From NCBI RefSeq assembly GCF_001047135.2, contig NZ_DF968078.1, positions 241,009 to 305,008 of the forward strand: a stretch of 64,000 nt of DNA, written 5' to 3'. The position numbers were made by a program, and so were the translations under genes. The notes under the pieces were generated by a model, which was not told the origin of the DNA, did no database searches, and worked only from the letters and a program-made list of their open reading frames with translations. Shown here in pieces: positions 1-64,000 of this stretch (positions are counted from its first letter, which is position 1; every line of letters begins with the position of its first letter). The stretch is from Fructobacillus tropaeoli (lineage in GTDB: Bacteria; Bacillota; Bacilli; Lactobacillales; Lactobacillaceae).

Positions 1-1832
1 CTAGTGAAAAAGCCTAAAAGCTGTTTTTGGCGGTTGGCTTCAGCCTTTGCGATTCGTTGTTCTCGTGTTTCCTGTACTTTTCTCGTTACCGAATCTGTTT
101 CATCTTCTGCTACCTGACTTGATTCAGCTGCTAATTGCTCTTCTTGCAGTATTTCCTCGGCATCTAAAGCATTCTTTTGTTCATGCCTCATCTCATCATG
201 TTCTAACCTTAATCGTTCTTCTGCATCCGTTTCTGACTCCAAAGACTCTTCTTCATCAGCTTGATTTGACCCCAAGGACTCTCCTTCATCCGTTTGATCT
301 GACTCCAAAGACTCCGCTTCATCAGTTTGATCTGACTTCACTGACTCCTTTACATCCTTTGGTTCTGACCCCACAGACTCTTTTGAATCATTTTGTTCTG
401 CTTGCTCAGTTTCACCTTGATCCTCCTGGACCGTTTTTTCCTGAGTCGAATCGATTAATGGCAAACCATCTGGTGACTCTGATGGCTGGTCAACTACCTG
501 GCTTTGATTCACCGAAATTCCTAACTGGGATAATGCAGATTCTTGACTACCTTCTGTCAATGGTGGTAAGTCTCTAGGCACCAAAACCGGGCCTAATGGT
601 GGCAAAGGTTGGTCAGGCGCAACCCCTTGATTGGTACCAGTTGCTAACAGACTCTTTTCAGTAGCGATTCTCTCTTCGTTTTGCTGAATATCCGAATCAC
701 TATCTTGCTTTTCGTCAATCAACGAATCACTATTGACCTCACTACTCTGAATTTGACTTTTTTGATTTTGCCCGTCTTTTTTAAGCTGCTTTTCAGCCTC
801 ACGCTTTGCTCGAATCCGTTCAAGCTTTTCCTGCCGACTTTCTGGCCATTCAGGATAAGATAATTGTTGCAGCAGTTCTATCCGAGGGCGGATAACCTGA
901 ATGGGGCTAGAATTGTCCGCCAAAGAGTAATGAACCAGTAAGCTATCATCGGCACTCATTAATCCCTCAATTTTTTCTGGTAACGAAGACAAAAAAGCAG
1001 CTAAATCAGTTGAATAATGGTCGATTCCTGATGGCAAAATAAGCTGGTCGGGATTGGCAACAATTGCCTTCGCCCCCTTCACGGCCTGGCGGTATTGCAA
1101 TGCCACCATGGAAGAAACCAAACCATAGCCAACAAATTCAACGTCCTTAGCACGGGCTTCTTTTTTGGCTTGGCTGATTACTTTCAAGACTGCTTCATCA
1201 TAAAAATCTTGGCAATGAAGCAAATCCGTAGCAAGGTATAAGACCGCCTGGGGTGATTTTTTCACTGCTTGAATTGGATAACTTGTTTGGTGAAATTCTG
1301 GCTCTGCCAAGATTACTCGAAGGGTTTTACTAGCCAGCTGATTTGGCATAGCCAAATACGCCCCGAGGTATTCGGTTATCTGTTGGTCCTGGTCCATGAG
1401 CCAGCCATCAACTTTTTCAGCCATCGTGACCTCATAGAAAGTAAAGTCACCCGTTCCAGCTGACATCAAATCTAACCGATAATGACTATAAACTCTTGGC
1501 ACCTTTAAATCCAAAGAATTACTGTTTTGATACTGACTGCTAATAATTTGATCTTTTTCATCAAAAAATGTCCAGCTCAAATATGCGTGCATTCGCTTGG
1601 AATTTTGGACTCGACGAGTTGTCCGATAAGTACGACCTGGCTTCAATCGGGGTAAATCAGAAACAGACTTATCTCGATAGTAATTCGCTGCATCCGTCCA
1701 TGAAGCAATAACCTGACCAGAAGGTAAAAAATGATTCGTATAATGAACCTCATTTTCCTTAATGAAGTCAACAATTGCACCCTGTAACTCATGGAGGACT
1801 GTCTGTGGTTGCCAATAGATTTGATATTGCAT
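1..1832 (-). CDS. asp3: Accessory Sec protein Asp3, C-terminus cut by window edge
   Basis: Open reading frame on the minus strand with no stop through the left edge, so about 610 codons are visible and the 3' end is missing. Its ATG overlaps the asp2 stop (TAATG). Residues 1 to about 330 look like the Asp3 family, a partner of Asp1 and Asp2 in the SecA2/SecY2 export of serine-rich-repeat adhesins. The family is normally far shorter. Here a long acidic, Glu/Asp/Ser/Gln-rich tail follows. Around residues 485-545 (nt 200-380) there are about four copies of a 12-residue repeat of the type S-(D/N)-Q-(T/A)-D-E-x-E-S-L. The Asp3 call rests mainly on position after asp1-asp2; the tail could instead mark a fusion to another domain beyond the edge. 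Confidence 0.7.
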   Translation of the reverse strand, partial: MQYQIYWQPQTVLHELQGAIVDFIKENEVHYTNHFLPSGQVIASWTDAANYYRDKSVSDLPRLKPGRTYRTTRRVQNSKRMHAYLSWTFFDEKDQIISSQYQNSNSLDLKVPRVYSHYRLDLMSAGTGDFTFYEVTMAEKVDGWLMDQDQQITEYLGAYLAMPNQLASKTLRVILAEPEFHQTSYPIQAVKKSPQAVLYLATDLLHCQDFYDEAVLKVISQAKKEARAKDVEFVGYGLVSSMVALQYRQAVKGAKAIVANPDQLILPSGIDHYSTDLAAFLSSLPEKIEGLMSADDSLLVHYSLADNSSPIQVIRPRIELLQQLSYPEWPESRQEKLERIRAKREAEKQLKKDGQNQKSQIQSSEVNSDSLIDEKQDSDSDIQQNEERIATEKSLLATGTNQGVAPDQPLPPLGPVLVPRDLPPLTEGSQESALSQLGISVNQSQVVDQPSESPDGLPLIDSTQEKTVQEDQGETEQAEQNDSKESVGSEPKDVKESVKSDQTDEAESLESDQTDEGESLGSNQADEEESLESETDAEERLRLEHDEMRHEQKNALDAEEILQEEQLAAESSQVAEDETDSVTRKVQETREQRIAKAEANRQKQLLGFFT

Positions 1833-3370
1833 TAACGCCAGCCCTCCTGTTTAATTACTTTGGCCTGTCGGCTAATTTCTTTTTTCAAAAATTCGACCAT
1901 GGCATCTACCTGGTCCTCGTGATGGCCAGGCATTTGCTGACGATTAACGGTGACATTGTTATGGCGGAAATAATCCAATAACTTTGGTAATGATTCACCA
2001 TCATATTCGTCTTGAGTCATCGTAAAGAGTGAAACCTCGCCATTGCGCCAAGTCAATTGATTCAACGAATGCCACAATTTTTGATCTAAACGTTCGGTAT
2101 CAGATTGATCAAGCCGGCCGGTTAACAAATAGCGAACATCTAAAATCCAATCATGGTTAACGCCACTATGCGCAAAGTCCCCCTGGGCGGTGAAGGTTCC
2201 CAAATTGATAATTGGCTTAGCCAATACTAGATGGTCAGCAGCAACCTTACCAGCATAATACATCGCAGCGTAAGAACCCATTGAATATCCGGTTAAAATC
2301 AATTCATCGGCCGTTACTCGGGCCGTTTCTTGAGCACTCCTGATTTTTTCCGTGACTAAATCCTCGTATTCTTCATTACCGACCATAAAGGCTCCGCCTT
2401 GTGTTCTGGAATCCGTAAAGAGCAAGTATGGGTAGCCTAAATCAGACAAAGGTCCCATCATCTCAAATCCCTCAACATAAAGACGAGTGCCGACAAAGAG
2501 AACAACAAGTGGACCCTTTTTAGTACCTGGGTTAAAGTAGGAAAGGACTTCCTGCCCATCCTCGGTCATATCACGCCTTCCACCTGGTAAAAAATACCCT
2601 AGCCCGTGGCGAGACCGCCGTTGGTGCACATTATGCAGGTCCAAGGACCCTTTACCCTTCGCAAGTACAAGAATTTGATAGTCCTGATACGAGGCCGGCG
2701 CCTTAATCGCCGTCAACCGCTGCATTGCAGGCCCTTGAATCATCTGTAATTGCTGTAAATTACCATTGTGATAAAAAACAAAGCACAACGCTAATTCAGC
2801 ATCCCCAGTTTGTTCATAATCACAGTAAACAAGATTCTCTTGCCCTGGCTGATAGTCACCTGGAAAAGTTTTAAGCGTTCCAATTTGCTGGTAATCATCG
2901 CCAAAATCGCCGCTAATTGCGGTCGAAAATCGTCCCGACCGTGTGAGCTGCCAGTGATAATTTTTGACCGGCAAAAATTGCGTTTCAGAGAAACGAGTTG
3001 GAAAACCTGCTTGTCCCAAATACAAATCACGAAAAATTCGATTAGCCACCTCTTCTGGCTTTTTTTCATGAAAGTAAAAAGCACCACGATCATCTAAAGC
3101 CTGCTTCAACTCCCAATTGAAACCAACGGCATTTCCCAAATAAATAACTCGATAAGCTGGCCACTCCCTGATTTGACGTGCCAAAACGGTCGAATCAATC
3201 ACGGAATCGGTCAACAAAACATATGTATAAGCTAAAAATCTGGGATCTTGTTGCCGAGCCAACAAGAAAGGCAAGTCCAAGCTAGCAGTATAATGCCAGT
3301 CCAAATTTTCGTTTTGAACCTGTTCGGTCCAATCCATTTCTCCAATTTGTAAAATTGACATCTGGGCCAT
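1832..3370 (-). CDS. asp2: Accessory Sec protein Asp2 (acetyltransferase-like)
   Basis: 512 residues. Asp2 acts in the cytosol and at the membrane with Asp1 and Asp3: it O-acetylates GlcNAc on the serine-rich-repeat adhesin and is needed for its export through SecA2/SecY2. The alpha/beta-hydrolase nucleophile elbow GYSMGS is visible at about residues 361-366, putting the Ser near 363, where the family's catalytic Ser lies. A conserved GHHED near residue 488 fits the catalytic His. The ATG is preceded by a strong AAGGAGG at good spacing. It is 110 bp downstream of asp1 and overlaps asp3 by one base, so asp2-asp3 should be translationally coupled. Confidence 0.88.
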   Translation of the reverse strand: MAQMSILQIGEMDWTEQVQNENLDWHYTASLDLPFLLARQQDPRFLAYTYVLLTDSVIDSTVLARQIREWPAYRVIYLGNAVGFNWELKQALDDRGAFYFHEKKPEEVANRIFRDLYLGQAGFPTRFSETQFLPVKNYHWQLTRSGRFSTAISGDFGDDYQQIGTLKTFPGDYQPGQENLVYCDYEQTGDAELALCFVFYHNGNLQQLQMIQGPAMQRLTAIKAPASYQDYQILVLAKGKGSLDLHNVHQRRSRHGLGYFLPGGRRDMTEDGQEVLSYFNPGTKKGPLVVLFVGTRLYVEGFEMMGPLSDLGYPYLLFTDSRTQGGAFMVGNEEYEDLVTEKIRSAQETARVTADELILTGYSMGSYAAMYYAGKVAADHLVLAKPIINLGTFTAQGDFAHSGVNHDWILDVRYLLTGRLDQSDTERLDQKLWHSLNQLTWRNGEVSLFTMTQDEYDGESLPKLLDYFRHNNVTVNRQQMPGHHEDQVDAMVEFLKKEISRQAKVIKQEGWR

Positions 3371-3384
3371 CGCGGTCCTCCTTC

Positions 3385-3470
3385 AAAAGTTATTCAATAC
3401 TTAGTTGACCTTCATCGCTTCAACCAAGCTAGTCCCGTTCAACTCAATTACCTTCTGACAGATAACTTTT
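3385..3470. repeat. 9-bp inverted repeat between asp1 and asp2
   Basis: AAAAGTTAT at 3385-3393 and its exact complement ATAACTTTT at 3462-3470 bracket the 110-bp asp1-asp2 gap. In the transcript the downstream arm lies immediately upstream of the asp2 ribosome binding site (GAAGGAGG). A long-range stem could therefore affect asp2 translation. The arms are AT-rich and may be chance. Confidence 0.4.
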
Positions 3471-3480
3471 TTATTTAAAA

Positions 3481-4914
3481 TCAGCGTAACTCAAGCCGCC
3501 ACTTAGCAGCCAAAGCATCACTAGCATAATCTGATTGAACCTTTATCAAGGAATCCTGAACTTCCTGCCAATTTTGCTGATCAAAGAGCCAATTCAAACT
3601 AGTAACAATATCGCTCACACTTTGAATGTGCTTCATCTCTGGTGCCTGGTAAGCCGTTTGGGTTTTAGTCAGAGAAGGCAGGCCGTGCGCCAAAGCTTGC
3701 GCCTGAAGTGACAAATCGACCTCATCGGCCAAATCAATAACGACCGATGCGGTTTGCAGATACTCCTGCCGCTTTTTAGGCGCCTGCCAATCAAGTAGAA
3801 CAAACTGGGCAGGTAAAGTCTCTAATCGTTCGAAAGGCAACGTTTGGCTCTGCGCCAATTGACCTAATTTTTCGGTTAACAATTGCTGAAAGCCAACTTG
3901 CCACATGTCATTTTCAACAATAATTACCAAATCTTCATGCTCAATTGCCAAGTCGAAAAGTGTGGTAAAGATATGGTTGGCATAATCAACTGAAAGCGAA
4001 CCCAAGCGCCAGTAGCAAACAAAGTGCTTCTTCGGTACAGCATTCTTAGTCGCCAAATCAACCGCAAAGGGACCCAGTACAATTGGTTGGTGGGCTAGGT
4101 TGAAAGCTGATGAAAGTGGCACTTGCCCCGTTACAGTCTGGAAAGATAAAAGATCATTTGGGCCTAATTCCTGACTAATTTCAGCCCCATAAAAGGGATA
4201 GTCCAAGACTAGGACTCGCTTATCTCCTTGAATTTGCTGGGCAATTGCTAGGTTTTTTACCGAAGGTTCTACCAGAAGCGTTTGATCTGAAAGCGATTGA
4301 ATATGTAAAACCACCAGGTGTTCAATCAGGGCGCCCATCTCAGCAAAAGTTTGCTCAGAACCATCCGGTAACAGCGCCTGAACCTGACCAGTCTGACAGT
4401 TTTCAGTTGCAACCACCGCGCCGCTTTGACTAAGATAGTCAATCGTCTTCAATGATTCCTCTTGGTAAGTCAATACTCGCGAAACAAAACCCCGATCATC
4501 AATCGTGAGTTGTTGCGCCACTTGACCGTTTTGAAGCAAATCAATTCGATCAATCAAATCTGCTTTGGGATAAGTAAAATAAATTGTCGCATAGTGGGCT
4601 AAATCGACCAAGACCACAATTCGATCGTACATACGAACAAATTCAGCATTCTTTGGCCAAGTAAAATCAGTTAAATCAAGTGGCTGACGATCCTTTTGTG
4701 TCACTTGTTGCAGCTCGTCATAGGCAGACCAATACTGAATGGCTTCAATCTGAGCCTGACCAAGCCAGGTCCTCAACCGTGGCAAGTAATTGGCAAAAAT
4801 AACCGTCACCTGGTCTTCGGCACGCAAAAAGAGCTTGGTCAAAGCCAGACTACTATCAACCTCGTTTTTTGAGTTCGAATTTTCTTGCCAGGTTGGCAAT
4901 AAGGATATGTTCAA
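3481..4914 (-). CDS. asp1: Accessory Sec protein Asp1
   Basis: 477 residues, somewhat shorter than the roughly 520 usual for Asp1. Asp1 has a glycosyltransferase-like (GT-B) fold without known transferase activity and works with Asp2 and Asp3 as chaperone and carrier of the glycosylated adhesin to SecA2. Support: the opening with a PxW motif (LLPTWQ), an internal GT-like C-terminal half, and position directly after gtfA-gtfB and before asp2. It starts 21 bp after gtfB. The 110-bp gap to asp2 is unusual in an otherwise tightly packed operon. Sequence similarity within Asp1 is low, so the call leans on context. Confidence 0.78.
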   Translation of the reverse strand: MNISLLPTWQENSNSKNEVDSSLALTKLFLRAEDQVTVIFANYLPRLRTWLGQAQIEAIQYWSAYDELQQVTQKDRQPLDLTDFTWPKNAEFVRMYDRIVVLVDLAHYATIYFTYPKADLIDRIDLLQNGQVAQQLTIDDRGFVSRVLTYQEESLKTIDYLSQSGAVVATENCQTGQVQALLPDGSEQTFAEMGALIEHLVVLHIQSLSDQTLLVEPSVKNLAIAQQIQGDKRVLVLDYPFYGAEISQELGPNDLLSFQTVTGQVPLSSAFNLAHQPIVLGPFAVDLATKNAVPKKHFVCYWRLGSLSVDYANHIFTTLFDLAIEHEDLVIIVENDMWQVGFQQLLTEKLGQLAQSQTLPFERLETLPAQFVLLDWQAPKKRQEYLQTASVVIDLADEVDLSLQAQALAHGLPSLTKTQTAYQAPEMKHIQSVSDIVTSLNWLFDQQNWQEVQDSLIKVQSDYASDALAAKWRLELR

Positions 4915-4935
4915 GGCTTCTCTCCTTTATCAACC

Positions 4936-5769
4936 TTAAGCTAACAGTTCAACCTTATCTAAGGGTAGGCCTGCCTTCTTTAGTTTTTCTCGGTCAATTT
5001 CTGCCACCAATACACGGCTAACAGCATGATTTTGATTCGTTAGGACCATGACTAAATCAGGCCAGACATTCCCCTGGTCATCCAAAACACCCTCTGGGAG
5101 GGCCAAAGTGGTCCCAGTAGGTGCCAAAACCAAACAACGGTCGACTGTACTAATGTGGACATCGCAGCGTCCCTGCTTTTCCATCACATGTTTCAAGTAG
5201 TTCTCTGCAGAGTCATAATGACGCTGATTTTTATCGATGACAAAGTTACGCATCCCTTGAAAATAAAAGTCTTGGCACACCATCTGATCAAAGCCAACGT
5301 AAAAATCAGATTGGAGCAGTTGACCGTTACTGAAATATTGTTTGGCAAACAAACGACCATTGCGTTGGTAAATATCTTTGCGGTCCACTTGACCGCCTTC
5401 ATTTTGCCAAGTCACTGCCTGCACGAGGCGGTTGGAATTAGCAAACCAGCGTACGTCAGCCACCAAGTGACCCGCCACGGAAATACTCTTCGTCCAGTCC
5501 TTATTGACGACCAATTGACCCTGGTTAGGAACTTTTAAATCATAAAACCAGACTCCCTCACCATCTGCTTGATCGGCCAGATAACTTTGGCTACAAAGAT
5601 CAAAAACTTGGTGTGACTCCAAGCCAAGATCACGGGCGATTTGAACAGCATCTTCATGAGGGGTTGCTAGCCAAAGTTCATCCAATTCACCAGTTAGCAC
5701 CTGATTAATTTGCCAAGCAACCGCCTGCTGGTTTCGTTCATCAAAACTATTAATTAATGCAACTTTCAT
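4936..5769 (-). CDS. gtfB: Short GtfB-like glycosylation chaperone
   Basis: 277 residues, against about 440 in streptococcal GtfB. GtfB is the non-catalytic partner of GtfA; the complex adds the first GlcNAc to serine-rich-repeat adhesins in the cytosol. The N-terminal Rossmann-like half-domain and the extended beta-meander (DUF1975-type) are recognisable, the latter around residues 130-165 with the pattern DIYQRNGRLFAKQYFSNG followed by SDFY. The usual second Rossmann domain is missing; the protein ends cleanly in ELLA and asp1 starts 21 bp later. Its start overlaps the gtfA stop by 4 bases, so the pair is coupled. Substrate binding, which needs both halves in known GtfB, may differ. Confidence 0.75.
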   Translation of the reverse strand: MKVALINSFDERNQQAVAWQINQVLTGELDELWLATPHEDAVQIARDLGLESHQVFDLCSQSYLADQADGEGVWFYDLKVPNQGQLVVNKDWTKSISVAGHLVADVRWFANSNRLVQAVTWQNEGGQVDRKDIYQRNGRLFAKQYFSNGQLLQSDFYVGFDQMVCQDFYFQGMRNFVIDKNQRHYDSAENYLKHVMEKQGRCDVHISTVDRCLVLAPTGTTLALPEGVLDDQGNVWPDLVMVLTNQNHAVSRVLVAEIDREKLKKAGLPLDKVELLA

Positions 5770-7217
5770 GATAGTTCATCCTCCAGTTGTGCCCATTTTT
5801 CAGCAACATTTTCTGTCAAAAATGGCCGGCAAGAAGCGATTGCACCAGCCGAAAGCCGATCATAGTCCTGGAAACAAGACAAAATGGCATCCGCAAGCTG
5901 GGCCACATTGTTTTTCCGGTCAGCATCGGTTGTCAAAAAATCAGCCAAATAACCATTTTTCCCAGGATGAATCAATTCCTTGGCGCCAAAGTTATTCGCA
6001 TAACTAGCGACTGGTAGCCCCTGGCTCAAGGCTTCCAGATAAGTCAAGCCAAATCCTTCCGAGTATGATGCGGAAACAAAAACATCATGACGTTGCAAAT
6101 CCTTGGTCACATGCTGAGACAAACCAGCTAAGACAACTCGATTGGTCAAACCAAGCTCCTTAATTTGCTTGGCTAATTTTTGATCCTCTGCTCCGGCGCC
6201 ATAGATGGTCAAATTAACGTCATGACCACGCTCCACCAGAACTTGAACAGCGTCAATAATTTGATCAATGTGCTTTTCTTCGTGCAAACGAGAGGCTGTT
6301 ACCAAATTTAATTTTTGATTTTTTCTAGTCTTTGCTTGGCCAAGCTTTGTGACCCCACCAACAGGAATGGCATAGATCTTATTAAGGTTTTTCTCTGCCG
6401 TATAACCTTGCAAATCAGCCTTTAGACCCGCTTTTTGTGCCTTGGTTGCCACAACAACCGCATCATACTGGTCTAAATGATCCAGTGTGTACTGATAAAA
6501 ATTATTAAAAAGAATGTGCCCGTTCTCTTCGCTCACCTTATGGTTCGCATGGACCATACCAACAATTTTCTGCTTAGAACCTGCTGCCTTTTGTCGAACC
6601 AAAGTTTCATCGTAGAACGTTCCCCTGTCAACAAAGTACGTATTTTGTCCAAAATGTGCTGCCAGTTGATCTAAGAAAAAGGCCACTAACTCATCAAAGG
6701 TCAAGAAATAGTAATTTTCCCCCAAGAAATTAGTCAGATGAATGTCCTGCATGATTTTTTCACCTGGACCCTGTCGATATGACCACTCAACCTGATGTGC
6801 GCCCTTCGTCAAGGAAACGTGGGCATCATCAACGATATAGATATTTTTTTCTGTATTAAAAATCTTATCGCGTAAACGGCGAATTTGGTAATTACCAGAA
6901 CTCTGCGTCGTAATAATTCGCTGCGTATCGGTTTGATCAATTAAAATCTTTTCATGGCTGTTTTGCACTTCGTCTGCAGGCAAGCCATTATCCAAGTAAT
7001 CCAAAGGGTCAGCGGCTAACAAAAAATCATAAAGGCCAATAACCTGATTTTCCGGCAAATGCCACTCACGCATATGAATATGCAAATCCTGGAGTAAATC
7101 AGTAAAGACAATTTTGAATGGTAATTGTCGATCTAAGAAGCATTGAGCTCGATAAAACTGAGCATGTTCGACACCCGAATTTCCGTGACCCATACCTTGG
7201 TTAAGAAAAAAATTCAT
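5766..7217 (-). CDS. gtfA: Accessory Sec O-GlcNAc transferase GtfA
   Basis: About 483 residues from the ATG at 7217; an in-frame GTG two codons upstream (7223) is possible but unlikely. GtfA uses UDP-GlcNAc to modify Ser/Thr of the serine-rich-repeat adhesin. The N-terminus (NQGMGHGNSGVEHAQFYRAQ) matches the family's start with the GVE-A-YR pattern. The retaining GT-B signature EGFGLTYLE, an E-x7-E motif, lies near residue 400. It is the first gene of the locus, reversed in order from streptococci, where gtfA-gtfB follow secA2. A TATAAG sits only 5 bases before the ATG, without a convincing -35 box. Confidence 0.9.
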   Translation of the reverse strand: MNFFLNQGMGHGNSGVEHAQFYRAQCFLDRQLPFKIVFTDLLQDLHIHMREWHLPENQVIGLYDFLLAADPLDYLDNGLPADEVQNSHEKILIDQTDTQRIITTQSSGNYQIRRLRDKIFNTEKNIYIVDDAHVSLTKGAHQVEWSYRQGPGEKIMQDIHLTNFLGENYYFLTFDELVAFFLDQLAAHFGQNTYFVDRGTFYDETLVRQKAAGSKQKIVGMVHANHKVSEENGHILFNNFYQYTLDHLDQYDAVVVATKAQKAGLKADLQGYTAEKNLNKIYAIPVGGVTKLGQAKTRKNQKLNLVTASRLHEEKHIDQIIDAVQVLVERGHDVNLTIYGAGAEDQKLAKQIKELGLTNRVVLAGLSQHVTKDLQRHDVFVSASYSEGFGLTYLEALSQGLPVASYANNFGAKELIHPGKNGYLADFLTTDADRKNNVAQLADAILSCFQDYDRLSAGAIASCRPFLTENVAEKWAQLEDELS

Positions 7218-7268
7218 AAACACTTATACCGCTTTCATTCAGATTTTTGTTGAAATAATGGCAAGAAA

Positions 7269-7294
7269 GGGCTAACCAAGGACTCGGTTACCCC
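7269..7294 (-). terminator. Terminator after pta
   Basis: Minus-strand stem GGGGTAACC/GGTTAGCCC (one G-G mismatch) followed by CTTTCTTG. It ends the pta transcript and separates it from gtfA. Confidence 0.65.
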
Positions 7295-7307
7295 TTTAAA
7301 ACGATGA

Positions 7308-8297
7308 TTAACGCTGTGCCAAAGCTTGAGCTGCTGTGATAATGGCTACCTTGACCACGTCATCCTTGGAAGCACCTCTGGAAAGGTCCGAAACTGGCTT
7401 GGCCAGTCCTTGCAAGATTGGGCCAATCGCCTCAAATCCGCCCAAACGTTGGGCAATCTTATAACCGATATTGCCTGCCTCCAAGCTTGGAAAGACAAAG
7501 ACGTTCGCCTGACCAGCCACCGTCGAGCCGGGTGCCTTGGCATTGGCCACCTTTTCAACAACGGCTGCGTCAAATTGCAAATCGCCATCAATTTGGTCAG
7601 CTAATTCTGGTGCCAATTCCTTGGCTAATTTTGTAGCTTCCTGCACCTTTTCAACTTGGTCGCCCTTTGCTGAACCCTTTGTTGAAAACGAAAGCATGGC
7701 CACCTTTGGATCGATACCAAAAATTTTAGCAGTACGAGCTGATTGAACAGCGATTTGAGCCATCGTTTCGGCATCAATCTCGATGTTAATCGCACAGTCA
7801 GCAAAGACGAAACGCTGGTCGCCCTTCTGCATAATAAAGGCACCAGAAATTCGGCGGGAACCAGGCGCTGTCTTAATTAATTGGAGAGCCGGACGAACCG
7901 TATCACCAGTTGGATGCACTGCTCCAGAAACCATCCCCTCAGCGGCACCCATTTGGACAAGCATCGTGCCAAAGTAGTTTTCATCTTGAAGCCATTTTTC
8001 AGCTGTTTTTTCGTCTGTTTTACCCTTACGACGCTCAACTAGGGCCTGAATCATCTTGACGCGTTGATCTGTTGGAACGGTTTTGATATCAACAATTTCA
8101 ACCTGATTTAAACTCAATTGAAGCTTCTTTGAAAGGGCAACAATCGTCTCTTTTTCGCCCAAAACAATTGGGCTGACCAAGTCCTCTTGGGCCAACTCAA
8201 CAGCGGCTGTCAAAACCCGTTCATCCGTTCCCTCAGGAAAGACAAGGCGGATTTTTTGACCCTTAATTTCTGTTTTAAACTGATCGAAAAGTGACAT
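7308..8297 (-). CDS. pta: Phosphate acetyltransferase
   Basis: 329 residues, the usual length of the short Pta/EutD class. Interconverts acetyl-CoA and acetyl phosphate. In heterofermentative lactic acid bacteria it links acetyl phosphate from phosphoketolase to ethanol or acetate formation. Visible features are the N-terminal VFPEGTDERVL segment, the MVSGAVHPTGDTVRPALQ motif near residues 120-140, and the C-terminal glycine-rich PSLEAGNIGYK stretch. Monocistronic: ung lies 88 bp upstream and a terminator follows. An AGGGAGC ribosome site precedes the ATG. Confidence 0.95.
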   Translation of the reverse strand: MSLFDQFKTEIKGQKIRLVFPEGTDERVLTAAVELAQEDLVSPIVLGEKETIVALSKKLQLSLNQVEIVDIKTVPTDQRVKMIQALVERRKGKTDEKTAEKWLQDENYFGTMLVQMGAAEGMVSGAVHPTGDTVRPALQLIKTAPGSRRISGAFIMQKGDQRFVFADCAINIEIDAETMAQIAVQSARTAKIFGIDPKVAMLSFSTKGSAKGDQVEKVQEATKLAKELAPELADQIDGDLQFDAAVVEKVANAKAPGSTVAGQANVFVFPSLEAGNIGYKIAQRLGGFEAIGPILQGLAKPVSDLSRGASKDDVVKVAIITAAQALAQR

Positions 8298-8385
8298 ATT
8301 TGCGCTCCCTTTTTACTCGTTAGTCTTTTCTAAAGTATACCAAAGTTTCTTTCTTTTATTAGCCCTTTACGGTCAAATTTCAAAC

Positions 8386-9063
8386 TTATTTCAACCAGTT
8401 AACAGGGACTTCTTGGTGCCTTTCTAAAAAGGCATTGGCCTTCGAAAATGGTTTAGAACCAAAGAAGCCTCGATAAGCGGCCAATGGGCTTGGGTGTGGC
8501 GCCATTAAAATCAGATGCCTTTCAGTATCGATTAGCCGCGCCTTTTGCTGGGCCGGCTTCCCCCACAAAATGAAAACCTTTGGCCGTTGATCAGCGCTAG
8601 CCGCCTTAATCGCTGCATCTGAGAGTTCTTCCCAGCCTTGTTTTTGGTGGCTATTAGCTTGACCAGCAGCAACCGTAAAAACCGTATTTAACAGCAAGAC
8701 ACCCTGGCTTGCCCATGTCGTTAAGTCATGACTGGATCGGACGTTGCCAGTATCGCTGACTAGCTCCTTTAAAATATTGCGCAGTGATGGCGGAGCTGGT
8801 AGAAAATCAGGCACCGAAAAGGCCAGGCCTTGGGCCTGATTTTCGCCATGATAAGGATCTTGACCTAGAATAACTACTTTCGTTTGCGCTAACGGCGTTT
8901 TCTCAAAAGCCAGAAAAACGTTTTCACGCTTGGGGTAAACTGGTTTTTGGGGATCTTGATAAACTTCGTTTAAAAATGATTCGGCCTGCTGTTGATAGCC
9001 TGCGGGCAAAAGAGGTGCTAAAGCCTGATCCCAGTCAGCTTTGGTCAAAGAAAAATCAGCCAT
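8386..9063 (-). CDS. ung: Uracil-DNA glycosylase
   Basis: 225 residues, full family-1 length. Removes uracil from DNA to start base excision repair. The water-activating loop GQDPYHG lies near residues 65-71, the uracil-binding LLLNTVFTV near 120, and the Leu-intercalation motif [13 protein letters not shown] near 185. TAGGAG precedes the ATG. Divergent from the methyltransferase-like gene, with a 104-bp shared promoter region. Confidence 0.96.
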
Positions 9064-9167
9064 GGTGTATACTACTCCTAATAAGACATTTCACTAACAC
9101 TGTACCAAAGAAAAACACAAGAGAAAACGCCGCCAGACACGTTTTTACCCAATCTTAAGGGCTCTTT
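9064..9167. promoter_or_regulatory. Divergent promoter region ung / methyltransferase-like gene
   Basis: The only intergenic space between two divergent genes, so both promoters must lie here or overlap the coding ends. I could not assign clear -35/-10 pairs. Confidence 0.45.
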
Positions 9168-9896
9168 ATGCTTAGTCGAGAAAAACTACTTAATTTAAAA
9201 GAACAATACATGACCGATCCACAGTCACTAGCCAAAATCGATATGGTGATTCAAACTCTTGCTGCCCTCGATCACCAACAGCTACCACTTCACCGTCTCC
9301 CCAACCTACTAGAAGATGTCAAATCCTTAAGTCGCCATCCAGAACGACTCCTCCTCGATGCTGCATTAGCAGAGCTAAGAGAAACACTGATTGTCAACTA
9401 CGGGCTCTGGTTTTTACCAAACACAGATTGGGTCAAGGATTTAGCCCGCTTCGCCGGCCCCAGACCGATTGTTGAGCTAATGGCCGGTAATGCCGCACTA
9501 TCCGCTGCACTAGAAGCACAAGGACATGTTGTGAAAGCCGTCGATAACCTTGATTGGAGTGGACAAGATAATGAACGTCCTGTCCCCTGGACAACCGTTA
9601 GCAAACAAGCTGCCCTTACGGCTGTAAAAGAGAGCTTACGCAAAGCCGATGATCCAAATTCTCAACCAATTTTTGTGATGGCTTGGGCACCAGATACTAG
9701 CGACGATGACTGGCAAATTTTACAATACCTTCGGAGCCAATCCCAACCTTTTCACTTAATTGTCATTGGTGAAAAAAATGGTGCCACCAATTCAAAGCAA
9801 TTCTGGCAGGAGGCTGATTTGGAATTGAATGATGTTTTAAATCAGCATTACCGAGCCTTTGACATGATTCAAGATGCCGTTTATCTGGTGCATTGA
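9168..9896 (+). CDS. SAM-dependent methyltransferase-like protein
   Basis: 242 residues. A Rossmann motif I-like segment VELMAGNAALSAALEAQGH (about residues 102-120) followed by an acidic AVDN at the end of beta-2 suggests SAM binding. The rest has no recognised substrate domain; a helical N-terminus of about 90 residues precedes it. Family members annotated this way occur in lactobacilli without a known substrate. It is the only plus-strand gene in the first 34 kb, convergent with cls and separated from it by a strong bidirectional terminator. The ribosome site is weak (AAGGGCTC), so the start is moderately certain. Confidence 0.6.
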   Translation: MLSREKLLNLKEQYMTDPQSLAKIDMVIQTLAALDHQQLPLHRLPNLLEDVKSLSRHPERLLLDAALAELRETLIVNYGLWFLPNTDWVKDLARFAGPRPIVELMAGNAALSAALEAQGHVVKAVDNLDWSGQDNERPVPWTTVSKQAALTAVKESLRKADDPNSQPIFVMAWAPDTSDDDWQILQYLRSQSQPFHLIVIGEKNGATNSKQFWQEADLELNDVLNQHYRAFDMIQDAVYLVH

Positions 9897-9930
9897 TAGT
9901 CAAGCAAGATAAAGTTTGATTGATTCTAAC

Positions 9931-9960
9931 AAAAAAAGAAGGCTCTCGCCTTCTTTTTTT
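9931..9960. terminator. Bidirectional terminator
   Basis: Near-perfect hairpin: seven A's, GAAGGC, loop TCTC, GCCTTC, seven T's. It serves both the convergent methyltransferase-like gene and cls. Confidence 0.95.
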
Positions 9961-9994
9961 ATTGACCTAATTTTAGAGACGGCCAATCTGATTT

Positions 9995-11467
9995 TTATAA
10001 AATTGGTGCTAGTAACCTAGCGACATACTGTTTAAAGACCAGCCAACGGCCCTGTTGGGCAAAGCTAGTCACCGTCTGCTCACTGGAAACAGTTAAATCC
10101 TGCTTAAAAACATGGGCAAGATGATGAGCTAAGTCAGAATCGTATAGAAAGGCATTCACTTCAAAATTTAGCTTAAAAGAGCGAAAATCCAAATTAGCCG
10201 AACCAACAGAAGCCAAATGATCATCGACTACCATCGTCTTGGCGTGCAAGAAACCATTTTGATAATAATAAATCTTAATTCCATACTTGGCTAACTGCGC
10301 AGCGTAATACTGAGTGGCTCGATAGACAAAGGCATGGTCAGGCATGCAAGGCACCATAATCCGAACATCAACGCCCGAATTAGCGGCAATTCGCAAAGCA
10401 TCAAAAGTTGAATCATCCGGAATTAAATAGGGCGTTTGAATCCAACAGCGCTTTTTGGCCAATTGAATTAAGCGGATATAGCCCATCTTAATCTGTTCGT
10501 CATCCGTTTCAGGACCAGAAGTAACAATCTGTAAATTCGATTTACCCTGCAACGCCAATTGCAATGGTGGAAAGTAACGGTCTGACGTCACCGCCATCGG
10601 TCTCTTGGGTTCAGAAGCGTTCCAATCCAACAGAAAATGAGCTTGAAGTGAGTAGACGCCAGAACCCGTCATTCGCAAGTGCGTATCGCGCCAATGACCA
10701 AATTTCTTATCCCGGCCAAGGTACTGGTCGCCAATATTAAAACCACCAACATAGCCAATTTGACCATCAATCACCACGATTTTACGGTGATCACGGAAGT
10801 TTAACTGAAAATCAACCAGCGTCAGTCGCCGCTTCAAGAATGGCGTAGCGTAACCGCCAGCATCTCGTAACGGTGCAAAGAACCGCTTGGTTGTTCCAAA
10901 GGAACCCAAGGCATCGTAAATGACGTGCACCTCAACGCCTGCTTGAGCCCGCTCGACTAAAATGTCTCTGATTTCATGTCCCAACTGATCACTATAAAAA
11001 GTATAAAACTCAAGATTAATACTTTCCTGTGCTTGCTTCAGATCCTCTTTTAAGCGGCCAAAAAAATCCACACCCGAAGTAAAGACTTTAACCTGATTTT
11101 TTGTTGCCAAGGACGTCTGGTTAATATTTTGAAACAGCGTGACCAAAGAACGAGCCTGAACTAAGGAAGCTTGCGTTTCGTTCACACGTGTCACAAGTCC
11201 TTCCCTTTTACCGCGTTCATCAGCTTCTTGAATCAAATCGGCGATTTTCTCATTCATCGCCGAAGTATCTTGCCCTTGATAGGCAAAAAGTCGGCGCTGT
11301 GACAGCTTCCGACCCGCAAAAGAGTAAATAATAAAACCAAGGACTGGAATTAAAATCAGCACTAAGATCCACGCCCAAGTAGCGGCGATATCTCGTGGCT
11401 CACGAAAAACCGTGATAACGGCCACGGTTGTGTTAATAATTAAAAGTACTACTAGTGTTGTTAGCAT
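9995..11467 (-). CDS. cls: Cardiolipin synthase
   Basis: 490 residues, typical for bacterial Cls. Condenses two phosphatidylglycerols into cardiolipin and glycerol at the membrane. Two N-terminal membrane helices (about residues 1-20 and 28-50) precede two phospholipase-D domains, each with its HKD motif: HRKIVVID near 227 and HAKTMVVDD near 405, each followed by a G(F/S)(A/N)N-type turn. The apt gene lies 55 bp upstream on the same strand. Transcription ends at the bidirectional hairpin at 9931-9960. Confidence 0.94.
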   Translation of the reverse strand: MLTTLVVLLIINTTVAVITVFREPRDIAATWAWILVLILIPVLGFIIYSFAGRKLSQRRLFAYQGQDTSAMNEKIADLIQEADERGKREGLVTRVNETQASLVQARSLVTLFQNINQTSLATKNQVKVFTSGVDFFGRLKEDLKQAQESINLEFYTFYSDQLGHEIRDILVERAQAGVEVHVIYDALGSFGTTKRFFAPLRDAGGYATPFLKRRLTLVDFQLNFRDHRKIVVIDGQIGYVGGFNIGDQYLGRDKKFGHWRDTHLRMTGSGVYSLQAHFLLDWNASEPKRPMAVTSDRYFPPLQLALQGKSNLQIVTSGPETDDEQIKMGYIRLIQLAKKRCWIQTPYLIPDDSTFDALRIAANSGVDVRIMVPCMPDHAFVYRATQYYAAQLAKYGIKIYYYQNGFLHAKTMVVDDHLASVGSANLDFRSFKLNFEVNAFLYDSDLAHHLAHVFKQDLTVSSEQTVTSFAQQGRWLVFKQYVARLLAPIL

Positions 11468-11522
11468 CTGCTTCCCTTTATTTCACCCTGTGAAAGTCCG
11501 GTTTTGTACCAGGTGCTAGTCC

Positions 11523-12056
11523 TTAGTATTCCATCAAAGCAACAAACGGTACTTCGCCGGCTTCCATAATCTTCTCTCGACCGTGGAGGTCCTCTAATTC
11601 AATAATAAAGGCTACTCCGGCCACCACGCCACCTAATTCTTCCACAATCTTGCGGGTAGCATTGATGGTGCCACCAGTTGCCAAAAGGTCATCGACAATC
11701 AAGACCCGTTGACCAGGTTGAATGGCATCCTCATGAATTTCCAACTCATTGACACCGCCATACTCCAATGTGTAAGAAGCTGAAACAGCCTTACGGGGTA
11801 ACTTACCAGACTTACGCGCTGGCACAAAACCAATGCCCATGGCATAGGCTAATGGCGAACCAACAATGAAGCCACGTGATTCTGGCCCAGCAATCAAGTC
11901 GACATCTAAGTCTTTGGCAAAGTCAACGATTTGGTCAATCGCTTGCTTATAGGCTGGCCCATCCCCCATCAATGGTGAGATATCACGGAAAGAAACACCA
12001 GGTTCTGGATAATCTTCCACTGTGGCAACATAATCATGTAAATCAATTTTACTCAT
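11523..12056 (-). CDS. apt: Adenine phosphoribosyltransferase
   Basis: 177 residues. Salvages adenine to AMP using PRPP. The PRPP loop [13 protein letters not shown] lies near residues 115-127, the flexible loop [11 protein letters not shown] near 82-92 and the PESRGFI motif near 60. Lies 24 bp after recJ, as in many Firmicutes, and probably shares its transcript. TTGAGGAAATAAAA precedes the ATG. Confidence 0.96.
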
Positions 12057-12080
12057 TTTTATTTCCTCAAGCCGGGTTCA

Positions 12081-14171
12081 TTAACCGGCAAAATACCGCT
12101 GGTATGTGACAGAGTTTGCCAAGGGCTTTTTACTGGTACTTGGTAAACACAAAATGGTCCCTGCATTCATTTTAACAAAACCGAGGTCCAAAAAGACCTG
12201 AATCATTAATTTAAATTGCTTTTCTTGCATTGAAAGTTCGGATAATACAGCTTCCAAATGCCCGATAATGTCCAAATTTTGGTGTCCATACAAATATTTA
12301 TATAATCTGGCAAAGTCTTGGCTACTCGTTTGACCGATTGCCTGCGCCAATGTTGTGGATGAATTTTTAACCGCAGCTTGTGCAGTCTGTGCCGTTTGGA
12401 CCACTTGCTTTTTAACCTGACGAACGACTGGCTCCATTGACGTAGGCTGATTTTGCTCTACTTCGACAAAGGACAAATCTTCCAGCATTAATTGCAGCCT
12501 AGTTTTGCCGGCAAAGGTGTTCACCCCAACCTTACCTGCTAGTGTCGCCTGCGTTTTTTCTTGGGCTTCTTTTACCAAATCAGGTTGGTTAAAGGCCAAG
12601 GCCTCGACAAAGCCCCGCCCGCCACGAATATTAAGCTTTAGGTGCTGATTCAGCGCCCCCATCGATTGAACCGATTCTAGTGGCACATCCTCAACAGCAA
12701 TGACCGGCTGTGGGTTGCCCTGGCCAAATGGTTCCAACAAGGCTAATTGCTGGTAAAAATCAGGCGTCAAAATCCGTGGCTGCACAACCAAGTTAACGGC
12801 CAACTTTTGATCGGCAAATTGCAGGTTAGCCCCATCTTGTTGAACCAATTTTTGGACCACCACCAATTCATCCGGTGTCATACTGACCCCTAAGGCGCCG
12901 GCATGACCACCAAAGCTAGTGAAATGGTCAGCATAGGCCTGCAAGAAGGCGTGCAAATCAAAGTCCCCAAAGGACCGGCCAGATCCCTTATAGACACCAT
13001 CAACAAGCGAAAGAACCACCACGGGCTTTTTCACCAATTCGGTCAAGCGGGCAGCAACAATGCCAAGAATACCTTGGTGCCAATCTTGACCCGCAATCAG
13101 TAAGATGTTAGTCTCCTGATTTTTTGAGTCTAATGCTTGCTCTTTTGCCTCGTCAAAAACGGTGTCCACTAAGGTCCGACGCTCATCGTTGAGCTGTTCC
13201 ACTTCCTTAGCAATCGCCTTGGCCCGGTCTAGGTCCTTCGTTAACAAGAGTTCTAAGCCTAGCTGACCATCAGCCAGCCGACCAATTGCATTTAACCGCG
13301 GCGCAATTTTAAAACCGATTGTCTCGGCCAAAACTGCTTGACCCTTGGCATGCTTGGCGCTCTTTAACAGGGCTGCCAAACCAGGTCTGGGATTTTCCTC
13401 AATCTGTTTGAGACCCCAGGTCACAAAGGCCCGGTTTTCATCGGTCAAAGAAACCACATCGGCCACTGCCCCCATGGCAACCAAGTCCAAAAATTCCACT
13501 GGTAAATCTTCCAATGATTCGGCCGGTTGTCCATCGGCTAAGATTGCCTGAGCAACCTTAAAAGCAACCCCCGCTCCTGATAAATCAGAAAAAGGATAGC
13601 TTCCCTCTGGATGGCGTGGGTGGATGATGGCATAAGCATCGGGCAGAGTCTCCGGTAAAGCATGGTGGTCAGTTACAACCACGTCAACGCCAGCACCTTG
13701 CGCCCAAGCAATCGCTTCATGGCCACTGACACCGTTATCAACGGTGATAATCAAACTGGCACCGGTTTCTTCAACTAAGCGTTGGTAAGTCGTTAAATTG
13801 GGTCCATAACCGTCTTCAAAGCGGTTTGGAATATAGGGCGTCACCTCGGCACCAAGCGAGGTCAGCGTTTCCACCATAATCGCGGTACTCGTGATACCGT
13901 CGACATCATAGTCACCGTAAACCAAAATTGGTTCGGCAGTAAACACCGCTTCTTGAATCCGATCTACTGCCTTTTCCATATCGAAAAATTCGCTTGGATC
14001 ATGAATACTTTGAAAATCAGGATGCAAAAAGGCCTGCGCCTCTTTCACATCCTTGATGCCGTTTTGCACCAAAAAACCTGCTGTAACTGGATTTAAATGT
14101 AATTGTTCCTGTAACCGTTGGCTACTCATTTGATCTGGTTGATCTAACAACCGCCAATTACTTGGTACCAT
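12081..14171 (-). CDS. recJ: Single-stranded-DNA exonuclease RecJ
   Basis: About 696 residues from the ATG at 14171, chosen because AAGGAG lies 5 bases before it; an upstream in-frame ATG at 14198 would extend into rnz without such a site. 5'-3' exonuclease acting in recombination and mismatch and base-excision repair. DHH-family motifs are clear: [13 protein letters not shown] near residue 85, TVDNGVSG near 145, and DHHALPE near 165. DHHA1 and OB-fold regions follow, plus a Firmicutes-type C-terminal extension of about 130 residues. Overlaps rnz by 14 bases, hence coupled. Confidence 0.94.
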
Positions 14172-15114
14172 GCTGCTCCTTCTTGAATGGGACATCAACT
14201 ACGTCGAAGTCACGGGCAACATAGGTATTTGGGAACAAATGCTTCACATCACTAATGAACTTCTTTAATAATGGGCCAATGTAGCGAGCAGAAATGTGGA
14301 CCAAGACTAATTTGCCAACATGACTGTCCAGTGCTAAGTGAGCCGCATCACGGGAGGTTGAATGTCCATGTGCCCGTGCTAATTTACTTTCTTCCTTACT
14401 TTGACCGTAGGTCGATTCGTGGACCAAAACGTCTGCGCCTTGCGCCAAAATCTTTGCTTGGTCGTTTGGAAGGGTGTCCAAAATAAAGGTAACAACCCGT
14501 CCTGGCTGAGCTGGGCCAAGGTAATCTTGACCATTAACCACGCGACCGTCATCAAGGGTGACGGTTTCTCCGGCCTTCAAGCGGCCATAGACGGGACCTG
14601 CTGGAATTTGATCAGCCTTCACCTTATCAATCAGTAATTCACCTGGATGAGCCTTTTCTTCGACCCGAAAGCCCCAGGCTTCAATCCGATGCTTTAGAGG
14701 AGCCGCTACCACGCGGAAGGTCTCATCTTCAAAGATTGTCCCAACCTCAATTTCCACATAGTGGACCGGGTAAGACAAGTGCGTGTCTGAAACCCGCAAA
14801 GCCGTTTGCACAAATGACTTCAAGCCCTTAGGGCCATAAATCGTCAATGGTTCACTTTTATCAGCGCCCTGGAAAGACCGCGAGGACAATAAACCAGGCA
14901 AACCAAAAATATGGTCGCCATGCAAATGGGAAATAAAAATTTTTTCAATCTTCCGTGGGCGAATCGTGGTTTGCAAAATCTGGTGCTGGGTCGCTTCCCC
15001 AACATCAAAAAGCCAGACAGCATTGCGCTCATCAAGCAGCTTCAAAGCAATGCTGGCCACGTTGCGAAATTTAGATGGTTGGCCCGAGCCGGTTCCTAAA
15101 AATTCTAGTTCCAT
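14158..15114 (-). CDS. rnz: Ribonuclease Z
   Basis: 318 residues, normal for RNase Z. Matures tRNA 3' ends lacking an encoded CCA. The metallo-beta-lactamase zinc motif [15 protein letters not shown] is near residues 61-75. Further His/Asp ligands are seen in [16 protein letters not shown] and [10 protein letters not shown]. Upstream neighbour is trmD (51-bp gap), downstream recJ (14-base overlap). This places tRNA processing and repair genes in one transcription unit. Confidence 0.95.
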
Positions 15115-15165
15115 CGGTCTTATCCTTTATTCTCTCTTCGATCTACCGATGTTTACTAGTACAAA

Positions 15166-15909
15166 TTAATCGTCTGCTAATTCACTCTTAATATCATCCA
15201 ATAGGTCGCGTTCTTCATTTGTAAATACCCGATTTTCTAATAAATCAGGTCGACGCAAGTACGTCTTTTTTAACGCTTCTTTTAACCGCCATTCAGCGAT
15301 TTTACCGTGGTTTCCAGAAGTTAAGACTTCTGGCACGGTTAGGCCACGAAAGTCTGCTGGTCGCGTGTATTGTGGGTATTCCAGCAAGCCATCAGCAAAG
15401 GAATCACCTTCTGCCGATTCAGCATTGCCCAAAACATGAGGCAAAAAGCGAACCGTTGCATCAATCATAACCATCGAGGCCAGCTCTCCACCAGTTAAAA
15501 CATAATCACCCAGTGAAAGTTCTTCGTCTACTAAGGTCTTAATCCGCTCATCATAGCCCTCATAATGACCGGCAATAAAAGTCAGATGGTCATAGTTTGC
15601 CAATCGTTTTGCGTCCGTGTGGTCAAACTTCTTACCAGCCGGATCTAACAAGATGACATGCCCCGCACTTTTTTCAGGGCTATTTTCCTTGACAGCCTCT
15701 AAGGCATCAAAAATCGGTTGGGGCGTGAGCAACATGCCAGCCCCACCACCGAAGGGATAGTCATCAACATTGTTATGCTTGTTGGTTGTGTAGTCACGAA
15801 AATCAGTCACGGCAAAGTCAAGGTCACCACGATCAATCGCTTTACCGATAATTGACTGACGCATTGGTGCAAACATGTCTGGAAAAAGGCTTAAAACATC
15901 AATCTTCAT
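15166..15909 (-). CDS. trmD: tRNA (guanine-N1)-methyltransferase
   Basis: 247 residues from the ATG giving [10 protein letters not shown], the family's standard start; an in-frame ATG nine codons earlier lies inside rimM. Makes m1G37 in tRNA, preventing +1 frameshifts. The SPOUT trefoil-knot SAM site is visible as [10 protein letters not shown] and [12 protein letters not shown] near residues 110-145. Overlaps the end of rimM by 11 bases, so the two should be coupled. rplS, its usual downstream partner, is absent. Confidence 0.96.
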
Positions 15910-16426
15910 CGTCAAATAGCCCTTCCAAGACATCAATGGTAATCACCTTATCAGCCACATTGACCTCTTTTACGACATCATCGATGACTGGAATTAAGCC
16001 ATCTTTGCCCTTGGGACGCTTCATAATCCAAACGTCGTTGGCACCAGTTGTCATAATTTCTTTGATTTCGCCCAAAGTCTGCCCGTCTAAGTCGACAACG
16101 GTGCAGCCAATGATTTCGTTGTAGTAATATTCCCCATCATCAAGGTCATCGCGATCTTCTTCATCAACGAAGACATCCTGACCCTTAAAGATTTCAACCT
16201 GGTTAATATTATCAACACCATCAAAAGTGACCAGCCACATGCCCTTATGAACACGAGCCTTTGCAATCGTTTCCTTGACGTATTGCCCCTTGTCCAAACG
16301 GTAAATCGCTTGCCCCTTTTGAAAGCGGTCATCAGCAAAGTCCGTAATGGCTTTGATTTTCAACTCACCACGAATGCCATGTGTATTGACAATCGTTCCA
16401 ATTTTAAAGTAATTTTTTGTTTCCAT
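15899..16426 (-). CDS. rimM: 16S rRNA processing protein RimM
   Basis: 175 residues. Assists 30S head maturation by binding S19. The N-terminal domain shows [23 protein letters not shown], the PRC-barrel half shows [11 protein letters not shown] and [33 protein letters not shown] box ends only 7 bases before the ATG, so a promoter of its own would give a leaderless or nearly leaderless mRNA. The conventional rpsP-rimM-trmD order is kept, but a terminator-like hairpin separates it from rpsP. Confidence 0.95.
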
Positions 16427-16433
16427 ACTCTCT

Positions 16434-16439
16434 ATTATA
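16434..16439 (-). promoter_or_regulatory. -10 box of a possible rimM promoter, very close to the start
   Basis: Minus-strand TATAAT with only AGAGAGT between it and the ATG. The -35 candidate at 17-bp spacing is a weak TTTTTG. Transcription would start at or next to the start codon. Confidence 0.55.
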
Positions 16440-16467
16440 GCTTATCTTAGCTTGTTCAAAAAGAAAA

Positions 16468-16494
16468 AAACTACCAAATGAACTTTGGTAGTTT
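16468..16494 (-). terminator. Terminator after rpsP
   Basis: Minus-strand AAACTACCAAA-GTTCA-TTTGGTAGTTT followed by a T-rich run (TTTTCTTTTTG). It lies between rpsP and rimM and should reduce read-through. Confidence 0.75.
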
Positions 16495-16516
16495 CCACTT
16501 TATAAACCAGTTTGTC

Positions 16517-16975
16517 TTAAACCAATTCCAACAAGTCAGCCTTCTTAGCTGATGCTGGGTAGTCAATACCTTGGGCGTCCAAGTATGCCTTGATTTCGGC
16601 AACCTTGTTCTTAGCCGTTGGCTTTTCAGAAGAAGCAGCTGCTTCTTCCTTAACTGCTGGCTTAGCAGCAGCTGACTTCTTTGCCTTGGCAGGCTTTTCA
16701 GAAGCTGCAGCAGCCTTTTGTTCAGCATACTTAGCCATGATGCCAGCCTTTGACAACAAGTTACGAGCTGTGTCAGATGGTTGTGCACCATTTGCCAACC
16801 AAGCCAAAATCTTAGCTTCGTCCAACTTTACTTCTGCTGGAACAGCGATTGGGTTATAAGTTCCCACTGTTTCGATAAAACGACCATCACGTGGTGAACG
16901 TGAGTCAGCGATAACAACGCGGTAGAATGGACGCTTCTTAGCACCCATCCGCTTCAAGCGAATTTTAACTGCCAT
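16517..16975 (-). CDS. rpsP: 30S ribosomal protein S16 with a C-terminal helical extension
   Basis: 152 residues, against 80-90 in most bacteria. Residues 1-85 are a standard S16 core ([19 protein letters not shown], then the GTYNP turn). Residues 86-119 form an Ala/Lys/Glu-rich linker with two SEKP(A/T)AK-type segments. Residues 120-152 ([20 protein letters not shown] then KKADLLELV) resemble the small HeH/SAP-type helix-extension-helix fold that binds nucleic acid. The core is certain; the domain name for the tail is by pattern only. Strong GGAGG precedes the ATG, and a consensus promoter lies upstream. Confidence 0.95.
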
Positions 16976-17007
16976 AATGTAATTCCTCCGTATTTCTTTA
17001 CTTGTCT

Positions 17008-17036
17008 ATTATGCCAAATATCAAAAACGATGTCAA
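17008..17036 (-). promoter_or_regulatory. rpsP promoter embedded in the ileS terminator
   Basis: Minus strand TTGACA (17036-17031), exactly 17 bp, then CATAAT (17013-17008). The -35 box is part of the 3' arm of the terminator hairpin at 17023-17060. Confidence 0.85.
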
Positions 17037-17060
17037 GTGTTTTTACTTGACATCGTTTTT
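17023..17060 (-). terminator. Terminator of ileS
   Basis: Perfect 15-bp stem AAAAACGATGTCAAG/CTTGACATCGTTTTT with an 8-base loop, 20 bp after the ileS stop on the minus strand. Confidence 0.92.
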
Positions 17061-17080
17061 TAAAACAAGATAACTGATTT

Positions 17081-19879
17081 TTAAGCTTCAAAGCCTTCTG
17101 CTAAAGCAGCTGGATAATACTTGCGAACCAATGCAGCTTCAGCCTTTGACAATTCTGGGAAGGCCTCATCGGCTCCCAAGTCTTCGTGATAGCGACGGTC
17201 ACGCGGTGACAAACCACCGCGGGCCTTTTCAACTAAAACAGGAACGTCATCAAAGCTTGGCACAGCATCTGTTGCGTCTTCGCGATCCTTCAAGTCCAAT
17301 TGTGAGACCATCAAAATCAAACGCAAGTCTAAGTTCAACTCAGACAAAACGCTCTTCTGATCAGCCGTCAAGTACAACGTCATGGCTGCTTCGGCGTTCT
17401 TACCGACCAAGCCATCCGTTCGAGCGGCTTCGATTGCCTTGTTGGCTGCTGAACGCAATGCAAAGACCGTTTCCCACTTAACCATCATGTCAGCAGTTTC
17501 TGGCAAGTCCTCTACAGTTGGCATGTCTTGCAAGTAAGCGTACTTCGTGTTGGTATGTGGAATATATGACCAGATTTCTTCAGCCGTGTGTGGCAAAACT
17601 GGCAGCATCAACTTCGTTAAGGCCGTCAAAATTTCGTAGAAGACTGATTGCATTGAACGACGCAAAGCAGAATCAGGTGCTTCGACATAAACAACGTCCT
17701 TGGCAACATCCAAATAGAAAGCAGACAAGTCCACGTTAATAAAGTTAATCAAACGTGAATAGATTTCATTGAGACGATAGTTGTCATAACTATCCTTCAA
17801 ATCAGCGACCAAGTTGTTCAACAAGACCGTTGCATATTGGTCATGAGCGGCACGGTCTGCGAAGGCAACCTTATCAGTATCGTAATCAAAGTCAGATGTG
17901 TTGGCCAACAAGAAACGCATGGTATTACGGATTTTGCGGTAAGAATCAGCAACTTGCTTCAAAATTTCATCTGAAACTGGCATATCTTGGGACGTATCAA
18001 CTGAGATAGTCCACAAACGCAAAATTTCAACACCAAACTTGTTACCAACATCCAATGGTGAAATCGTGTTTCCCAATGACTTGGACATCTTGTTACCCTT
18101 ACCATCCAAAGTAAAGCCTTGTGATAGCAAGTTCTTGTAAGGTGCCTGGCCCGTTACTGCCACAGAAGTAATCAATGAAGAGTTAAACCAACCACGGTAC
18201 TGGTCAGAACCTTCCAAATACAAATCAGCAGGGTAATCCAATTGAGGGCGTTGACGCATCACCCCATTCCAAGAAGAACCGGAATCGAACCAAACATCCA
18301 TGATGTCCTCTTCCTTCTTGAATTGGCCGTTTGGTGAATGCTCGTTTGTATAACCTTCTGGCAAGAGGTCCTTGGCTTCACGTTCAAACCAAACGTTTGA
18401 ACCGTGCTTTTCAACCAATTGGGCAACATGTTCAATAATGTCAGCATCCAAAATGGCTGTTCCATCTTCTGCATAGAAGATTGGCAATGGCACGCCCCAA
18501 ACACGTTGACGCGAAATAACCCAATCGCCACGACCGGCAATCATGTTGTGCAAGCGCTTTTGACCCCATGCTGGAAAGAAGTTAACCCCATCAATTTGAT
18601 CCAAAATGTCCTGACGGAAGTTGTCAATTGAAGCAAACCATTGTGGCACAGCTCGCCAAATAATTGGCTTCTTTGTTCGCCAGTCAAATGGGTATGAGTG
18701 GGTAATCTTTTCCTTCGCCAAGAACAACCCGGCATCCGTCAACTTCGTGATAACCGTTCCGGTAACATCATCATAGAACCGACCTTCAAAATCAGGACCC
18801 GCATTCTTGGTCATATTTCCTTTTTCATCAACGGTCACAACAACCTCTAAGCCATATTGCTTTGAAACGTTGTAATCGTCTTCACCAAAGCCAGGAGCCG
18901 TGTGGACCAAACCAGTTCCGGAATCCAAAGTAACGTGGTCCGCATTCATAACCACTTCTTCGGCATCGGCATCCCATGGATGGTAAGCCGTAATCTTATC
19001 CAAGTCTTGGCCCTTATATGAATCCAAGACTTCGTAATTTTCCCAACCAAACTTTGGCGCAACCGTTTCCAGCAATTCCTTAGCCACAACATACTTCTTA
19101 TCTTGACCAGCTGGCTTCACCAAAACATAGTCAAAATCAGGACCTAAGGTAATTCCACGTGAAGCGGTAACCGTAAATGGCGTCGTGGTCCAAACGACCA
19201 AGTAAGTATCACCATCCAAAATACCCTTGCCATCCTTGACACGGTTGGCATAGAACAATGAAGTTGACTTGATGTCATGGTATTCAATTTCGGCTTCCGC
19301 CAAAGCTGATTCAGATGACCATGACCAGTAAACTGGCTTAGCACCCTGGAAGATGTAACCCTTCTTGGCCATCGTACCAAAGACACGCAATTGTGCAGCT
19401 TCGAATTCAGGTTGCAAAGTAATGTATGGGTGATCCCAATCGGCCATAATCCCCAAACGCTTAAAGTCATTGCGTTGCTTATCAACTTGTTCCAGGGCAA
19501 AATCCTTGGCCAAGTTACGCCATTCGCTCTTTGGCATTGACTTCCGGTCGTGACCAGCCTTTGTTAGCTGTTGTTCAATTGGCAAACCGTGCGTATCCCA
19601 TCCAGGAACATAAGGTGCATAATAGCCATTCATGTTCTTGTAACGGACAATAATATCCTTGGTAATCTTGTTCAAAGCGTGACCCAAATGAATGTTTCCA
19701 TTGGCATAGGGAGGGCCATCGTGCAAGTTAAAGTGTGGCTTTTGCTCGTTTTGCGCCAGTCGTTGTTCATAGAGGTTGTCATCGTACCAACCTTGTTGCC
19801 GTTCTGGCTCCGTTGTTGGCAAAGAGCCTCGCATCGGAAATGCTGTTTTTCCTAAATTCAATGTGTCTTTATACTTCAT
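17081..19879 (-). CDS. ileS: Isoleucyl-tRNA synthetase
   Basis: 932 residues, the usual length of the bacterial eukaryote-unlike type. Charges tRNA-Ile. Class I signatures are present: [15 protein letters not shown] (HIGH variant) near residue 57-71 and KMSKS near 603, with the CP1 editing domain between. The C-terminal region, where many IleRS carry a four-Cys zinc ribbon, reads [20 protein letters not shown] and has no cysteine, so the zinc site is absent. Expression is under a T-box leader. It follows divIVA at the end of the division cluster, a classical Gram-positive arrangement. Confidence 0.97.
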
Positions 19880-19900
19880 AAGAGACTCCTTTCAATAAAC

Positions 19901-20130
19901 AAAAAAACGTCCTGTGCCCCAAAATTTGGGACAACAGGACGTTTTTTACGTGGTACCACCTATCTTCCGCTGACCAATGGTCAACGCTCTAACTGGCGAT
20001 AACGGGCCAAGCCGTCAAACTTACTCTTAGTTCAGTTTGATGAAGGGTAAGGGATGTAAAAAAGCTGAGGGAATGACCATCTTACACCGGACATGGCTCG
20101 CTAACACTATCAACTTTTTTAAACTGGCTT
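19901..20130 (-). promoter_or_regulatory. T-box riboswitch leader of ileS
   Basis: Minus-strand leader with the T-box core AGGTGGTACCACG (19961-19949) just before a strong intrinsic terminator (stem ACGTCCTGT/ACAGGACGT, 19901-19947). Upstream is a hairpin TCAAACT...AGTTTGA (20040-20015) with AACTAAGAG in its loop, and stem-I-like GCGAGCC and GGTGTAAG conserved bits at about 20072-20103. An ATC (Ile) at 20055-20053 is a candidate specifier codon; I could not fold the leader to prove it. Uncharged tRNA-Ile would favour the antiterminator and ileS expression. Confidence 0.92.
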
Positions 20131-20150
20131 ACACCGTTAATCAATCATTT

Positions 20151-20933
20151 TTACTTTGGTTGTCCATTTTCAGGGAAAACGACCACCGTTGGATCTGCAA
20201 CTTCCGCTTCAACCTCAACCGTTTCACTTTCAGCAGGCTTTTCTTCCCCTTCACTAGGTTCGATTGGGCCCTTAGCAAAACTTGGAACTTCTTTAATATC
20301 GGTTGGCAACGGCTTTTCTTCAGTACCATCTTGACTAGCAGCATCCGTTGGTGCCGGTACTGATGCTTCCGAAGCAGGCTTCAACCAATGGTTCGTTTCA
20401 CCCAAAACCTTTTCCGACAATTCAGAAGCAGGCAACTTATTAACTGCCTGTGACAATTGCCCCTGCTCAAGCAAAGCCTTTTGTTGGTCAATCAATGACA
20501 AGAATGATTGGCGGAAACTATCAACTCGCTGGCGCAAGCGATTTTGCTCGTCAATCAAATCAACATTTTCTTGAGCCAAACGGGCGGATTCAGCTTCAGC
20601 TTTTTGACGGGCATCATCAACAATTTGCTTAGCTTCATCTTGGGCGTGGGTCAATTGTGACTTTACTTCAGATTCCGTCTCAGAGCGCAAACGTGAGGCA
20701 GCGCTTTGGGCAAACATGATTGATTCATTCACTTGATCACGTTCACCCTCAAGCTCATCAATACGGTTTTGTTGCTGACGGTTTTGTTGTTGTAATTTCT
20801 CAAAATCAGCCAATAAAGTACGATAATCATTATTGACTTCATCCAAGAAAGAATCAACTTCGCGCGCCACATATGCCCGTGAGCCCTTTCGGGTGAATTC
20901 ATGGTTTAAAATCTCATCTGGTGTTAATGCCAT
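20151..20933 (-). CDS. divIVA: Cell-division/polarity protein DivIVA
   Basis: 260 residues. Binds curved membrane at poles and septa and recruits division and cell-wall proteins. The N-terminal lipid-binding domain is diagnostic: LTPDEILNHEFTRKGSRAY, then EVDSFLDEV (residues 2-35). Residues 35-165 are a coiled coil rich in Gln/Glu/Arg. The last 90 residues form an acidic, Pro/Glu-rich tail (many EEKP and VEAEV elements) that is longer than in Bacillus. Last gene of the dcw cluster, followed by the ileS T-box. Confidence 0.96.
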   Translation of the reverse strand: MALTPDEILNHEFTRKGSRAYVAREVDSFLDEVNNDYRTLLADFEKLQQQNRQQQNRIDELEGERDQVNESIMFAQSAASRLRSETESEVKSQLTHAQDEAKQIVDDARQKAEAESARLAQENVDLIDEQNRLRQRVDSFRQSFLSLIDQQKALLEQGQLSQAVNKLPASELSEKVLGETNHWLKPASEASVPAPTDAASQDGTEEKPLPTDIKEVPSFAKGPIEPSEGEEKPAESETVEVEAEVADPTVVVFPENGQPK

Positions 20934-20960
20934 CTTATATCTCTGCCTCCCGAATTCATC

Positions 20961-21755
20961 TCATCGATGAATAATATTAAAAACTGCTTTGATTTTATCC
21001 TTTTTGCTCTGCCCTGACAAGCTTTCTAAGCAAATTCTTCCATATTTTCTCACTGAAATCACATCTTTTAGAGAAATTTGCCGGTCTACCTGGTCACTAA
21101 CAGTCCAATTAACTTGCACAGAGCCACTGGTAACTAAATCTTGTGCCTTTGCACGCGCAAGGTTGAATGCCGCTGCTACAACCACATCAAGGCGCAATGA
21201 GTTGACCAACAAGAATTGGTCTTTTCCATCTTCTTCCTTTTGAAAAGCACGGTCGAAGCTAATTTCTTGCCAGTCAGTCCTAACCTTGCCAATGCGACCA
21301 ATCTCTTGACGAATAAATTCGACTAATGGCTGATCAACCGCTAATTGAACCAGTCCCTCATCTTCCTTAACAACAATATCGCCAAAGCCTGACCGGTCAA
21401 GCCCCGTATGCACCAATGCACCTAAGATGTCCTTGTGACGCAAACTGACGAACTTGACCGGAAAGGACAATTCTAACAAGACCAGTTGAAAATCACTTTC
21501 CTTAATCTCATAAAAATCAGGTGCGATCACAACCCGTTTCGATTCAGCTTGGTCAAAAATGCCGTCTTCCACCATTTTTAGGCCTGAACGCTGGTTCACT
21601 AGCGTTTGCACAATATAGCGCTGGCGTGGGTTTAAAAACTTAGTTAAAACCAATCGATAGTCGATTTCTGCCTGATTTACCCAGTCGAGGGCTTGCTTCA
21701 CAAAATCGCCCTCACTTTCGTGAAAGTGCTGGGCAATGGCCTGTTGATTACTCAT
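20961..21755 (-). CDS. ylmH: YlmH-like S4-domain RNA-binding protein
   Basis: 264 residues. YlmH/RqcP-type proteins sit in the dcw cluster of Gram-positives; RqcP binds stalled 50S subunits in ribosome quality control. The S4 domain is at the C-terminus (RAKAQDLVTSGSVQVNWTVS, then QISLKDVISVRKYGR). The N-terminal part has the family's RQRYIVQTL and ISFDRAF elements. Starts one base after the yggT stop. Confidence 0.88.
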   Translation of the reverse strand: MSNQQAIAQHFHESEGDFVKQALDWVNQAEIDYRLVLTKFLNPRQRYIVQTLVNQRSGLKMVEDGIFDQAESKRVVIAPDFYEIKESDFQLVLLELSFPVKFVSLRHKDILGALVHTGLDRSGFGDIVVKEDEGLVQLAVDQPLVEFIRQEIGRIGKVRTDWQEISFDRAFQKEEDGKDQFLLVNSLRLDVVVAAAFNLARAKAQDLVTSGSVQVNWTVSDQVDRQISLKDVISVRKYGRICLESLSGQSKKDKIKAVFNIIHR

Positions 21756-22010
21756 TTAAAAGAACCATGCCAAGGCGTATTGCGCCAAATCCAAGACGAT
21801 AAAGGCGATTAATGGTCGTAGATCTAAGATACCAATTGGCTTGATAAAAGAGAACCAGGACAAATAAGGGGTCACAATCTTGCCTAATTCACGGCCAAAC
21901 CAGGTGTTATAAGCACCAGGAAACCATGACATCAAAACATAGGCAATCAGTGCATAAGAATAAATCTTAAGCAGCCACGCAATAATCGTGACTAGTAGTA
22001 GTCCAAACAT
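21756..22010 (-). CDS. ylmG: YggT-family membrane protein
   Basis: 84 residues with two membrane helices (about 3-27 and 60-83) around the family loop (YLSWFSFIKPIGILDLRPL). YlmG/YggT proteins are dcw-cluster members thought to affect septum placement; the mechanism is unknown. Tightly packed between sepF and ylmH. Confidence 0.9.
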   Translation of the reverse strand: MFGLLLVTIIAWLLKIYSYALIAYVLMSWFPGAYNTWFGRELGKIVTPYLSWFSFIKPIGILDLRPLIAFIVLDLAQYALAWFF

Positions 22011-22015
22011 AAATA

Positions 22016-22456
22016 TTAATACCGACCTTGATTATCAAGGTTTTCACTCATGGAGCCTGCTACTTCATATGTTGATGGTGTCAACAAGAAAATTTTCTCA
22101 CCAACTCGTTCCATCGAACCCGAAACAGCATAGACAGCTCCGCCGATATAGTCTAAGATTCGCATCGCTTGTTCCTCTTCCAACTGGGAAAAGTTAACAA
22201 TCACAGCGTCACCTTCAATCACTTGACTGGCGATTGCTCGTGAATCAGCGTAAACCTTTGGTTCAAAAAGAGCAATACGACCTTGCGCTACCCCAGCAGC
22301 TCCAGCTTGACCCTGATTTTTAAAAGCAGTCATCTGCTTGTTTGCTGCAGGCTTTTGCTTTTGAACAGGTTGTTGCTCAGGAGCCTCTTCGTAGCCCTCT
22401 TCTTCATAGTAATCATCATCGCCCGAAAAAAGACGCTTAATCCCATCAAATGCCAT
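22016..22456 (-). CDS. sepF: Cell division protein SepF
   Basis: 146 residues. Anchors and aligns FtsZ filaments at the septum. An amphipathic N-terminal membrane-binding helix (MAFDGIKRLF) leads into a Gln/Pro-rich linker and the C-terminal SepF core with AVIVNFSQLEEEQAMRILDY and GSMERVGEKIFLLTP. Follows ftsZ directly; the ylmE gene often found between them is missing. Confidence 0.94.
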   Translation of the reverse strand: MAFDGIKRLFSGDDDYYEEEGYEEAPEQQPVQKQKPAANKQMTAFKNQGQAGAAGVAQGRIALFEPKVYADSRAIASQVIEGDAVIVNFSQLEEEQAMRILDYIGGAVYAVSGSMERVGEKIFLLTPSTYEVAGSMSENLDNQGRY

Positions 22457-22469
22457 CGCTCAATCCTCC

Positions 22470-23726
22470 TTATCGTTTCTTGAAGAAAGGTGGCTTATCA
22501 TCATCTTCGTTTGACAAGTCTAAATCAATACTTTGGTTAACTGGCTCAACGGGATCAAAAGCTTTCTTTTGAACACCATCGAATTGACCAGTTTGGTTAC
22601 TTGGCCTTTTGCTAGTCGTGATATCCCAATTCTCAAAAGGATCATCCTTACCAGGCACGTTCTGATTTAAAGACTGGTCTTGACCAGTTCGAGCAAAAAG
22701 ACCATTTTGAGCTGACTCGTTTGCTGGCTTTTCTTGTTGAACGGAACGCTTTAGAGGTTGAACACCGCCAGCCTGTAAGCCGGTAGCAATCACCGTGATT
22801 CGAATTGAATCGCCCAAATCTTCGTCCACAGAGGTTCCGAAGATCACGTTCACATCGCGGCCAGCCTCTTGGTTAATCACATCAGCAGCAGTCTGCGCTT
22901 CATACAGTGACAAATCAGGACCACCAGTGATGTTCAACAAGACATCTTCAGCACCAGACATATCCACTTCAAGCAATGGTGAGGAAATGGCTGCCTTGGT
23001 TGCATCACTTGCACGTGATTCACCGTTGGCAACCCCAACACCCATCAAAGCTGGACCGGCATTTTGCATAACTGTTTTCACATCGGCAAAATCCAAGTTA
23101 ATGAAACCAGGATTGGTAATCAATTCTGAAATACCACGAACGCCCTGAGCAACGACGTCATCGACAATCTTAAAGGCTTCAGACAGTGGTGTCTTCAAGT
23201 CGATACGGTCCTTCAGCTTTTCGTTCGTGATCACAATCAAAGAATCAACGGATTCGGACAAGGCTTGTAACCCTTCAACCGCATACTTTGACCGCTTTGG
23301 CCCTTCCCATGAGAAAGGACGAGTAACAACAGCGACCGTCAAGGCCCCCATTTCTTTAGCTGCCTTAGCGACGATTGGAGCAGCACCATTTCCGGTTCCA
23401 CCACCCATTCCGGCTGTCACAACAACCATATCGGCGCCCTCTAAGGCTGATTTAATTTCTTCTTCAGATTCTTCAGCTGCCTTAGCACCACGCTCAGGGT
23501 TTGAGCCGGCACCAAGTCCACCTGTTAATTTAGGTCCAATTTGAACCTTTTGACGAGCCTTTGATTTATCTAAGGCCTGGACATCAGTATTGGCAACAAT
23601 AAAGTCAACCCCTTGGATGCCTTCGTCAATCATATGGTTGACCGCATTAGATCCACCACCACCAACACCAATGACCTTGATGATAGCGCCGGCTTGATCC
23701 TGCGTTTCGTCGATTGTAAAATCCAT
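22470..23726 (-). CDS. ftsZ: Cell division GTPase FtsZ
   Basis: 418 residues. Polymerises into the Z-ring. N-terminal [14 protein letters not shown] and the nucleotide signature [16 protein letters not shown] (residues about 105-120); the second Thr of the textbook GGGTGTG is Asn here. The T7-loop NLDFADV follows. The disordered linker (about 320-405) ends in the conserved C-terminal peptide [10 protein letters not shown], which binds FtsA and SepF. Good AAGGAG ribosome site. Confidence 0.98.
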
Positions 23727-23750
23727 GAAAGTTACTCCTTTGGGAATGTT

Positions 23751-25103
23751 TTATTCGTTGTCGTCTGGTTCTGCAAACAAGGAGGCGAGCGTCGACTTTA
23801 CTCGTGAAAATACTCCTGGTTTCTTTTCAGCTGGATCGAGGTAAACCCCTTCCTCGCCTTGTGCTTCAATTACATCGGTCTCACCATCGTCAACCAAGTG
23901 ATAATGACTAGCTTGGTCCTTTGCTGCTTCTTCAACCTGCTGTCCCATCAGCACCGCCTTGATTTCCAAGGCTAAGTTACTTTGGAAAGCCTGATGAGAG
24001 GCATAGGCAAGCGCGCGGGCAAAGCTAGGATGGCGCAAGCCAATTTGTGTTGGCTGTGCAACCTGAACATTCGAACCAAAATGTTCTTGAGCCTTAGCAA
24101 GGACCCCAGGTGTTGCTGCGTTTCCGCCAGTAATGAGAAAACCACCAGGTAGTTCTTCAGCACCAATGGCTTGTAATTGCTGGTCTAAACGATCAAAAAT
24201 TTGGTCGTAGCGCGCTGCCATAATTTCAGACAAATACTGCTCGTCAACCGCCTTTTTCTCTGTTAAGCCTACGGCATTCACATAAAATTGCTGCTTAGCC
24301 GATGCCTGGTAAGGGTCGGCTGACCCGTACTTTTTCTTAACAGATTCAGCCTCATCCACACTAATACCAAGAACAGTCGAGATGTCCTTAGTCACCTGGA
24401 TACCACCCTCGTAGTCCACGGTCATATACTTTACCTTGTGATCATGGACGACAGAAGCAGTTGACTGACCACCGGCTAAGTCAATTAGAATAGCACCAAA
24501 GTCCTGTTCAGCATCATTTAGAAAAGCTGGTGCCAAAGCAATTGGCGCTAACACCAGCGACTGCATTTGTAGGCCAGCCTTCTTGACAGCGGTTTTCATC
24601 GTATCAACGACTTTACTTGGTGCCAAATAAGCTAACCCTTGGACCTCTAAGCGAACACCAATCATATCGGTTGGGTCCTTAATACCATCAAAACCATCAA
24701 CAATAAATTCGTTCGGTAAGAATTCAACAACCGTTTGGTCTTGAACTGAAAGCGAATCGAGGGCCTGGTGTGTCACATTGACAACATCTTGGTTTGTAAT
24801 TTGTTTATTTTGATTTTCAATCGAAACAAGGCCGGTCACCGTTTGGATATCCACATGGTTAGCTGGTAAACCAACAACCACCTCGTTAATCTCAATATTT
24901 GCCTTTGCGGCAGCCTGTGAGACTGCTTGTGAAATGGCCTCAGCCGTTTGGTTGATGTCAACAATCACGCCACGGCGTAAACCAGCACCAGGGGCACTGC
25001 CCGTAGCAATGACGTTGAAGCGACCATTTTCGCTTTGGGCAACGACCACTTTGACCATGGTTGTCCCGATATCTAATCCAACTATCACGCCATCTTGGGT
25101 CAT
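23751..25103 (-). CDS. ftsA: Cell division protein FtsA
   Basis: 450 residues. Actin-like ATPase tethering FtsZ to the membrane. Phosphate motifs GLDIGTTMVKVVV (8-20) and IDLAGGQSTASVV (near 215), and the adenosine motif GGFLITGGNAATPG (near 330) are clear. The C-terminus after an acidic linker ends in an amphipathic helix (GVFSRVKSTLASLF) for membrane binding. A 112-bp gap separates it from divIB, the largest inside the cluster. Confidence 0.97.
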   Translation of the reverse strand: MTQDGVIVGLDIGTTMVKVVVAQSENGRFNVIATGSAPGAGLRRGVIVDINQTAEAISQAVSQAAAKANIEINEVVVGLPANHVDIQTVTGLVSIENQNKQITNQDVVNVTHQALDSLSVQDQTVVEFLPNEFIVDGFDGIKDPTDMIGVRLEVQGLAYLAPSKVVDTMKTAVKKAGLQMQSLVLAPIALAPAFLNDAEQDFGAILIDLAGGQSTASVVHDHKVKYMTVDYEGGIQVTKDISTVLGISVDEAESVKKKYGSADPYQASAKQQFYVNAVGLTEKKAVDEQYLSEIMAARYDQIFDRLDQQLQAIGAEELPGGFLITGGNAATPGVLAKAQEHFGSNVQVAQPTQIGLRHPSFARALAYASHQAFQSNLALEIKAVLMGQQVEEAAKDQASHYHLVDDGETDVIEAQGEEGVYLDPAEKKPGVFSRVKSTLASLFAEPDDNE

Positions 25104-25215
25104 GCAAATTTCCCCTTTTTTAATAAAAATTTAGAAACTAAACCTAAAAATAATCTTATCATATTCTACCTTAGTCTGGTAGGGCTTAGAGCCAATTTAT
25201 GAGCAAGTTTTTCCG

Positions 25216-25920
25216 TTATGAACCGTTATACGGATATGAGTATGATCCATACTGTAAATCAACAACCCCAGTCGAAGACATTTGCGCCACAATCCCAGCA
25301 TAATAGCGCATTTTATCGGCCAATGTATTCTGGCTGGCATAAACTGTATTACCATCGTTCATTGACAATACTAGTTTATCGCTATTGTTCGTGTCTGGTG
25401 CAAATTTAATCTCACCGATATCCTGACGTATTGGTTTGTCCAAAGAAGAAACTGCCCTAGCAACCTTTTTAATTCGTGTCACAGAGGAAAAACCAGTATA
25501 AACAGGTCCCTGGCCATCGACTTGGTTGATTTTGCTCTGATTTCCGGCCGAATCAAGTTGGTACCATTGGTCACCCTTCTTTAGAAAACCAGCATTGATT
25601 TTCTCACCTGCTTCAATTGAAACAGTACTCTTCGTTAATGAAATTTTCACCTGCGAAATTTTATCGTTACTTCTTTTTAGCTTTTGTTCTAAAAAAGTTT
25701 CTTGAAAGAAAACTTGGTAACGGTAATCGCCCGGCTTAATCCCCACTTCTTTTTCAATTGTCTCAGATGGAATATTCCCCGCATCAACATTAACAGTCGT
25801 AATTTTCACCCACGGTTGCCAAATCACTAAAATGGTTGCGATTGTTGCCAAAAAAGCCAGGGCCACGACGGCACTGGTCCATTTGGGATGCATCCGCATT
25901 GTCATTTTAATTCTTTGCAA
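25216..25920 (-). CDS. divIB: Cell division protein DivIB/FtsQ
   Basis: 234 residues. Single-pass membrane protein of the FtsQLB complex that controls septal peptidoglycan synthesis. A membrane helix at about residues 17-36 follows a basic N-terminus. A POTRA-type domain (WVKITTVNVDAGNIPSETI) and a beta domain follow. Starts 11 bp after murG. Short compared with streptococcal DivIB because the N-terminal cytosolic region is brief. Confidence 0.92.
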   Translation of the reverse strand: MQRIKMTMRMHPKWTSAVVALAFLATIATILVIWQPWVKITTVNVDAGNIPSETIEKEVGIKPGDYRYQVFFQETFLEQKLKRSNDKISQVKISLTKSTVSIEAGEKINAGFLKKGDQWYQLDSAGNQSKINQVDGQGPVYTGFSSVTRIKKVARAVSSLDKPIRQDIGEIKFAPDTNNSDKLVLSMNDGNTVYASQNTLADKMRYYAGIVAQMSSTGVVDLQYGSYSYPYNGS

Positions 25921-25931
25921 GGCAATTACTC

Positions 25932-27032
25932 CTAGTCTTTGATGACTGATTTGATCAAGCGGTAGAACCGATCGCCGGCATCGGTGATTCCAACTGCTGC
26001 CGATTGAGCCTTCATGGCTTCTGCCTGTTGGTCATTTAATAGCAAAGCATCCGCGGCCTTCACCAAGGATTCGCCATTAAAATCAGGTTCCTTAATCGAC
26101 AAAGCAGCACCCGCTTCCACCAAGGCACTCGCGTTTTTAGTTTGGTGGTCACCCGTCACAAATGGTGATGGCACCAAAATGGCTGGCAGACCAAGGGCCG
26201 TTAATTCAGCAATTGATGTTGCCCCTGCTCGGGATACCAAAACATCTGCCTTTTTCATCACAGCCGGCATGTTATCAATATAAGGCAAGACCTTAATATG
26301 GTCGCCAAGTGTTAGACCACGTTCTTGTAACAAGCGGTTAAAGTTATCGATTCGCTTTGGTCCTGCCACCAAAACAACCTGGTAAGGACGGTCATTGAAT
26401 GTTGAAATAGCATCAAGAGTTGCCAGGTTAATGGCCGGTGCACCTTGTGACCCACCAAAAATCAACAACGTCTTTTTGTCATCTTCTAACCCATAGCTCG
26501 TCCATGAAAAATCAGACTGGAGGTTCGCTACTTCCTGGGCTCTTGGATTACCAATCACTTCCGTCTTATCGGCTGGGAACTGGTCCTTGGCTGCTTCAAA
26601 GCCCAAGCCAATTTTTGTTGCATTTTTAGCCAAAAACTTATTGGTCACACCAGCAACTGAATTTTGCTCATGAATAACCGTTGGGATGCCCATTTGTTGT
26701 GCGGCATACAAAACAGCGCCAGAAACATAACCACCAGTTCCGACAACGACGTCGGGCTGAAAATTTTTTAAAATTTTCTTGGCAGCAGCAGTTGCCTTCA
26801 AAAATAAATAAATCGTCTTAAAGTTGGTTAACGAGAGCGAACGTGAAAAACCTTGGACATCCAATTGCATAAAGGGCAAGTTCGTCTTCGGCACGATTTG
26901 CTTCTCAACTCCACGGAAAGAACCAATATACAAAAATTCTGCTTCCGGTTCCTTTTCCTCTATGATTTTGGCCAAAGCTAAGGCCGGATAAATATGGCCA
27001 CCCGTTCCACCACCTGATAACACTACTTTCAT
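25932..27032 (-). CDS. murG: UDP-GlcNAc:lipid I transferase MurG
   Basis: 366 residues. Adds GlcNAc to lipid I, making lipid II at the inner membrane face. N-terminal GGGTGGHIYPALALA and the C-terminal donor-binding region VLVSRAGATSIAELTALGLPAILVPSP are clear. 12 bp from murD. Confidence 0.98.
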   Translation of the reverse strand: MKVVLSGGGTGGHIYPALALAKIIEEKEPEAEFLYIGSFRGVEKQIVPKTNLPFMQLDVQGFSRSLSLTNFKTIYLFLKATAAAKKILKNFQPDVVVGTGGYVSGAVLYAAQQMGIPTVIHEQNSVAGVTNKFLAKNATKIGLGFEAAKDQFPADKTEVIGNPRAQEVANLQSDFSWTSYGLEDDKKTLLIFGGSQGAPAINLATLDAISTFNDRPYQVVLVAGPKRIDNFNRLLQERGLTLGDHIKVLPYIDNMPAVMKKADVLVSRAGATSIAELTALGLPAILVPSPFVTGDHQTKNASALVEAGAALSIKEPDFNGESLVKAADALLLNDQQAEAMKAQSAAVGITDAGDRFYRLIKSVIKD

Positions 27033-27043
27033 TTTTGCTCTCC

Positions 27044-28399
27044 TTACCCAATCTGCAAACTATTTTTTAAGGCTTGTTCGTAGGCATCCCCACGAATCTC
27101 AAAATTAGGATATTGATCCCAAGAAGCGGCTGCTGGTGAAAAAAGAACGACCTCTCCAGGTTTTGCCATTTGGACAGCCAATGGTGCCGCTTCTTCAACT
27201 GATTTCACAACCGTAACCGGTAAATTCAAGGATTCAGCCAAAGCCTTGACCTTATCGTGCGTTTCACCAAAGGCAATCACCTGACGAACATGCTTTAAAT
27301 CTGAGGCCAAGCGAGATAAGTCATCTCCACGGTCTAAGCCACCAGCCAACCAAACAACTGGTTGGTTAAAGGCCGACAAGGCCGCTTGCGTTGCTTCAAT
27401 ATCAGTTGCCTTTGAATCGTTATAATATAGGACATCCTGGTTTTTAAACAAAAATTCCAACCGGTGCTTCACACCCGAAAAGGTTTTCAAGACATCAATG
27501 ATGCCTGCTGGGTCGGCACCTGCAACCGTTGCCGCCGCCGTTGCCGCCAAAACATTTTCCAAGTTAGGTTGACCAACAAGCTTAACGTCTTTGAAAGGCA
27601 TTAGTGTTTGTCCTGCAAAAACCAAGTCATCGCCACTTTGGTGGGCATAGGCTGCTTGGTCTTGATCATCAAAGAGCAATACCTGGGCAGCAGTCTTACT
27701 TTCAATTAATGGTGTATCTAGTCCCTGGCCATTTAAAATCAGCACTTGATCAGGGCGTTGGTCTTCTGTGACATGAATCTTAGCCGCTAAGTAGGCCGTT
27801 CGCGTGTGATGAAAGTCCATATGATTGGCAAAGACATTGGTAATCACGGCAATATCAGGCTGAATCATTGGAATCCCAACTAGTTGGAAAGAAGACAATT
27901 CTAAGACCAGCGTATCATCCTTCGTCATCGCACCCACAACTTGACAAACCGGCGTTCCAATATTACCAGCGACAACGACCTTCCCCTGCTTTGGATCCGC
28001 TTGCAACATCTTCCCCAAAAGTGTTGTCGTTGTCGTCTTCCCATTTGAACCAGTAACAACAATCAAACGGCCAGTGAAAGTCGACAAGGCAACGGCTACT
28101 TCCGTCAGAATTGGAATCTTCAACCGCTCCGCCTTTTCCAACAATGGTTGTTCGTAATGAATACCCGGATTTTTAACGACAAAATCAGTATCCTCTGCCA
28201 AAGATTCTGCTTGGTCGTTTTCAGCAAAAGAAACGCCAGCAGCCTTCAAGGCTTTGACATCAGCATCTTCCTCAATTTGGTCGCGATTAGCAACCGTGAC
28301 CTGTGCGCCAAGTTCAACCAGTCGTTTGGCAGCAGCCTTCCCTGATTTAGCCCAACCTAACACTAATACCTTTTTATTTTTAAAATCTAACTCTGCCAT
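27044..28399 (-). CDS. murD: UDP-N-acetylmuramoylalanine--D-glutamate ligase
   Basis: 451 residues. Cytosolic Mur ligase adding D-Glu to UDP-MurNAc-Ala. The ATP loop VTGSNGKTTTTTLLG is near residues 115-129, with NVFANHMDFH and the C-terminal YNDSKATD and WLAGGLDRG motifs of the family. Precedes murG in the usual order. Confidence 0.98.
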   Translation of the reverse strand: MAELDFKNKKVLVLGWAKSGKAAAKRLVELGAQVTVANRDQIEEDADVKALKAAGVSFAENDQAESLAEDTDFVVKNPGIHYEQPLLEKAERLKIPILTEVAVALSTFTGRLIVVTGSNGKTTTTTLLGKMLQADPKQGKVVVAGNIGTPVCQVVGAMTKDDTLVLELSSFQLVGIPMIQPDIAVITNVFANHMDFHHTRTAYLAAKIHVTEDQRPDQVLILNGQGLDTPLIESKTAAQVLLFDDQDQAAYAHQSGDDLVFAGQTLMPFKDVKLVGQPNLENVLAATAAATVAGADPAGIIDVLKTFSGVKHRLEFLFKNQDVLYYNDSKATDIEATQAALSAFNQPVVWLAGGLDRGDDLSRLASDLKHVRQVIAFGETHDKVKALAESLNLPVTVVKSVEEAAPLAVQMAKPGEVVLFSPAAASWDQYPNFEIRGDAYEQALKNSLQIG

Positions 28400-28477
28400 A
28401 CCCTACTCCTTTTTCTGACACACACAGTGCTGATTTTTTATGTACAGTGGTTGACATAGCCAACCACTTTTAAGTTT

Positions 28478-29437
28478 CTAATAAAAGATGAAAACGGCCA
28501 AAATGGCTAGGACCAACCCAACTGACCAAAAGGCGATGTCAATCTGCCACTCTGACCAACCAAACTTTTCAAAAGAATGGTGAATCGGTGCCATTGGGAA
28601 AACTCGTTTATGGAAGAAGTGATAAGAAAATGTCTGAATAATGACGGACAAAGTTTCAATCACAAAGACTAGTCCAATAATTAACAGTGAAATGACGGCG
28701 TGCAACAAAATGGATTCAACTGCCAGACCAGCTCCCAAAGCAAGAGAACCCGTATCGCCCATAAAAATCTTGGCCTTTGGTAAATTGAAAATCAAGAAGC
28801 CGGCTAAGGCACCAATCAACACCAGGTTAAAGGAAACCATCGCCCAGTTGGCGGCCCAATAGGCCATGACGGCGTAGGCACCATAGGCAATCACGGCTAA
28901 CCCACCCAGAAGACCGTCGAGGCCATCAGTCAGGTTAGTAGCGTTTGACCAACCAACTAACCAGAACCAGATAAAGATGACATAGAAATAGCCCAGATAA
29001 ACGACACCAACAACCGGCAAATTAATGATGGCTGGCACCTTTAAGGCCCAAAGCAAAAACATTAAGACAACGGCCGATAGCGTTTGTGCTGCTAATTTTG
29101 GCTTAAAAGCAAAGCCATCATCGGCATGTTTCAGTAGCTTCAAAACATCATCGACTGCACCAATCAAGGCAAATGAACCAATCGCTACTGAAAGGGTCAA
29201 AACCGTTGTGAAGGCGGTTGAATTTTCATAAGTTCTTGGCAAACAAAAAGCAACGACGATTGCCACCAAGACGAAAACGGCCCCTCCCAATGAGGGCGTA
29301 CCGGCTTTTTGCTGGTGATCTGGACCCAAGACCCGAATCACGGCCTGTTCCTTACTTTGCTTCAATTTTTTGATCACCATCGGCATCAAAAGTGCTGTGA
29401 TAGCCATTCCTAAGAGGAATTCTAGTACAACTGACAT
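28478..29437 (-). CDS. mraY: Phospho-MurNAc-pentapeptide transferase MraY
   Basis: 319 residues with about ten membrane helices. Makes lipid I from UDP-MurNAc-pentapeptide and undecaprenyl phosphate. Conserved elements: AGTPSLGGAVF, the DDVLK aspartates near 95, NATNLTDGLDGLL near 165, and the FMGDTGSLALG loop near 225 with the catalytic Asp; the PIHHSFEK histidine loop lies near 285. Its ATG overlaps the pbp stop. Confidence 0.98.
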   Translation of the reverse strand: MSVVLEFLLGMAITALLMPMVIKKLKQSKEQAVIRVLGPDHQQKAGTPSLGGAVFVLVAIVVAFCLPRTYENSTAFTTVLTLSVAIGSFALIGAVDDVLKLLKHADDGFAFKPKLAAQTLSAVVLMFLLWALKVPAIINLPVVGVVYLGYFYVIFIWFWLVGWSNATNLTDGLDGLLGGLAVIAYGAYAVMAYWAANWAMVSFNLVLIGALAGFLIFNLPKAKIFMGDTGSLALGAGLAVESILLHAVISLLIIGLVFVIETLSVIIQTFSYHFFHKRVFPMAPIHHSFEKFGWSEWQIDIAFWSVGLVLAILAVFIFY

Positions 29438-31581
29438 TACGTTCTCTCCTTAAAGTTGACGCTAATTTTACTTTGACCGGTTACCGCTGTGCCGGCCGTC
29501 ACGCTTTGCTTTTCGCCATAACCAGACCCAGTTAAGGACATCTTGACCTTTGCTAAGTAGCCCCAAGTCAAAACATCGTTTTTGGTCCAAGAACTAAAAT
29601 CAGGAACAGTGACTGAACCACTTGCTGTCAAGAAGACGCGTTGCCCCTTAATAGCATCCTGATTGCCCTTGATTGATTGCGCCGAAATGGTGCCACTTGA
29701 GCCCAAAGTTGTTACAGACAGCCCTGCATTTTGCAGTGTCTGCTCCGCTTGACTAATCGATAAGCCCTTCACGTCTGGCACTGTCACCTGATTGGTCTTC
29801 GACTTAACACTATCATCCCCATCGTTTAGGGCCTGAAGTATCACTGGTCGAAAGACATTATTCAATGTAATTTGAATATTGGCGTCTGGGAAAACCTGCG
29901 GCTGGCGAACTGCTATATACATAATATACTTTGGATTTTGCTCCGGCACAATTGCCATCACCGAATGAATATCATTTGTTAACCCATCCAGGTACTTTCC
30001 ATTCTCGGAAATCTGCGCAGTTCCAGTCTTAGCAGCGACCTGGTAGCCAACATCAGCTAAACTATATTGTTTAGCCGTTCCATCATCGGCGTTCACAACT
30101 CCAGCCATCAAAGACAAAACTTGCTTAGCTGTACTGGCCGAAATTGGATTGGCGACCTGAGTGGTCTTGCCCTGGTAAACAACTTTCCCCGTCTCCGGAT
30201 TTGTCACTCGGTCAACCAGGTAAGGTTTGATTTCCTTACCCCCGTTGGCAATGGCCGTATATGCTTGAAGTAGCTGAGCAGGGGTTACCCGAATAGCCTG
30301 GCCATATGCAGTGTTGGCCTGATCAATTGGCTGTTCAAAGGACATCGATCCGGATTCTTCGTTGGGTAAATCCATTCCGGTCTTCTTTAGGAAACGGAAC
30401 TTGTTGATATAAGATTCCCAGGTACTTGCACCAAGAGCTTGTTCAAGGTGAGCAAAACCAACGTTTGATGATCGCTCATAGGCCTGGCGATAAGTTAGAA
30501 TACCCTCACCGTTACCAAAAGCATCGACAACCTTCTGGCCGTTAATATCGTAAGTTCCAGATTGGTAAGTAGCATTTGGATGCCACTTGCCTTCTTGAAT
30601 AGCGGCTGCCAATGTAATGGTCTTCATGGTTGAACCTGGCTCAAAGGAACCTTGATTAATCAGGTTTTCCCAAGCGGATGAAAGTCCGTCTTGTGTATTT
30701 GGATCAAAATTTGGCCGTTGCGTAGCAGCCACAATCTTACCTGTTTTCGCTTCCATCAAAACGGCGACTGCTGATTTTGCTTTTGTACCAGCGAAAAGGA
30801 CATCCATCCGGTTTTCAAGCGTTGCTTGCAACTTTTCATTCAACGTTAAGGTCACGTTATTGCCATTTTCAACCTGATTCTTTTTAGAAGTCTCATTCTG
30901 ATTTCCAAGAGAAGTCTGAATACCATCCTTACCACGTAAGGTACTGTTTTTAAAGGCTTCAATGCCTAAAATACCGCCAAGTGTTCGCTGACCGGCAGAG
31001 TTCTGCGTTGAATTTGTTAGACCAATAATATGTGAGGCCATCCGGTTATTCGGATAATAACGGGATGGCTGGGAATTAAACTTAATGCCCGTCAAATTTA
31101 AGGCCTTAATCTTATTGTAAGTATCGACACTTAAGTTTTTTGCCTTCGGACCAAATTCGACCTGAAGCTTGTTAGAGGTCAACTGAGCATATAAGTCATC
31201 ATAGCTGATACCAAGAATGCCACTCAGTTTCTGCGCGGCATCCTTCTTATCAACCACGTAGTCAGGCTTGCCTGTCTTCGTTACTTGCTTTTTATCCAAA
31301 ACGGCATACATATCATAAACCGTTGAGTTGTCCGCAAGAACTTGACCATCCGAATCCAAAATTTGCCCACGAGTAGCCGGCACTGTTTCCTTTTGCATAA
31401 AGGTTAGTCGAGTGGCAGCGGTTAAGTTATGGTTGTTGACTACCTTAAAACCAGCAATCTGAAAAAGACGACCACCCATGATTAAAATAACAAAGAAAGC
31501 CCCCACAAAGAGGAGGGCACCGAAACGCTTACCGTTCCGTGTTATTTTTTTCCCGAGTTGTCGTCTTTTCTTCTGCTTCAT
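29437..31581 (-). CDS. pbp2X: Division-specific penicillin-binding protein 2X/FtsI with two PASTA domains
   Basis: 714 residues. Septal transpeptidase partner of FtsW. One membrane helix at about 22-42, a dimerisation region, then the transpeptidase domain with SxxK (PGSTMK), SxN (YERSSNVG) and KTG (AAKTGTAQ). Two C-terminal PASTA domains (VTVPDVKGLSISQAEQTL, then VTVPDFSSWTKNDVL) may sense muropeptides or lipid II. Lies between ftsL and mraY. Confidence 0.96.
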   Translation of the reverse strand: MKQKKRRQLGKKITRNGKRFGALLFVGAFFVILIMGGRLFQIAGFKVVNNHNLTAATRLTFMQKETVPATRGQILDSDGQVLADNSTVYDMYAVLDKKQVTKTGKPDYVVDKKDAAQKLSGILGISYDDLYAQLTSNKLQVEFGPKAKNLSVDTYNKIKALNLTGIKFNSQPSRYYPNNRMASHIIGLTNSTQNSAGQRTLGGILGIEAFKNSTLRGKDGIQTSLGNQNETSKKNQVENGNNVTLTLNEKLQATLENRMDVLFAGTKAKSAVAVLMEAKTGKIVAATQRPNFDPNTQDGLSSAWENLINQGSFEPGSTMKTITLAAAIQEGKWHPNATYQSGTYDINGQKVVDAFGNGEGILTYRQAYERSSNVGFAHLEQALGASTWESYINKFRFLKKTGMDLPNEESGSMSFEQPIDQANTAYGQAIRVTPAQLLQAYTAIANGGKEIKPYLVDRVTNPETGKVVYQGKTTQVANPISASTAKQVLSLMAGVVNADDGTAKQYSLADVGYQVAAKTGTAQISENGKYLDGLTNDIHSVMAIVPEQNPKYIMYIAVRQPQVFPDANIQITLNNVFRPVILQALNDGDDSVKSKTNQVTVPDVKGLSISQAEQTLQNAGLSVTTLGSSGTISAQSIKGNQDAIKGQRVFLTASGSVTVPDFSSWTKNDVLTWGYLAKVKMSLTGSGYGEKQSVTAGTAVTGQSKISVNFKERT

Positions 31582-31585
31582 CTGC

Positions 31586-31963
31586 TTACTGGTTTACATT
31601 CCGAACGTTGTTAGTACTCTGTTCCATATTAGCTGATTGGGCAACCTTTTCCAAGTTGTCACGATTCGTTTTTGATTGAATGTCACCACGATAAGAGTCA
31701 TTTTCCTCTTTCACATTGGTCACCTTCTGGGAGATCTGTTCATTTTGAGCATCAACTCGTTGCATGGTCACAGTTGTTGCCACGGTTCCCATCATCAACA
31801 GTAATACAATAGCGGCCATAAAAATAACCAAGCCACGCTCGCGTTTCGTCCAGACAGCTGCCTGGTAGCGCTTTTTGGTCCGAACTTTCTTGGCAGACGG
31901 TGTGGTAGGCTGCTCAGGTAAAGCAGTCGCCAAATCTTGGTAACGATAAGCGTTTTGTGCCAT
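31586..31963 (-). CDS. ftsL: Cell division protein FtsL
   Basis: 125 residues. Single membrane helix at about 46-66 after a basic cytosolic N-terminus, then a leucine-zipper-poor extracytoplasmic coiled coil rich in Asn/Gln/Glu. Position between rsmH and pbp2X is the standard one, and this is what identifies it, because FtsL sequences diverge strongly. Confidence 0.9.
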   Translation of the reverse strand: MAQNAYRYQDLATALPEQPTTPSAKKVRTKKRYQAAVWTKRERGLVIFMAAIVLLLMMGTVATTVTMQRVDAQNEQISQKVTNVKEENDSYRGDIQSKTNRDNLEKVAQSANMEQSTNNVRNVNQ

Positions 31964-32025
31964 TTTTGAACTCCTTTACTAGTATCTTTTTCAAACAAAA
32001 ATCATCACATTACCTGCTGAAAGCG

Positions 32026-32979
32026 TTAAGAATCTTCCCGCTTCAACCGGACAATGCCTCTTAATTGTGCCGAAGCAGACCGATGATTTTCTGCTTGCTC
32101 TTCTTCACTTGGCTTAATCGCCTTACGTGTTAATAATTCATAATCTGCTTGCATTTGTTCAGGCAAGAGTGGCAAGCCACGTGGTAAATCAGGTGTGGCT
32201 GCCTTTTCACGAAACATCTGCTTAATCAAGCGATCTTCTTGGGACTGGAATGAAATTGCTGAAATCCGTCCTTGAACAGCCAAAAGGTCTAAAGCTTGCG
32301 TTAGTGAATCCTCTAAAGCTCCTAATTCGTCGTTAACGGCCACTCTCAGAGCCTGGAAGGTCCGCTTTGCCGGATGACCCCCATGGCGCCTAGCTGGTGC
32401 TGGAATTGCTTCTTTAATGATTTCAACCAGGTCAAAGGTGGTTTCAATTGGCTTGACTGCCCGCGCCTGTTCAATCTTACGAGCGATAGCCTTACCAAAG
32501 CGGTCTTCTCCATAACGAGTCAACACTCGGACCAAATCAGAAAATGGCCAGTCATTGACAATGACCTTTGCCGTTAAGTCCTGGCGACGATCCATGCGCA
32601 TATCCAATGGCGCATCGTGGTTATAAGAAAATCCTCGATCGCCTTGATCAAACTGAACGGATGACACGCCCAAATCATACAAAACACCATCAACTTGGTA
32701 AACACCAAGGTCATTTAGGCTTTGCTTCAATGTGCGGAAGTTCTGGAAGACCAAAACTAATTTACCAGCAGCAATTTCTTGCTCGTACTGCTTTTGATTA
32801 TGTAAGATAGCGGTCTGATCTTGGTCAAAGGAATAAAGGGTCCCAGTGGTCAATTCCTTAAGAATTTCGCCAGTGTGGCCCCCGCCCCCCAAAGTCGCAT
32901 CGACGTAAATGCCGTCTGGCTTGACCGCCAGCAATGCAACCGCCTCTTTTTGGAGGACCGTTACGTGTTCAAATGCCAT
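32026..32979 (-). CDS. rsmH: 16S rRNA (cytosine1402-N4)-methyltransferase RsmH
   Basis: 317 residues from the ATG giving [14 protein letters not shown], chosen because AGGGGG lies 7 bases before it; a start twelve codons earlier lacks such a site. Methylates C1402 in the ribosomal P site. SAM motif [15 protein letters not shown] near residues 25-40, plus [14 protein letters not shown] and the [16 protein letters not shown] segment. Second gene of the dcw cluster. Confidence 0.97.
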
Positions 32980-33042
32980 TTTATTGTCCCCCTGTTTAAC
33001 ACTTTTCTCATCCATCAGTCTATTCGCGTTGAATAGACGACT

Positions 33043-33474
33043 TTAAAAATCAAAGTCGACTAATCCCTCAGCAATTTCATCAAAGTTTTCAGCAGTATCC
33101 TCTGTATAGGCCTGCCAATTTTCCTTAGACCAAATTTCAAAGGAATCGCCGGCACCCGTCACGACCACTTCTTTGTCAATCTGGGCATAGTCCTTCAGGT
33201 TGCCATCAACAATGATGCGCCCCTGCTTATCAAACTCTGCTTCTTTAGCACCGGCTAAAACAAAACGCTTAAAGGCCCGGGCTTCTTTTTTCCCGAGCGG
33301 CAAAGTATTTAACTGTTCCTCTAAGTTTTGCCAAACCGACATCGGCATGGCCCGTAAAGCATGTTCCATCCATCGGACAACCACAAAGGATTCACCCAAT
33401 TGATTTCTAAACTTAACCGGAATGGTGAGCCGGCCCTTGGGATCTAAATTATGTGAAGATTCCCCCATGAACAT
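33043..33474 (-). CDS. mraZ: Transcriptional regulator MraZ
   Basis: 143 residues from the ATG giving MFMGESSHNLDPKGRLTIP, the family's start; a GTG two codons earlier is less likely because GGAGG is spaced for the ATG. Two AbrB-like repeats (DPKGRLTIP and DKQGRIIVD). MraZ forms a ring that binds tandem repeats upstream of its own operon and represses or activates it. Those repeats are visible just upstream at 33511-33540. Confidence 0.97.
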   Translation of the reverse strand: MFMGESSHNLDPKGRLTIPVKFRNQLGESFVVVRWMEHALRAMPMSVWQNLEEQLNTLPLGKKEARAFKRFVLAGAKEAEFDKQGRIIVDGNLKDYAQIDKEVVVTGAGDSFEIWSKENWQAYTEDTAENFDEIAEGLVDFDF

Positions 33475-33510
33475 CGGCACACCCTCCTTTCTTAAAGATA
33501 ACTTAACAAT

Positions 33511-33540
33511 AATTTACCACATTCCCCCACATTCCTCCAC
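33511..33540 (-). promoter_or_regulatory. MraZ-box array, three 10-bp direct repeats
   Basis: Minus strand GTGGAGGAAT, GTGGGGGAAT, GTGGTAAATT in exact 10-bp register, starting 37 bp upstream of the mraZ ATG. MraZ is known to bind TGG(G)-type repeats with about one helical turn spacing, so autoregulation is likely. Confidence 0.8.
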
Positions 33541-33578
33541 TCTTCTTGTAATTTTTTTAAACCGCTAGTAATAAAAAA

Positions 33579-33610
33579 AGCTTAAACCCTAAAAAATCAG
33601 GATTTAAGCT
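33579..33610 (-). terminator. Terminator after the DUF3397 gene
   Basis: Minus-strand stem AGCTTAAATCCT/AGGGTTTAAGCT (one mismatch) followed by TTTTTTTATT. It insulates the mraZ promoter from upstream transcription. The loop contains one AAATCAG/CTGATTT word. Confidence 0.85.
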
Positions 33611-33626
33611 AAGTGGGGAATTTCCC

Positions 33627-33968
33627 CTATCTTTTCAAAATCACAGCCAGAACACACAAGACAAGTAGCAAAATAATGCCAATAATGCCAGTCGCCTGCC
33701 AATAACGATGGCAGAAGAAAGCAAGTCGTTGGCGATGCCACAAAGCTATCGAACTCCAAATTGCCCCAATCAATAGCCAAACAACTAAAACAGCTAACAA
33801 ATCAGACCGATAAAAGGCTGCACCCCAGGTTAAATGTGCGAAAACAAATGTCGGAATAACAGCAAGGTCCAGGACCCCAATTTTTGGAAAAGAGCGATAA
33901 AAAAGTCGCCACAAAATAATTAAAAAGAAAATGGCTAACCAAATGGCAGGCCAATAAAACCACGTCAT
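33627..33968 (-). CDS. DUF3397-family membrane protein
   Basis: 113-115 residues, four membrane helices (about 5-22, 33-50, 58-77, 92-112) with few charged residues. Proteins of this type commonly stand just upstream of mraZ in lactobacilli; no function is known. Start MTWFYWP preferred; a second in-frame ATG lies two codons before. Its own terminator separates it from mraZ. Confidence 0.75.
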   Translation of the reverse strand: MTWFYWPAIWLAIFFLIILWRLFYRSFPKIGVLDLAVIPTFVFAHLTWGAAFYRSDLLAVLVVWLLIGAIWSSIALWHRQRLAFFCHRYWQATGIIGIILLLVLCVLAVILKR

Positions 33969-34077
33969 AAGCATTCACCTCTTCGTCAACTTTACCAAGG
34001 TCAGTTGAGAATTTCAATTTCACCCCTGCATATGTTATGATAAATTTAAATTACTCAGGAGAATGTTGCTACCAATC

Positions 34078-34314
34078 ATGGCCAGAAAAAAAGCTAAGAA
34101 AAAAGTAAGTCAAACACCCGTTCAAAAAAATACAAACGTTGATACCGAGCTTCAAGAAGAAGTCATCCGTCAATTAGATAAACGACCAATCCCAAAGGTT
34201 GAAAAGAAAAAGAAGAGTAAATTCCAGGTTTGGACTTGGATTATGTCAATCTTCATGGTTGTTGTCATGGCCGGTTCCGTCATCTACGCCGCCATCGCCG
34301 CCATTGGCCACTAA
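34078..34314 (+). CDS. Small basic single-pass membrane protein, DUF4044-like
   Basis: 78 residues from MARKKAKKK. Lys-rich cytosolic N-terminus (about 1-50), one membrane helix (about 52-73). Resembles the short DUF4044-type proteins of lactobacilli, of unknown role. The start is uncertain: AGGAG is at 34057-34061, 16 bases before this ATG, with an in-frame ATG (34063) and TTG (34066) closer. A TATGAT box lies near 34034. Plus strand, divergent from the DUF3397 gene and followed by a terminator. Confidence 0.6.
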   Translation: MARKKAKKKVSQTPVQKNTNVDTELQEEVIRQLDKRPIPKVEKKKKSKFQVWTWIMSIFMVVVMAGSVIYAAIAAIGH

Positions 34315-34330
34315 AAATTAATCAAAAAAT

Positions 34331-34360
34331 GCCGACCAATTTCTGTGGTCGGCGTTTTTA
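34331..34360 (+). terminator. Terminator of the small basic membrane protein gene
   Basis: GCCGACCA-ATTTCTG-TGGTCGGC followed by GTTTTTATT on the plus strand. It faces the end of fakA, which it may also serve. Confidence 0.9.
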
Positions 34361-34375
34361 TTATGTTGATTAATT

Positions 34376-36082
34376 TTATTCAACAGACAACAAGAATGGG
34401 TAAAGGTCCTGACCACCGTCATGAACTTCACATTCTAAGTCCTCATCAAGCTCAGCAACCGCTTCCGTCAAAGCTTTGATATCTTTCTTCTTAGCATCCT
34501 TACCAGTAATGATCGTGACAATTTCACTATCATCATCTAACATCTTTGCTAAAGTATCCTTGGCTGTTTCCAATAACTTTTGGCCAACCACAACGATTTC
34601 GCCATCAACCATTCCAAGCCAATCACCCTTTTTAATGGTTTGGCCATTCAGAGTTGTATCACGAACCGAATGAGTAATCTGACCAGAAACAACTGTTGCC
34701 AACTGTTCAGTCATGGCTTCTTGGTTATCCGTTACCGAAGCAGCCGGATTGTAACCCAGCATTGCCGTTAGACCTTGTTGAATCGTTCGCGACTTCACCA
34801 CTTCAACTGGGACATCAACCAAGTCTTTTGCCTGGTCAGCAGCCAAGAAGATATTTGAGTTGTTTGGCAAAATAATTGCCGCTTTTGCTTGTGACTTCTC
34901 AATGGCTTCGACAAAATCAGCCGTTGAGGGGTTCATCGTTTGGCCACCAGTAATCACCTGGTAAACACCCAAAGAATCAAATAGTTGTGCAACACCATCA
35001 CCAGCTGCTACTGCAAAGACCGCTACATCAGGTGCCGGCTTTTGTTCTTGTGCCGTTTGCTGGTTCTTTTGATCTTCTTTTTCTTGTTCGTCAATGACGG
35101 CCTGCTGTTGGTCACGCATGTTGTCAACCTTGACCTTAACCAATGAACCAAATTCACCACCCCAATGAATGATTGCCCCGGGATCTTCCGTGTGAACGTG
35201 AACCTTGACAACATCTTCGTCATTGATAACCAAGAGCGAATCACCCTTGTCGGCAATGTAATCGTAAAAGGTTTGGTAGTCAAATGGCTTTTCAACAGTT
35301 GTCCCCTTACCAATTTCGACCATGACTTCTGTACAGTAACCGTACTTAATGTTTTCCGGCCGTAATGATTCATTTGCTTGGGCACCCGCATGCAACTTTG
35401 AAACCATCTGGTCAAGTTCCGCGTTATCAGGCGTTTGCAGGCTTTCTTCTGAAACCGTACCCGAAATCACTTCGGCAAAGGCTGACAAAACCAAAACAAG
35501 ACCCTGGCCACCAGAATCGACCACACCAACTTCTTTCAAAACAGGCAAAAGGTCTGGTGTCTTATCCAATGCCACCTGAGCAGCATGAGCTACTTGATCC
35601 ATCATCGTTAGCAAATCAGCACCAGCGTTAGCCGCTTCATCAGCAGCCGCAGCGGATTCGCGAATCACCGTTAAGATAGTTCCTTCTGTTGGCTTCATTA
35701 CTGATTTATAAGCAACTTGAGCTGCCATCATCAAGGCATCGGCCAAATCTCGAGCTGAAAGGTTATCCTTGTCGGCCAAAGAATCAGCCATGCCACGGAA
35801 GATTTGCGACAAAATCACACCAGAGTTCCCACGAGCTCCCATCAAAAGGCCCTTTGCCGTCGCCTTCGCTAAGGCCCCAACCGTTTCTTCCTGGGCATCA
35901 CGCTCATATTGCGCACCTGAAGCCATTGACATGGCCATATTGGTCCCCGTATCCCCATCAGGAACAGGGAAAACGTTTAACTTGTTAATGTTCTCCGCAT
36001 TCGCAGTCAACTTGGCCGCGGCGGCATTGACCATCTTGCCATAATCGGCAGCAGTGATAGTCATTATTTTTTCTGCAGTCAT
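34376..36082 (-). CDS. fakA: Fatty acid kinase subunit FakA (DAK2/DegV-associated)
   Basis: About 568 residues. FakA phosphorylates fatty acids bound to FakB (DegV-like) proteins, feeding exogenous fatty acids into phospholipids. The DhaL domain has the Mg-ATP aspartates in NVFPVPDGDTGTNMAMS (residues about 33-50) and GARGNSGVILSQIFRG near 85. The C-terminal DegV-like half follows a Gln/Lys linker. Start taken at 36082 (AAGGA 11 bases upstream), 7 bases after the asp23 stop; ATG 36064 is an alternative. Confidence 0.93.
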   Translation of the reverse strand: MTAEKIMTITAADYGKMVNAAAAKLTANAENINKLNVFPVPDGDTGTNMAMSMASGAQYERDAQEETVGALAKATAKGLLMGARGNSGVILSQIFRGMADSLADKDNLSARDLADALMMAAQVAYKSVMKPTEGTILTVIRESAAAADEAANAGADLLTMMDQVAHAAQVALDKTPDLLPVLKEVGVVDSGGQGLVLVLSAFAEVISGTVSEESLQTPDNAELDQMVSKLHAGAQANESLRPENIKYGYCTEVMVEIGKGTTVEKPFDYQTFYDYIADKGDSLLVINDEDVVKVHVHTEDPGAIIHWGGEFGSLVKVKVDNMRDQQQAVIDEQEKEDQKNQQTAQEQKPAPDVAVFAVAAGDGVAQLFDSLGVYQVITGGQTMNPSTADFVEAIEKSQAKAAIILPNNSNIFLAADQAKDLVDVPVEVVKSRTIQQGLTAMLGYNPAASVTDNQEAMTEQLATVVSGQITHSVRDTTLNGQTIKKGDWLGMVDGEIVVVGQKLLETAKDTLAKMLDDDSEIVTIITGKDAKKKDIKALTEAVAELDEDLECEVHDGGQDLYPFLLSVE

Positions 36083-36089
36083 CTTCTTT

Positions 36090-36449
36090 TTAATCCTTGG
36101 TTTCAATTCCTTGGACAATCACGTTAACTTCGGGTACATGAATTCCCAAATAACTATCCAAATAATACTTGACCTTGCGTTGAACCGATGTGGAAATCTC
36201 TGCTAACTTCATGCCGTAACGCACAACGATATAAACATCCACAATAACACCAGCGTCCGTTTGTGAAACAACAACGCCTCGGCCATAATTTTCCCGATTC
36301 AAAATTTGGTTAACACCATCACGCAAAGCAGCCCGTGAAGCCATCCCAACCACACCAGGGTTGGCAATTGTGGCCCCACCAACAACCGACGCGATTACGT
36401 CGTTTTCAATTTTGATCTCGCCATTTTGAGTTTGAATCTTAATTGCCAT
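36090..36449 (-). CDS. yloU: Asp23/Gls24-family protein (YloU)
   Basis: 119 residues from MAIKIQTQNGEIKI; a start nine codons earlier is less likely. Asp23-domain proteins are membrane-associated alkaline-shock or cell-envelope stress factors. This short form always sits before fakA (yloU-yloV) in Firmicutes. The domain shows DVIASVVGGATIANPGVVGMA and DVYIVVRYGMKLAEISTSVQ. Confidence 0.94.
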   Translation of the reverse strand: MAIKIQTQNGEIKIENDVIASVVGGATIANPGVVGMASRAALRDGVNQILNRENYGRGVVVSQTDAGVIVDVYIVVRYGMKLAEISTSVQRKVKYYLDSYLGIHVPEVNVIVQGIETKD

Positions 36450-36476
36450 CACGTTGTTGTGGGACAAAAGCCCCAC

Positions 36477-36627
36477 ATTCCTTTCTGTTTACGATAATCC
36501 TATTTTACCATGTTCTAAGAAAAGGTTCTAATTTGCCAACTAGCGGCTTTCATGTCTTTTGCCATGACATCGATTGATGGTCAAAATCAGCTCCTTGATG
36601 ACCACAAGCCATCATCACCAACTGATA
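36477..36627. other. Intergenic region between yloU and rpmB
   Basis: About 150 bp with no ORF. It must hold the yloU-fakA promoter. It contains a broken palindrome TGGTCA...TGACCA (36573-36603) and one AAAATCAG word. No clear -10/-35 pair was found. Confidence 0.4.
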
Positions 36628-36630
36628 ATA

Positions 36631-36658
36631 AAAAAACCACCGTCAAGTGGTGGTTTTT
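36631..36658 (-). terminator. Terminator of rpmB
   Basis: Minus-strand AAACCACC-ACTTGAC-GGTGGTTT with flanking A and T runs, beginning at the rpmB stop codon itself. Confidence 0.85.
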
Positions 36659-36857
36659 AAACACGTTCGATTGAGCCGTTCTTCAATCCGGCCTTCAAAG
36701 TACGTGCCGTTAAGTAAACTTTCTTAGGTGCGGAACCGTTAATCTTAACAGTAACCTTTTGCAAGTTTGGCTTCCAGCTACGACGACTTGAATTCAAGGC
36801 GTGTGAACGTTGATTACCAAAACGGGTGCGTGCACCAGTAATTGCATCTTTTGCCAT
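36657..36857 (-). CDS. rpmB: 50S ribosomal protein L28
   Basis: 66 residues from [30 protein letters not shown] precedes it. L28 binds 23S rRNA in the large subunit. Family hallmarks: [20 protein letters not shown] and a C-terminal [12 protein letters not shown]. No zinc cysteines, so a zinc-independent form. Confidence 0.96.
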
Positions 36858-36899
36858 GTCTGACCCTCCTATCCGAGCCGAGGTATTGTTCATGCTCTT

Positions 36900-37180
36900 C
36901 TTATCAACAATACAATATTTTACCAGAATAAAAGACCTTTAGCAAGAGCAGAAATCGATTTAACCATCGGTTCCACCTCAAATTCAAAGGCAATTCGCTC
37001 TATACGAGTCTTTTACCACTGTTTATCCAGAAAATTACTTATACTAAAGTTTTTCCTAATCCAGTATAACCAATTCCAGCACTAAAGGCAAAGCAAATCG
37101 TCAGCTTTGCCTTTTTACCTGATTTACGCTGGCAATCAACAAGACTAATTTTCAATCATCTTATTCATTAGTAGCGCAAG
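36900..37180. other. 280-bp gene-free region with a plus-strand terminator-like hairpin
   Basis: No ORF of note. The hairpin AAAGGCAAAGC (37084-37094)/GCTTTGCC (37104-37111) is followed by TTTTT on the plus strand, with no annotated plus-strand gene upstream. The rpmB promoter should lie at the left side. A small plus-strand RNA is possible but I see no strong promoter. Confidence 0.35.
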
Positions 37181-37184
37181 CACT

Positions 37185-37221
37185 AAAAAAGGGGTGTCAG
37201 CACAATCACTGCCGACACCCC
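37185..37221 (-). terminator. Terminator of trxA
   Basis: Minus-strand GGGGTGTC...GACACCCC with a 15-base loop, then six T's, 15 bp after the trxA stop. Confidence 0.93.
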
Positions 37222-37235
37222 AATTAAATTTGAAA

Positions 37236-37553
37236 TTATGCGTACTTTTGCAAAATTTGAGCTAATTGCTCTTTGTTATGGAAACCAGTAATTCGTTCTA
37301 CAGCCTGACCATCCTTTGTCACGACCAAAGTTGGAATTGCACGGATGCCAAAGTTGGCAGCTGTTTCCTTGTTTTCATCAACATCAACCTTATAAAAGTT
37401 GATATTCTTAGTAGCATCTTCATCAGACAAAGCATCTAAAACAGGTGATTGCATCTTGCAAGGTCCACACCAAGTTGCCCAAAAGTCCGTAATGGCAACG
37501 CCAGTAGCGGTTTCTTTTTCGAAATTTGCGTCAGTAATTGCTGTTACAGCCAT
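37236..37553 (-). CDS. trxA: Thioredoxin
   Basis: 105 residues. General thiol-disulfide reductant. Active site WATWCGPCKM near residues 27-36, cis-Pro loop IRAIPTLVV near 72-80, and the C-terminal FHNKEQLAQIL helix. Starts directly after the thiN stop, an unusual partner; both probably share a transcript from rpe or thiN. Confidence 0.97.
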   Translation of the reverse strand: MAVTAITDANFEKETATGVAITDFWATWCGPCKMQSPVLDALSDEDATKNINFYKVDVDENKETAANFGIRAIPTLVVTKDGQAVERITGFHNKEQLAQILQKYA

Positions 37554-38228
37554 TTACTTACCTCCATCTTTACTCTGAGTAACAATCATGATTCCACTGT
37601 CAAAAGACAAGTGGACCAATTCATTAATAAATTCATTTGATGACCACATTATAGCCTTACTTTCTGGCTGTGTCAAGGTATACTTCGCATCGATAATTTT
37701 CAAATTATCAACTAGACCCAATGGCATAAAACCGAGATATTTCATGCCATCAATGTGCTTCACCACCTTTTGCCCGGGCAACAAATAGGAAACAACATTC
37801 TGCTTATCGACCAGTGCCACTCGTTCTACTAAATCTGGCAAATCGATTTCTTGTGCCAATTCGGTAAAACCCTCCATTGCTGGAAAAGTTAAATTAGCCA
37901 AAAGATGATCCAGACGGCCACCGGTGGCCCCATAAACCCTGATTTCATCGGCTCCAAGACTAGCAGCGGCCTTAATGGCTAGTTGCGTATCAGTAAAGTC
38001 TTTTTCGGGTGGAAAACGATAGACATGGTTGGCTTCCAAATGGCTGATAACTTTCTCAAACTCCTCTTTTGTCAAAGAGTCAAAATCACCCACCACCGTT
38101 TGAAAGTCCATCCCGGCCTGCATCAGGTACCAGGCACCGCGGTCAGCACCCAACCACTGTCCTTCTTGCTCAAAAATATCGTCAGGCCAAAATTCAGTCG
38201 GACCCCCAGCTAAGATATTAATTCGCAT
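37554..38228 (-). CDS. thiN: Thiamine diphosphokinase
   Basis: 224 residues. Converts thiamine to thiamine diphosphate, cofactor of phosphoketolase and other enzymes. Motifs: GADRGAWYLMQAG (near 30), VVGDFDSL (near 45), PPEKDFTDTQLAIKAA (near 75-90) and GATGGRLDHLLANL (near 100-112). Sits after rpe in the conserved rsgA-rpe-thiN order. Confidence 0.94.
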   Translation of the reverse strand: MRINILAGGPTEFWPDDIFEQEGQWLGADRGAWYLMQAGMDFQTVVGDFDSLTKEEFEKVISHLEANHVYRFPPEKDFTDTQLAIKAAASLGADEIRVYGATGGRLDHLLANLTFPAMEGFTELAQEIDLPDLVERVALVDKQNVVSYLLPGQKVVKHIDGMKYLGFMPLGLVDNLKIIDAKYTLTQPESKAIMWSSNEFINELVHLSFDSGIMIVTQSKDGGK

Positions 38229-38254
38229 CCATTCATCCTTTCTTTTCGAAAAAA

Positions 38255-38277
38255 GCCAAGCAAAAAATTTGCTTAGC
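38255..38277 (-). terminator. Terminator after rpe
   Basis: Minus-strand GCTAAGCAAATTTTTTGCTTGGC followed by TTTTTTC. It lies between rpe and thiN, so thiN-trxA may have separate or attenuated transcription. Confidence 0.8.
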
Positions 38278-38311
38278 CCATTCTGGATTATTATTTAATA
38301 GCGAGATTGTT

Positions 38312-38968
38312 TTACTTAGTTAAATCCAGCAACTTGGCAACCTTAGCAGCTGGATCTTTCTTATCGTAAACATATGAACCAGCAACGAAGACGTTGGCAC
38401 CGGCCGCAGCCGTCAACGCAATGGTCTTGTCATTGATACCACCGTCAACTTCGATATCGTAGTCCAAGCCATTGTCTTGCTTATAGGTAGACAATTCCTT
38501 AATCTTTTCAACCATTTCTGGCAAGAAGGATTGACCACCAAAACCAGGGTTAACCGTCATGACCAAGACCTGGTCCACCATGCCTAACACAGGAATAATT
38601 GCTGATACCGGTGTTCCAGGATTAATAACCACTTCAGCCTTCACACCAGCAGCCTTAATCATTTGCAAAACACGGTGAATATGTGGCGTTGCTTCCACGT
38701 GGACACCAATCAAATCAGCACCAGCTTCAGCCAATGCTTCAACATGGTTTTCTGGGTGGACAGCCATCAAATGAACATCCAAGAACAAATCAGTTTGTGG
38801 CCGTAATTGCTTTACCCAAGCTGGACCATAAGCCATCGATGGGACAAATGACCCGTCCATCAAATCGACGTGCAAATACTTAGCACCAGCCTTTTCCACC
38901 AAGGCGACATCTTCGCCTAACTTTGTGACATCTGCACTCAAAATTGATGGAGCAATAATTCCTGCCAT
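38312..38968 (-). CDS. rpe: Ribulose-phosphate 3-epimerase
   Basis: 218 residues. Interconverts ribulose-5-P and xylulose-5-P, feeding phosphoketolase in heterofermentation. TIM-barrel motifs: APSILSAD (6-13), HVDLMDGSFVPSMAYGP (34-50), LDVHLMAVHPE, VNPGFGGQSFLPEM (near 140) and EVDGGI. Confidence 0.97.
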   Translation of the reverse strand: MAGIIAPSILSADVTKLGEDVALVEKAGAKYLHVDLMDGSFVPSMAYGPAWVKQLRPQTDLFLDVHLMAVHPENHVEALAEAGADLIGVHVEATPHIHRVLQMIKAAGVKAEVVINPGTPVSAIIPVLGMVDQVLVMTVNPGFGGQSFLPEMVEKIKELSTYKQDNGLDYDIEVDGGINDKTIALTAAAGANVFVAGSYVYDKKDPAAKVAKLLDLTK

Positions 38969-39032
38969 GTTTTCCTCTTTTCCTCAGCGCTCAGCATTGA
39001 ACGAATTCATTGTCGAACAGACAAGTACCTTC

Positions 39033-39938
39033 TTACTGACGCCATTTTTGGCTCGTCTTTTGGTAGACTGGCCGTTTCCCTTTAATAATTTGATAAAACA
39101 GTTCGTAACTATTATACCGTGCCTGTGAAATACTGCCAAGGGCAACCCCTTCTTTCACCGCACAGCCAGGTTCATTGATATGCGAACAAGTCCGAAAACG
39201 GCACTGACCGCTGACTGCTTTGATTTCAGGAAAGTAATTTCCTAATTCTTCAACCGGAAAATCAAAGACTTCATAGGATGAAAAGCCCGGTGTATCAGCA
39301 ATCAAAGCCTCAAAGGCTGGTACTAAGATTAACGATACTTGTCGGGTCGTATGCTTCCCACGCGAAAGCGCCTTTGAAACGACACCCGTCTCCAACTGCA
39401 ATTCTGGTGCCAAAGTATTCAGCAACGTTGACTTGCCGGCTCCTGTTTGACCCATTGCGACCACAACCTGATTTTTCAAAATTGGCTGAAAGGCGGTGGC
39501 GACATCTTCGTCCGAAACGATGACATCGTAGCCAATCGCACGATATTCGGCTAAGGTTGCGTCAAAATTCTGTCGATCAGTCGAATCAAGCAAGTCCATT
39601 TTTGAAAAATAGAGAACAGGTTTCACACCCGCGGCCTCAAGTGCCACCAACTGCCGGTCCAACAAATTTTGAGAAAAAGCTGGTTCGACTACCGATGTCA
39701 CCACAATTGCTAAATCAACATTGGCAATGGGCGGGCGCACCAAATCATTTTTCCGATCATGCAACGCCCAAATAAAACCCTCGCCATTTTCTGATTCAAA
39801 ATCAGCAAAATCGCCGACTAAGGGGCGGTGGTTTTTTTGCCGAAATTGCCCTCGCGCTCGCGTTCGCTCGACAACTCCGTCATCCATCATAATGTCATAG
39901 TAACCGGCCAATGACCGAATAATCCGTCCTGTTTTCAT
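39033..39938 (-). CDS. rsgA: Ribosome small-subunit GTPase RsgA
   Basis: 301 residues from [16 protein letters not shown]. Checks 30S maturation. N-terminal OB fold, then a circularly permuted GTPase with the order G4 (YFSKMDLL), G1 ([14 protein letters not shown]), G2/G3 (DTPGFSSYE), and a C-terminal zinc motif with Cys-His-Cys spacing (C-R-F-R-T-C-S-H then GCAVK). The -10 element TGCTATACT ends 6 bases before the ATG, suggesting a leaderless transcript. Confidence 0.96.
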
Positions 39939-39944
39939 ACGCTT

Positions 39945-39953
39945 AGTATAGCA
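39945..39953 (-). promoter_or_regulatory. Extended -10 of a likely leaderless rsgA promoter
   Basis: Minus strand TGCTATACT, then AAGCGT, then ATG. The start point of transcription would fall at the start codon; no ribosome binding site is possible in the 6-base space. The -35 region is weak, as expected for extended -10 promoters. Confidence 0.6.
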
Positions 39954-40040
39954 TATTTTTAAAAATTCCAGTGCACACCGTAAGCCGAATCTTAACAAAA
40001 AAGAAAAAAATCTAATCCTTGATGAGTCTGATTTTTAAAC

Positions 40041-40069
40041 AAAAAAAGCCACTAAAAAGTAGCTTTTTT
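40041..40069 (-). terminator. Terminator of pknB
   Basis: Minus strand AAAAAAGCTACT-TTTT-AGTGGCTTTTTTT, 28 bp after the pknB stop. Confidence 0.9.
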
Positions 40070-40096
40070 GTCATCACTATCAATCAAAAATCCAAA

Positions 40097-41965
40097 TTAA
40101 TGGTTATTCGACGAGGATGAGGCGGAACTCGAAGATGAAGATGAAGACGAGCTCGATGCATTATTATTTGAATTATTACTATTGTTGTTACTATTCGAAC
40201 TGCTCTCCTGGCCAGAAGAAATCGTCAAGGTCACCGTCTTATCTGAAGTAATTTGCGACCCAGATGGTGTATCTTGAGCAATCACTTGACCACTTGGTTG
40301 GTTAGAATTCGTAAAGTTAAAACTGAGTTGAATTCGATTGGCGTTTGCCCAACTAATCGCATCACTTTGGTTCTTACCAACCAAGTTTGGCACTTGTACC
40401 TTACTTGGACCAGTTGAAACCGTTAAGGTAATTGTCGTTGAACTAGGATCAACAGAGGTAAAGGCCGCAACCGATTGCGAGATGACTTCCCCACTAGGAA
40501 CATCAGAACTAGCTTGGCTTTTTCGCTTAACGGTGAAGCCCTGACCACTTAACTGTGCAGCTGCCTCGCCATAGCTCCAACCACTATAATCCGCTAAGCT
40601 GACCTTATTCCCACCAGAGGAAACCACCAAAGAAACGGAAGTTCCCTTCTTTAGGTAGGCACCCGACCCAGGTTTCGTCTTAATCACTTGACCATTAGCC
40701 ACCGTCTTAGACGACGCATAAGTTGGACTGGAAACCGTCAATCCAGCATTAGAAAGCTTACTTTCAGCTTGGTTTAAGGACATATTAGTAACATCTGGCA
40801 TGGTAACGTAGTTACTTTCAAAATAGCTCGCACCGCCAATCCCAGCCAATAACAAGAGTAACATTACTAAGGAAACGACCCACTTTTTGGCCGACTTGTA
40901 CTTAACGCCATTTTTTGACAAAATCTGACGAACAAACTTCGGCGTCCGATCAACTTTCGTGGCAATTTCTTTAACTGACATCCCCTGCTTAGCGTAATCA
41001 ATAATTTGCTCAGTAACTGATTTTCCTTCTTCAGGATCCTTTAAAGTATCGGGGTCAGCTACGTAAGGTCGGTCGGATAAATCTGTATCGACTAAACGTG
41101 TCTCATCAGAGGTCTCCGGTACATAACGTTTTTCTTGAGATCGTCTTTTGGACAACGAGGTCTTGAGATCATCGGCCATATCTTCAGCTGAAAAATAACG
41201 ATCTGCTGGATTTTTAGCCGTTGCCCGCAAAATAACATTTTCTAATGGCTGGGGAACCTGACTGTCAAAATCGCGCACAAAAGGCATTGGCATGTTTCCA
41301 TGCTTATAAGCCACTTGTTCGGGCGTATCACCTTGATAAGGCACTCGGTTCGTCAAAAGTTCGTACAAAATAACACCCAGTGCATAAATATCGGACTGGG
41401 CAGAGGCATGCTGACCGATTGGTAGCTCCGGTGCCAGGTAGTGAATAGAGCCAATCACCGTGTGTACCTGAGTCAACGACTGCGATTTTTTGGCCGTCGC
41501 AATCCCAAAATCGGTAATCTTCACTTGCCCTTGTTTATCAATCAAGATATTTTGTGGTTTCAAATCACGATGAATAATACCGGCACGATGGGCAGCAGCC
41601 ACCGCATCCAGGATCTGTTCCATGATATCAACTACTTCGTGATAAGGGATTGGAAAATGCGCCTGGGTATAATCCTTCAAATCCATCCCATCGACATATT
41701 CCATCACTAAATATGAGGAGCCATCAAATTCACCGGCATCATAAACCTGCACAATATGGTCATTGATTAAAGCAGTTGCTGATTTTGCCTCACGTTGAAA
41801 GCGTTCAACGGCATCCGGTTGGTCCTTGATATCCAATCGAATCATCTTCAACGTGACATCACGGTTCAAATAAGTATCAAAAGCTTGGTAGACATTGGCC
41901 ATGCCGCCACCACCCAGAGGGCGCACTACTCGGTAGCGGTGATCAATCATCGTTCCTTGTTCCAT
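40097..41965 (-). CDS. pknB: PASTA-domain Ser/Thr kinase with a helix-turn-helix-like juxtamembrane segment
   Basis: 622 residues. Membrane kinase controlling cell wall and division. Kinase domain 1-275: GGGGMANVY glycine loop, VTLKMI lysine, HRDLKPQN (132-139), DFG (152-154), and SIHYLAPE. A linker to 316, then residues 317-358 resembling a recombinase/homeodomain-type HTH (EQIIDYAKQGMSVKEIATK, then DRTPKFVRQILSKNG). Membrane helix 362-380. Three PASTA-like repeats (about 387-590) and a Ser/Asn-rich tail. Its start overlaps the stp stop by one base (coupled). Confidence 0.95.
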   Translation of the reverse strand: MEQGTMIDHRYRVVRPLGGGGMANVYQAFDTYLNRDVTLKMIRLDIKDQPDAVERFQREAKSATALINDHIVQVYDAGEFDGSSYLVMEYVDGMDLKDYTQAHFPIPYHEVVDIMEQILDAVAAAHRAGIIHRDLKPQNILIDKQGQVKITDFGIATAKKSQSLTQVHTVIGSIHYLAPELPIGQHASAQSDIYALGVILYELLTNRVPYQGDTPEQVAYKHGNMPMPFVRDFDSQVPQPLENVILRATAKNPADRYFSAEDMADDLKTSLSKRRSQEKRYVPETSDETRLVDTDLSDRPYVADPDTLKDPEEGKSVTEQIIDYAKQGMSVKEIATKVDRTPKFVRQILSKNGVKYKSAKKWVVSLVMLLLLLAGIGGASYFESNYVTMPDVTNMSLNQAESKLSNAGLTVSSPTYASSKTVANGQVIKTKPGSGAYLKKGTSVSLVVSSGGNKVSLADYSGWSYGEAAAQLSGQGFTVKRKSQASSDVPSGEVISQSVAAFTSVDPSSTTITLTVSTGPSKVQVPNLVGKNQSDAISWANANRIQLSFNFTNSNQPSGQVIAQDTPSGSQITSDKTVTLTISSGQESSSNSNNNSNNSNNNASSSSSSSSSSSASSSSNNH

Positions 41966-42825
41966 TAATTTTGCCTCCCTGTTCGTTGCGGCATTTCTTG
42001 GTTATTATCTGGTATCTGACGAACGTCGGCAAAGGCCTTAGCCGCCATTTGCTGGTTTGGATTCATTAAATCAGTCACCAGCAATGCTGTAATATTGTCC
42101 GGTGCCTGGCGCGCATTGGCTGCCTTCATCAGGGCCCGGATTCGTTCGGTCAAATCTAAGACAGAACCCAATGGTGGCTCATTTCCCGGACGGTGGCGTC
42201 CTGGTTGGAGCAGCTTGACCTGGTCCTCAATTGAAAGAACCTTGGCCAACCCATCGGAGGTCAAATAGAGCCAATCGTCTTTTTTAGGGACAAAAGTCGT
42301 CCACTCAAGGTCAACTTTTTGATTAACCCCCAAATAGCGGGTCAAAGAATTGGCCTCAGGTAGGTTTTCATCATAAATTTGACCACTATCACGCTTGATT
42401 TCATTACGCAGGGTATGGTCAAAGGTCAACAATTCAGCACTTTTTCCCCGCAACAAATAGGCTCTGGAATCACCAGCGTTTGCGACTAAGATTTTCCCTG
42501 GCAAGCAAGCAGCCAAAACCACTGTTGTCGCCATATTGTTAACCCGCGGATTTTTTTGTCCAGCTAACAAAATCGCGCGGTTGGCCAAAGCAGCCTGATG
42601 CACTAGCCAGTCCTTCACGCTTTCTGGATCGGTCATATTCTTTTTTTGCCAAGCAGAACCAAGTGTTTCCACCACAATTTGACTGGCCTGCTTAGAGCCT
42701 GGATTAGAGGCAACGCCATCAGCGACAATCACTAAAGCTTCGCCCGATTGATTATAAAAGGCGCCCACTGCGTCTTGATTATCGACCCGTGTAGGGCCTT
42801 TTTCGCTGATATAAGCAATTGCCAT
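41965..42825 (-). CDS. stp: PP2C-type Ser/Thr phosphatase
   Basis: 286 residues. Reverses PknB phosphorylation. PPM metal-site residues: TRVDNQDAVGAF (Asp near 17), VIVADGVASNPGSKQAS (Asp near 35), VANAGDSRAYLL (near 115), LTSDGLAKVL and the C-terminal PDNITALLV. The C-terminal 25 residues are an extra Gln/Asn/Pro-rich tail. Overlaps pknB by one base. Confidence 0.96.
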   Translation of the reverse strand: MAIAYISEKGPTRVDNQDAVGAFYNQSGEALVIVADGVASNPGSKQASQIVVETLGSAWQKKNMTDPESVKDWLVHQAALANRAILLAGQKNPRVNNMATTVVLAACLPGKILVANAGDSRAYLLRGKSAELLTFDHTLRNEIKRDSGQIYDENLPEANSLTRYLGVNQKVDLEWTTFVPKKDDWLYLTSDGLAKVLSIEDQVKLLQPGRHRPGNEPPLGSVLDLTERIRALMKAANARQAPDNITALLVTDLMNPNQQMAAKAFADVRQIPDNNQEMPQRTGRQN

Positions 42826-42830
42826 CGTAT

Positions 42831-44177
42831 CTAATCCTTCCTTTGAAGGGTGGCTACGAAAAAGCCGTCCGTCTCGTAGTCATCCGGGTAGATTTTCAAC
42901 ACATCCTCTACTCGGTCATCCTTCAACTTCTTATCGGTTGGTGTCTTCAACAAGGTAAAATCAGGATTTTCAGCTAAAAAGCGTTCAATCACGCCATCGT
43001 TTTCCTGATTTAAAATCGTACAAGTACTATAAACCAAACGGCCACCAGGTGCTAAGCGCTTCGCGGTCGCATTTAAAATCGAAAGCTGTAAGTCAGCGAG
43101 GTGCAAAACATCCTCAAGCGACTTTTCATAGCGAATTTCTGGTTTACGACGCAAAAGCCCTAAGCCAGAACAAGGCGCATCGACCAAAATTCGGTCAAAG
43201 TCTTGGTCAAGCTTTTCCGGTACCTGCCGAGCATCCAGAGCTTTTGCTTCAACTCGGTCAGCTAAGCCAAGACGCTTGGCATTGGCCTTAATCAACTTAA
43301 CCTTATGCTCGTGGATGTCTAAAGCCAGAACCGTGGCATCCCCCGATAAATACTGGGCAATCTGAGTTGTCTTGCCACCGGGAGCGGCTGCGGCATCCAA
43401 AACAGAGTGAACGGACTCATCAATGTCTAACGCCTCAACCGGCAACATGGCGGATTCATCTTGAATCGTAATCAAGCCATCAACAAAGGCCTTGGAAGAA
43501 GCCACGTGACCACCGGTAACCACCAAGGCATCGGCAGCCACGGCGGAGTCGCGAACGGACAGTCCTTCGGCTATCAAACTCGCCTTCGCATCAGCAACCG
43601 TTGTCTTAGCCGTATTAACTCGAACAGCCTGGGCCGGTGCTTCATTCAAAGAGGCTAAAATCCTCTTGGTCTTATCTTCGCCAACTTGGTCCAATAAGGC
43701 CTTTACCAGCCAAACGGGTAACGAATACGAAATCGATAAACGTTCGATTGGGTCTGCAATTTTACTCTCATCACGAAGACCTGTGCGGTCCATATTATGA
43801 AGAATTGCCGTCACAAATTTAGCTGTCCCCGCGTTTCCGAGGGTTTTAGCCACTTCAATCGTTTCGTTAAAAATCGCATGCTTGGGAATTTTGTCTAGTT
43901 TATGCCACTGGAACAATGCCGTCAAGAGCAATTCCTTAACCCAGGGTTCTAATTTTTTCCCTTTTACAAAGGGGGCCAACCAGTATTCCAGCAATAGACG
44001 ATACTGAATCGTCCCATACACGAGGGTTGTTAGGAGCCCCTTATCAACTGCTTTCAGTTGGTGGCTCTTAATCACCTGGTTCAATTGCAGGTTAGAGTAT
44101 GCACCGTTTTTAATTTTAGCTAACGTAGTAACTGCTAGCAAACGCGGATTTTGACTGTTTTTTACTTGATTAGGCAT
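42831..44177 (-). CDS. rsmB: 16S rRNA (cytosine967-C5)-methyltransferase RsmB
   Basis: 448 residues from MPNQVKNSQNPR. N-terminal NusB-like RNA-binding domain (about 1-140), then a SAM domain with LDAAAAPGGKTTQIAQYLS, the Pro-Cys motif DAPCSGLGLLRRKPEIRY, and the catalytic YSTCTILNQEN. GAGGAAG at the end of fmt serves its start, which overlaps fmt by 8 bases. Confidence 0.96.
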   Translation of the reverse strand: MPNQVKNSQNPRLLAVTTLAKIKNGAYSNLQLNQVIKSHQLKAVDKGLLTTLVYGTIQYRLLLEYWLAPFVKGKKLEPWVKELLLTALFQWHKLDKIPKHAIFNETIEVAKTLGNAGTAKFVTAILHNMDRTGLRDESKIADPIERLSISYSLPVWLVKALLDQVGEDKTKRILASLNEAPAQAVRVNTAKTTVADAKASLIAEGLSVRDSAVAADALVVTGGHVASSKAFVDGLITIQDESAMLPVEALDIDESVHSVLDAAAAPGGKTTQIAQYLSGDATVLALDIHEHKVKLIKANAKRLGLADRVEAKALDARQVPEKLDQDFDRILVDAPCSGLGLLRRKPEIRYEKSLEDVLHLADLQLSILNATAKRLAPGGRLVYSTCTILNQENDGVIERFLAENPDFTLLKTPTDKKLKDDRVEDVLKIYPDDYETDGFFVATLQRKD

Positions 44178-45141
44178 TAACTTCCTCGATGGTGACCCAC
44201 TGGTCGCCCACTGTATACTTTTGACCGGCGCCATTCAAATAGGCGGCAACGGCCATGACGCTTTTGCCGGCCGGCTGCAAACTTTGAATTGCTAACTGCG
44301 TCCCATCAGCGGCCGCAATCACCAGGTGCTTCTTATCCTTTTTTGTAATCACGCCCGGCTTTGCTTCTGTTTTTTCAGCCAACGGTGTCGTTTCCACGAG
44401 CTTGAAGCGTTCGCCACCAACCACGGCATGGGCCGGATGGGTTGGGTACAAGCCACGAATATGCCAATTTAACTGTTCAGCAGTCTCTTTGGCAAAGTCT
44501 AAGTTCTGCTGGTCCCGGCTGATATTTGGTGAAAAGCTGACTAGGTCGGGGTCTTGGGGCTCTACTTGTGCTATTCCGGCTGCTAATTTTGGCAAATTAG
44601 CAAGAACCAATGGTGCTGCGACAGCGCTCAACTTATCAAACATGGTCCCAACGTTGTCAGTTGCCTCAATCGGCACCTTAACCACATCGATCACATCACC
44701 GGCGTCCATCTTCTTGACCATGTACATCAATGACACGCCCGTTTCTTGGTCACCGTTCATAATTGCGTAATGAACTGGCGCACCACCTCGATACTTTGGT
44801 AGCAAAGAAGCATGGGCATTCACCGCCGCTACCTTGGCTGACTGTAACAACTTTTCCGGCAAGAATTGCCCAAAAGCAGCCGTCACTATAAAATCAGGGG
44901 CCAGGTCAATTAATTCAGCCATTTCGGCTGATCCACTGATTTTTTCCGGCTGTAAGACCGGTAAATCATGGGCTAAGGCGGCCTCTTTTACCGGACTTGG
45001 TGTCAACTTTTGCTTGCGACCCTGTGGTCGGTCCGGCTGTGTTACCACAGCCAAAACATCATATTGGGGATCGGCCACTAAGGCCTCTAAAATTGGAACA
45101 GCAAATTGGGGTGTTCCCATAAAGACAACGCGATTGGTCAT
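44170..45141 (-). CDS. fmt: Methionyl-tRNA formyltransferase
   Basis: 323 residues from MTNRVVFMGTPQFAV, with GAGGAAG just upstream; a start four codons earlier is less likely. Formylates initiator Met-tRNA. Motifs: VTQPDRPQGRKQKLTPSPVKE (near 35-55), NAHASLLPKYRGGAPVHYA with the catalytic Asn/His (near 107), and GVSLMYMVKKMDAGDV. Confidence 0.97.
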   Translation of the reverse strand: MTNRVVFMGTPQFAVPILEALVADPQYDVLAVVTQPDRPQGRKQKLTPSPVKEAALAHDLPVLQPEKISGSAEMAELIDLAPDFIVTAAFGQFLPEKLLQSAKVAAVNAHASLLPKYRGGAPVHYAIMNGDQETGVSLMYMVKKMDAGDVIDVVKVPIEATDNVGTMFDKLSAVAAPLVLANLPKLAAGIAQVEPQDPDLVSFSPNISRDQQNLDFAKETAEQLNWHIRGLYPTHPAHAVVGGERFKLVETTPLAEKTEAKPGVITKKDKKHLVIAAADGTQLAIQSLQPAGKSVMAVAAYLNGAGQKYTVGDQWVTIEEVNA

Positions 45142-45290
45142 TAACTTCCTCACTAGTTCTGCCGATTAGAAAGTCGGCGCTTTCACTCATTATAACAAAT
45201 TCAATCAAAAGACTCATTGACGCCAAGATAGCACCAATTAATCACCATCCAAGTGACACCAAAACGCTTCTGCCAAGGCCGTATGCATCC

Positions 45291-47714
45291 TTACATAAAG
45301 GTAACTGGGTCACGTTTCACCGAAAGTTGGAAACCAGCCTCAGCCTTTTGTGACCGGTCAACCAAGTCACGCAGTAATGCATCGGCCTCATGGGGTTTCT
45401 TTAGTTTGAGCAAAATCTGGAAATAATACCGACCCTTTAGCTTAGCGATAGCTTGAGGCGATGGTCCAAGCATCAAAACATCCTTTGGCAATTTTTTTCG
45501 CAGCCAAAGGCCAATTTTGGCACTCTGGACGGCCACCAGATTCTCATCAGGATGCGAACTCTGAATCTGGATCGTGTAGTAGTAAGGCGGAAATTCACCA
45601 GCATGGCGGATGGCCATTTCTTGCCGGTAAAAACCCTCGTAATCATGGTGCTGGGCAAATGTCAGGGCGTAGTGCTTCGGATTAAAGGTTTGAATCACTA
45701 CTTCCCCCGCACGGTCACCTCGGCCAGCACGCCCGGCAACCTGAGTAAGCAGTTCAAAGGTTTTTTCACTGGCACGAAAATCAGGCAAGCCCAGGCCCGT
45801 ATCAGCATTTAGAACGCCAACTAGGGTAACATCCTCAAAGTCCAAACCCTTGGCAACCATTTGCGTTCCCAACAAGATTTGTGCTTTTTTAGCGCCAAAA
45901 TCAGCCAGGGCTTGCGCCATGGCGCCCTTCTTCTTAGTCGTATCCTGGTCCAAGCGGATCACCGGATATTCTGGTAGAACACGGCTCAATTCTTCTTGGA
46001 CCTTTTCAGTCCCAGTCCCGTAGTAGCGAATCCGCTTTGATCCACAGCTTGGACAAACACGTGGGATTGGTGCCTGAAAATCGCAGTAATGGCACTTCAG
46101 GGTTTTCGTATCCATGTGCAGGGTCATGGCCAAGTTACAATTGGGATCTTTTGGTACATAGCCACAGTCCCGACACATCACAAAGGAAGAAAATCCACGG
46201 CGGTTCAGTAGCAAAACGGCTTGTTCCCCACGGGCCAAATGATCTTTCAACTTTTCCAAGAGCTCGGTTGAAAAATTAGTGTCCCCCTTTAAGACGACCG
46301 TCTGTCGCATATCAACAATCTCCACCGGTGGCAACGTGGCCGCTGCCGCTGCCCGTTTCGTTAGCGTCAGCAATTGATAAACGCCCTTTTGTGCCCGGGC
46401 CCGACTTTCCAGTGAAGGAGTTGCCGAGCCCAAAACAACGGGTGCCTGATGATAGGCGCCCCGCCATAACGCCACGTCGCGGGCAGAATAATGTGGATTT
46501 TCACTTTGGCTATAGGAAGTTTCGTGTTCCTCATCAACGATAATCAAGCCCAGCTTAGCTAGCGGGGCAAAGACCGCTGACCGGGCACCAACCACCACCT
46601 TAACCTGACCGGATTGAATTCGACGCCATTCATCATAGCGCTCTCCGGCTGATAAACCAGAATGCAGGACTGCAGTTGCATCCCCAAAACGGTCTGCCAC
46701 CCGCTTTTGCATCTGTGGTGTCAGCGCAATTTCAGGAACTAAAAAGAGGACTTGCTCTCCCTGGTCAATCGCTTTTTGCGCTGCCTGGAGGTAAACCTCG
46801 GTCTTCCCAGATCCAGTAATCCCTTCAAGCAAAAAGGTCGTCTTTTCGTTGGCCGTTATGGCTGCAGTCACGGCATCATAAGCCTTCTGCTGGTCTTCGT
46901 TTAGAACCTTAACTGCTTCAACTTTGCCAGAAGCCATTGCTCCGGGACGCCGCTTTTGCTCAACCTGGCGCTTAACTAGCCAACCGTTTTTAACACCAGT
47001 CGTTAACGTTGCCGCGGCAACATCAAGTTGGGCCAACCAATCGCGCTTCGTAAAGGTTTCACCAGGGTGTTCCTGGCAAAAGGCCAACAAAGCTGCCTGG
47101 CTTTTCGCTGATTTGCGCAAGGTTTCTTCCGCTTGGCCCAATAGGTCCTGGTCACTAGTGACCTGATAGGCCAGTTCCGTTTTAATTCGACCCTTATTTT
47201 CAATCACCGTTTCAATCGACAATTGTCCTGCCGCAGCTAACTGGCGGACATGCCGCCACTCCTTCGCCGAAAAGTCCTTGGTTTTAACTAAGCGCTCCTC
47301 CTGACCGTCTAAGTAGGCCACGCGGTCAGCGGGCAACAAGTCAGCTTGTGCTCGCAAACGCTTCTTGTAGGATGCCTTTAAAGCGGTTGGCAGCATCAAA
47401 GCCAAAAAAGAGACCTGAAATGAAAAATTAGTCTGCGCCAATTCCTCGGACAAGTCCAACATTTCCTGGCTGAGAACCGGATGGTCATCTAAGACCGTCA
47501 AAATATCCTTGACCTGGTCAACGGCTAAATCAGCTGGCAATTCGACACCGATTTTTAACACATAACCCAAAACCGAGCGGTGACCAAAGGCGACCAAAAC
47601 GCGGACACCGGGTTGCACTTCATCTTGAATTTCATCTGGAATCAAATAAGTATACGGCCGATTCGTTTGTTGGGTGGGAACATCCACCACCACCTGTGCG
47701 TACGTAAGTGTCAC
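45291..47714 (-). CDS. priA: Primosomal helicase PriA
   Basis: 807 residues, GTG start with AGGAGGTGA upstream. Restarts replication at stalled forks. N-terminal DNA-binding domain, then helicase motifs GITGSGKTEVYLQAA (near 297), DEEHETSYSQ (near 395) and GSATPSLES. The zinc region has four CxxC pairs' worth of cysteines (CRDCGY, then CHYCDF, then CPSCGSKR). Helicase motifs V and VI: GTQMVAKGLDFEDVTLVG and TQVAGRAGRGDRAG. First gene of the priA-fmt-rsmB-stp-pknB-rsgA-rpe-thiN series. The usual gmk-rpoZ-coaBC upstream block is missing. Confidence 0.97.
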   Translation of the reverse strand: MTLTYAQVVVDVPTQQTNRPYTYLIPDEIQDEVQPGVRVLVAFGHRSVLGYVLKIGVELPADLAVDQVKDILTVLDDHPVLSQEMLDLSEELAQTNFSFQVSFLALMLPTALKASYKKRLRAQADLLPADRVAYLDGQEERLVKTKDFSAKEWRHVRQLAAAGQLSIETVIENKGRIKTELAYQVTSDQDLLGQAEETLRKSAKSQAALLAFCQEHPGETFTKRDWLAQLDVAAATLTTGVKNGWLVKRQVEQKRRPGAMASGKVEAVKVLNEDQQKAYDAVTAAITANEKTTFLLEGITGSGKTEVYLQAAQKAIDQGEQVLFLVPEIALTPQMQKRVADRFGDATAVLHSGLSAGERYDEWRRIQSGQVKVVVGARSAVFAPLAKLGLIIVDEEHETSYSQSENPHYSARDVALWRGAYHQAPVVLGSATPSLESRARAQKGVYQLLTLTKRAAAAATLPPVEIVDMRQTVVLKGDTNFSTELLEKLKDHLARGEQAVLLLNRRGFSSFVMCRDCGYVPKDPNCNLAMTLHMDTKTLKCHYCDFQAPIPRVCPSCGSKRIRYYGTGTEKVQEELSRVLPEYPVIRLDQDTTKKKGAMAQALADFGAKKAQILLGTQMVAKGLDFEDVTLVGVLNADTGLGLPDFRASEKTFELLTQVAGRAGRGDRAGEVVIQTFNPKHYALTFAQHHDYEGFYRQEMAIRHAGEFPPYYYTIQIQSSHPDENLVAVQSAKIGLWLRKKLPKDVLMLGPSPQAIAKLKGRYYFQILLKLKKPHEADALLRDLVDRSQKAEAGFQLSVKRDPVTFM

Positions 47715-47775
47715 CGCTGGTCACCTCCTTCTTTGTTATGTTTTCAATAGCTTACTTGCAATAGATAAAGCTGGA

Positions 47776-47806
47776 ATAAAAAAGACCCGAAACGTTCAGG
47801 GTCCTT
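47776..47806 (-). terminator. Terminator of nadR
   Basis: Minus strand GGACCC-TGAACGTTTC-GGGTC followed by TTTTTTATTCC, adjacent to the nadR stop. Confidence 0.8.
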
Positions 47807-47809
47807 ATC

Positions 47810-48925
47810 TTAAACCTTGGTTAAATTAATGCCAACTTTATCTTCAATAATTTCCAAAGCCTGCATATACCGGGCATAGTAACCCGCTGGGTCATCGGGT
47901 CCACCCGGCCGATCCAAAGCCACTGCCAAATCATCATAGCCATAGTCAGCAATTACCTGCCAAAGGTGGCGATCAAATTCGGCACTTTCAATTGGATCTG
48001 CGCCGTTTAAAACAGCTACTGCTGGTGGAATGACCAAAATTAGGTCTAATTCTTCTTCTTGAATTGTATTATCAAATAGTGGTAACAATTGAGCCAAGTC
48101 ATCTTTTGGTAACCACTCCCTCGCTTCCGCCATGGTCACCATCGCATCCGTATCAAAGAAGGTCAGGCCGTTATTGGCCGGTGAATTAATTTCGGCCGAA
48201 TTGGCATCATACTGGCCCTGAATAATCCGCGAATAGTCCTTTAAGAGCAGTTCACTATCAAAGACATTTGACTTCTCCTGGTAAGTTCGTGAAAACTCTA
48301 CCGAAAAAGGCGAATTTGATGTTCGCGCTAAACGCCTGGTTAAAGTTGATTTACCTGTTTGCGGTGCCCCAACGACCAAAATCTTTTTAGCAAAATGGCG
48401 GCGGAAAACGCGGTTAATAAAGTCCCAGTTTCCCAAAGGATCATTACGAACAGCCGTTGCCGATACCTTTAAAATAGTACGATCCATTAATGAAACACGG
48501 AAATGGCCATCTTTTGGCAACATCTTTTCCAGCATTTCCTTATAGTCCGCTTCACCAGTATAAAGCGTAATCTGTGCCTCAGGGTTGACAATATTCCGTC
48601 GAATTGTCGCCGTCAACCGGTCTGTCCATTCCTGCCAACCGTTCGGCATCTGAGGAATATCATCTTCATTGATGTAATCAACCTTGATGTTGTCTTCATC
48701 ATTGAAGGCCTCCCGTAAGTAACGGAACCGTTTTTCAACCGGCAAGCCAATTTGATCTCCACGGTCGCCTGTGTACCCGGAAGTAATCACAACGACCCCA
48801 TCATTCAGGGCTGCGGCCTTATAAATTTCGGCCTGGTGCCCAATGTGCATCGGTGCCAAGGTTCCGAAAAAGACCCCAATTCGGTCACCTGTTAAGTTTG
48901 CTTTGACTAAGTTTTTCTTGACCAT
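47810..48925 (-). CDS. nadR: NadR-like bifunctional NMN adenylyltransferase / ribosylnicotinamide kinase
   Basis: 371 residues from the ATG with AGGAAG 4 bases upstream. NAD salvage from nicotinamide riboside. N-terminal nucleotidyltransferase: GVFFGTLAPMHIGHQAEIY (HxGH motif) and the late SVSATAVR-like KVSATAVRNDP. C-terminal kinase: P-loop VVGAPQTGKSTLTRRLA (near 188), and FFDTDAMVTM. It lacks the N-terminal DNA-binding domain of enterobacterial NadR, so it is an enzyme and not a repressor. Lactic acid bacteria rely on such salvage. Confidence 0.9.
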   Translation of the reverse strand: MVKKNLVKANLTGDRIGVFFGTLAPMHIGHQAEIYKAAALNDGVVVITSGYTGDRGDQIGLPVEKRFRYLREAFNDEDNIKVDYINEDDIPQMPNGWQEWTDRLTATIRRNIVNPEAQITLYTGEADYKEMLEKMLPKDGHFRVSLMDRTILKVSATAVRNDPLGNWDFINRVFRRHFAKKILVVGAPQTGKSTLTRRLARTSNSPFSVEFSRTYQEKSNVFDSELLLKDYSRIIQGQYDANSAEINSPANNGLTFFDTDAMVTMAEAREWLPKDDLAQLLPLFDNTIQEEELDLILVIPPAVAVLNGADPIESAEFDRHLWQVIADYGYDDLAVALDRPGGPDDPAGYYARYMQALEIIEDKVGINLTKV

Positions 48926-48991
48926 CAGTCTTCCTAACATCTATCTTATCAAACACTTCACTGGAAAAATCAGCCAGTGCATATTACCTCT

Positions 48992-49000
48992 ATTATACCA
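48992..49000 (-). promoter_or_regulatory. Extended -10 of nadR
   Basis: Minus strand TTTGGTATAAT, an extended -10 (TGGTATAAT), about 66 bp before the nadR start. No good -35 box at 17 bp. Confidence 0.5.
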
Positions 49001-49148
49001 AAGATAGTCAAGGGGGTTGTTGAATGGCAATTTACGTTTAGTCGCTATAAACACATCATGAACATTATCTTAATCGTAAACTATAGCCATAAAACCAAGA
49101 CTCTTCAGAAATTTTGATAGAAAAGAACCACCACTTTTTAATAAAGAA

Positions 49149-49180
49149 AAGAATCAAGCAACTTGATATGCCTGATTCTT
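49149..49180 (-). terminator. Terminator after the PH-like gene
   Basis: Minus strand AAGAATCA(GGC)...(GCT)TGATTCTTTTC with an internal mismatch. It lies 30 bp after the stop. Confidence 0.75.
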
Positions 49181-49210
49181 AGTATAAATGCCTACTGCTA
49201 GCTAAAAACA

Positions 49211-49558
49211 TTACAGTTGATTATTAATCGATTGAACTAGCTGTTCAGGATTTTTTACGCCTAAAACTAAACGATCATATTTTTCATTCTGCAATTGAAT
49301 AACTACGGGTATCTCGTTAGCCTTAACATTATAAAAAGTAGTTTCGTTATTTTGATGAAAACTTCCACCCCAATAATTGGCAGTGTGCGTTCCGCCCGCA
49401 CGTAATCCCTTAGGATCAGCTAAAATACCACTGTCTAATGACGCACCGGCGACATGGGTAATGGGAAAAATTAGATGTGTTTTAAGGGTTGTCAACTTAT
49501 TCAATCCCACTGGCTCTACCACGAGCTGATTCTGTTGAATATAAACGCGATTTTCCAT
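49211..49558 (-). CDS. Unrecognised protein, possibly a PH-like domain
   Basis: 115 residues from MENRVYIQQNQ (a second ATG lies one codon upstream). No signal peptide or membrane helix. Beta-rich with a C-terminal helix (NPEQLVQSINNQL) that ends like the C-terminal helix of bacterial PH-like domains; the middle has GLRAGGTHTANYWGGSF. I do not recognise a function. GGAGGTGAA at the end of the upstream TetR-like gene is its ribosome site, and the genes overlap, so the regulator and this protein are made together. Confidence 0.6.
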   Translation of the reverse strand: MENRVYIQQNQLVVEPVGLNKLTTLKTHLIFPITHVAGASLDSGILADPKGLRAGGTHTANYWGGSFHQNNETTFYNVKANEIPVVIQLQNEKYDRLVLGVKNPEQLVQSINNQL

Positions 49559-49926
49559 CATTTCACCTCCGTTATTCCACTCTCTCTTAATACAATTTGA
49601 CCTAGTTTTTCCGTGACCGCTTGATAAGACTGATGATGATACCACTGATTTATGATTTCAAAAACTCGCTTACTTTGATTAGTAAGTTCGATCATTGCAA
49701 TCAAAATTAAGTGCCAGCTTTCCTCACTTTCCTTTTCAAGACTATCTGATAGGGCCGCAATGAACATCCCCTCCTTACTGCCAAAGGTACTGTATAAACT
49801 ACCACGCAGTAACCCCGTCGCTTGCACTAAGTCATCCAGAGAAGTCGCATTATAACCTTTTTGAATAAATACTCGCTGTATTTGTCCTATTGTTTCAACC
49901 GTATCAAATTTTTTATTTCGTCCCAT
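49558..49926 (-). CDS. TetR-family transcriptional regulator
   Basis: 122 residues, shorter than the 190 typical of TetR. The HTH is clear at residues 20-45 (GYNATSLDDLVQATGLLRGSLY, then FGSKEGMF). The ligand-binding domain is reduced to about 70 residues. A strong promoter overlaps an inverted repeat just upstream, implying autorepression. The -10 box ends 6 bases before the ATG, so the mRNA should be leaderless. Downstream gene overlaps its stop. Confidence 0.88.
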   Translation of the reverse strand: MGRNKKFDTVETIGQIQRVFIQKGYNATSLDDLVQATGLLRGSLYSTFGSKEGMFIAALSDSLEKESEESWHLILIAMIELTNQSKRVFEIINQWYHHQSYQAVTEKLGQIVLRESGITEVK

Positions 49927-49932
49927 GGCTGT

Positions 49933-49968
49933 ATTATAACTCTTTTTTGACTAATTGGTCAAAAATAT
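49933..49968 (-). promoter_or_regulatory. Promoter and operator of the TetR gene
   Basis: Minus strand TTGACC, 18 bp, TATAAT (49938-49933). The -35 box lies inside the palindrome TTTTTGAC-TAATTG-GTCAAAAA (49944-49965), a plausible TetR operator that would block RNA polymerase. Confidence 0.8.
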
Positions 49969-50000
49969 TCACTGATTTTAAAGTGTAATTTCCACACTAA

Positions 50001-50038
50001 AAAAGACAGCAATGGCATGCGCACCCTTGCTGTCTTTT
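50001..50038. terminator. Terminator of pdxT
   Basis: AAAAGACAGCAA...TTGCTGTCTTTT with a 14-base loop, symmetrical A/T tails, downstream of pdxT and upstream of the TetR promoter. Confidence 0.9.
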
Positions 50039-50073
50039 AAATTGATTGTATCGTTCCTTGATTCCAATCAGGT

Positions 50074-50625
50074 TTATGCGCTGACCATCTCCAAGAAAAG
50101 TTGGTGCATCCGAGTATCATCAGACAATTCTGGATGGAATGACGTTGCCAAAATCTTACCATGTTTAACGGCAATAATCCGGTCATCGTCAATCTTTGCC
50201 AATACTTCGACGTCATCTGCTACCTGCTTTAAATAAGGAGCACGGATGAAGATGCCGGGAAATGGTTGATCAAAACCGGCCACATCGATATCAGCTTGGA
50301 AGCTATCCTTTTGTCGGCCAAAACCGTTCCGTTCCACTTCGCCTTCAATACCAGCCAAAGCATCCGAACGAGATAAGAGTACCAAACCAGCACAAGTTCC
50401 AAAGATTGGCAATCCTGCTGCCACCTTCTCCTGAAGGGGCTTTAACAAATCAAACTTGAGCAACAGGTTCATAATTGCCGTACTCTCGCCACCAGGAATA
50501 ATCAAGCCATCGACCTGATTTAAGTCTTCCTCTGAGAGCACCTTTTTCCCTGTTACACCACACTGAGCAAGCATTTGGATATGCTCGTCAACAGCGCCTT
50601 GTAAATCTAAAACACCAATTACCAT
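50074..50625 (-). CDS. pdxT: Pyridoxal 5'-phosphate synthase glutaminase subunit PdxT
   Basis: 183 residues. Supplies ammonia from glutamine to PdxS. Class I glutaminase triad: Cys in FGTCAGLVLL (near 78) and His/Glu in FHPELSDD (near 168). GGESTAI near 46 is also typical. 24 bp after pdxS. Confidence 0.96.
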   Translation of the reverse strand: MVIGVLDLQGAVDEHIQMLAQCGVTGKKVLSEEDLNQVDGLIIPGGESTAIMNLLLKFDLLKPLQEKVAAGLPIFGTCAGLVLLSRSDALAGIEGEVERNGFGRQKDSFQADIDVAGFDQPFPGIFIRAPYLKQVADDVEVLAKIDDDRIIAVKHGKILATSFHPELSDDTRMHQLFLEMVSA

Positions 50626-50649
50626 TTGCTTGCTCCTTTTTTCAATCGA

Positions 50650-51534
50650 TTAGATTCCGCGAGGAGCCATCTTGTCTTCGTCGTGCAAAGTTGCCGTATC
50701 GATTCCCTTCATTGGGGCACCCAAGTTCTTGGAAACTTCAGCAATCAAGTGGTAGTCAGTTGGGTTCGCAGTTGCAGTCACAATTGCCTTGGCAAACTTA
50801 GCTGGGTTTTCTGATTTGAAAATACCAGAACCTACAAAGACCCCATCGGCACCAAGGTTCATCATCAAAGCAGCGTCGGCTGGTGTTGAAATCCCACCGG
50901 CAGCAAAGTTAACCACTGGCAGCTTGCCAGTTTCATGGATTTCTTGAACCAAGTCCAATGGTGCCCGCAAGTCACGCGCAATGGCCATCAAATGTTCGGG
51001 CTTTTCGTTTTGAATGTGGCGAATTTGTTCGTTCACCTTTTGCATGTGACGAACAGCTTCGACAACATCCCCCGTACCGGGTTCACCCTTCGTCCGTAAC
51101 ATTGAAGCACCTTCACCGATTCGACGCAATGCTTCTCCAAGGTCACGGCAACCACAAACAAATGGCACTGTAAATTCATTCTTAGCAATGTGGAAGTTGT
51201 CATCGGCTGGCGTCAACACTTCACTTTCATCGATGTAGTCCACACCGATACTTTCCAAAACGTGGGCTTCAGCAATATGACCGATACGAGCCTTGGCCAT
51301 TACAGGGATTGAAACAGCAGCCATGATTTCTTCAATCATCGCTGGATCTGACATCCGCGCAACTCCCCCAGCAGCACGAATATCCGATGGTACTCGTTCC
51401 AAGGCCATCACAGCAACAGCGCCGGCTTCTTCAGCAATCTTTGCCTGTTCAACGTTGGCGACATCCATGATGACCCCACCCTTTTGCATCTGCGCCATAC
51501 CACGCTTGACCGTTGTTGATCCAGTTTCCTTCAT
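50650..51534 (-). CDS. pdxS: Pyridoxal 5'-phosphate synthase subunit PdxS
   Basis: 294 residues. Builds PLP from ribose-5-P, glyceraldehyde-3-P and ammonia. Very conserved: [66 protein letters not shown] and [17 protein letters not shown]. No MocR-type PdxR regulator is adjacent. Confidence 0.98.
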
Positions 51535-51924
51535 GACAATACATCCTCCACAATCTATTCTAATAAAATGATTAAAAAATAAATTTCCAAAATCAGTAAA
51601 ACCGAACTATTGGATAGAACGATTATACCATAACGGAAATTAATCTTAATGTTATTCTCATTACACTTTCATTTAAGCAATATGGAAACATTCAGAACTT
51701 TAAAAATGATAAAAAGATTAAAAAAATAACCAAGAGTAGCCGAAATCCGATTAAAACCTCTGATTTAAATTGGAATAGTTCTTTTTATGCAAGAAATTTA
51801 TTGGTTATCTTTCTATTTTTAACCACTTTTTCAACAATAAAGACCAAATAGTAAAATCCATCCCCTTTTTTCCTTGATTTGTTTTACAGTGAATTTAACA
51901 AAACCGTGTCAAAAGGAAAAACCA
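51535..51924. promoter_or_regulatory. Divergent 390-bp region pdxS / LytTR gene
   Basis: AT-rich. An extended -10 for pdxS (TGGTATAAT on the minus strand, 51630-51622) is the only convincing promoter element. No ORF, no T-box or known riboswitch core seen. The rest (51650-51870) shows long A/T runs only. Confidence 0.5.
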
Positions 51925-52372
51925 ATGAAAGTATCCACTAAAATTGATCAAAATGCTCAGACACCCAATATCGTTATTTTCGCTAAACAGAAAACGGCCA
52001 AAATTGTCTACCTAGAGCACGAAATTCAAAGCGTTATCAATCACAGTAGCCTCTTTGTCAAAAATCAAGAGGATTACCAACAAATTGAACTGCCCAACAT
52101 CGACCGTTTTTACACGGAAGAGCATGCGATTTATTGCCAAGTCAACGGTCAGCACTATAAAACGCAAAAACGAATTTATGAGCTAGCCGACTTTTTACCA
52201 GAGAGCTTATTTATTCATTCAAATTTCTCAGTCCGAAATCATTAATCGTCACTTCATTCAATGCTTTCGACTTAGTAAAACGGGCGCCTATGAAGTTATC
52301 TTACGAGATGGTCAAACTACTTTTGCTTCAAGGCGGTACATGCGACGCATCAAAAAGGAGAAGCTATTATGA
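51925..52372 (+). pseudogene. LytTR-family regulator, single frameshift
   Basis: Frame 1 runs from the ATG at 51925 (AAAGGA upstream) to a stop at 52245: an N-terminal segment (MKVSTKIDQNAQTPNIVIFA) and the first half of a LytTR domain. The second half continues in the +1 frame, roughly from 52208 to the TGA at 52370-52372, reading LFIQISQSEIINRHFIQ then LRDGQTTFASRRYMRRIKK. Joined, the product would be about 148 residues, the normal length of LytTR regulators paired with DUF3021. One extra base near 52200-52212 explains it. The reconstituted end overlaps the next ATG (ATGA). Confidence 0.85.
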
Positions 52373-52806
52373 AAATTTTAAAAAAAATTGTATTGGGCGC
52401 TAGTGTAGGAATTAATATTGGTCTTTTGTTTGCTGTTTCTTTCTCATATGCCTACCAATTACCCAACTTAGTCGCCTCCGGTCCAACCTTTACAAATCAC
52501 TTTCACCGACCACTCACTGCTTTAGTATGTTCCATCGTTCTTTGGGCACTCATGGGCATCCTCTTTTCTCTTTCCGATACAATTTTTCAAAATGATCACC
52601 TGAGCATTACCCGTCGAACAGTCGAACACTTTTCAGTGACTTACGTTGGATTCACGATTTTGGCTATTTTGGCGGGTTGGTTTCCCCTTTCCCTTCCGTG
52701 GTTGGCATTTTACACACTGATTTATCTGATTATCTGGCTAATTTCCATGGCTCAAGCGAAAAAATTAGTTCGTGAGCTGAACGAAAACTTCAAATCAACC
52801 CGTTAA
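52369..52806 (+). CDS. DUF3021-family membrane protein
   Basis: 145 residues with four membrane helices (about 8-28, 43-65, 80-102, 105-128). DUF3021 proteins are partners of LytTR regulators in Gram-positives and are thought to antagonise them, in some cases for competence or bacteriocin control. The pairing is by adjacency and a 4-base overlap with the frameshifted regulator. The frame itself is intact. Confidence 0.85.
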   Translation: MKILKKIVLGASVGINIGLLFAVSFSYAYQLPNLVASGPTFTNHFHRPLTALVCSIVLWALMGILFSLSDTIFQNDHLSITRRTVEHFSVTYVGFTILAILAGWFPLSLPWLAFYTLIYLIIWLISMAQAKKLVRELNENFKSTR

Positions 52807-52810
52807 CCAA

Positions 52811-52847
52811 AAAGGAGTTGCCCATTAGAGCAACTCCTTTATTTTTT
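52811..52847 (+). terminator. Terminator of the LytTR/DUF3021 unit
   Basis: AAAGGAGTTGC...GCAACTCCTTT, then ATTTTTTT. Also positioned to end the minus-strand gene that follows. Confidence 0.93.
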
Positions 52848-53060
52848 TCGGTTAACAAACTTCGTCCATAACCAGCTGAGGACCATTAGCACTGCAAAGC
52901 CAGCCACATTAACCACCAAACTATTCAGCCAGCCAAGAAAAGATTGACCAGACGAAAATAAGTTCACTAATAAAATGTAAATAATATTGAGAACAGTCAC
53001 CAAAACGATTGCGGCTGTTCGTGGATAGAGAATGGTCAGTTCGGTTATCTTATTTTTCAT
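52839..53060 (-). CDS. Small two-helix membrane protein
   Basis: 73 residues, two membrane helices (about 14-34 and 45-66), basic ends (MKNK and FVNRKK). No recognised family with confidence; resembles the many small two-helix proteins of lactobacilli. Its layout matches the protein at 56374-56577 (helix pair, Trp in the second helix, basic C-terminus K-K-x-R-K-K/N-R-K-K). Confidence 0.6.
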   Translation of the reverse strand: MKNKITELTILYPRTAAIVLVTVLNIIYILLVNLFSSGQSFLGWLNSLVVNVAGFAVLMVLSWLWTKFVNRKK

Positions 53061-53129
53061 GTCGAATTATTCCTTTTCTTTCCCATTCATTGTAGCCAAT
53101 CTCCTATATTTTTACAAAAAGGCAATAAA

Positions 53130-53153
53130 AAAACGCCCCGAACGGGCGTTTTA
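53130..53153 (-). terminator. Terminator of the 45-residue gene
   Basis: Minus strand AAAACGCCC-GTTC-GGGGCGTTTTTTT, overlapping the region just after the stop. Confidence 0.85.
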
Positions 53154-53155
53154 GC

Positions 53156-53293
53156 TTACTTTTCGTCAGCCTTCTCACGACTCTCGTGCGATGACTTAAC
53201 GAACTCTGATTGCTTTTCTAGGCGTTCATCTTGGCGCTTAGCATCTTCAACTTCGCGGGCATCAGCCGCTTCAAATTCATGCTTTTTTTCCAT
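53156..53293 (-). CDS. Very small highly charged protein
   Basis: 45 residues, almost entirely Glu, Lys, Arg, Asp, Ala and Ser, predicted helical. A strong GGGGGAAAT lies 7 bases before the ATG and a terminator follows, which argues that it is real. It shares the core (R)-x-VEDAKxxDxR with the upstream gene at 53315-53509, so the two are likely duplicates. Function unknown; composition suggests a soluble stress or chaperone-like helix. Confidence 0.65.
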   Translation of the reverse strand: MEKKHEFEAADAREVEDAKRQDERLEKQSEFVKSSHESREKADEK

Positions 53294-53314
53294 AATGATT
53301 TCCCCCGATTATGC

Positions 53315-53509
53315 TTATTGACCTTCGAATTCTTTCTTTTCGTTCTCGAATTCCTCGTTGTCGTAGCGAGCATCCTTATGCTTAGCATCCTCAACACGGG
53401 TATTTGCCTTCTCTTCATGGGCTTCAGCGGCGTGTTCTTGAGCTTGCTTATTCTTTGCCTCTTCAAAAGATTCGCGGTTCTCTTTTGAACCATCACGTAA
53501 TGTTGCCAT
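53315..53509 (-). CDS. Small highly charged protein, relative of its neighbour
   Basis: 64 residues, with long stretches of Glu/Lys/Ala/Asn/Gln; predicted all helical, no membrane helix. AAGGGGGAATTAAGG precedes the ATG. The core NTRVEDAKHKDARYDNEEF is matched by AREVEDAKRQDERLEKQSEF in the downstream gene 21 bp away. Unknown function. The pair probably forms one operon ending at 53130-53153. Confidence 0.7.
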   Translation of the reverse strand: MATLRDGSKENRESFEEAKNKQAQEHAAEAHEEKANTRVEDAKHKDARYDNEEFENEKKEFEGQ

Positions 53510-53661
53510 CCTTAATTCCCCCTTTTCAATATATTACGATTATAATACTATCATGACAAATTTTAAAGACAAATGTTAAAAAATTCTAGTATTGGTTTTT
53601 TCCTGCTAAGTTCATGAAAAATCAGTCCCGCTCGACCCACCAGCTTTAGCAACCCCAAATA
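53510..53661. other. Intergenic between the charged-protein operon and EamA gene
   Basis: About 150 bp holding the promoter of the charged-protein pair. A TATAAT-like ATTATAATACTATCATG complement lies near 53540-53555. No other feature seen. Confidence 0.4.
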
Positions 53662-53693
53662 AAAAATCAGCCACTAGATCACGGCTGATTTTT
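53662..53693. terminator. Terminator built from an inverted pair of AAATCAG words
   Basis: AAAAATCAGCC-ACTAGATCAC-GGCTGATTTTT, symmetrical, just after the EamA stop. Confidence 0.93.
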
Positions 53694-53699
53694 CATTAT

Positions 53700-54611
53700 T
53701 TAAGAAGCATGCGCACTTCGTTGCGGCTTCTGTAGCAAAACCACGCTCACGATTAACAAGATTCCCAGTACTTCAACCAGGCCTAGGTTCTGCCCAAGGA
53801 AAAGAACTGAGAACAGCGCCGCCGTCAGCGGTTCAAACGATCCTAAAATCTGTGCAATCGTGGCTGATAGGAACTTCAGGCTATTGATATAGCACAGGCA
53901 GGCCACAAATGTACCAACAATAACGATAAAGAGTACGTTTGCCCACTGCCAATTCGTTAATTGATAAAACGAATGATCACGGAAGCTAGCCGGTAGCAAT
54001 GGCAAACTACCCAGAAGCATTCCCCAACCAACAACCACGCTCGTTGGGTATTCCTTTAACAAAGGCTTTGGCAGTAAGCTATAGGCTACCTGACCAACGC
54101 CGGACATCAGCCCCCAAAAGATGGCCCAGATTGAGACAACGAACATCGATAAGTTGCCGTTCGTAATTAATAGGATTGTGCCAGAAAAGCTAATCACAAT
54201 CGCTAGTGTCTCCAAACGATTTGGCCGATGATGCCAGGCAATCATCATAAAAATCAGCGTAAGCGTTGGGCTCAAGAACTGCAGTGCCGCGGCCGTCGCG
54301 ACGTTGCCATAGCTAATCGACAAAAAATAGGACAATTGTGATGGCAAAAAGCCAAAGAGACTAAATAATAAAAGCCGGTTTCGGGTCCGCTTCTGCTGCC
54401 AAATACCCAAAACGAGCTGACGACTACTCGACTGAGTCAGAGCGGTCAATAGGCACAGGACGCCACCAACAAAGAGTCGTAAGCCAACCAGGCTCACAGG
54501 GTGAACTGCGGTATGATGAAATAAATATTGACTCGCGACCCCACTGATTCCCCAGCACGATGCCCCCAATATCGCAAAAAGAATGCCAACTTGTTTTTTC
54601 GTATTATTCAT
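53700..54611 (-). CDS. EamA/DMT-family transporter
   Basis: 303 residues from MNNTKKQVG (GAGGAAG upstream). Ten membrane helices in two EamA repeats; first repeat LFAILGASCWGISGVASQYL, second opens near 155. Drug/metabolite transporter superfamily, probably exporting a small metabolite; the substrate cannot be told. Divergent from a LysR-type regulator, which probably controls it through the shared box at 54654-54680. Confidence 0.9.
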   Translation of the reverse strand: MNNTKKQVGILFAILGASCWGISGVASQYLFHHTAVHPVSLVGLRLFVGGVLCLLTALTQSSSRQLVLGIWQQKRTRNRLLLFSLFGFLPSQLSYFLSISYGNVATAAALQFLSPTLTLIFMMIAWHHRPNRLETLAIVISFSGTILLITNGNLSMFVVSIWAIFWGLMSGVGQVAYSLLPKPLLKEYPTSVVVGWGMLLGSLPLLPASFRDHSFYQLTNWQWANVLFIVIVGTFVACLCYINSLKFLSATIAQILGSFEPLTAALFSVLFLGQNLGLVEVLGILLIVSVVLLQKPQRSAHAS

Positions 54612-54653
54612 GTGTTCTTCCTCTTTAACTAATATAAAATAGAATCGGTTATA

Positions 54654-54680
54654 ATTGAAATTGATAATTTTTATTTCAAT
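54654..54680. promoter_or_regulatory. LysR-type operator between EamA and LysR genes
   Basis: Perfect 8-bp inverted repeat ATTGAAAT-N11-ATTTCAAT, an ideal T-N11-A LysR box. A TATAAT (54650-54655) overlaps its left end and would be the lysR -10, which fits autorepression. The box lies 43 bp from the EamA start and 13 bp before the lysR start. Confidence 0.85.
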
Positions 54681-54693
54681 ATAAGGAGAACTT

Positions 54694-55557
54694 ATGAATA
54701 ATTTTTTGGCATTAAAAATCATTTTAGAACAGCAAAATATCACCAAGGCGGCCAAAATTTTAGGCTATACCCAACCTGCCGTCACCCAAATGATTGCTAG
54801 CCTTGAAAACGACCTAGGCTTTCCCTTATTGATCAAAAAGCATCGGCAAATCAGCTTAACGCCCGAGGGCGAACGCATCTTTCCGTTTATCAACCAGCTG
54901 CTCAATGACTACCAGGCACTCGAGGAACAAAAGCAAGAGATTCAGGGCGAAAGTACCGTCATCAAAATTGCCACGATTCCCAGTATTTCCCAACAGTGGT
55001 TGCCAAAGCTAATCGCGAACTTCCAAAAACAGTTTGAGAACATTGAATTTGCCATTATCCAGGGTGACGGGACCAGTATTCCCAACTGGATTGAAAATGG
55101 GGAGGCCGATATTGGCTTCGTTAACGGCGATGTCACCGAGAACGGGTTAGTTATCCAACACCAGGTTCTCAAGGCGATTTTACCGTTACCACTTGCTGAA
55201 AATTTTCCAGACAATCAGCCCATTCCCCTCGCTGATTTGACCAACTACGACTATATCCTCCTCGAAGAAGGTCTCTTTAGTGAATCGGTCTCGGAGTTCC
55301 AAAAGATTGGGATTGAACCCAAGATGAAGCTGCGGCTACACGATAGCTTTTCAACCATCCTAATGGTCGAACAAGGCCTAGGCTACAGCATCATGCCCAT
55401 GGATGAAGAAACCGAGTCGCTCTATCAAATCAAATCATTCGATACGGTACCGACCATCAGTCGGTCGATCAGCCTGTTACAAAAAAATGATGGGCTGCTC
55501 ACCAACGGCGCGAAAAACTTCGTTAAGTTCGTTCAAACACACCGAAATGCCCTGTAA
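54694..55557 (+). CDS. LysR-type transcriptional regulator
   Basis: 287 residues. N-terminal HTH at about 15-45 (QQNITKAAKILGYTQPAVTQ, then IASLENDLGFPLL), then a periplasmic-binding-type effector domain (VIKIATIPSISQQWLPKLI). AAGGAGAAC precedes the ATG. Divergent from the EamA transporter gene, the standard arrangement of regulator and target. Confidence 0.94.
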   Translation: MNNFLALKIILEQQNITKAAKILGYTQPAVTQMIASLENDLGFPLLIKKHRQISLTPEGERIFPFINQLLNDYQALEEQKQEIQGESTVIKIATIPSISQQWLPKLIANFQKQFENIEFAIIQGDGTSIPNWIENGEADIGFVNGDVTENGLVIQHQVLKAILPLPLAENFPDNQPIPLADLTNYDYILLEEGLFSESVSEFQKIGIEPKMKLRLHDSFSTILMVEQGLGYSIMPMDEETESLYQIKSFDTVPTISRSISLLQKNDGLLTNGAKNFVKFVQTHRNAL

Positions 55558-55584
55558 TCGAGCGGACTCCCCCCTATTGTCCAG

Positions 55585-55626
55585 GAGTAAAAAAGTCTAT
55601 ACTGTGAGTAAAAAAGTCTATACTGT
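55585..55626 (+). repeat. Perfect tandem 21-bp direct repeat
   Basis: Two identical copies of GAGTAAAAAAGTCTATACTGT back to back (55585-55605 and 55606-55626), 36 bp upstream of the TMEM175-like gene. Each copy contains TATACT, a good -10 hexamer. Spacing equals two helical turns, as expected for a direct-repeat operator. A TTGTCC lies 15 bp before the first TATACT. Confidence 0.85.
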
Positions 55627-55661
55627 CACTATAATAAATCAGTTTTTGAGAGGTTATGTTT

Positions 55662-56273
55662 ATGATGACAAAATCACGATTAGAAGGATTTACTGATGGA
55701 ATTTTGGTCATTATTTTTACCATCATGATTTTGGAATTTAAGGTACCAAATTCCAGCAATATCACAGCCATTTTAAAACAGTTTCCCTACTTTATTGCTT
55801 ATAGCATTGGCTGGCTTTTTCTAGGGGAAGCCTGGTACAACCATCTCTATATCGCCAGCAAAATTCATCGGGTGACTCACAAGCTCTTCGTTATCAATGC
55901 CCTCTGGCTCTTCACCACCTCCTTTTTACCGCTAGCAACGGCTTGGATTGGTCAAGACCTCTCGGCTCGTGGGACTGAAATCTTTTACGGCCTCGTCTTC
56001 TTGGTGTGGACTGCAGCCTTTTTGCTACTGGTTTTCACAGCTATCCTAGATAATCAAAAATTAGGAAGGCTGCAAGAGGCAGAGGATCTTCGCCAAATGC
56101 GGATTGTCCGTTACTTAACCAACCCGTTTGCCATTGTTTCTCAAGGTCTGGCCTGGCTGCTGATTCTTATTTTTGCCCCACAGTTTCAGCTGGTCATCAT
56201 GGTTTGGCAAATTCTCTTTATTGCTGGTCGAACCAATGTTGATATTGACCGACAACATTCTCTTAATCGATAA
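55662..56273 (+). CDS. TMEM175/DUF1211-family membrane protein
   Basis: 203 residues, start chosen at the ATG 8 bases after GAGAGG; an ATG two codons earlier is too close to it. Six membrane helices. The N-terminal helix has the family signature RLEGFTDGILVIIFTIMILE (F-(S/T)-D-G). Bacterial TMEM175 homologues are potassium channels built on such helices. Convergent with the small two-helix protein gene and separated by a long hairpin. Confidence 0.85.
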   Translation: MMTKSRLEGFTDGILVIIFTIMILEFKVPNSSNITAILKQFPYFIAYSIGWLFLGEAWYNHLYIASKIHRVTHKLFVINALWLFTTSFLPLATAWIGQDLSARGTEIFYGLVFLVWTAAFLLLVFTAILDNQKLGRLQEAEDLRQMRIVRYLTNPFAIVSQGLAWLLILIFAPQFQLVIMVWQILFIAGRTNVDIDRQHSLNR

Positions 56274-56283
56274 AATACCATTA

Positions 56284-56353
56284 AAAAATCAGCCTCGCAT
56301 AACTGGATATGACCTCCAATTTCAGAGTTCATATCACTACGAGACTGATTTTT
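56284..56353. terminator. Long bidirectional hairpin with an inverted pair of AAATCAG words
   Basis: Outer stem AAAAATCAG (56284-56292)/CTGATTTTT (56345-56353), then CTCG/CGAG, then GATATGA/TCATATC around a 14-base apex. T-runs at both ends. Serves the convergent TMEM175-like and two-helix protein genes. Confidence 0.88.
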
Positions 56354-56373
56354 ATTTAGAATAATCTAAAATT

Positions 56374-56577
56374 TTATTTTTTCCGATACTTTTTGACAAC
56401 CCAGTCAACTAGCATCGACAGGACGGTAATAACAGCTAATCCCAAGTAGAGCGATACCCAATAAGATATCGGCTCTCCAGGCGAAATCAAAGACCCAATA
56501 AACACGAAAAAAAATTCCAAAACTGCGACAAAGAAGGTCGCAAAAGTTCGACGATAGTGCATGACGAGTGTTTGCAT
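56374..56577 (-). CDS. Small two-helix membrane protein
   Basis: 67 residues from MQTLVMHYRRTF (GGGGAGAAAG upstream). Helices at about 10-30 and 38-58, basic C-terminus (VVKKYRKK). Resembles the 73-residue protein at 52839-53060 in layout. No known function. The first bases of the longer reading frame upstream are GC-rich and unlike the gene. Confidence 0.6.
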   Translation of the reverse strand: MQTLVMHYRRTFATFFVAVLEFFFVFIGSLISPGEPISYWVSLYLGLAVITVLSMLVDWVVKKYRKK

Positions 56578-56841
56578 CTGCTTTCTCCCCGGGGGCCTGC
56601 CCACCTGCTCAAAGTCTCGGGTGAAACTTTTTCTAAGGACAGCATACCAGAAAAAATTAGAAATGAAATGATAAATTCAAAAATTTTCTCGCTTAATAGC
56701 AAGTTTCCCCCAATAAATATTAAAAAATAATAAACAAATGCCTTTTAATTGCTTTTTATTAGAAAAATATGAAATTAAATGATACAATTACCTCTAGAGA
56801 AGTATAGAATAGTGTCTTATGACAATTAGGAGAGGATTAAA
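56578..56841. other. Gene-free 264-bp region
   Basis: Left part (56585-56630) is GC-rich with CGGGGGCC. The right part is very AT-rich and holds a probable promoter (GATACAAT near 56780 and TATAGA near 56803) for the following plus-strand gene. No ORF or RNA recognised. Confidence 0.4.
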
Positions 56842-57087
56842 ATGGCAAGTGAAAAGTCCGCATTTATCTTTGTTTCAATGCTCGTAATTTTAGCACAGGC
56901 GATTATCGTCAAATTTAGTTTGAATACCTGGGTGCAATTTGTCATCCCCTTTGCCTACTCCATAATTTTTGTAATCTGCTTTTTCTTTGTCTTCAAAAGC
57001 GATAACTTAATTGCATTTGTCACACTTTTGTTAGCAGGCAACATTACCCTTATGGCGACTGCCAACCACACAACATCAATTTATTAA
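56842..57087 (+). CDS. Small three-helix membrane protein
   Basis: 81 residues, three predicted membrane helices (about 7-24, 29-49, 55-72), very few charges. AGGAGAGG precedes the ATG. No family recognised. A strong terminator follows. Confidence 0.6.
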   Translation: MASEKSAFIFVSMLVILAQAIIVKFSLNTWVQFVIPFAYSIIFVICFFFVFKSDNLIAFVTLLLAGNITLMATANHTTSIY

Positions 57088-57130
57088 ATATTCCAAATCA
57101 GAATAATCTTAATTCTGCCAAATAGCAGAC

Positions 57131-57164
57131 AAAAAGGTCGAAACAATCTTGTTTCGGCCTTTTT
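57131..57164. terminator. Bidirectional terminator
   Basis: AAAAAGG-TCGAAACAATCTTGTTTCGG-CCTTTTT with inner stem CGAAACA/TGTTTCG. It lies between two convergent genes and overlaps the last 2 bases of the ASCH gene. Confidence 0.92.
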
Positions 57165-57609
57165 ATTGTGGATAAACTAAGTGAAATTTTTCCAGGACAA
57201 TTTGCGCCTGATTTTCTCGAAACACCTTGCCCTCTTCGTGGTAGGCGGCAGTAAAAAACTCATGGTGCACCTGGCGCCAATAGGCTAATGAGCGGTCCCC
57301 TTCGCCCTCTTCATAGGCATGTTGGGCATTAATATTTAGGTACTGTTCAATTGTGACAGCATCGTTTTTAATAATGCCAACAGGTTGATTTTGCCCATCC
57401 AAAATAACATCGTAGGCACCAAAAGCAGGTAATGGCTCCTCTGTTTCGTACAAATCATAAGCGCTCGCAGTGGCAGTCTTAAAGCCTTTAAGGACTAACT
57501 GGGCAAGTTCGTCAGCCGCCACACCAAATTGAAAACTGGATTGCAATTGAGCCCCCAATGGAATCACACCCTCGTCTTTAGCCTGTTGAAAAAATGCTGC
57601 TGGCATCAT
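57163..57609 (-). CDS. ASCH-domain protein
   Basis: 148 residues. ASCH domains bind RNA or process modified nucleotides; related proteins are N4-acetylcytidine amidohydrolases, but the role here is not known. Hallmarks: VLKGFKTATASAYDLYE (K-T-T/A pattern near 40), GAYDVILDGQNQPVGIIKND, and the C-terminal EEGEGDRSLAYWRQVHHEFF. Family members are common in lactobacilli. Confidence 0.9.
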   Translation of the reverse strand: MMPAAFFQQAKDEGVIPLGAQLQSSFQFGVAADELAQLVLKGFKTATASAYDLYETEEPLPAFGAYDVILDGQNQPVGIIKNDAVTIEQYLNINAQHAYEEGEGDRSLAYWRQVHHEFFTAAYHEEGKVFRENQAQIVLEKFHLVYPQ

Positions 57610-57776
57610 TTGCTGTCCCTCTTCTAATCTTAAAATTTAAACACTCTTGTCCTCATTGTACCAGTAAAATACCTGCCAGTTGTCCCCAAAAGATTGATGC
57701 TGAAGTCCGTGACTAGCGCAAAAGTATCCCTTCCCTCAATGCTACAATAATGACGAAAAATTAGCGGAGGATACCA

Positions 57777-58388
57777 ATGATCAGTAACAAGCGCCAAATC
57801 GAAATCAAAAAACGTGCCGATAAAGCCCATCAAGCAATCATGGGCCAAAACATCGACAACGAAAATCTTGCCACTTACTTTAAATCAGTCGGCTTGGCTG
57901 TGGTCAATGCTGATTTATCGGATTTAGCGGCCACTGCTTACACCCTGTATAACATGGACAAAGATCAGCCACAGATTGTCGTTGAAAATGCCTTGAACCA
58001 TCGCGACTGGATTTACATGCTTGCAAAGAAACTCGGCCAACTCATTTTAGGATGGGATTATCAGGTTAGCCAAAACAATCCCCAGGTGGTCGAACGTCTC
58101 TGTCAAGAGGTCAATCAGGTCGACGACATTGCTATTTTAGATTATCCCTTTTCGGATGGTTCCGGCCAATGCCCGACAAACAATCCAATCGAAGCGGAAG
58201 CTAATTTATTCGCAGAACAATTTTTAGTTCCCGATGCCACGGCCCGACCAATCTTGCAGGGCCTTGATTGGCAAACTTTATCCACGGCCCAATTAATCCA
58301 AAAATTCTCATTAATCTACTTTATCGATGACCAAATTGCTCGCAATCGTCTAACAACTTTAATCCAGGAGGTTTCCCAAAGCAAATGA
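57777..58388 (+). CDS. ImmA/IrrE-like protein with a lost HExxH site
   Basis: 203 residues, GGAGG at 7 bases. Fold of the ImmA/IrrE (DUF955, peptidase M78) family: N-terminal helices, then QIVVENALNHRDWIYMLAKKLGQLILGWDY at about 70-100, and the family's second motif IEAEANLFAEQFLVP near 140-155. In active members the helix reads R-F-T-x-A-H-E-L-G-H. Here both His and the Glu are replaced (KKLGQ), so zinc binding and proteolysis are unlikely. Overlaps the next gene by 4 bases. The Trp and EAEAN residues are kept, implying a preserved fold. Confidence 0.82.
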   Translation: MISNKRQIEIKKRADKAHQAIMGQNIDNENLATYFKSVGLAVVNADLSDLAATAYTLYNMDKDQPQIVVENALNHRDWIYMLAKKLGQLILGWDYQVSQNNPQVVERLCQEVNQVDDIAILDYPFSDGSGQCPTNNPIEAEANLFAEQFLVPDATARPILQGLDWQTLSTAQLIQKFSLIYFIDDQIARNRLTTLIQEVSQSK

Positions 58389-58792
58389 CCCAAAGTAAAA
58401 AAAATAAATTGAAGGAACAAATTATTACCCCAGTAGTCGTCCCTTTTGACAACCAGACTCTGCTTGCACAAGATCAAGCGGAATCTTTGCGCAGCCACAT
58501 TATTAACAATGACACCGCTTCGGCCATCCAGGGCCAGTTAGTGAAGGAACTTAAATCAAAAGCCGCCATTCGTCGTTGGCTAATCATTTCCATTAGTCTT
58601 TACTTCGCACTAGTGACGGTCGCCATTTTAGGCATTACCATCTTTTTAGCGGACATCGTCGCCATTAAGGTGCAAAGTTACCTTATTACCGGCCTCTTTA
58701 CCAACCTCATCGGCCTCCTGGTCATTATTTACCGCTATGCTTTCGCCGATACTTCAAAACTCATTCATGACCTGTGGACATTAACCAGGTAA
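58385..58792 (+). CDS. Two-helix membrane protein coupled to the ImmA-like gene
   Basis: 135 residues. Soluble N-terminus (about 1-62: charged, with SLRSHIINNDTASAIQGQLV), then two membrane helices (about 66-88 and 96-118) and a short basic-aromatic tail. ATGA overlap with the ImmA-like gene means translational coupling and a shared job. No family recognised. Possible roles: membrane effector held in check by the partner, or its membrane receptor. Confidence 0.6.
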   Translation: MTQSKKNKLKEQIITPVVVPFDNQTLLAQDQAESLRSHIINNDTASAIQGQLVKELKSKAAIRRWLIISISLYFALVTVAILGITIFLADIVAIKVQSYLITGLFTNLIGLLVIIYRYAFADTSKLIHDLWTLTR

Positions 58793-58876
58793 GCCAATGA
58801 TAGATCAGAAGCTTTAACGTGGTTAAAAATTGTTGAAACGCTACTTTTACATCTAAATAAAAGACAAGTTCCTTAA
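58793..58876. other. Short spacer after the ImmA-like pair
   Basis: Contains a protein-like but start-less stretch (LTWLKIVETLLLHLNKRQVP, then stop), probably part of the remnant that follows. Confidence 0.3.
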
Positions 58877-59119
58877 AGAATTCCTTACTTCCTATGGGGT
58901 GTTGTCGAGTCAAAAAATCAATACTGCATTATTTTCGTCAATTTTTCAAAAGGAAATCAATTAATTGTTTTAAAAGTTAACAAACAAGAACTTACTCAAT
59001 ATCCTGAAATGAATACAGTTAAAAAAATTATTTTAAAAAGTAAAGTAAAGGCAAAAAGATTAGAATTTCCTATTCAAAAACAGCTATATTCATCATTTGG
59101 TTTTTACATCAAGTATTAA
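58877..59119 (+). pseudogene. Start-less gene remnant
   Basis: An open frame of 80 codons without a usable start, ending TAA at 59117-59119 (EFPIQKQLYSSFGFYIKY at the end). Protein-like pieces occur in the other two forward frames just upstream (KFLKEFLTSYGVLSSQKIN and LTWLKIVETLLLHLN). This suggests a decayed, frameshifted gene. The family is not recognised. The base composition is clearly more AT-rich than the housekeeping part. Confidence 0.4.
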
Positions 59120-59154
59120 TAGTACCTTTATATTTTTCTAAAATCTAAACCAAC

Positions 59155-59190
59155 AAAAATCCCTCCTGATTTCATCAGTGAGGGATTTTT
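59155..59190. terminator. Bidirectional terminator
   Basis: AAAAATCCCTC...GAGGGATTTTT; the loop holds CTGATTTCATCAG, a nested palindrome containing one CTGATTT word. Confidence 0.92.
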
Positions 59191-59212
59191 ATTAACTCAC
59201 ATTTTACGTTAG

Positions 59213-59380
59213 CTATTTTTTATTTTTAAACACATACTGAATAATTAATACCTCAATCGGGATTAATATCAAAACTAAGATGTCATAAACCAATTCTTGC
59301 ACATCTAAATGATTTAGTATGATGACAGTGAATGCCACCAAGACCGCATATGAAATAACTTGTTTAAATCGAGTACTCAT
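59213..59380 (-). CDS. Small two-helix membrane protein
   Basis: 55 residues from MSTRFKQVISYAV (GGAGAGAAG directly upstream). Two membrane helices (about 7-25 and 30-48), lysine-rich end (FKNKK). No family recognised. Last of four tiny minus-strand genes. Confidence 0.55.
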   Translation of the reverse strand: MSTRFKQVISYAVLVAFTVIILNHLDVQELVYDILVLILIPIEVLIIQYVFKNKK

Positions 59381-59490
59381 CTTCTCTCCGTTATTTATAC
59401 TATATTTTTTGAAATGGCATAAGCAATTGGGGAAACATTCAAACCGATCCAAGTTAAAATGTAAATTATCATATTTTTACTAGTCTTTGA

Positions 59491-59766
59491 TTATAAAAAT
59501 AAATCAGATATTTGTGAATATTCTTTACTAAAATCTTGTTCAGTTAACTCAAGAGGATTATCTGATTCTATAATCAGTTTAAACGTTGACTGAATAATTT
59601 TATCTTTAGCCAGAGGATCTTGAATCCCCATTTTCCAAAGATATAGAGATAAAGATACCGGATTATCTTGATCATCCTTCAAGTGGTTAGTAATTTCCTC
59701 AATGGCATTGAAAAGGATAATTTCGTTATCAGTTAGTTGAGCATACTGTTTGCTATTGATATCCAT
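59491..59766 (-). CDS. Small helical soluble protein
   Basis: 91 residues, acidic, mostly helical, no membrane segment. AAGGAGAAAATAATAAAA precedes the ATG. Size, charge and setting among tiny membrane ORFs recall bacteriocin immunity proteins, but I see no specific signature, so it is left as hypothetical. Overlaps the upstream 51-residue ORF by 14 bases. Confidence 0.55.
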   Translation of the reverse strand: MDINSKQYAQLTDNEIILFNAIEEITNHLKDDQDNPVSLSLYLWKMGIQDPLAKDKIIQSTFKLIIESDNPLELTEQDFSKEYSQISDLFL

Positions 59767-59908
59767 TTTTATTATTTTCTCCTTTCTTGGCAGCAGACCA
59801 TCCGACGGCTAAAAAGTTAATAGCAAATAGAAAAATTTTGGCATTATAAATCCAAGAAAGAGCAAACATGGCTATTTCTAAAACAATGAATAGCAATACA
59901 ATTATCAT
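59753..59908 (-). CDS. Tiny membrane ORF
   Basis: 51 codons from ATG 59908, one or two helices (MIIVLLFIVLEIAMFALSWI and FLFAINFLAVGW), then a charged tail. The ribosome site is weak (ATGGAAA). The same frame is open for about 20 codons upstream without a start, so it may be the end of a decayed gene. Overlap with the next ORF supports co-translation. Confidence 0.35.
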   Translation of the reverse strand: MIIVLLFIVLEIAMFALSWIYNAKIFLFAINFLAVGWSAAKKGENNKNGYQ

Positions 59909-59982
59909 TTTTCCATAAGTATATTTTTGAGAAATATTAATATTAACAGATAAACAACGAATAAATTTTTGCTAAAGTGTAA

Positions 59983-60159
59983 TTAATTTTTTTTAATATC
60001 TTTAATAAAATAATAAACAATAAAGCCGCCTATCAGTGCAGAAATAAGGTTGATAATATGCCAATATTTTGGAAGAAACATTTCTGCTATGATAGAAATT
60101 CCGACAACTACACCACCATTTATTGCACCAATGATGCCCGCTTTTGTTGATTTTTTCAT
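59983..60159 (-). CDS. Small glycine-rich membrane protein
   Basis: 58 residues from MKKSTKAGIIGAINGG; GGGAGAATTGG lies upstream. Two helices (about 8-28 with G-x3-G spacings, 34-54), basic ends. Composition is peptide-bacteriocin-like, but no double-glycine leader or known family is evident. First of the four tiny genes. Confidence 0.5.
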   Translation of the reverse strand: MKKSTKAGIIGAINGGVVVGISIIAEMFLPKYWHIINLISALIGGFIVYYFIKDIKKN

Positions 60160-60376
60160 AATTACTACCAATTCTCCCTTTCCCGTATTAAATAATCAAA
60201 CTAGAAAAAAACTTACTCCTTCTACATTAACAAAGACTTAGGCGATTTTTGAATAGAACGGTCATAACAAAATATTAACTATTGCTTTTTCTTCGGTAAC
60301 AAATATTTAATTGCATATAAAGCTGTTTGTGAGCCAATAGTTCCTGATATCATACTTTCGACTTAATCATATCCAC
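60160..60376. other. AT-rich spacer with a 24-codon ORF
   Basis: A minus-strand ORF at 60279-60353 (MISGTIGSQTALYAIKYLLP, then KKKQ) is membrane-like but has no ribosome site; probably the end of a lost gene. Otherwise nothing recognised; the promoter of the tiny-gene cluster should lie near 60190-60240. Confidence 0.3.
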
Positions 60377-60382
60377 TAAAAA

Positions 60383-60412
60383 AGGTGCACAGAATATTTT
60401 TCCCGTACACCT
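60383..60412 (-). terminator. Terminator of the first phzF gene
   Basis: Minus strand AGGTGTAC-...-GTGCACCT, then TTTTTT, 28 bp after the stop. Confidence 0.9.
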
Positions 60413-60440
60413 AATAAAATTGGCTTCAATGAGCTATTTT

Positions 60441-61232
60441 TCAAATCGCCAAATTAACTTCATTTTCAGAATAAAGCACAGCTTCACCACTCAATTTGGT
60501 ACGGCCACCTTCACTATCACAATAAAGAACACCAGTTCGCGGTGAGGCCTGGTAAGCAGTTATTTGCTGCTTGCCTAGACGTTTTGACCAGTATGGTGCA
60601 ATATGACAGTGACCGCTGCCACAGACAGGATCTTCTGCAATTCCTAGCTTAGGGGCAAATGACCGTGAAATGCAATCATATTGACCGTCGCCAGTGGCCG
60701 TAGCATGTTGCAGCGTCCCGTCTAATTTCTTCAGCTCTTCCATATCAGGGGCCATTTCAGCAATTGCCGTGCCCTCTGGAAAGACACAAAGCAAATCACG
60801 GCCTAGATAGGCAGCTTCTGGCTGAACGCCATACGCTTTTACCATGGCATCTGTTACGGGAACCTCCTTCAAATCGTAGGCTGGGAAGTCCATTTCATAA
60901 AGGTTCCCTTTCTTTGTCACCGTCAAATCACCACTCATCGTATGAAATACAACGGTTTGTCCATTTTTCGGCGTTGCCTTTTGAAAGACCAAGAAACCGG
61001 TGGCCAAAGTAGCGTGGCCACAAAGATCAATTTCGCCTGCTGGTGTAAACCACCGCAAATCATAATGATTGTCATCTTTTTCAATGGCAAAGGCCGTTTC
61101 AGACAGTTTATTTTCCATGGCAATATTTTGCATCATTTCATCACTGGGAAAGTCGTCAACAAAGAGAACGGCCGCAGGATTCCCCCTAAAAATTTCGTTT
61201 GTAAACGCATCAACAACATAACTTTTGACCAT
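60441..61232 (-). CDS. PhzF-family isomerase/epimerase, copy 1
   Basis: 263 residues from MVKSYVVDAF (AGGAAGGAAATGACC upstream). PhzF-fold enzymes act as isomerases or epimerases on small metabolites; the substrate of this branch is unknown. Signature residues: GNPAAVLFVDDFP (17-29), the catalytic Glu in NKLSETAF (near 43), FTPAGEIDLCGHATLA (near 62-77) and EDPVCGSGHCHIAPYW (near 208). About 84% identical to copy 2, which lies immediately upstream on the same strand. Confidence 0.93.
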   Translation of the reverse strand: MVKSYVVDAFTNEIFRGNPAAVLFVDDFPSDEMMQNIAMENKLSETAFAIEKDDNHYDLRWFTPAGEIDLCGHATLATGFLVFQKATPKNGQTVVFHTMSGDLTVTKKGNLYEMDFPAYDLKEVPVTDAMVKAYGVQPEAAYLGRDLLCVFPEGTAIAEMAPDMEELKKLDGTLQHATATGDGQYDCISRSFAPKLGIAEDPVCGSGHCHIAPYWSKRLGKQQITAYQASPRTGVLYCDSEGGRTKLSGEAVLYSENEVNLAI

Positions 61233-61353
61233 GGTCATTTCCTTCCTAAACACAACTATTATCCCTTTTGATTTGAACCATTCTACCATGATTTAAATTG
61301 TTTTACTATATATTAAATTAGTGATTCCCAACATTCGAAGCGTTATGCCATAC

Positions 61354-61389
61354 AAAAGGCCATCCAGAAACTGATTTCCGGGTGGCCTT
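61354..61389 (-). terminator. Terminator of the second phzF gene
   Basis: AAAAGGCCA-(T)CC...GG(G)-TGGCCTTTTT with one CTGATTT word in the loop region. Separates the two phzF genes. Confidence 0.88.
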
Positions 61390-61400
61390 TTTCACTGCTT

Positions 61401-62192
61401 TTAAATTGCTAAGTTCACTTCATTTTCAGAATAAAGAACTGCCTCGCCGCTTAGCTTAGTCCGCTTACCCTCATAATCACAGTGAAGGACACCTGACCGT
61501 GGTGACGCCTGGTAAGCAGTCAATTGGTGCTTACCTAGTCGTTCTGACCAGTATGGGGCGATATGACAGTGACCGCTACCACAGACAGGATCTTCGTTAA
61601 TCCCTAACTTAGGCGCAAATGACCGTGATACACAATCATATTCATCATCCACGATGGCTGTAGCATGTTGGGCCATCCCATCTAATTTTTTCAGCTTTTC
61701 CATATCAGGATCCATCTCAGCAATCGCTGTTCCTTGTGGGAAGACACAGACCAAATCACGGCCAAGATAGGCAGCATCTGGTCGGGCACCGTAGGCTTCC
61801 GTCATGGCTTCCGTTACAGGGATTGCCTTCAAATCGTAAGTTGGGAAGTCCATTTCATACAAGTCACCCTTCTTTGTGACCGTCAAATCACCACTCATGG
61901 TGTTGAAAACCACTGACTGCCCATCTTTTGGAGCCGCCTTTTGAAAGACTAAGAAACCGGTAGCCAAGGTAGCGTGACCACAAAGGTCAATCTCACCGGC
62001 TGGTGAGAACCACCGTAAGTCATAGTGGTTGTCATCTTTTTTGACAGCAAAAGCTGTTTCAGAAAGCTTATTTTCCATTGCAATATTTTGCATCATTTCA
62101 TCACTTGGGAAATGATCAACGAAGAGGACTGCCGCCGGATTACCCTTAAAAATCTCACTTGCAAACGCGTCGACAACATAACTTTTTACCAT
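61401..62192 (-). CDS. PhzF-family isomerase/epimerase, copy 2
   Basis: 263 residues from MVKSYVVDAFASEIFKGN (AAAGGAAGCAACC upstream). The same fold and motifs as copy 1: NKLSETAF, FSPAGEIDLCGHATLA, EDPVCGSGHCHIAPYW. Counting by eye gives about 43 differences in 263 positions, scattered and mostly mild, and neither gene is broken. Each copy has its own terminator and promoter space (about 170-210 bp), so they can be regulated separately. Confidence 0.93.
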   Translation of the reverse strand: MVKSYVVDAFASEIFKGNPAAVLFVDHFPSDEMMQNIAMENKLSETAFAVKKDDNHYDLRWFSPAGEIDLCGHATLATGFLVFQKAAPKDGQSVVFNTMSGDLTVTKKGDLYEMDFPTYDLKAIPVTEAMTEAYGARPDAAYLGRDLVCVFPQGTAIAEMDPDMEKLKKLDGMAQHATAIVDDEYDCVSRSFAPKLGINEDPVCGSGHCHIAPYWSERLGKHQLTAYQASPRSGVLHCDYEGKRTKLSGEAVLYSENEVNLAI

Positions 62193-62350
62193 GGTTGCTT
62201 CCTTTCCAAACACAATTCGAATTTCTTTAATTTGCACCATTCTACCACGGCCAAACTGATTTAACAGACATCACCTCAGCTTTCCTGACATCAATTAATT
62301 GTGTGTTCGAACTCCTGACATCCAAGCCTTTCTGTCACTTAACCTAAAAA
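62193..62350. other. Intergenic between phzF copy 2 and the XRE gene terminator
   Basis: About 150 bp with the phzF promoter. It has two CCTGACATC words (near 62281 and 62313), 30 bp apart, and a related GACATCACC; they may be chance. No ORF. Confidence 0.35.
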
Positions 62351-62379
62351 GTGGACCGCATATTTGATATGCGGTCCAC
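62351..62379 (-). terminator. Terminator of the XRE gene
   Basis: Perfect 13-bp stem GTGGACCGCATAT/ATATGCGGTCCAC with a 3-base loop; TTTTTAGG follows on the minus strand. Confidence 0.95.
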
Positions 62380-62425
62380 CTTTATTTTGAAAATCATTTT
62401 ACCTAAAAACAGATATCCATATCTC

Positions 62426-62836
62426 TTATTTTTTGCTTACAAACCAGCCAATCATCCCAATTAGGGCAAATAAAATCCAATAATAGCGTGCCAAAAACTC
62501 CCAACCATTATTAATCGGTCGATATTGCCACTCGCGCCAGCGGTGATTTTCGTGCCAGTCTTTGTCAGCCTCATCTTCCTCAAAAAACTTTTTGGCACGG
62601 TCTTTCACTACACCAGTTAACGTTGATGATTGTTGCTGGCCAAATAGAACCTCTTCAACCGGAACCTGAAAGTAATCAGCAACTGATTGAATCTTAGCCA
62701 AATCAGGTGTGACCTCGCCAGTTTCCCACTTTGAAATTGTTTGTCTGGTGACATACAATTCGTTTGCTAAGCTTTCTTGAGATAAATTATGTTCTTTTCT
62801 TAAAGATAGTAAGTTCTCGTTAAAGGTAAATTCCAT
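62426..62836 (-). CDS. Membrane-tethered XRE-family regulator
   Basis: 136 residues from MEFTFNENLLSLRKEHNLSQ. N-terminal HTH of the XRE type at about 10-60 (LSQESLANELYVTRQTISKW, then GEVTPDLAKIQSVADYF), a charged linker with many Asp/Glu/Lys and Trp, and one membrane helix at the end (about 112-132) with a KK tail. The DNA-binding part faces the cytosol. Common in lactic acid bacteria next to transporters; here the ABC operon to the right is the obvious candidate target. GAGAGG precedes the ATG. Confidence 0.9.
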   Translation of the reverse strand: MEFTFNENLLSLRKEHNLSQESLANELYVTRQTISKWETGEVTPDLAKIQSVADYFQVPVEEVLFGQQQSSTLTGVVKDRAKKFFEEDEADKDWHENHRWREWQYRPINNGWEFLARYYWILFALIGMIGWFVSKK

Positions 62837-62860
62837 TGCGCCTCTCTCTTTCATTTCCAT

Positions 62861-63012
62861 TAACTTCAGTATACTAATTTACCAAGAAAGCACTAGCAAA
62901 AGCGATTAGGATTTGCGCAATTTTAACGGGCATTTCGTCAATTACCAAGCGCAACCCTTCATATGAAAGGCTTTTGCCGTTAATTGAGCACAAAAGGTTC
63001 TCCATGTTCATC
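62861..63012. promoter_or_regulatory. XRE gene promoter region
   Basis: Minus strand TTAGTATACTGAAG about 30 bp before the XRE start: TATACT as -10 within the palindrome AGTATACT, a possible autoregulatory site. Nothing else seen. Confidence 0.45.
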
Positions 63013-63045
63013 AAAAAAACGCCGCCCCTCAGGGCAGCGTTTTTC
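63013..63045 (-). terminator. Terminator of the ABC operon
   Basis: Minus strand AAACGCTGCCC-TGAG-GGGCGGCGTTTTTTT (one wobble), 43 bp after the ATPase stop. Confidence 0.9.
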
Positions 63046-63087
63046 TGTCAAACGAGTAAGAACGTTGTGATCAACTTTGATTAATTT

Positions 63088-63750
63088 TTATGATGCAATT
63101 TCTTTCAAAACATTCTGTAGATCGTCTCCATGATGCATCATAAAGTCTGTCATTGTGCCATCAAAGTCAACTTTTTGATGGGCAATATGCGTTATGTGCG
63201 TTCGATCCGGAATTAACTCTTCAAATTGATGAGTTGTTAATAAAATCGTTTTCCCAGTTGCTAATTCTGAATAAAATAATTTCATTAATTGAGATACGTG
63301 ATAGGGGTCTAAATTAGCGAATGGTTCATCAAACAAATAGAGTTTTCGTGGTACCTGTAACGAAGCCCAAATGATAATAAATCGCCGTTCGCCTCCCGAC
63401 AAATTGCCAAATCGTGCTTCCATATTTTTAGAAATGATTTCAGGTAAATTCAAATGATTTACCAGGTCAACGCCAGCCATTTCTCCAAATAATTTTAACG
63501 TTGTTAAAACAGTCACTTCATCAATAAAGCTTGCACCTTGAGTTTGATAGATAATATCTTTTGCATCCGGAAAGCCAATAAATTCCGCCGGTCGATTTCT
63601 ATCCAAATTAGATATTTTGTCCAGAATAACTGTTTTGCCAACGCCATTATTACCTATTAATAAATTTAACCGATTCGAATCAACTACAAAGGATCCCTGC
63701 CTAATTAATAATCGTTCACCCGCATAAATATCACATTTTTCTACTTTCAT
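63088..63750 (-). CDS. ABC transporter ATP-binding protein
   Basis: 220 residues from MKVEKCDIYAGERLL (GGGGGAG 4 bases upstream). Walker A is LLIGNNGVGKTVILDKI (near 32-48), signature motif NLSGGERRFIIIWASL (near 118), Walker B YLFDEPFANLD (near 140), and His-loop LLTTHQFEEL. Energises transport by the permease just upstream. Substrate unknown. The pair sits beside a membrane-tethered XRE regulator, a set-up seen for antimicrobial-peptide or bacteriocin-resistance exporters. Confidence 0.95.
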   Translation of the reverse strand: MKVEKCDIYAGERLLIRQGSFVVDSNRLNLLIGNNGVGKTVILDKISNLDRNRPAEFIGFPDAKDIIYQTQGASFIDEVTVLTTLKLFGEMAGVDLVNHLNLPEIISKNMEARFGNLSGGERRFIIIWASLQVPRKLYLFDEPFANLDPYHVSQLMKLFYSELATGKTILLTTHQFEELIPDRTHITHIAHQKVDFDGTMTDFMMHHGDDLQNVLKEIAS

Positions 63751-63760
63751 TATCTCCCCC

Positions 63761-64000
63761 TTAACCTCGCACATGAATTGAGGATACTGGAACTTTTTTA
63801 ACCAAAATCAGACCCACAATAGCGATAACAATTATTGGTAACAAAACAGGCATCACAGTAGCCATGGATACATTGCCTTGATGATAAATTAGACTACCAA
63901 CATCAATTGTTAGTGTGTACATACTAACCATGTTTAATAAGATATGAAGGAGAAAATTGTTGGTCTGCAGGCCTGATAAAGCCAAACCAACAATAATATA
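63761..64000 (-). CDS. ABC transporter permease, C-terminal part only
   Basis: The frame is open to the right edge, so only about the last 79 residues are seen. They hold two hydrophobic stretches (ALSGLQTNNFLLHILLNMVS and VMPVLLPIIVIAIVGLILV) and a basic end. Ten bases separate its stop from the ATPase start. Family cannot be assigned from the fragment. Confidence 0.75.
   Translation of the reverse strand, partial: YIIVGLALSGLQTNNFLLHILLNMVSMYTLTIDVGSLIYHQGNVSMATVMPVLLPIIVIAIVGLILVKKVPVSSIHVRG

Follow-up and report, generated by a model that had tools for sequence, protein, structure and literature searches.

Does the PASTA kinase of Fructobacillus tropaeoli carry a folded helix-turn-helix (HTH) domain directly beside the membrane, and what could such a domain contact there? 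The initial annotation of the window, a stretch of 64,000 nucleotides (contig NZ_DF968078.1, positions 241,009 to 305,008), had proposed a recombinase-type HTH between the kinase domain and the membrane helix, at residues 317-358, and knew of no standard PknB or PrkC kinase with such a segment.

The protein scored 581 bits against the NCBIfam model NF033483 “Stk1 family PASTA kinase” (cut-off 450), and its Pkinase domain, single transmembrane (TM) helix and extracellular PASTA repeats are the architecture of the PASTA kinases. The HRD and DFG residues (H132 R133 D134 and D152 F153 G154) were invariant in 48 aligned kinase rows. PrkC of B. subtilis, StkP of S. pneumoniae and PknB of M. tuberculosis share the same kinase domain, juxtamembrane region, one TM helix, PASTA repeats and adjacent PP2C gene. 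The gene for RsmB lies upstream of the PP2C phosphatase, while genes for RsgA, ribulose-phosphate epimerase and thiamin pyrophosphokinase lie downstream of the kinase. Since we take this rsgA/rpe/thiN/phosphatase neighbourhood to be the usual place of prkC, the gene is considered the standard orthologue and not an additional kinase. Kinase activity and the sensing of peptidoglycan or lipid II would be expected of the 622-aa protein as a member of this family. At window position 41965, the phosphatase stop and the kinase start share one base (TAATG), as for translational coupling. The parts of the protein and its neighbours are collected in Table 1.

Table 1. Features of the kinase gene, its protein and its surroundings, with window coordinates.
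Feature	Position	Strand	Basis or remark
PASTA-domain Ser/Thr protein kinase, PrkC/StkP/Stk1 orthologue, 622 aa	40097..41965	(-)	ORF, Pfam, NCBIfam
Kinase domain, residues 11-257	41195..41935	(-)	Pfam Pkinase E 4.4e-53
Acidic linker, residues 272-316; predicted disorder 286-315; holds conserved Thr289	41018..41152	(-)	Alignment and AlphaFold2
Inserted HTH domain (predicted), residues 317-358	40892..41017	(-)	Pfam, AlphaFold2, conservation
Predicted HTH helices, residues 317-326 / 331-338 / 342-351	40988-41017 / 40952-40975 / 40913-40942	(-)	AlphaFold2
Residues preceding the third HTH helix: R340 invariant; D339, T341, P342 near-invariant (P342 is the helix start)			
Recognition-type third helix, residues 342-351; invariant V345, R346, L349	40913..40942	(-)	AlphaFold2, conservation
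Transmembrane helix, residues 363-385	40811..40879	(-)	Hydrophobic stretch; AlphaFold2 helix
Three extracellular PASTA domains, residues 387 to ~583	40217..40807	(-)	Pfam PASTA E 6.3e-43, 3 stretches; AlphaFold2
Ser/Asn low-complexity tail, residues 584-622, weakly conserved	40100..40216	(-)	
PP2C-type phosphatase, PrpC/Stp orthologue by position	41965..42825	(-)	Overlaps the kinase start by one base
rsgA, downstream neighbour of the kinase	39033..39998	(-)	
rpe, then thiN, beyond rsgA	38312-38968 and 37554-38228		

The segment was examined by profile search and structure prediction. Several Pfam HTH families matched residues 320-351, among them HTH_28, HTH_23, HTH_58, and HTH_38, all below their gathering cut-offs. 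HTH_28 reached an E-value of 3.8e-4 with the whole protein and 1.1e-4 with the 93-residue juxtamembrane piece, and HTH_23 reached 5.5e-4; the HTH matches of this piece ranged from 1e-4 to 0.02. The best score, 24.8 bits for HTH_28 with a 49-residue piece, fell just under the gathering cut-off of 25. AlphaFold2 predicted the three helices of Table 1 in the full protein (48 rows; full-length pTM 0.47) at a pLDDT of ~80 for the block, with residues 286-315 and 357-362 below 50. Three helices were also predicted for the segment alone, with a core pLDDT of ~89 from a shallow alignment of 27 rows (Neff 2.6). Residues 317-358 are therefore described as a three-helix HTH core, as predicted in both AlphaFold2 runs, and not as the single straight juxtamembrane helix that would have spoken against the initial annotation. 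In Foldseek searches against the PDB, GerE, the Bin3 recombinase (TM-score 0.67 on query), and SIRV ORF55 were retrieved, every one with an E-value >0.2. VIA-align 2 returned mostly nucleic-acid-binding HTHs (Bin3, the GcrA DNA-binding domain, DeoR, Tn3 and gamma-delta resolvases, and TrpR), as well as a small terminase, with Z-scores of ~6, a value usual for small helical domains of 45 residues that supports the fold class but not function or kinship.

In the family Lactobacillaceae, the HTH profile matched 40 of 397 genomes at E<=0.001, and 37 of these matches lay in kinase-sized frames of five genera. All genomes searched in these genera carried the HTH: 13 of 13 in Fructobacillus (genus code g1), 19 of 19 in Leuconostoc (g16), 2 of 2 in Convivina (g6), and 2 of 2 (g39) and 1 of 1 (g7) in two neighbouring genera, the names of g1, g6 and g16 and of g39, “Lactobacillaceae bacterium L1_55_11”, having been assigned by sequence. 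It was absent from the remaining 360 family genomes searched, and weak matches in other frames of G089, G454, and G016 were not counted. The juxtamembrane letters were read directly for 25 of the 37 HTH kinases, while the others were assigned from their profile scores and frame lengths, in some cases with named copies as well. For Fructobacillus, the kinase was found and its HTH letters were read in all 13 genomes, so that the segment is conserved within the genus of the window. A scan of named genomes returned 23 loci, 21 of which were the HTH kinase in Fructobacillus, Convivina, Leuconostoc, and two further records. With the shorter profile A2, 11 of 395 genomes of the order matched; the six strong matches fell in the same HTH-clade genera, and weak matches in other frames of G089, G454, G280, G475, and G493 were again left uncounted.

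A tree of the kinase domain with 70 rows, built with a quick method without the HTH columns, rooted on other Bacilli and containing some long rows elsewhere, grouped all 25 HTH rows together as a single clade, with an SH-aLRT support of 97 and one change. Because the HTH rows form one clade, the HTH appears to have been gained once and never lost among the genomes searched. The insertion is dated by this tree to the presumed common ancestor of Leuconostoc, Fructobacillus, Convivina, and the two sister genera. Genus g29, which lacks the HTH, was sister to the clade (support 93), with g18 nearby; we suspect these to be Oenococcus and Weissella. A recent phage origin was considered and rejected, as a scan of viral contigs with alignment A3 matched one stretch, which encoded no relative. 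Within its own genome, the segment matched only the kinase at E<=10, and no paralogous donor was found there.

The HTH is more conserved than the parts surrounding it. Mean pairwise identity over 28 rows was 0.71 for the kinase domain and 0.64 for the HTH, compared to 0.41 for the linker, 0.24 for the TM helix, and 0.46-0.54 for the PASTA repeats, and none of 261 other non-kinase windows reached the level of the HTH. Linker and TM helix thus vary on both sides of a conserved HTH. Invariant in these rows were I321, I334, V338, R340, V345, R346, L349, and G353, and near-invariant were D339, T341, P342, N352, and K355. Codon comparisons gave a dN of 0.034 and a dS of 0.039 for the closest pair (window and L003), with very few changes, and 0.068 and 0.417 for the window and L004; as synonymous change is saturated beyond L004, these ratios are weak evidence and speak partly against constraint. 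They hint at purifying selection on the HTH only at larger distances. An obligatory phosphorylation switch at T341 was also considered, but is weakened because L004 carries Met at this position (1 of 28 rows).

PASTA kinases were found in 246 of 249 Bacillota genomes. As controls served 94 juxtamembrane regions without this HTH, 39 from other genera of the family and 55 from other Bacillota, after 15 of 70 phylum loci (no usable frame) and 2 of 41 other-family loci (no frame or TM call) had been dropped. No Pfam HTH family matched any of the 94 regions at E<=0.01. Together with the restriction to 37 kinases of five genera within the family, this agrees with the initial remark that standard PknB and PrkC kinases lack such a segment. 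Across 54 loci of the HTH clade, the juxtamembrane region was 93-102 residues long; the median was 75 for the other members of the family and 62 for the phylum sample, and this difference in length fits an insertion. A non-folded juxtamembrane region is common in PASTA kinases, although not defining for them, whereas an HTH is predicted here. In the acidic linker, Thr289 (window 41099-41101 on the minus strand) lies in a short acidic motif after the kinase domain, DET[RK][LV], and was invariant in 48 kinases; a Thr column conserved to at least 90% also occurs in the 94 control regions. Thr289 is probably the counterpart of an autophosphorylated Thr of PrkC.

The closest sequence relatives of the HTH were searched for with its profile in 398 Bacillota genomes, 34 of which matched at E<=0.01. 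All 19 fetched loci other than the kinase itself contained TPRYVRT[IV]L in frames of ~210-260 aa where whole. Pfam scans of 13 of these relatives placed a UTRA domain above the cut-off in nine and under it in one, and gave none for the remaining three. Between the kinase HTH and the UTRA-regulator HTH, hhalign gave 98.2% and a score of 65, while the maxima over 100 column shuffles were 9.7% and 17.9, and the value for the reversed alignment was 0.2%. The UTRA-regulator HTH TTPRYVRTILSE aligns with RTPKYVRxVLxxNGI of the kinases. The exposed positions T341, P342, Y/F344, and R346 are common to both, whereas R340, N352, G353, and K355 are conserved in the kinases and not common to the UTRA HTHs. 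By sequence, the nearest relatives are thus placed among the N-terminal HTHs of UTRA-domain transcription regulators. These have the same HTH subtype with a near-identical start of the recognition helix, but are ~210-260 aa long and lack the kinase and PASTA parts; the kinase, in turn, has the TTPRYVR-type HTH and no Pfam UTRA match. Because GntR/HutC-type regulators carry UTRA as their effector domain, the nearest kin of the HTH are presumed to bind DNA. The recombinase label of the initial annotation therefore holds only in part, for shape, with Bin3 and the gamma-delta and Tn3 resolvases among the best structural matches. Kinship with resolvases or recombinases was rejected, as the Bin3 sequence matches were non-significant (E 0.27 and 0.51) and the nearest sequence relatives are the UTRA-regulator HTHs. 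As a separate observation, the regulators at L100-L118 are Bacillota UTRA regulators whose N-terminal TTPRYVR HTH is missed by the Pfam HTH models or scored under the cut-off.

A small HTH of DNA-binding type would thus have been inserted once into the disordered juxtamembrane linker of a wall-sensing PASTA kinase, where it most likely still contacts DNA. The predicted domain lies ~11 residues from the TM helix; on its other side, a disordered acidic linker, ~30-45 residues long, leads to the kinase domain. With the HTH beside the membrane on a flexible linker, the membrane-bound kinase could touch membrane-near chromosome, for example near the division site. Such contact might cluster or orient kinase molecules and raise trans-autophosphorylation, or it might position the kinase with respect to the nucleoid; a single protein would then bring together the sensing of the wall outside and the position of the chromosome inside. 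Computational support exists for the predicted fold, for its conservation, single origin and position, and for its homology with regulator HTHs; from these we infer DNA binding and its effects on kinase activity. That DNA binding by the HTH modulates clustering or position of the kinase has, in our estimate, an even chance of being right. The broader reading, in which the membrane-tethered HTH directly recognises a specific DNA site or senses where the chromosome lies, so that peptidoglycan signal and DNA jointly set the output, falls somewhat short of even. It may even be that the kinase is by itself a membrane-bound transcription regulator, with its kinase domain as the switch for DNA binding.

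These readings compete with explanations in which the HTH is no HTH, binds protein, or binds nothing. Chance scoring of a helical linker against HTH profiles would agree with single-sequence Pfam scores under the gathering cut-offs and with the Foldseek E-values, but it is very improbable given the 94 control regions without a match, the retrieval of the regulator family by the HTH profile (E down to 1.7e-9 per genome), the hhalign result with its shuffle control, conservation across 37 genomes, and the agreement of the two AlphaFold2 predictions. A folded spacer or dimerisation element without a ligand of its own, which would set the spacing and arrangement of the kinase with respect to the membrane, is improbable too. 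Small tri-helical domains often dimerise, and linker lengths vary freely (37-111 residues in 55 other Bacillota), but a spacer has no need for the conserved exposed-type R340, R346, N352, and K355 or for the regulator-like letters of the recognition helix.

By analogy, the HTH could also be a docking module through which a substrate, a division protein, or a protein of the transcription machinery is brought to the membrane kinase; we hold this main alternative to be a serious possibility of clearly less than even probability. HTH folds also bind proteins; RodZ has a cytosolic HTH beside a single TM helix and an extracytoplasmic part, and this HTH binds MreB. Of the conserved residues, the kinase-specific R340, N352, G353, and K355 might serve protein contact. 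The juxtamembrane domain of StkP is described as needed for phosphorylation of MapZ, EloR, and DivIVA and, when phosphorylated, as favouring recruitment of division proteins (PMC12077195). The recognition-helix residues in common with the regulators (T341, P342, Y344, R346) are expected to face DNA, which speaks for DNA contact and against docking. DNA contact is also favoured by the net charge of residues 317-358, +1 to +8 across 28 rows, although its modest value in some species (+1 in L008 and L009) counts against DNA binding. RodZ itself differs in that it is not a kinase, has an HTH of another family (HTH_25) and is separately present in the same genomes; HTH_25 was not among the Pfam matches of the kinase, which sets the kinase apart from RodZ. 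Substitution for RodZ is unlikely because all nine HTH-kinase genomes tested encode a RodZ-type HTH_25 protein (~290 aa) and strong MreB matches. Over all genomes tested, RodZ-type proteins were found in 18 of 18 and strong MreB matches in 17 of 18, and the kinase HTH as a simple RodZ replacement was rejected. The exception, G015 (g4), lacks the kinase HTH and has a RodZ-type HTH_25 protein; its only MreB-family match was weak and in a 620-residue frame that is probably DnaK, and no true MreB was seen there.

Among described kinases, StkP has a juxtamembrane domain that is intrinsically disordered by SAXS and NMR, whereas the Fructobacillus kinase has a predicted HTH in this place (PMC12077195). 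YabT of B. subtilis is a membrane-anchored Hanks-type Ser/Thr kinase that, like the HTH kinase, has a short region between kinase domain and TM helix, in its case DNA-binding, and is activated by DNA through this basic juxtamembrane segment (PMC6333020). The segment of YabT is highly basic, disordered without DNA and without sequence preference (PMC6333020). It is not an HTH, and YabT has no extracellular sensor. The Fructobacillus kinase is not filed as a YabT member because three PASTA stretches are present, and a YabT-like DNA-dependent activity would be a likeness in working only. No published report of an HTH in a PASTA kinase was found in the open-licence PMC literature. A term search of the main text of a survey from 2005 on the architectures of prokaryotic Ser/Thr kinases gave no mention of HTH or DNA binding (PMC1262709), and in the relevant part of a review from 2015 on eSTKs and transcription the term HTH refers to substrates and regulators, not kinases (PMC4601284). 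The HTH-bearing PASTA kinase is accordingly a new, clade-specific architecture within a known kinase family, and is under constraint.

The clade offers a natural experiment in which a conserved, foldable binding module was placed in the juxtamembrane region of a PASTA kinase and kept throughout. The contact made by this region, be it DNA or protein, becomes approachable through a single small domain with two conserved arginines. If the contact is DNA, a single kinase would link wall sensing to chromosome position, and joint control of the kinase by wall and DNA would be a fixed trait of an entire clade of lactic acid bacteria. To our knowledge, the nearest precedent is the sporulation kinase YabT.

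Two further observations concern the family at large. The kinase was found at E<=1e-30 in 191 of 201 family genomes, and the small genomes without it at this threshold included G037, G073, G103, G128, G151, G173, and G193 of genus g26 as well as G039 (g28) and G045 (g34); rechecked at 1e-8, G037, G073, G039, and G045 were still without a PASTA kinase. By sequence search, the kinase seems to have been lost from the whole genus g26. In the sister genus g18, the kinase at L126:1177-1578 (minus strand) has a juxtamembrane region of 124 residues with an unusual insert that gave no Pfam match and may represent another domain, independently inserted at this site.
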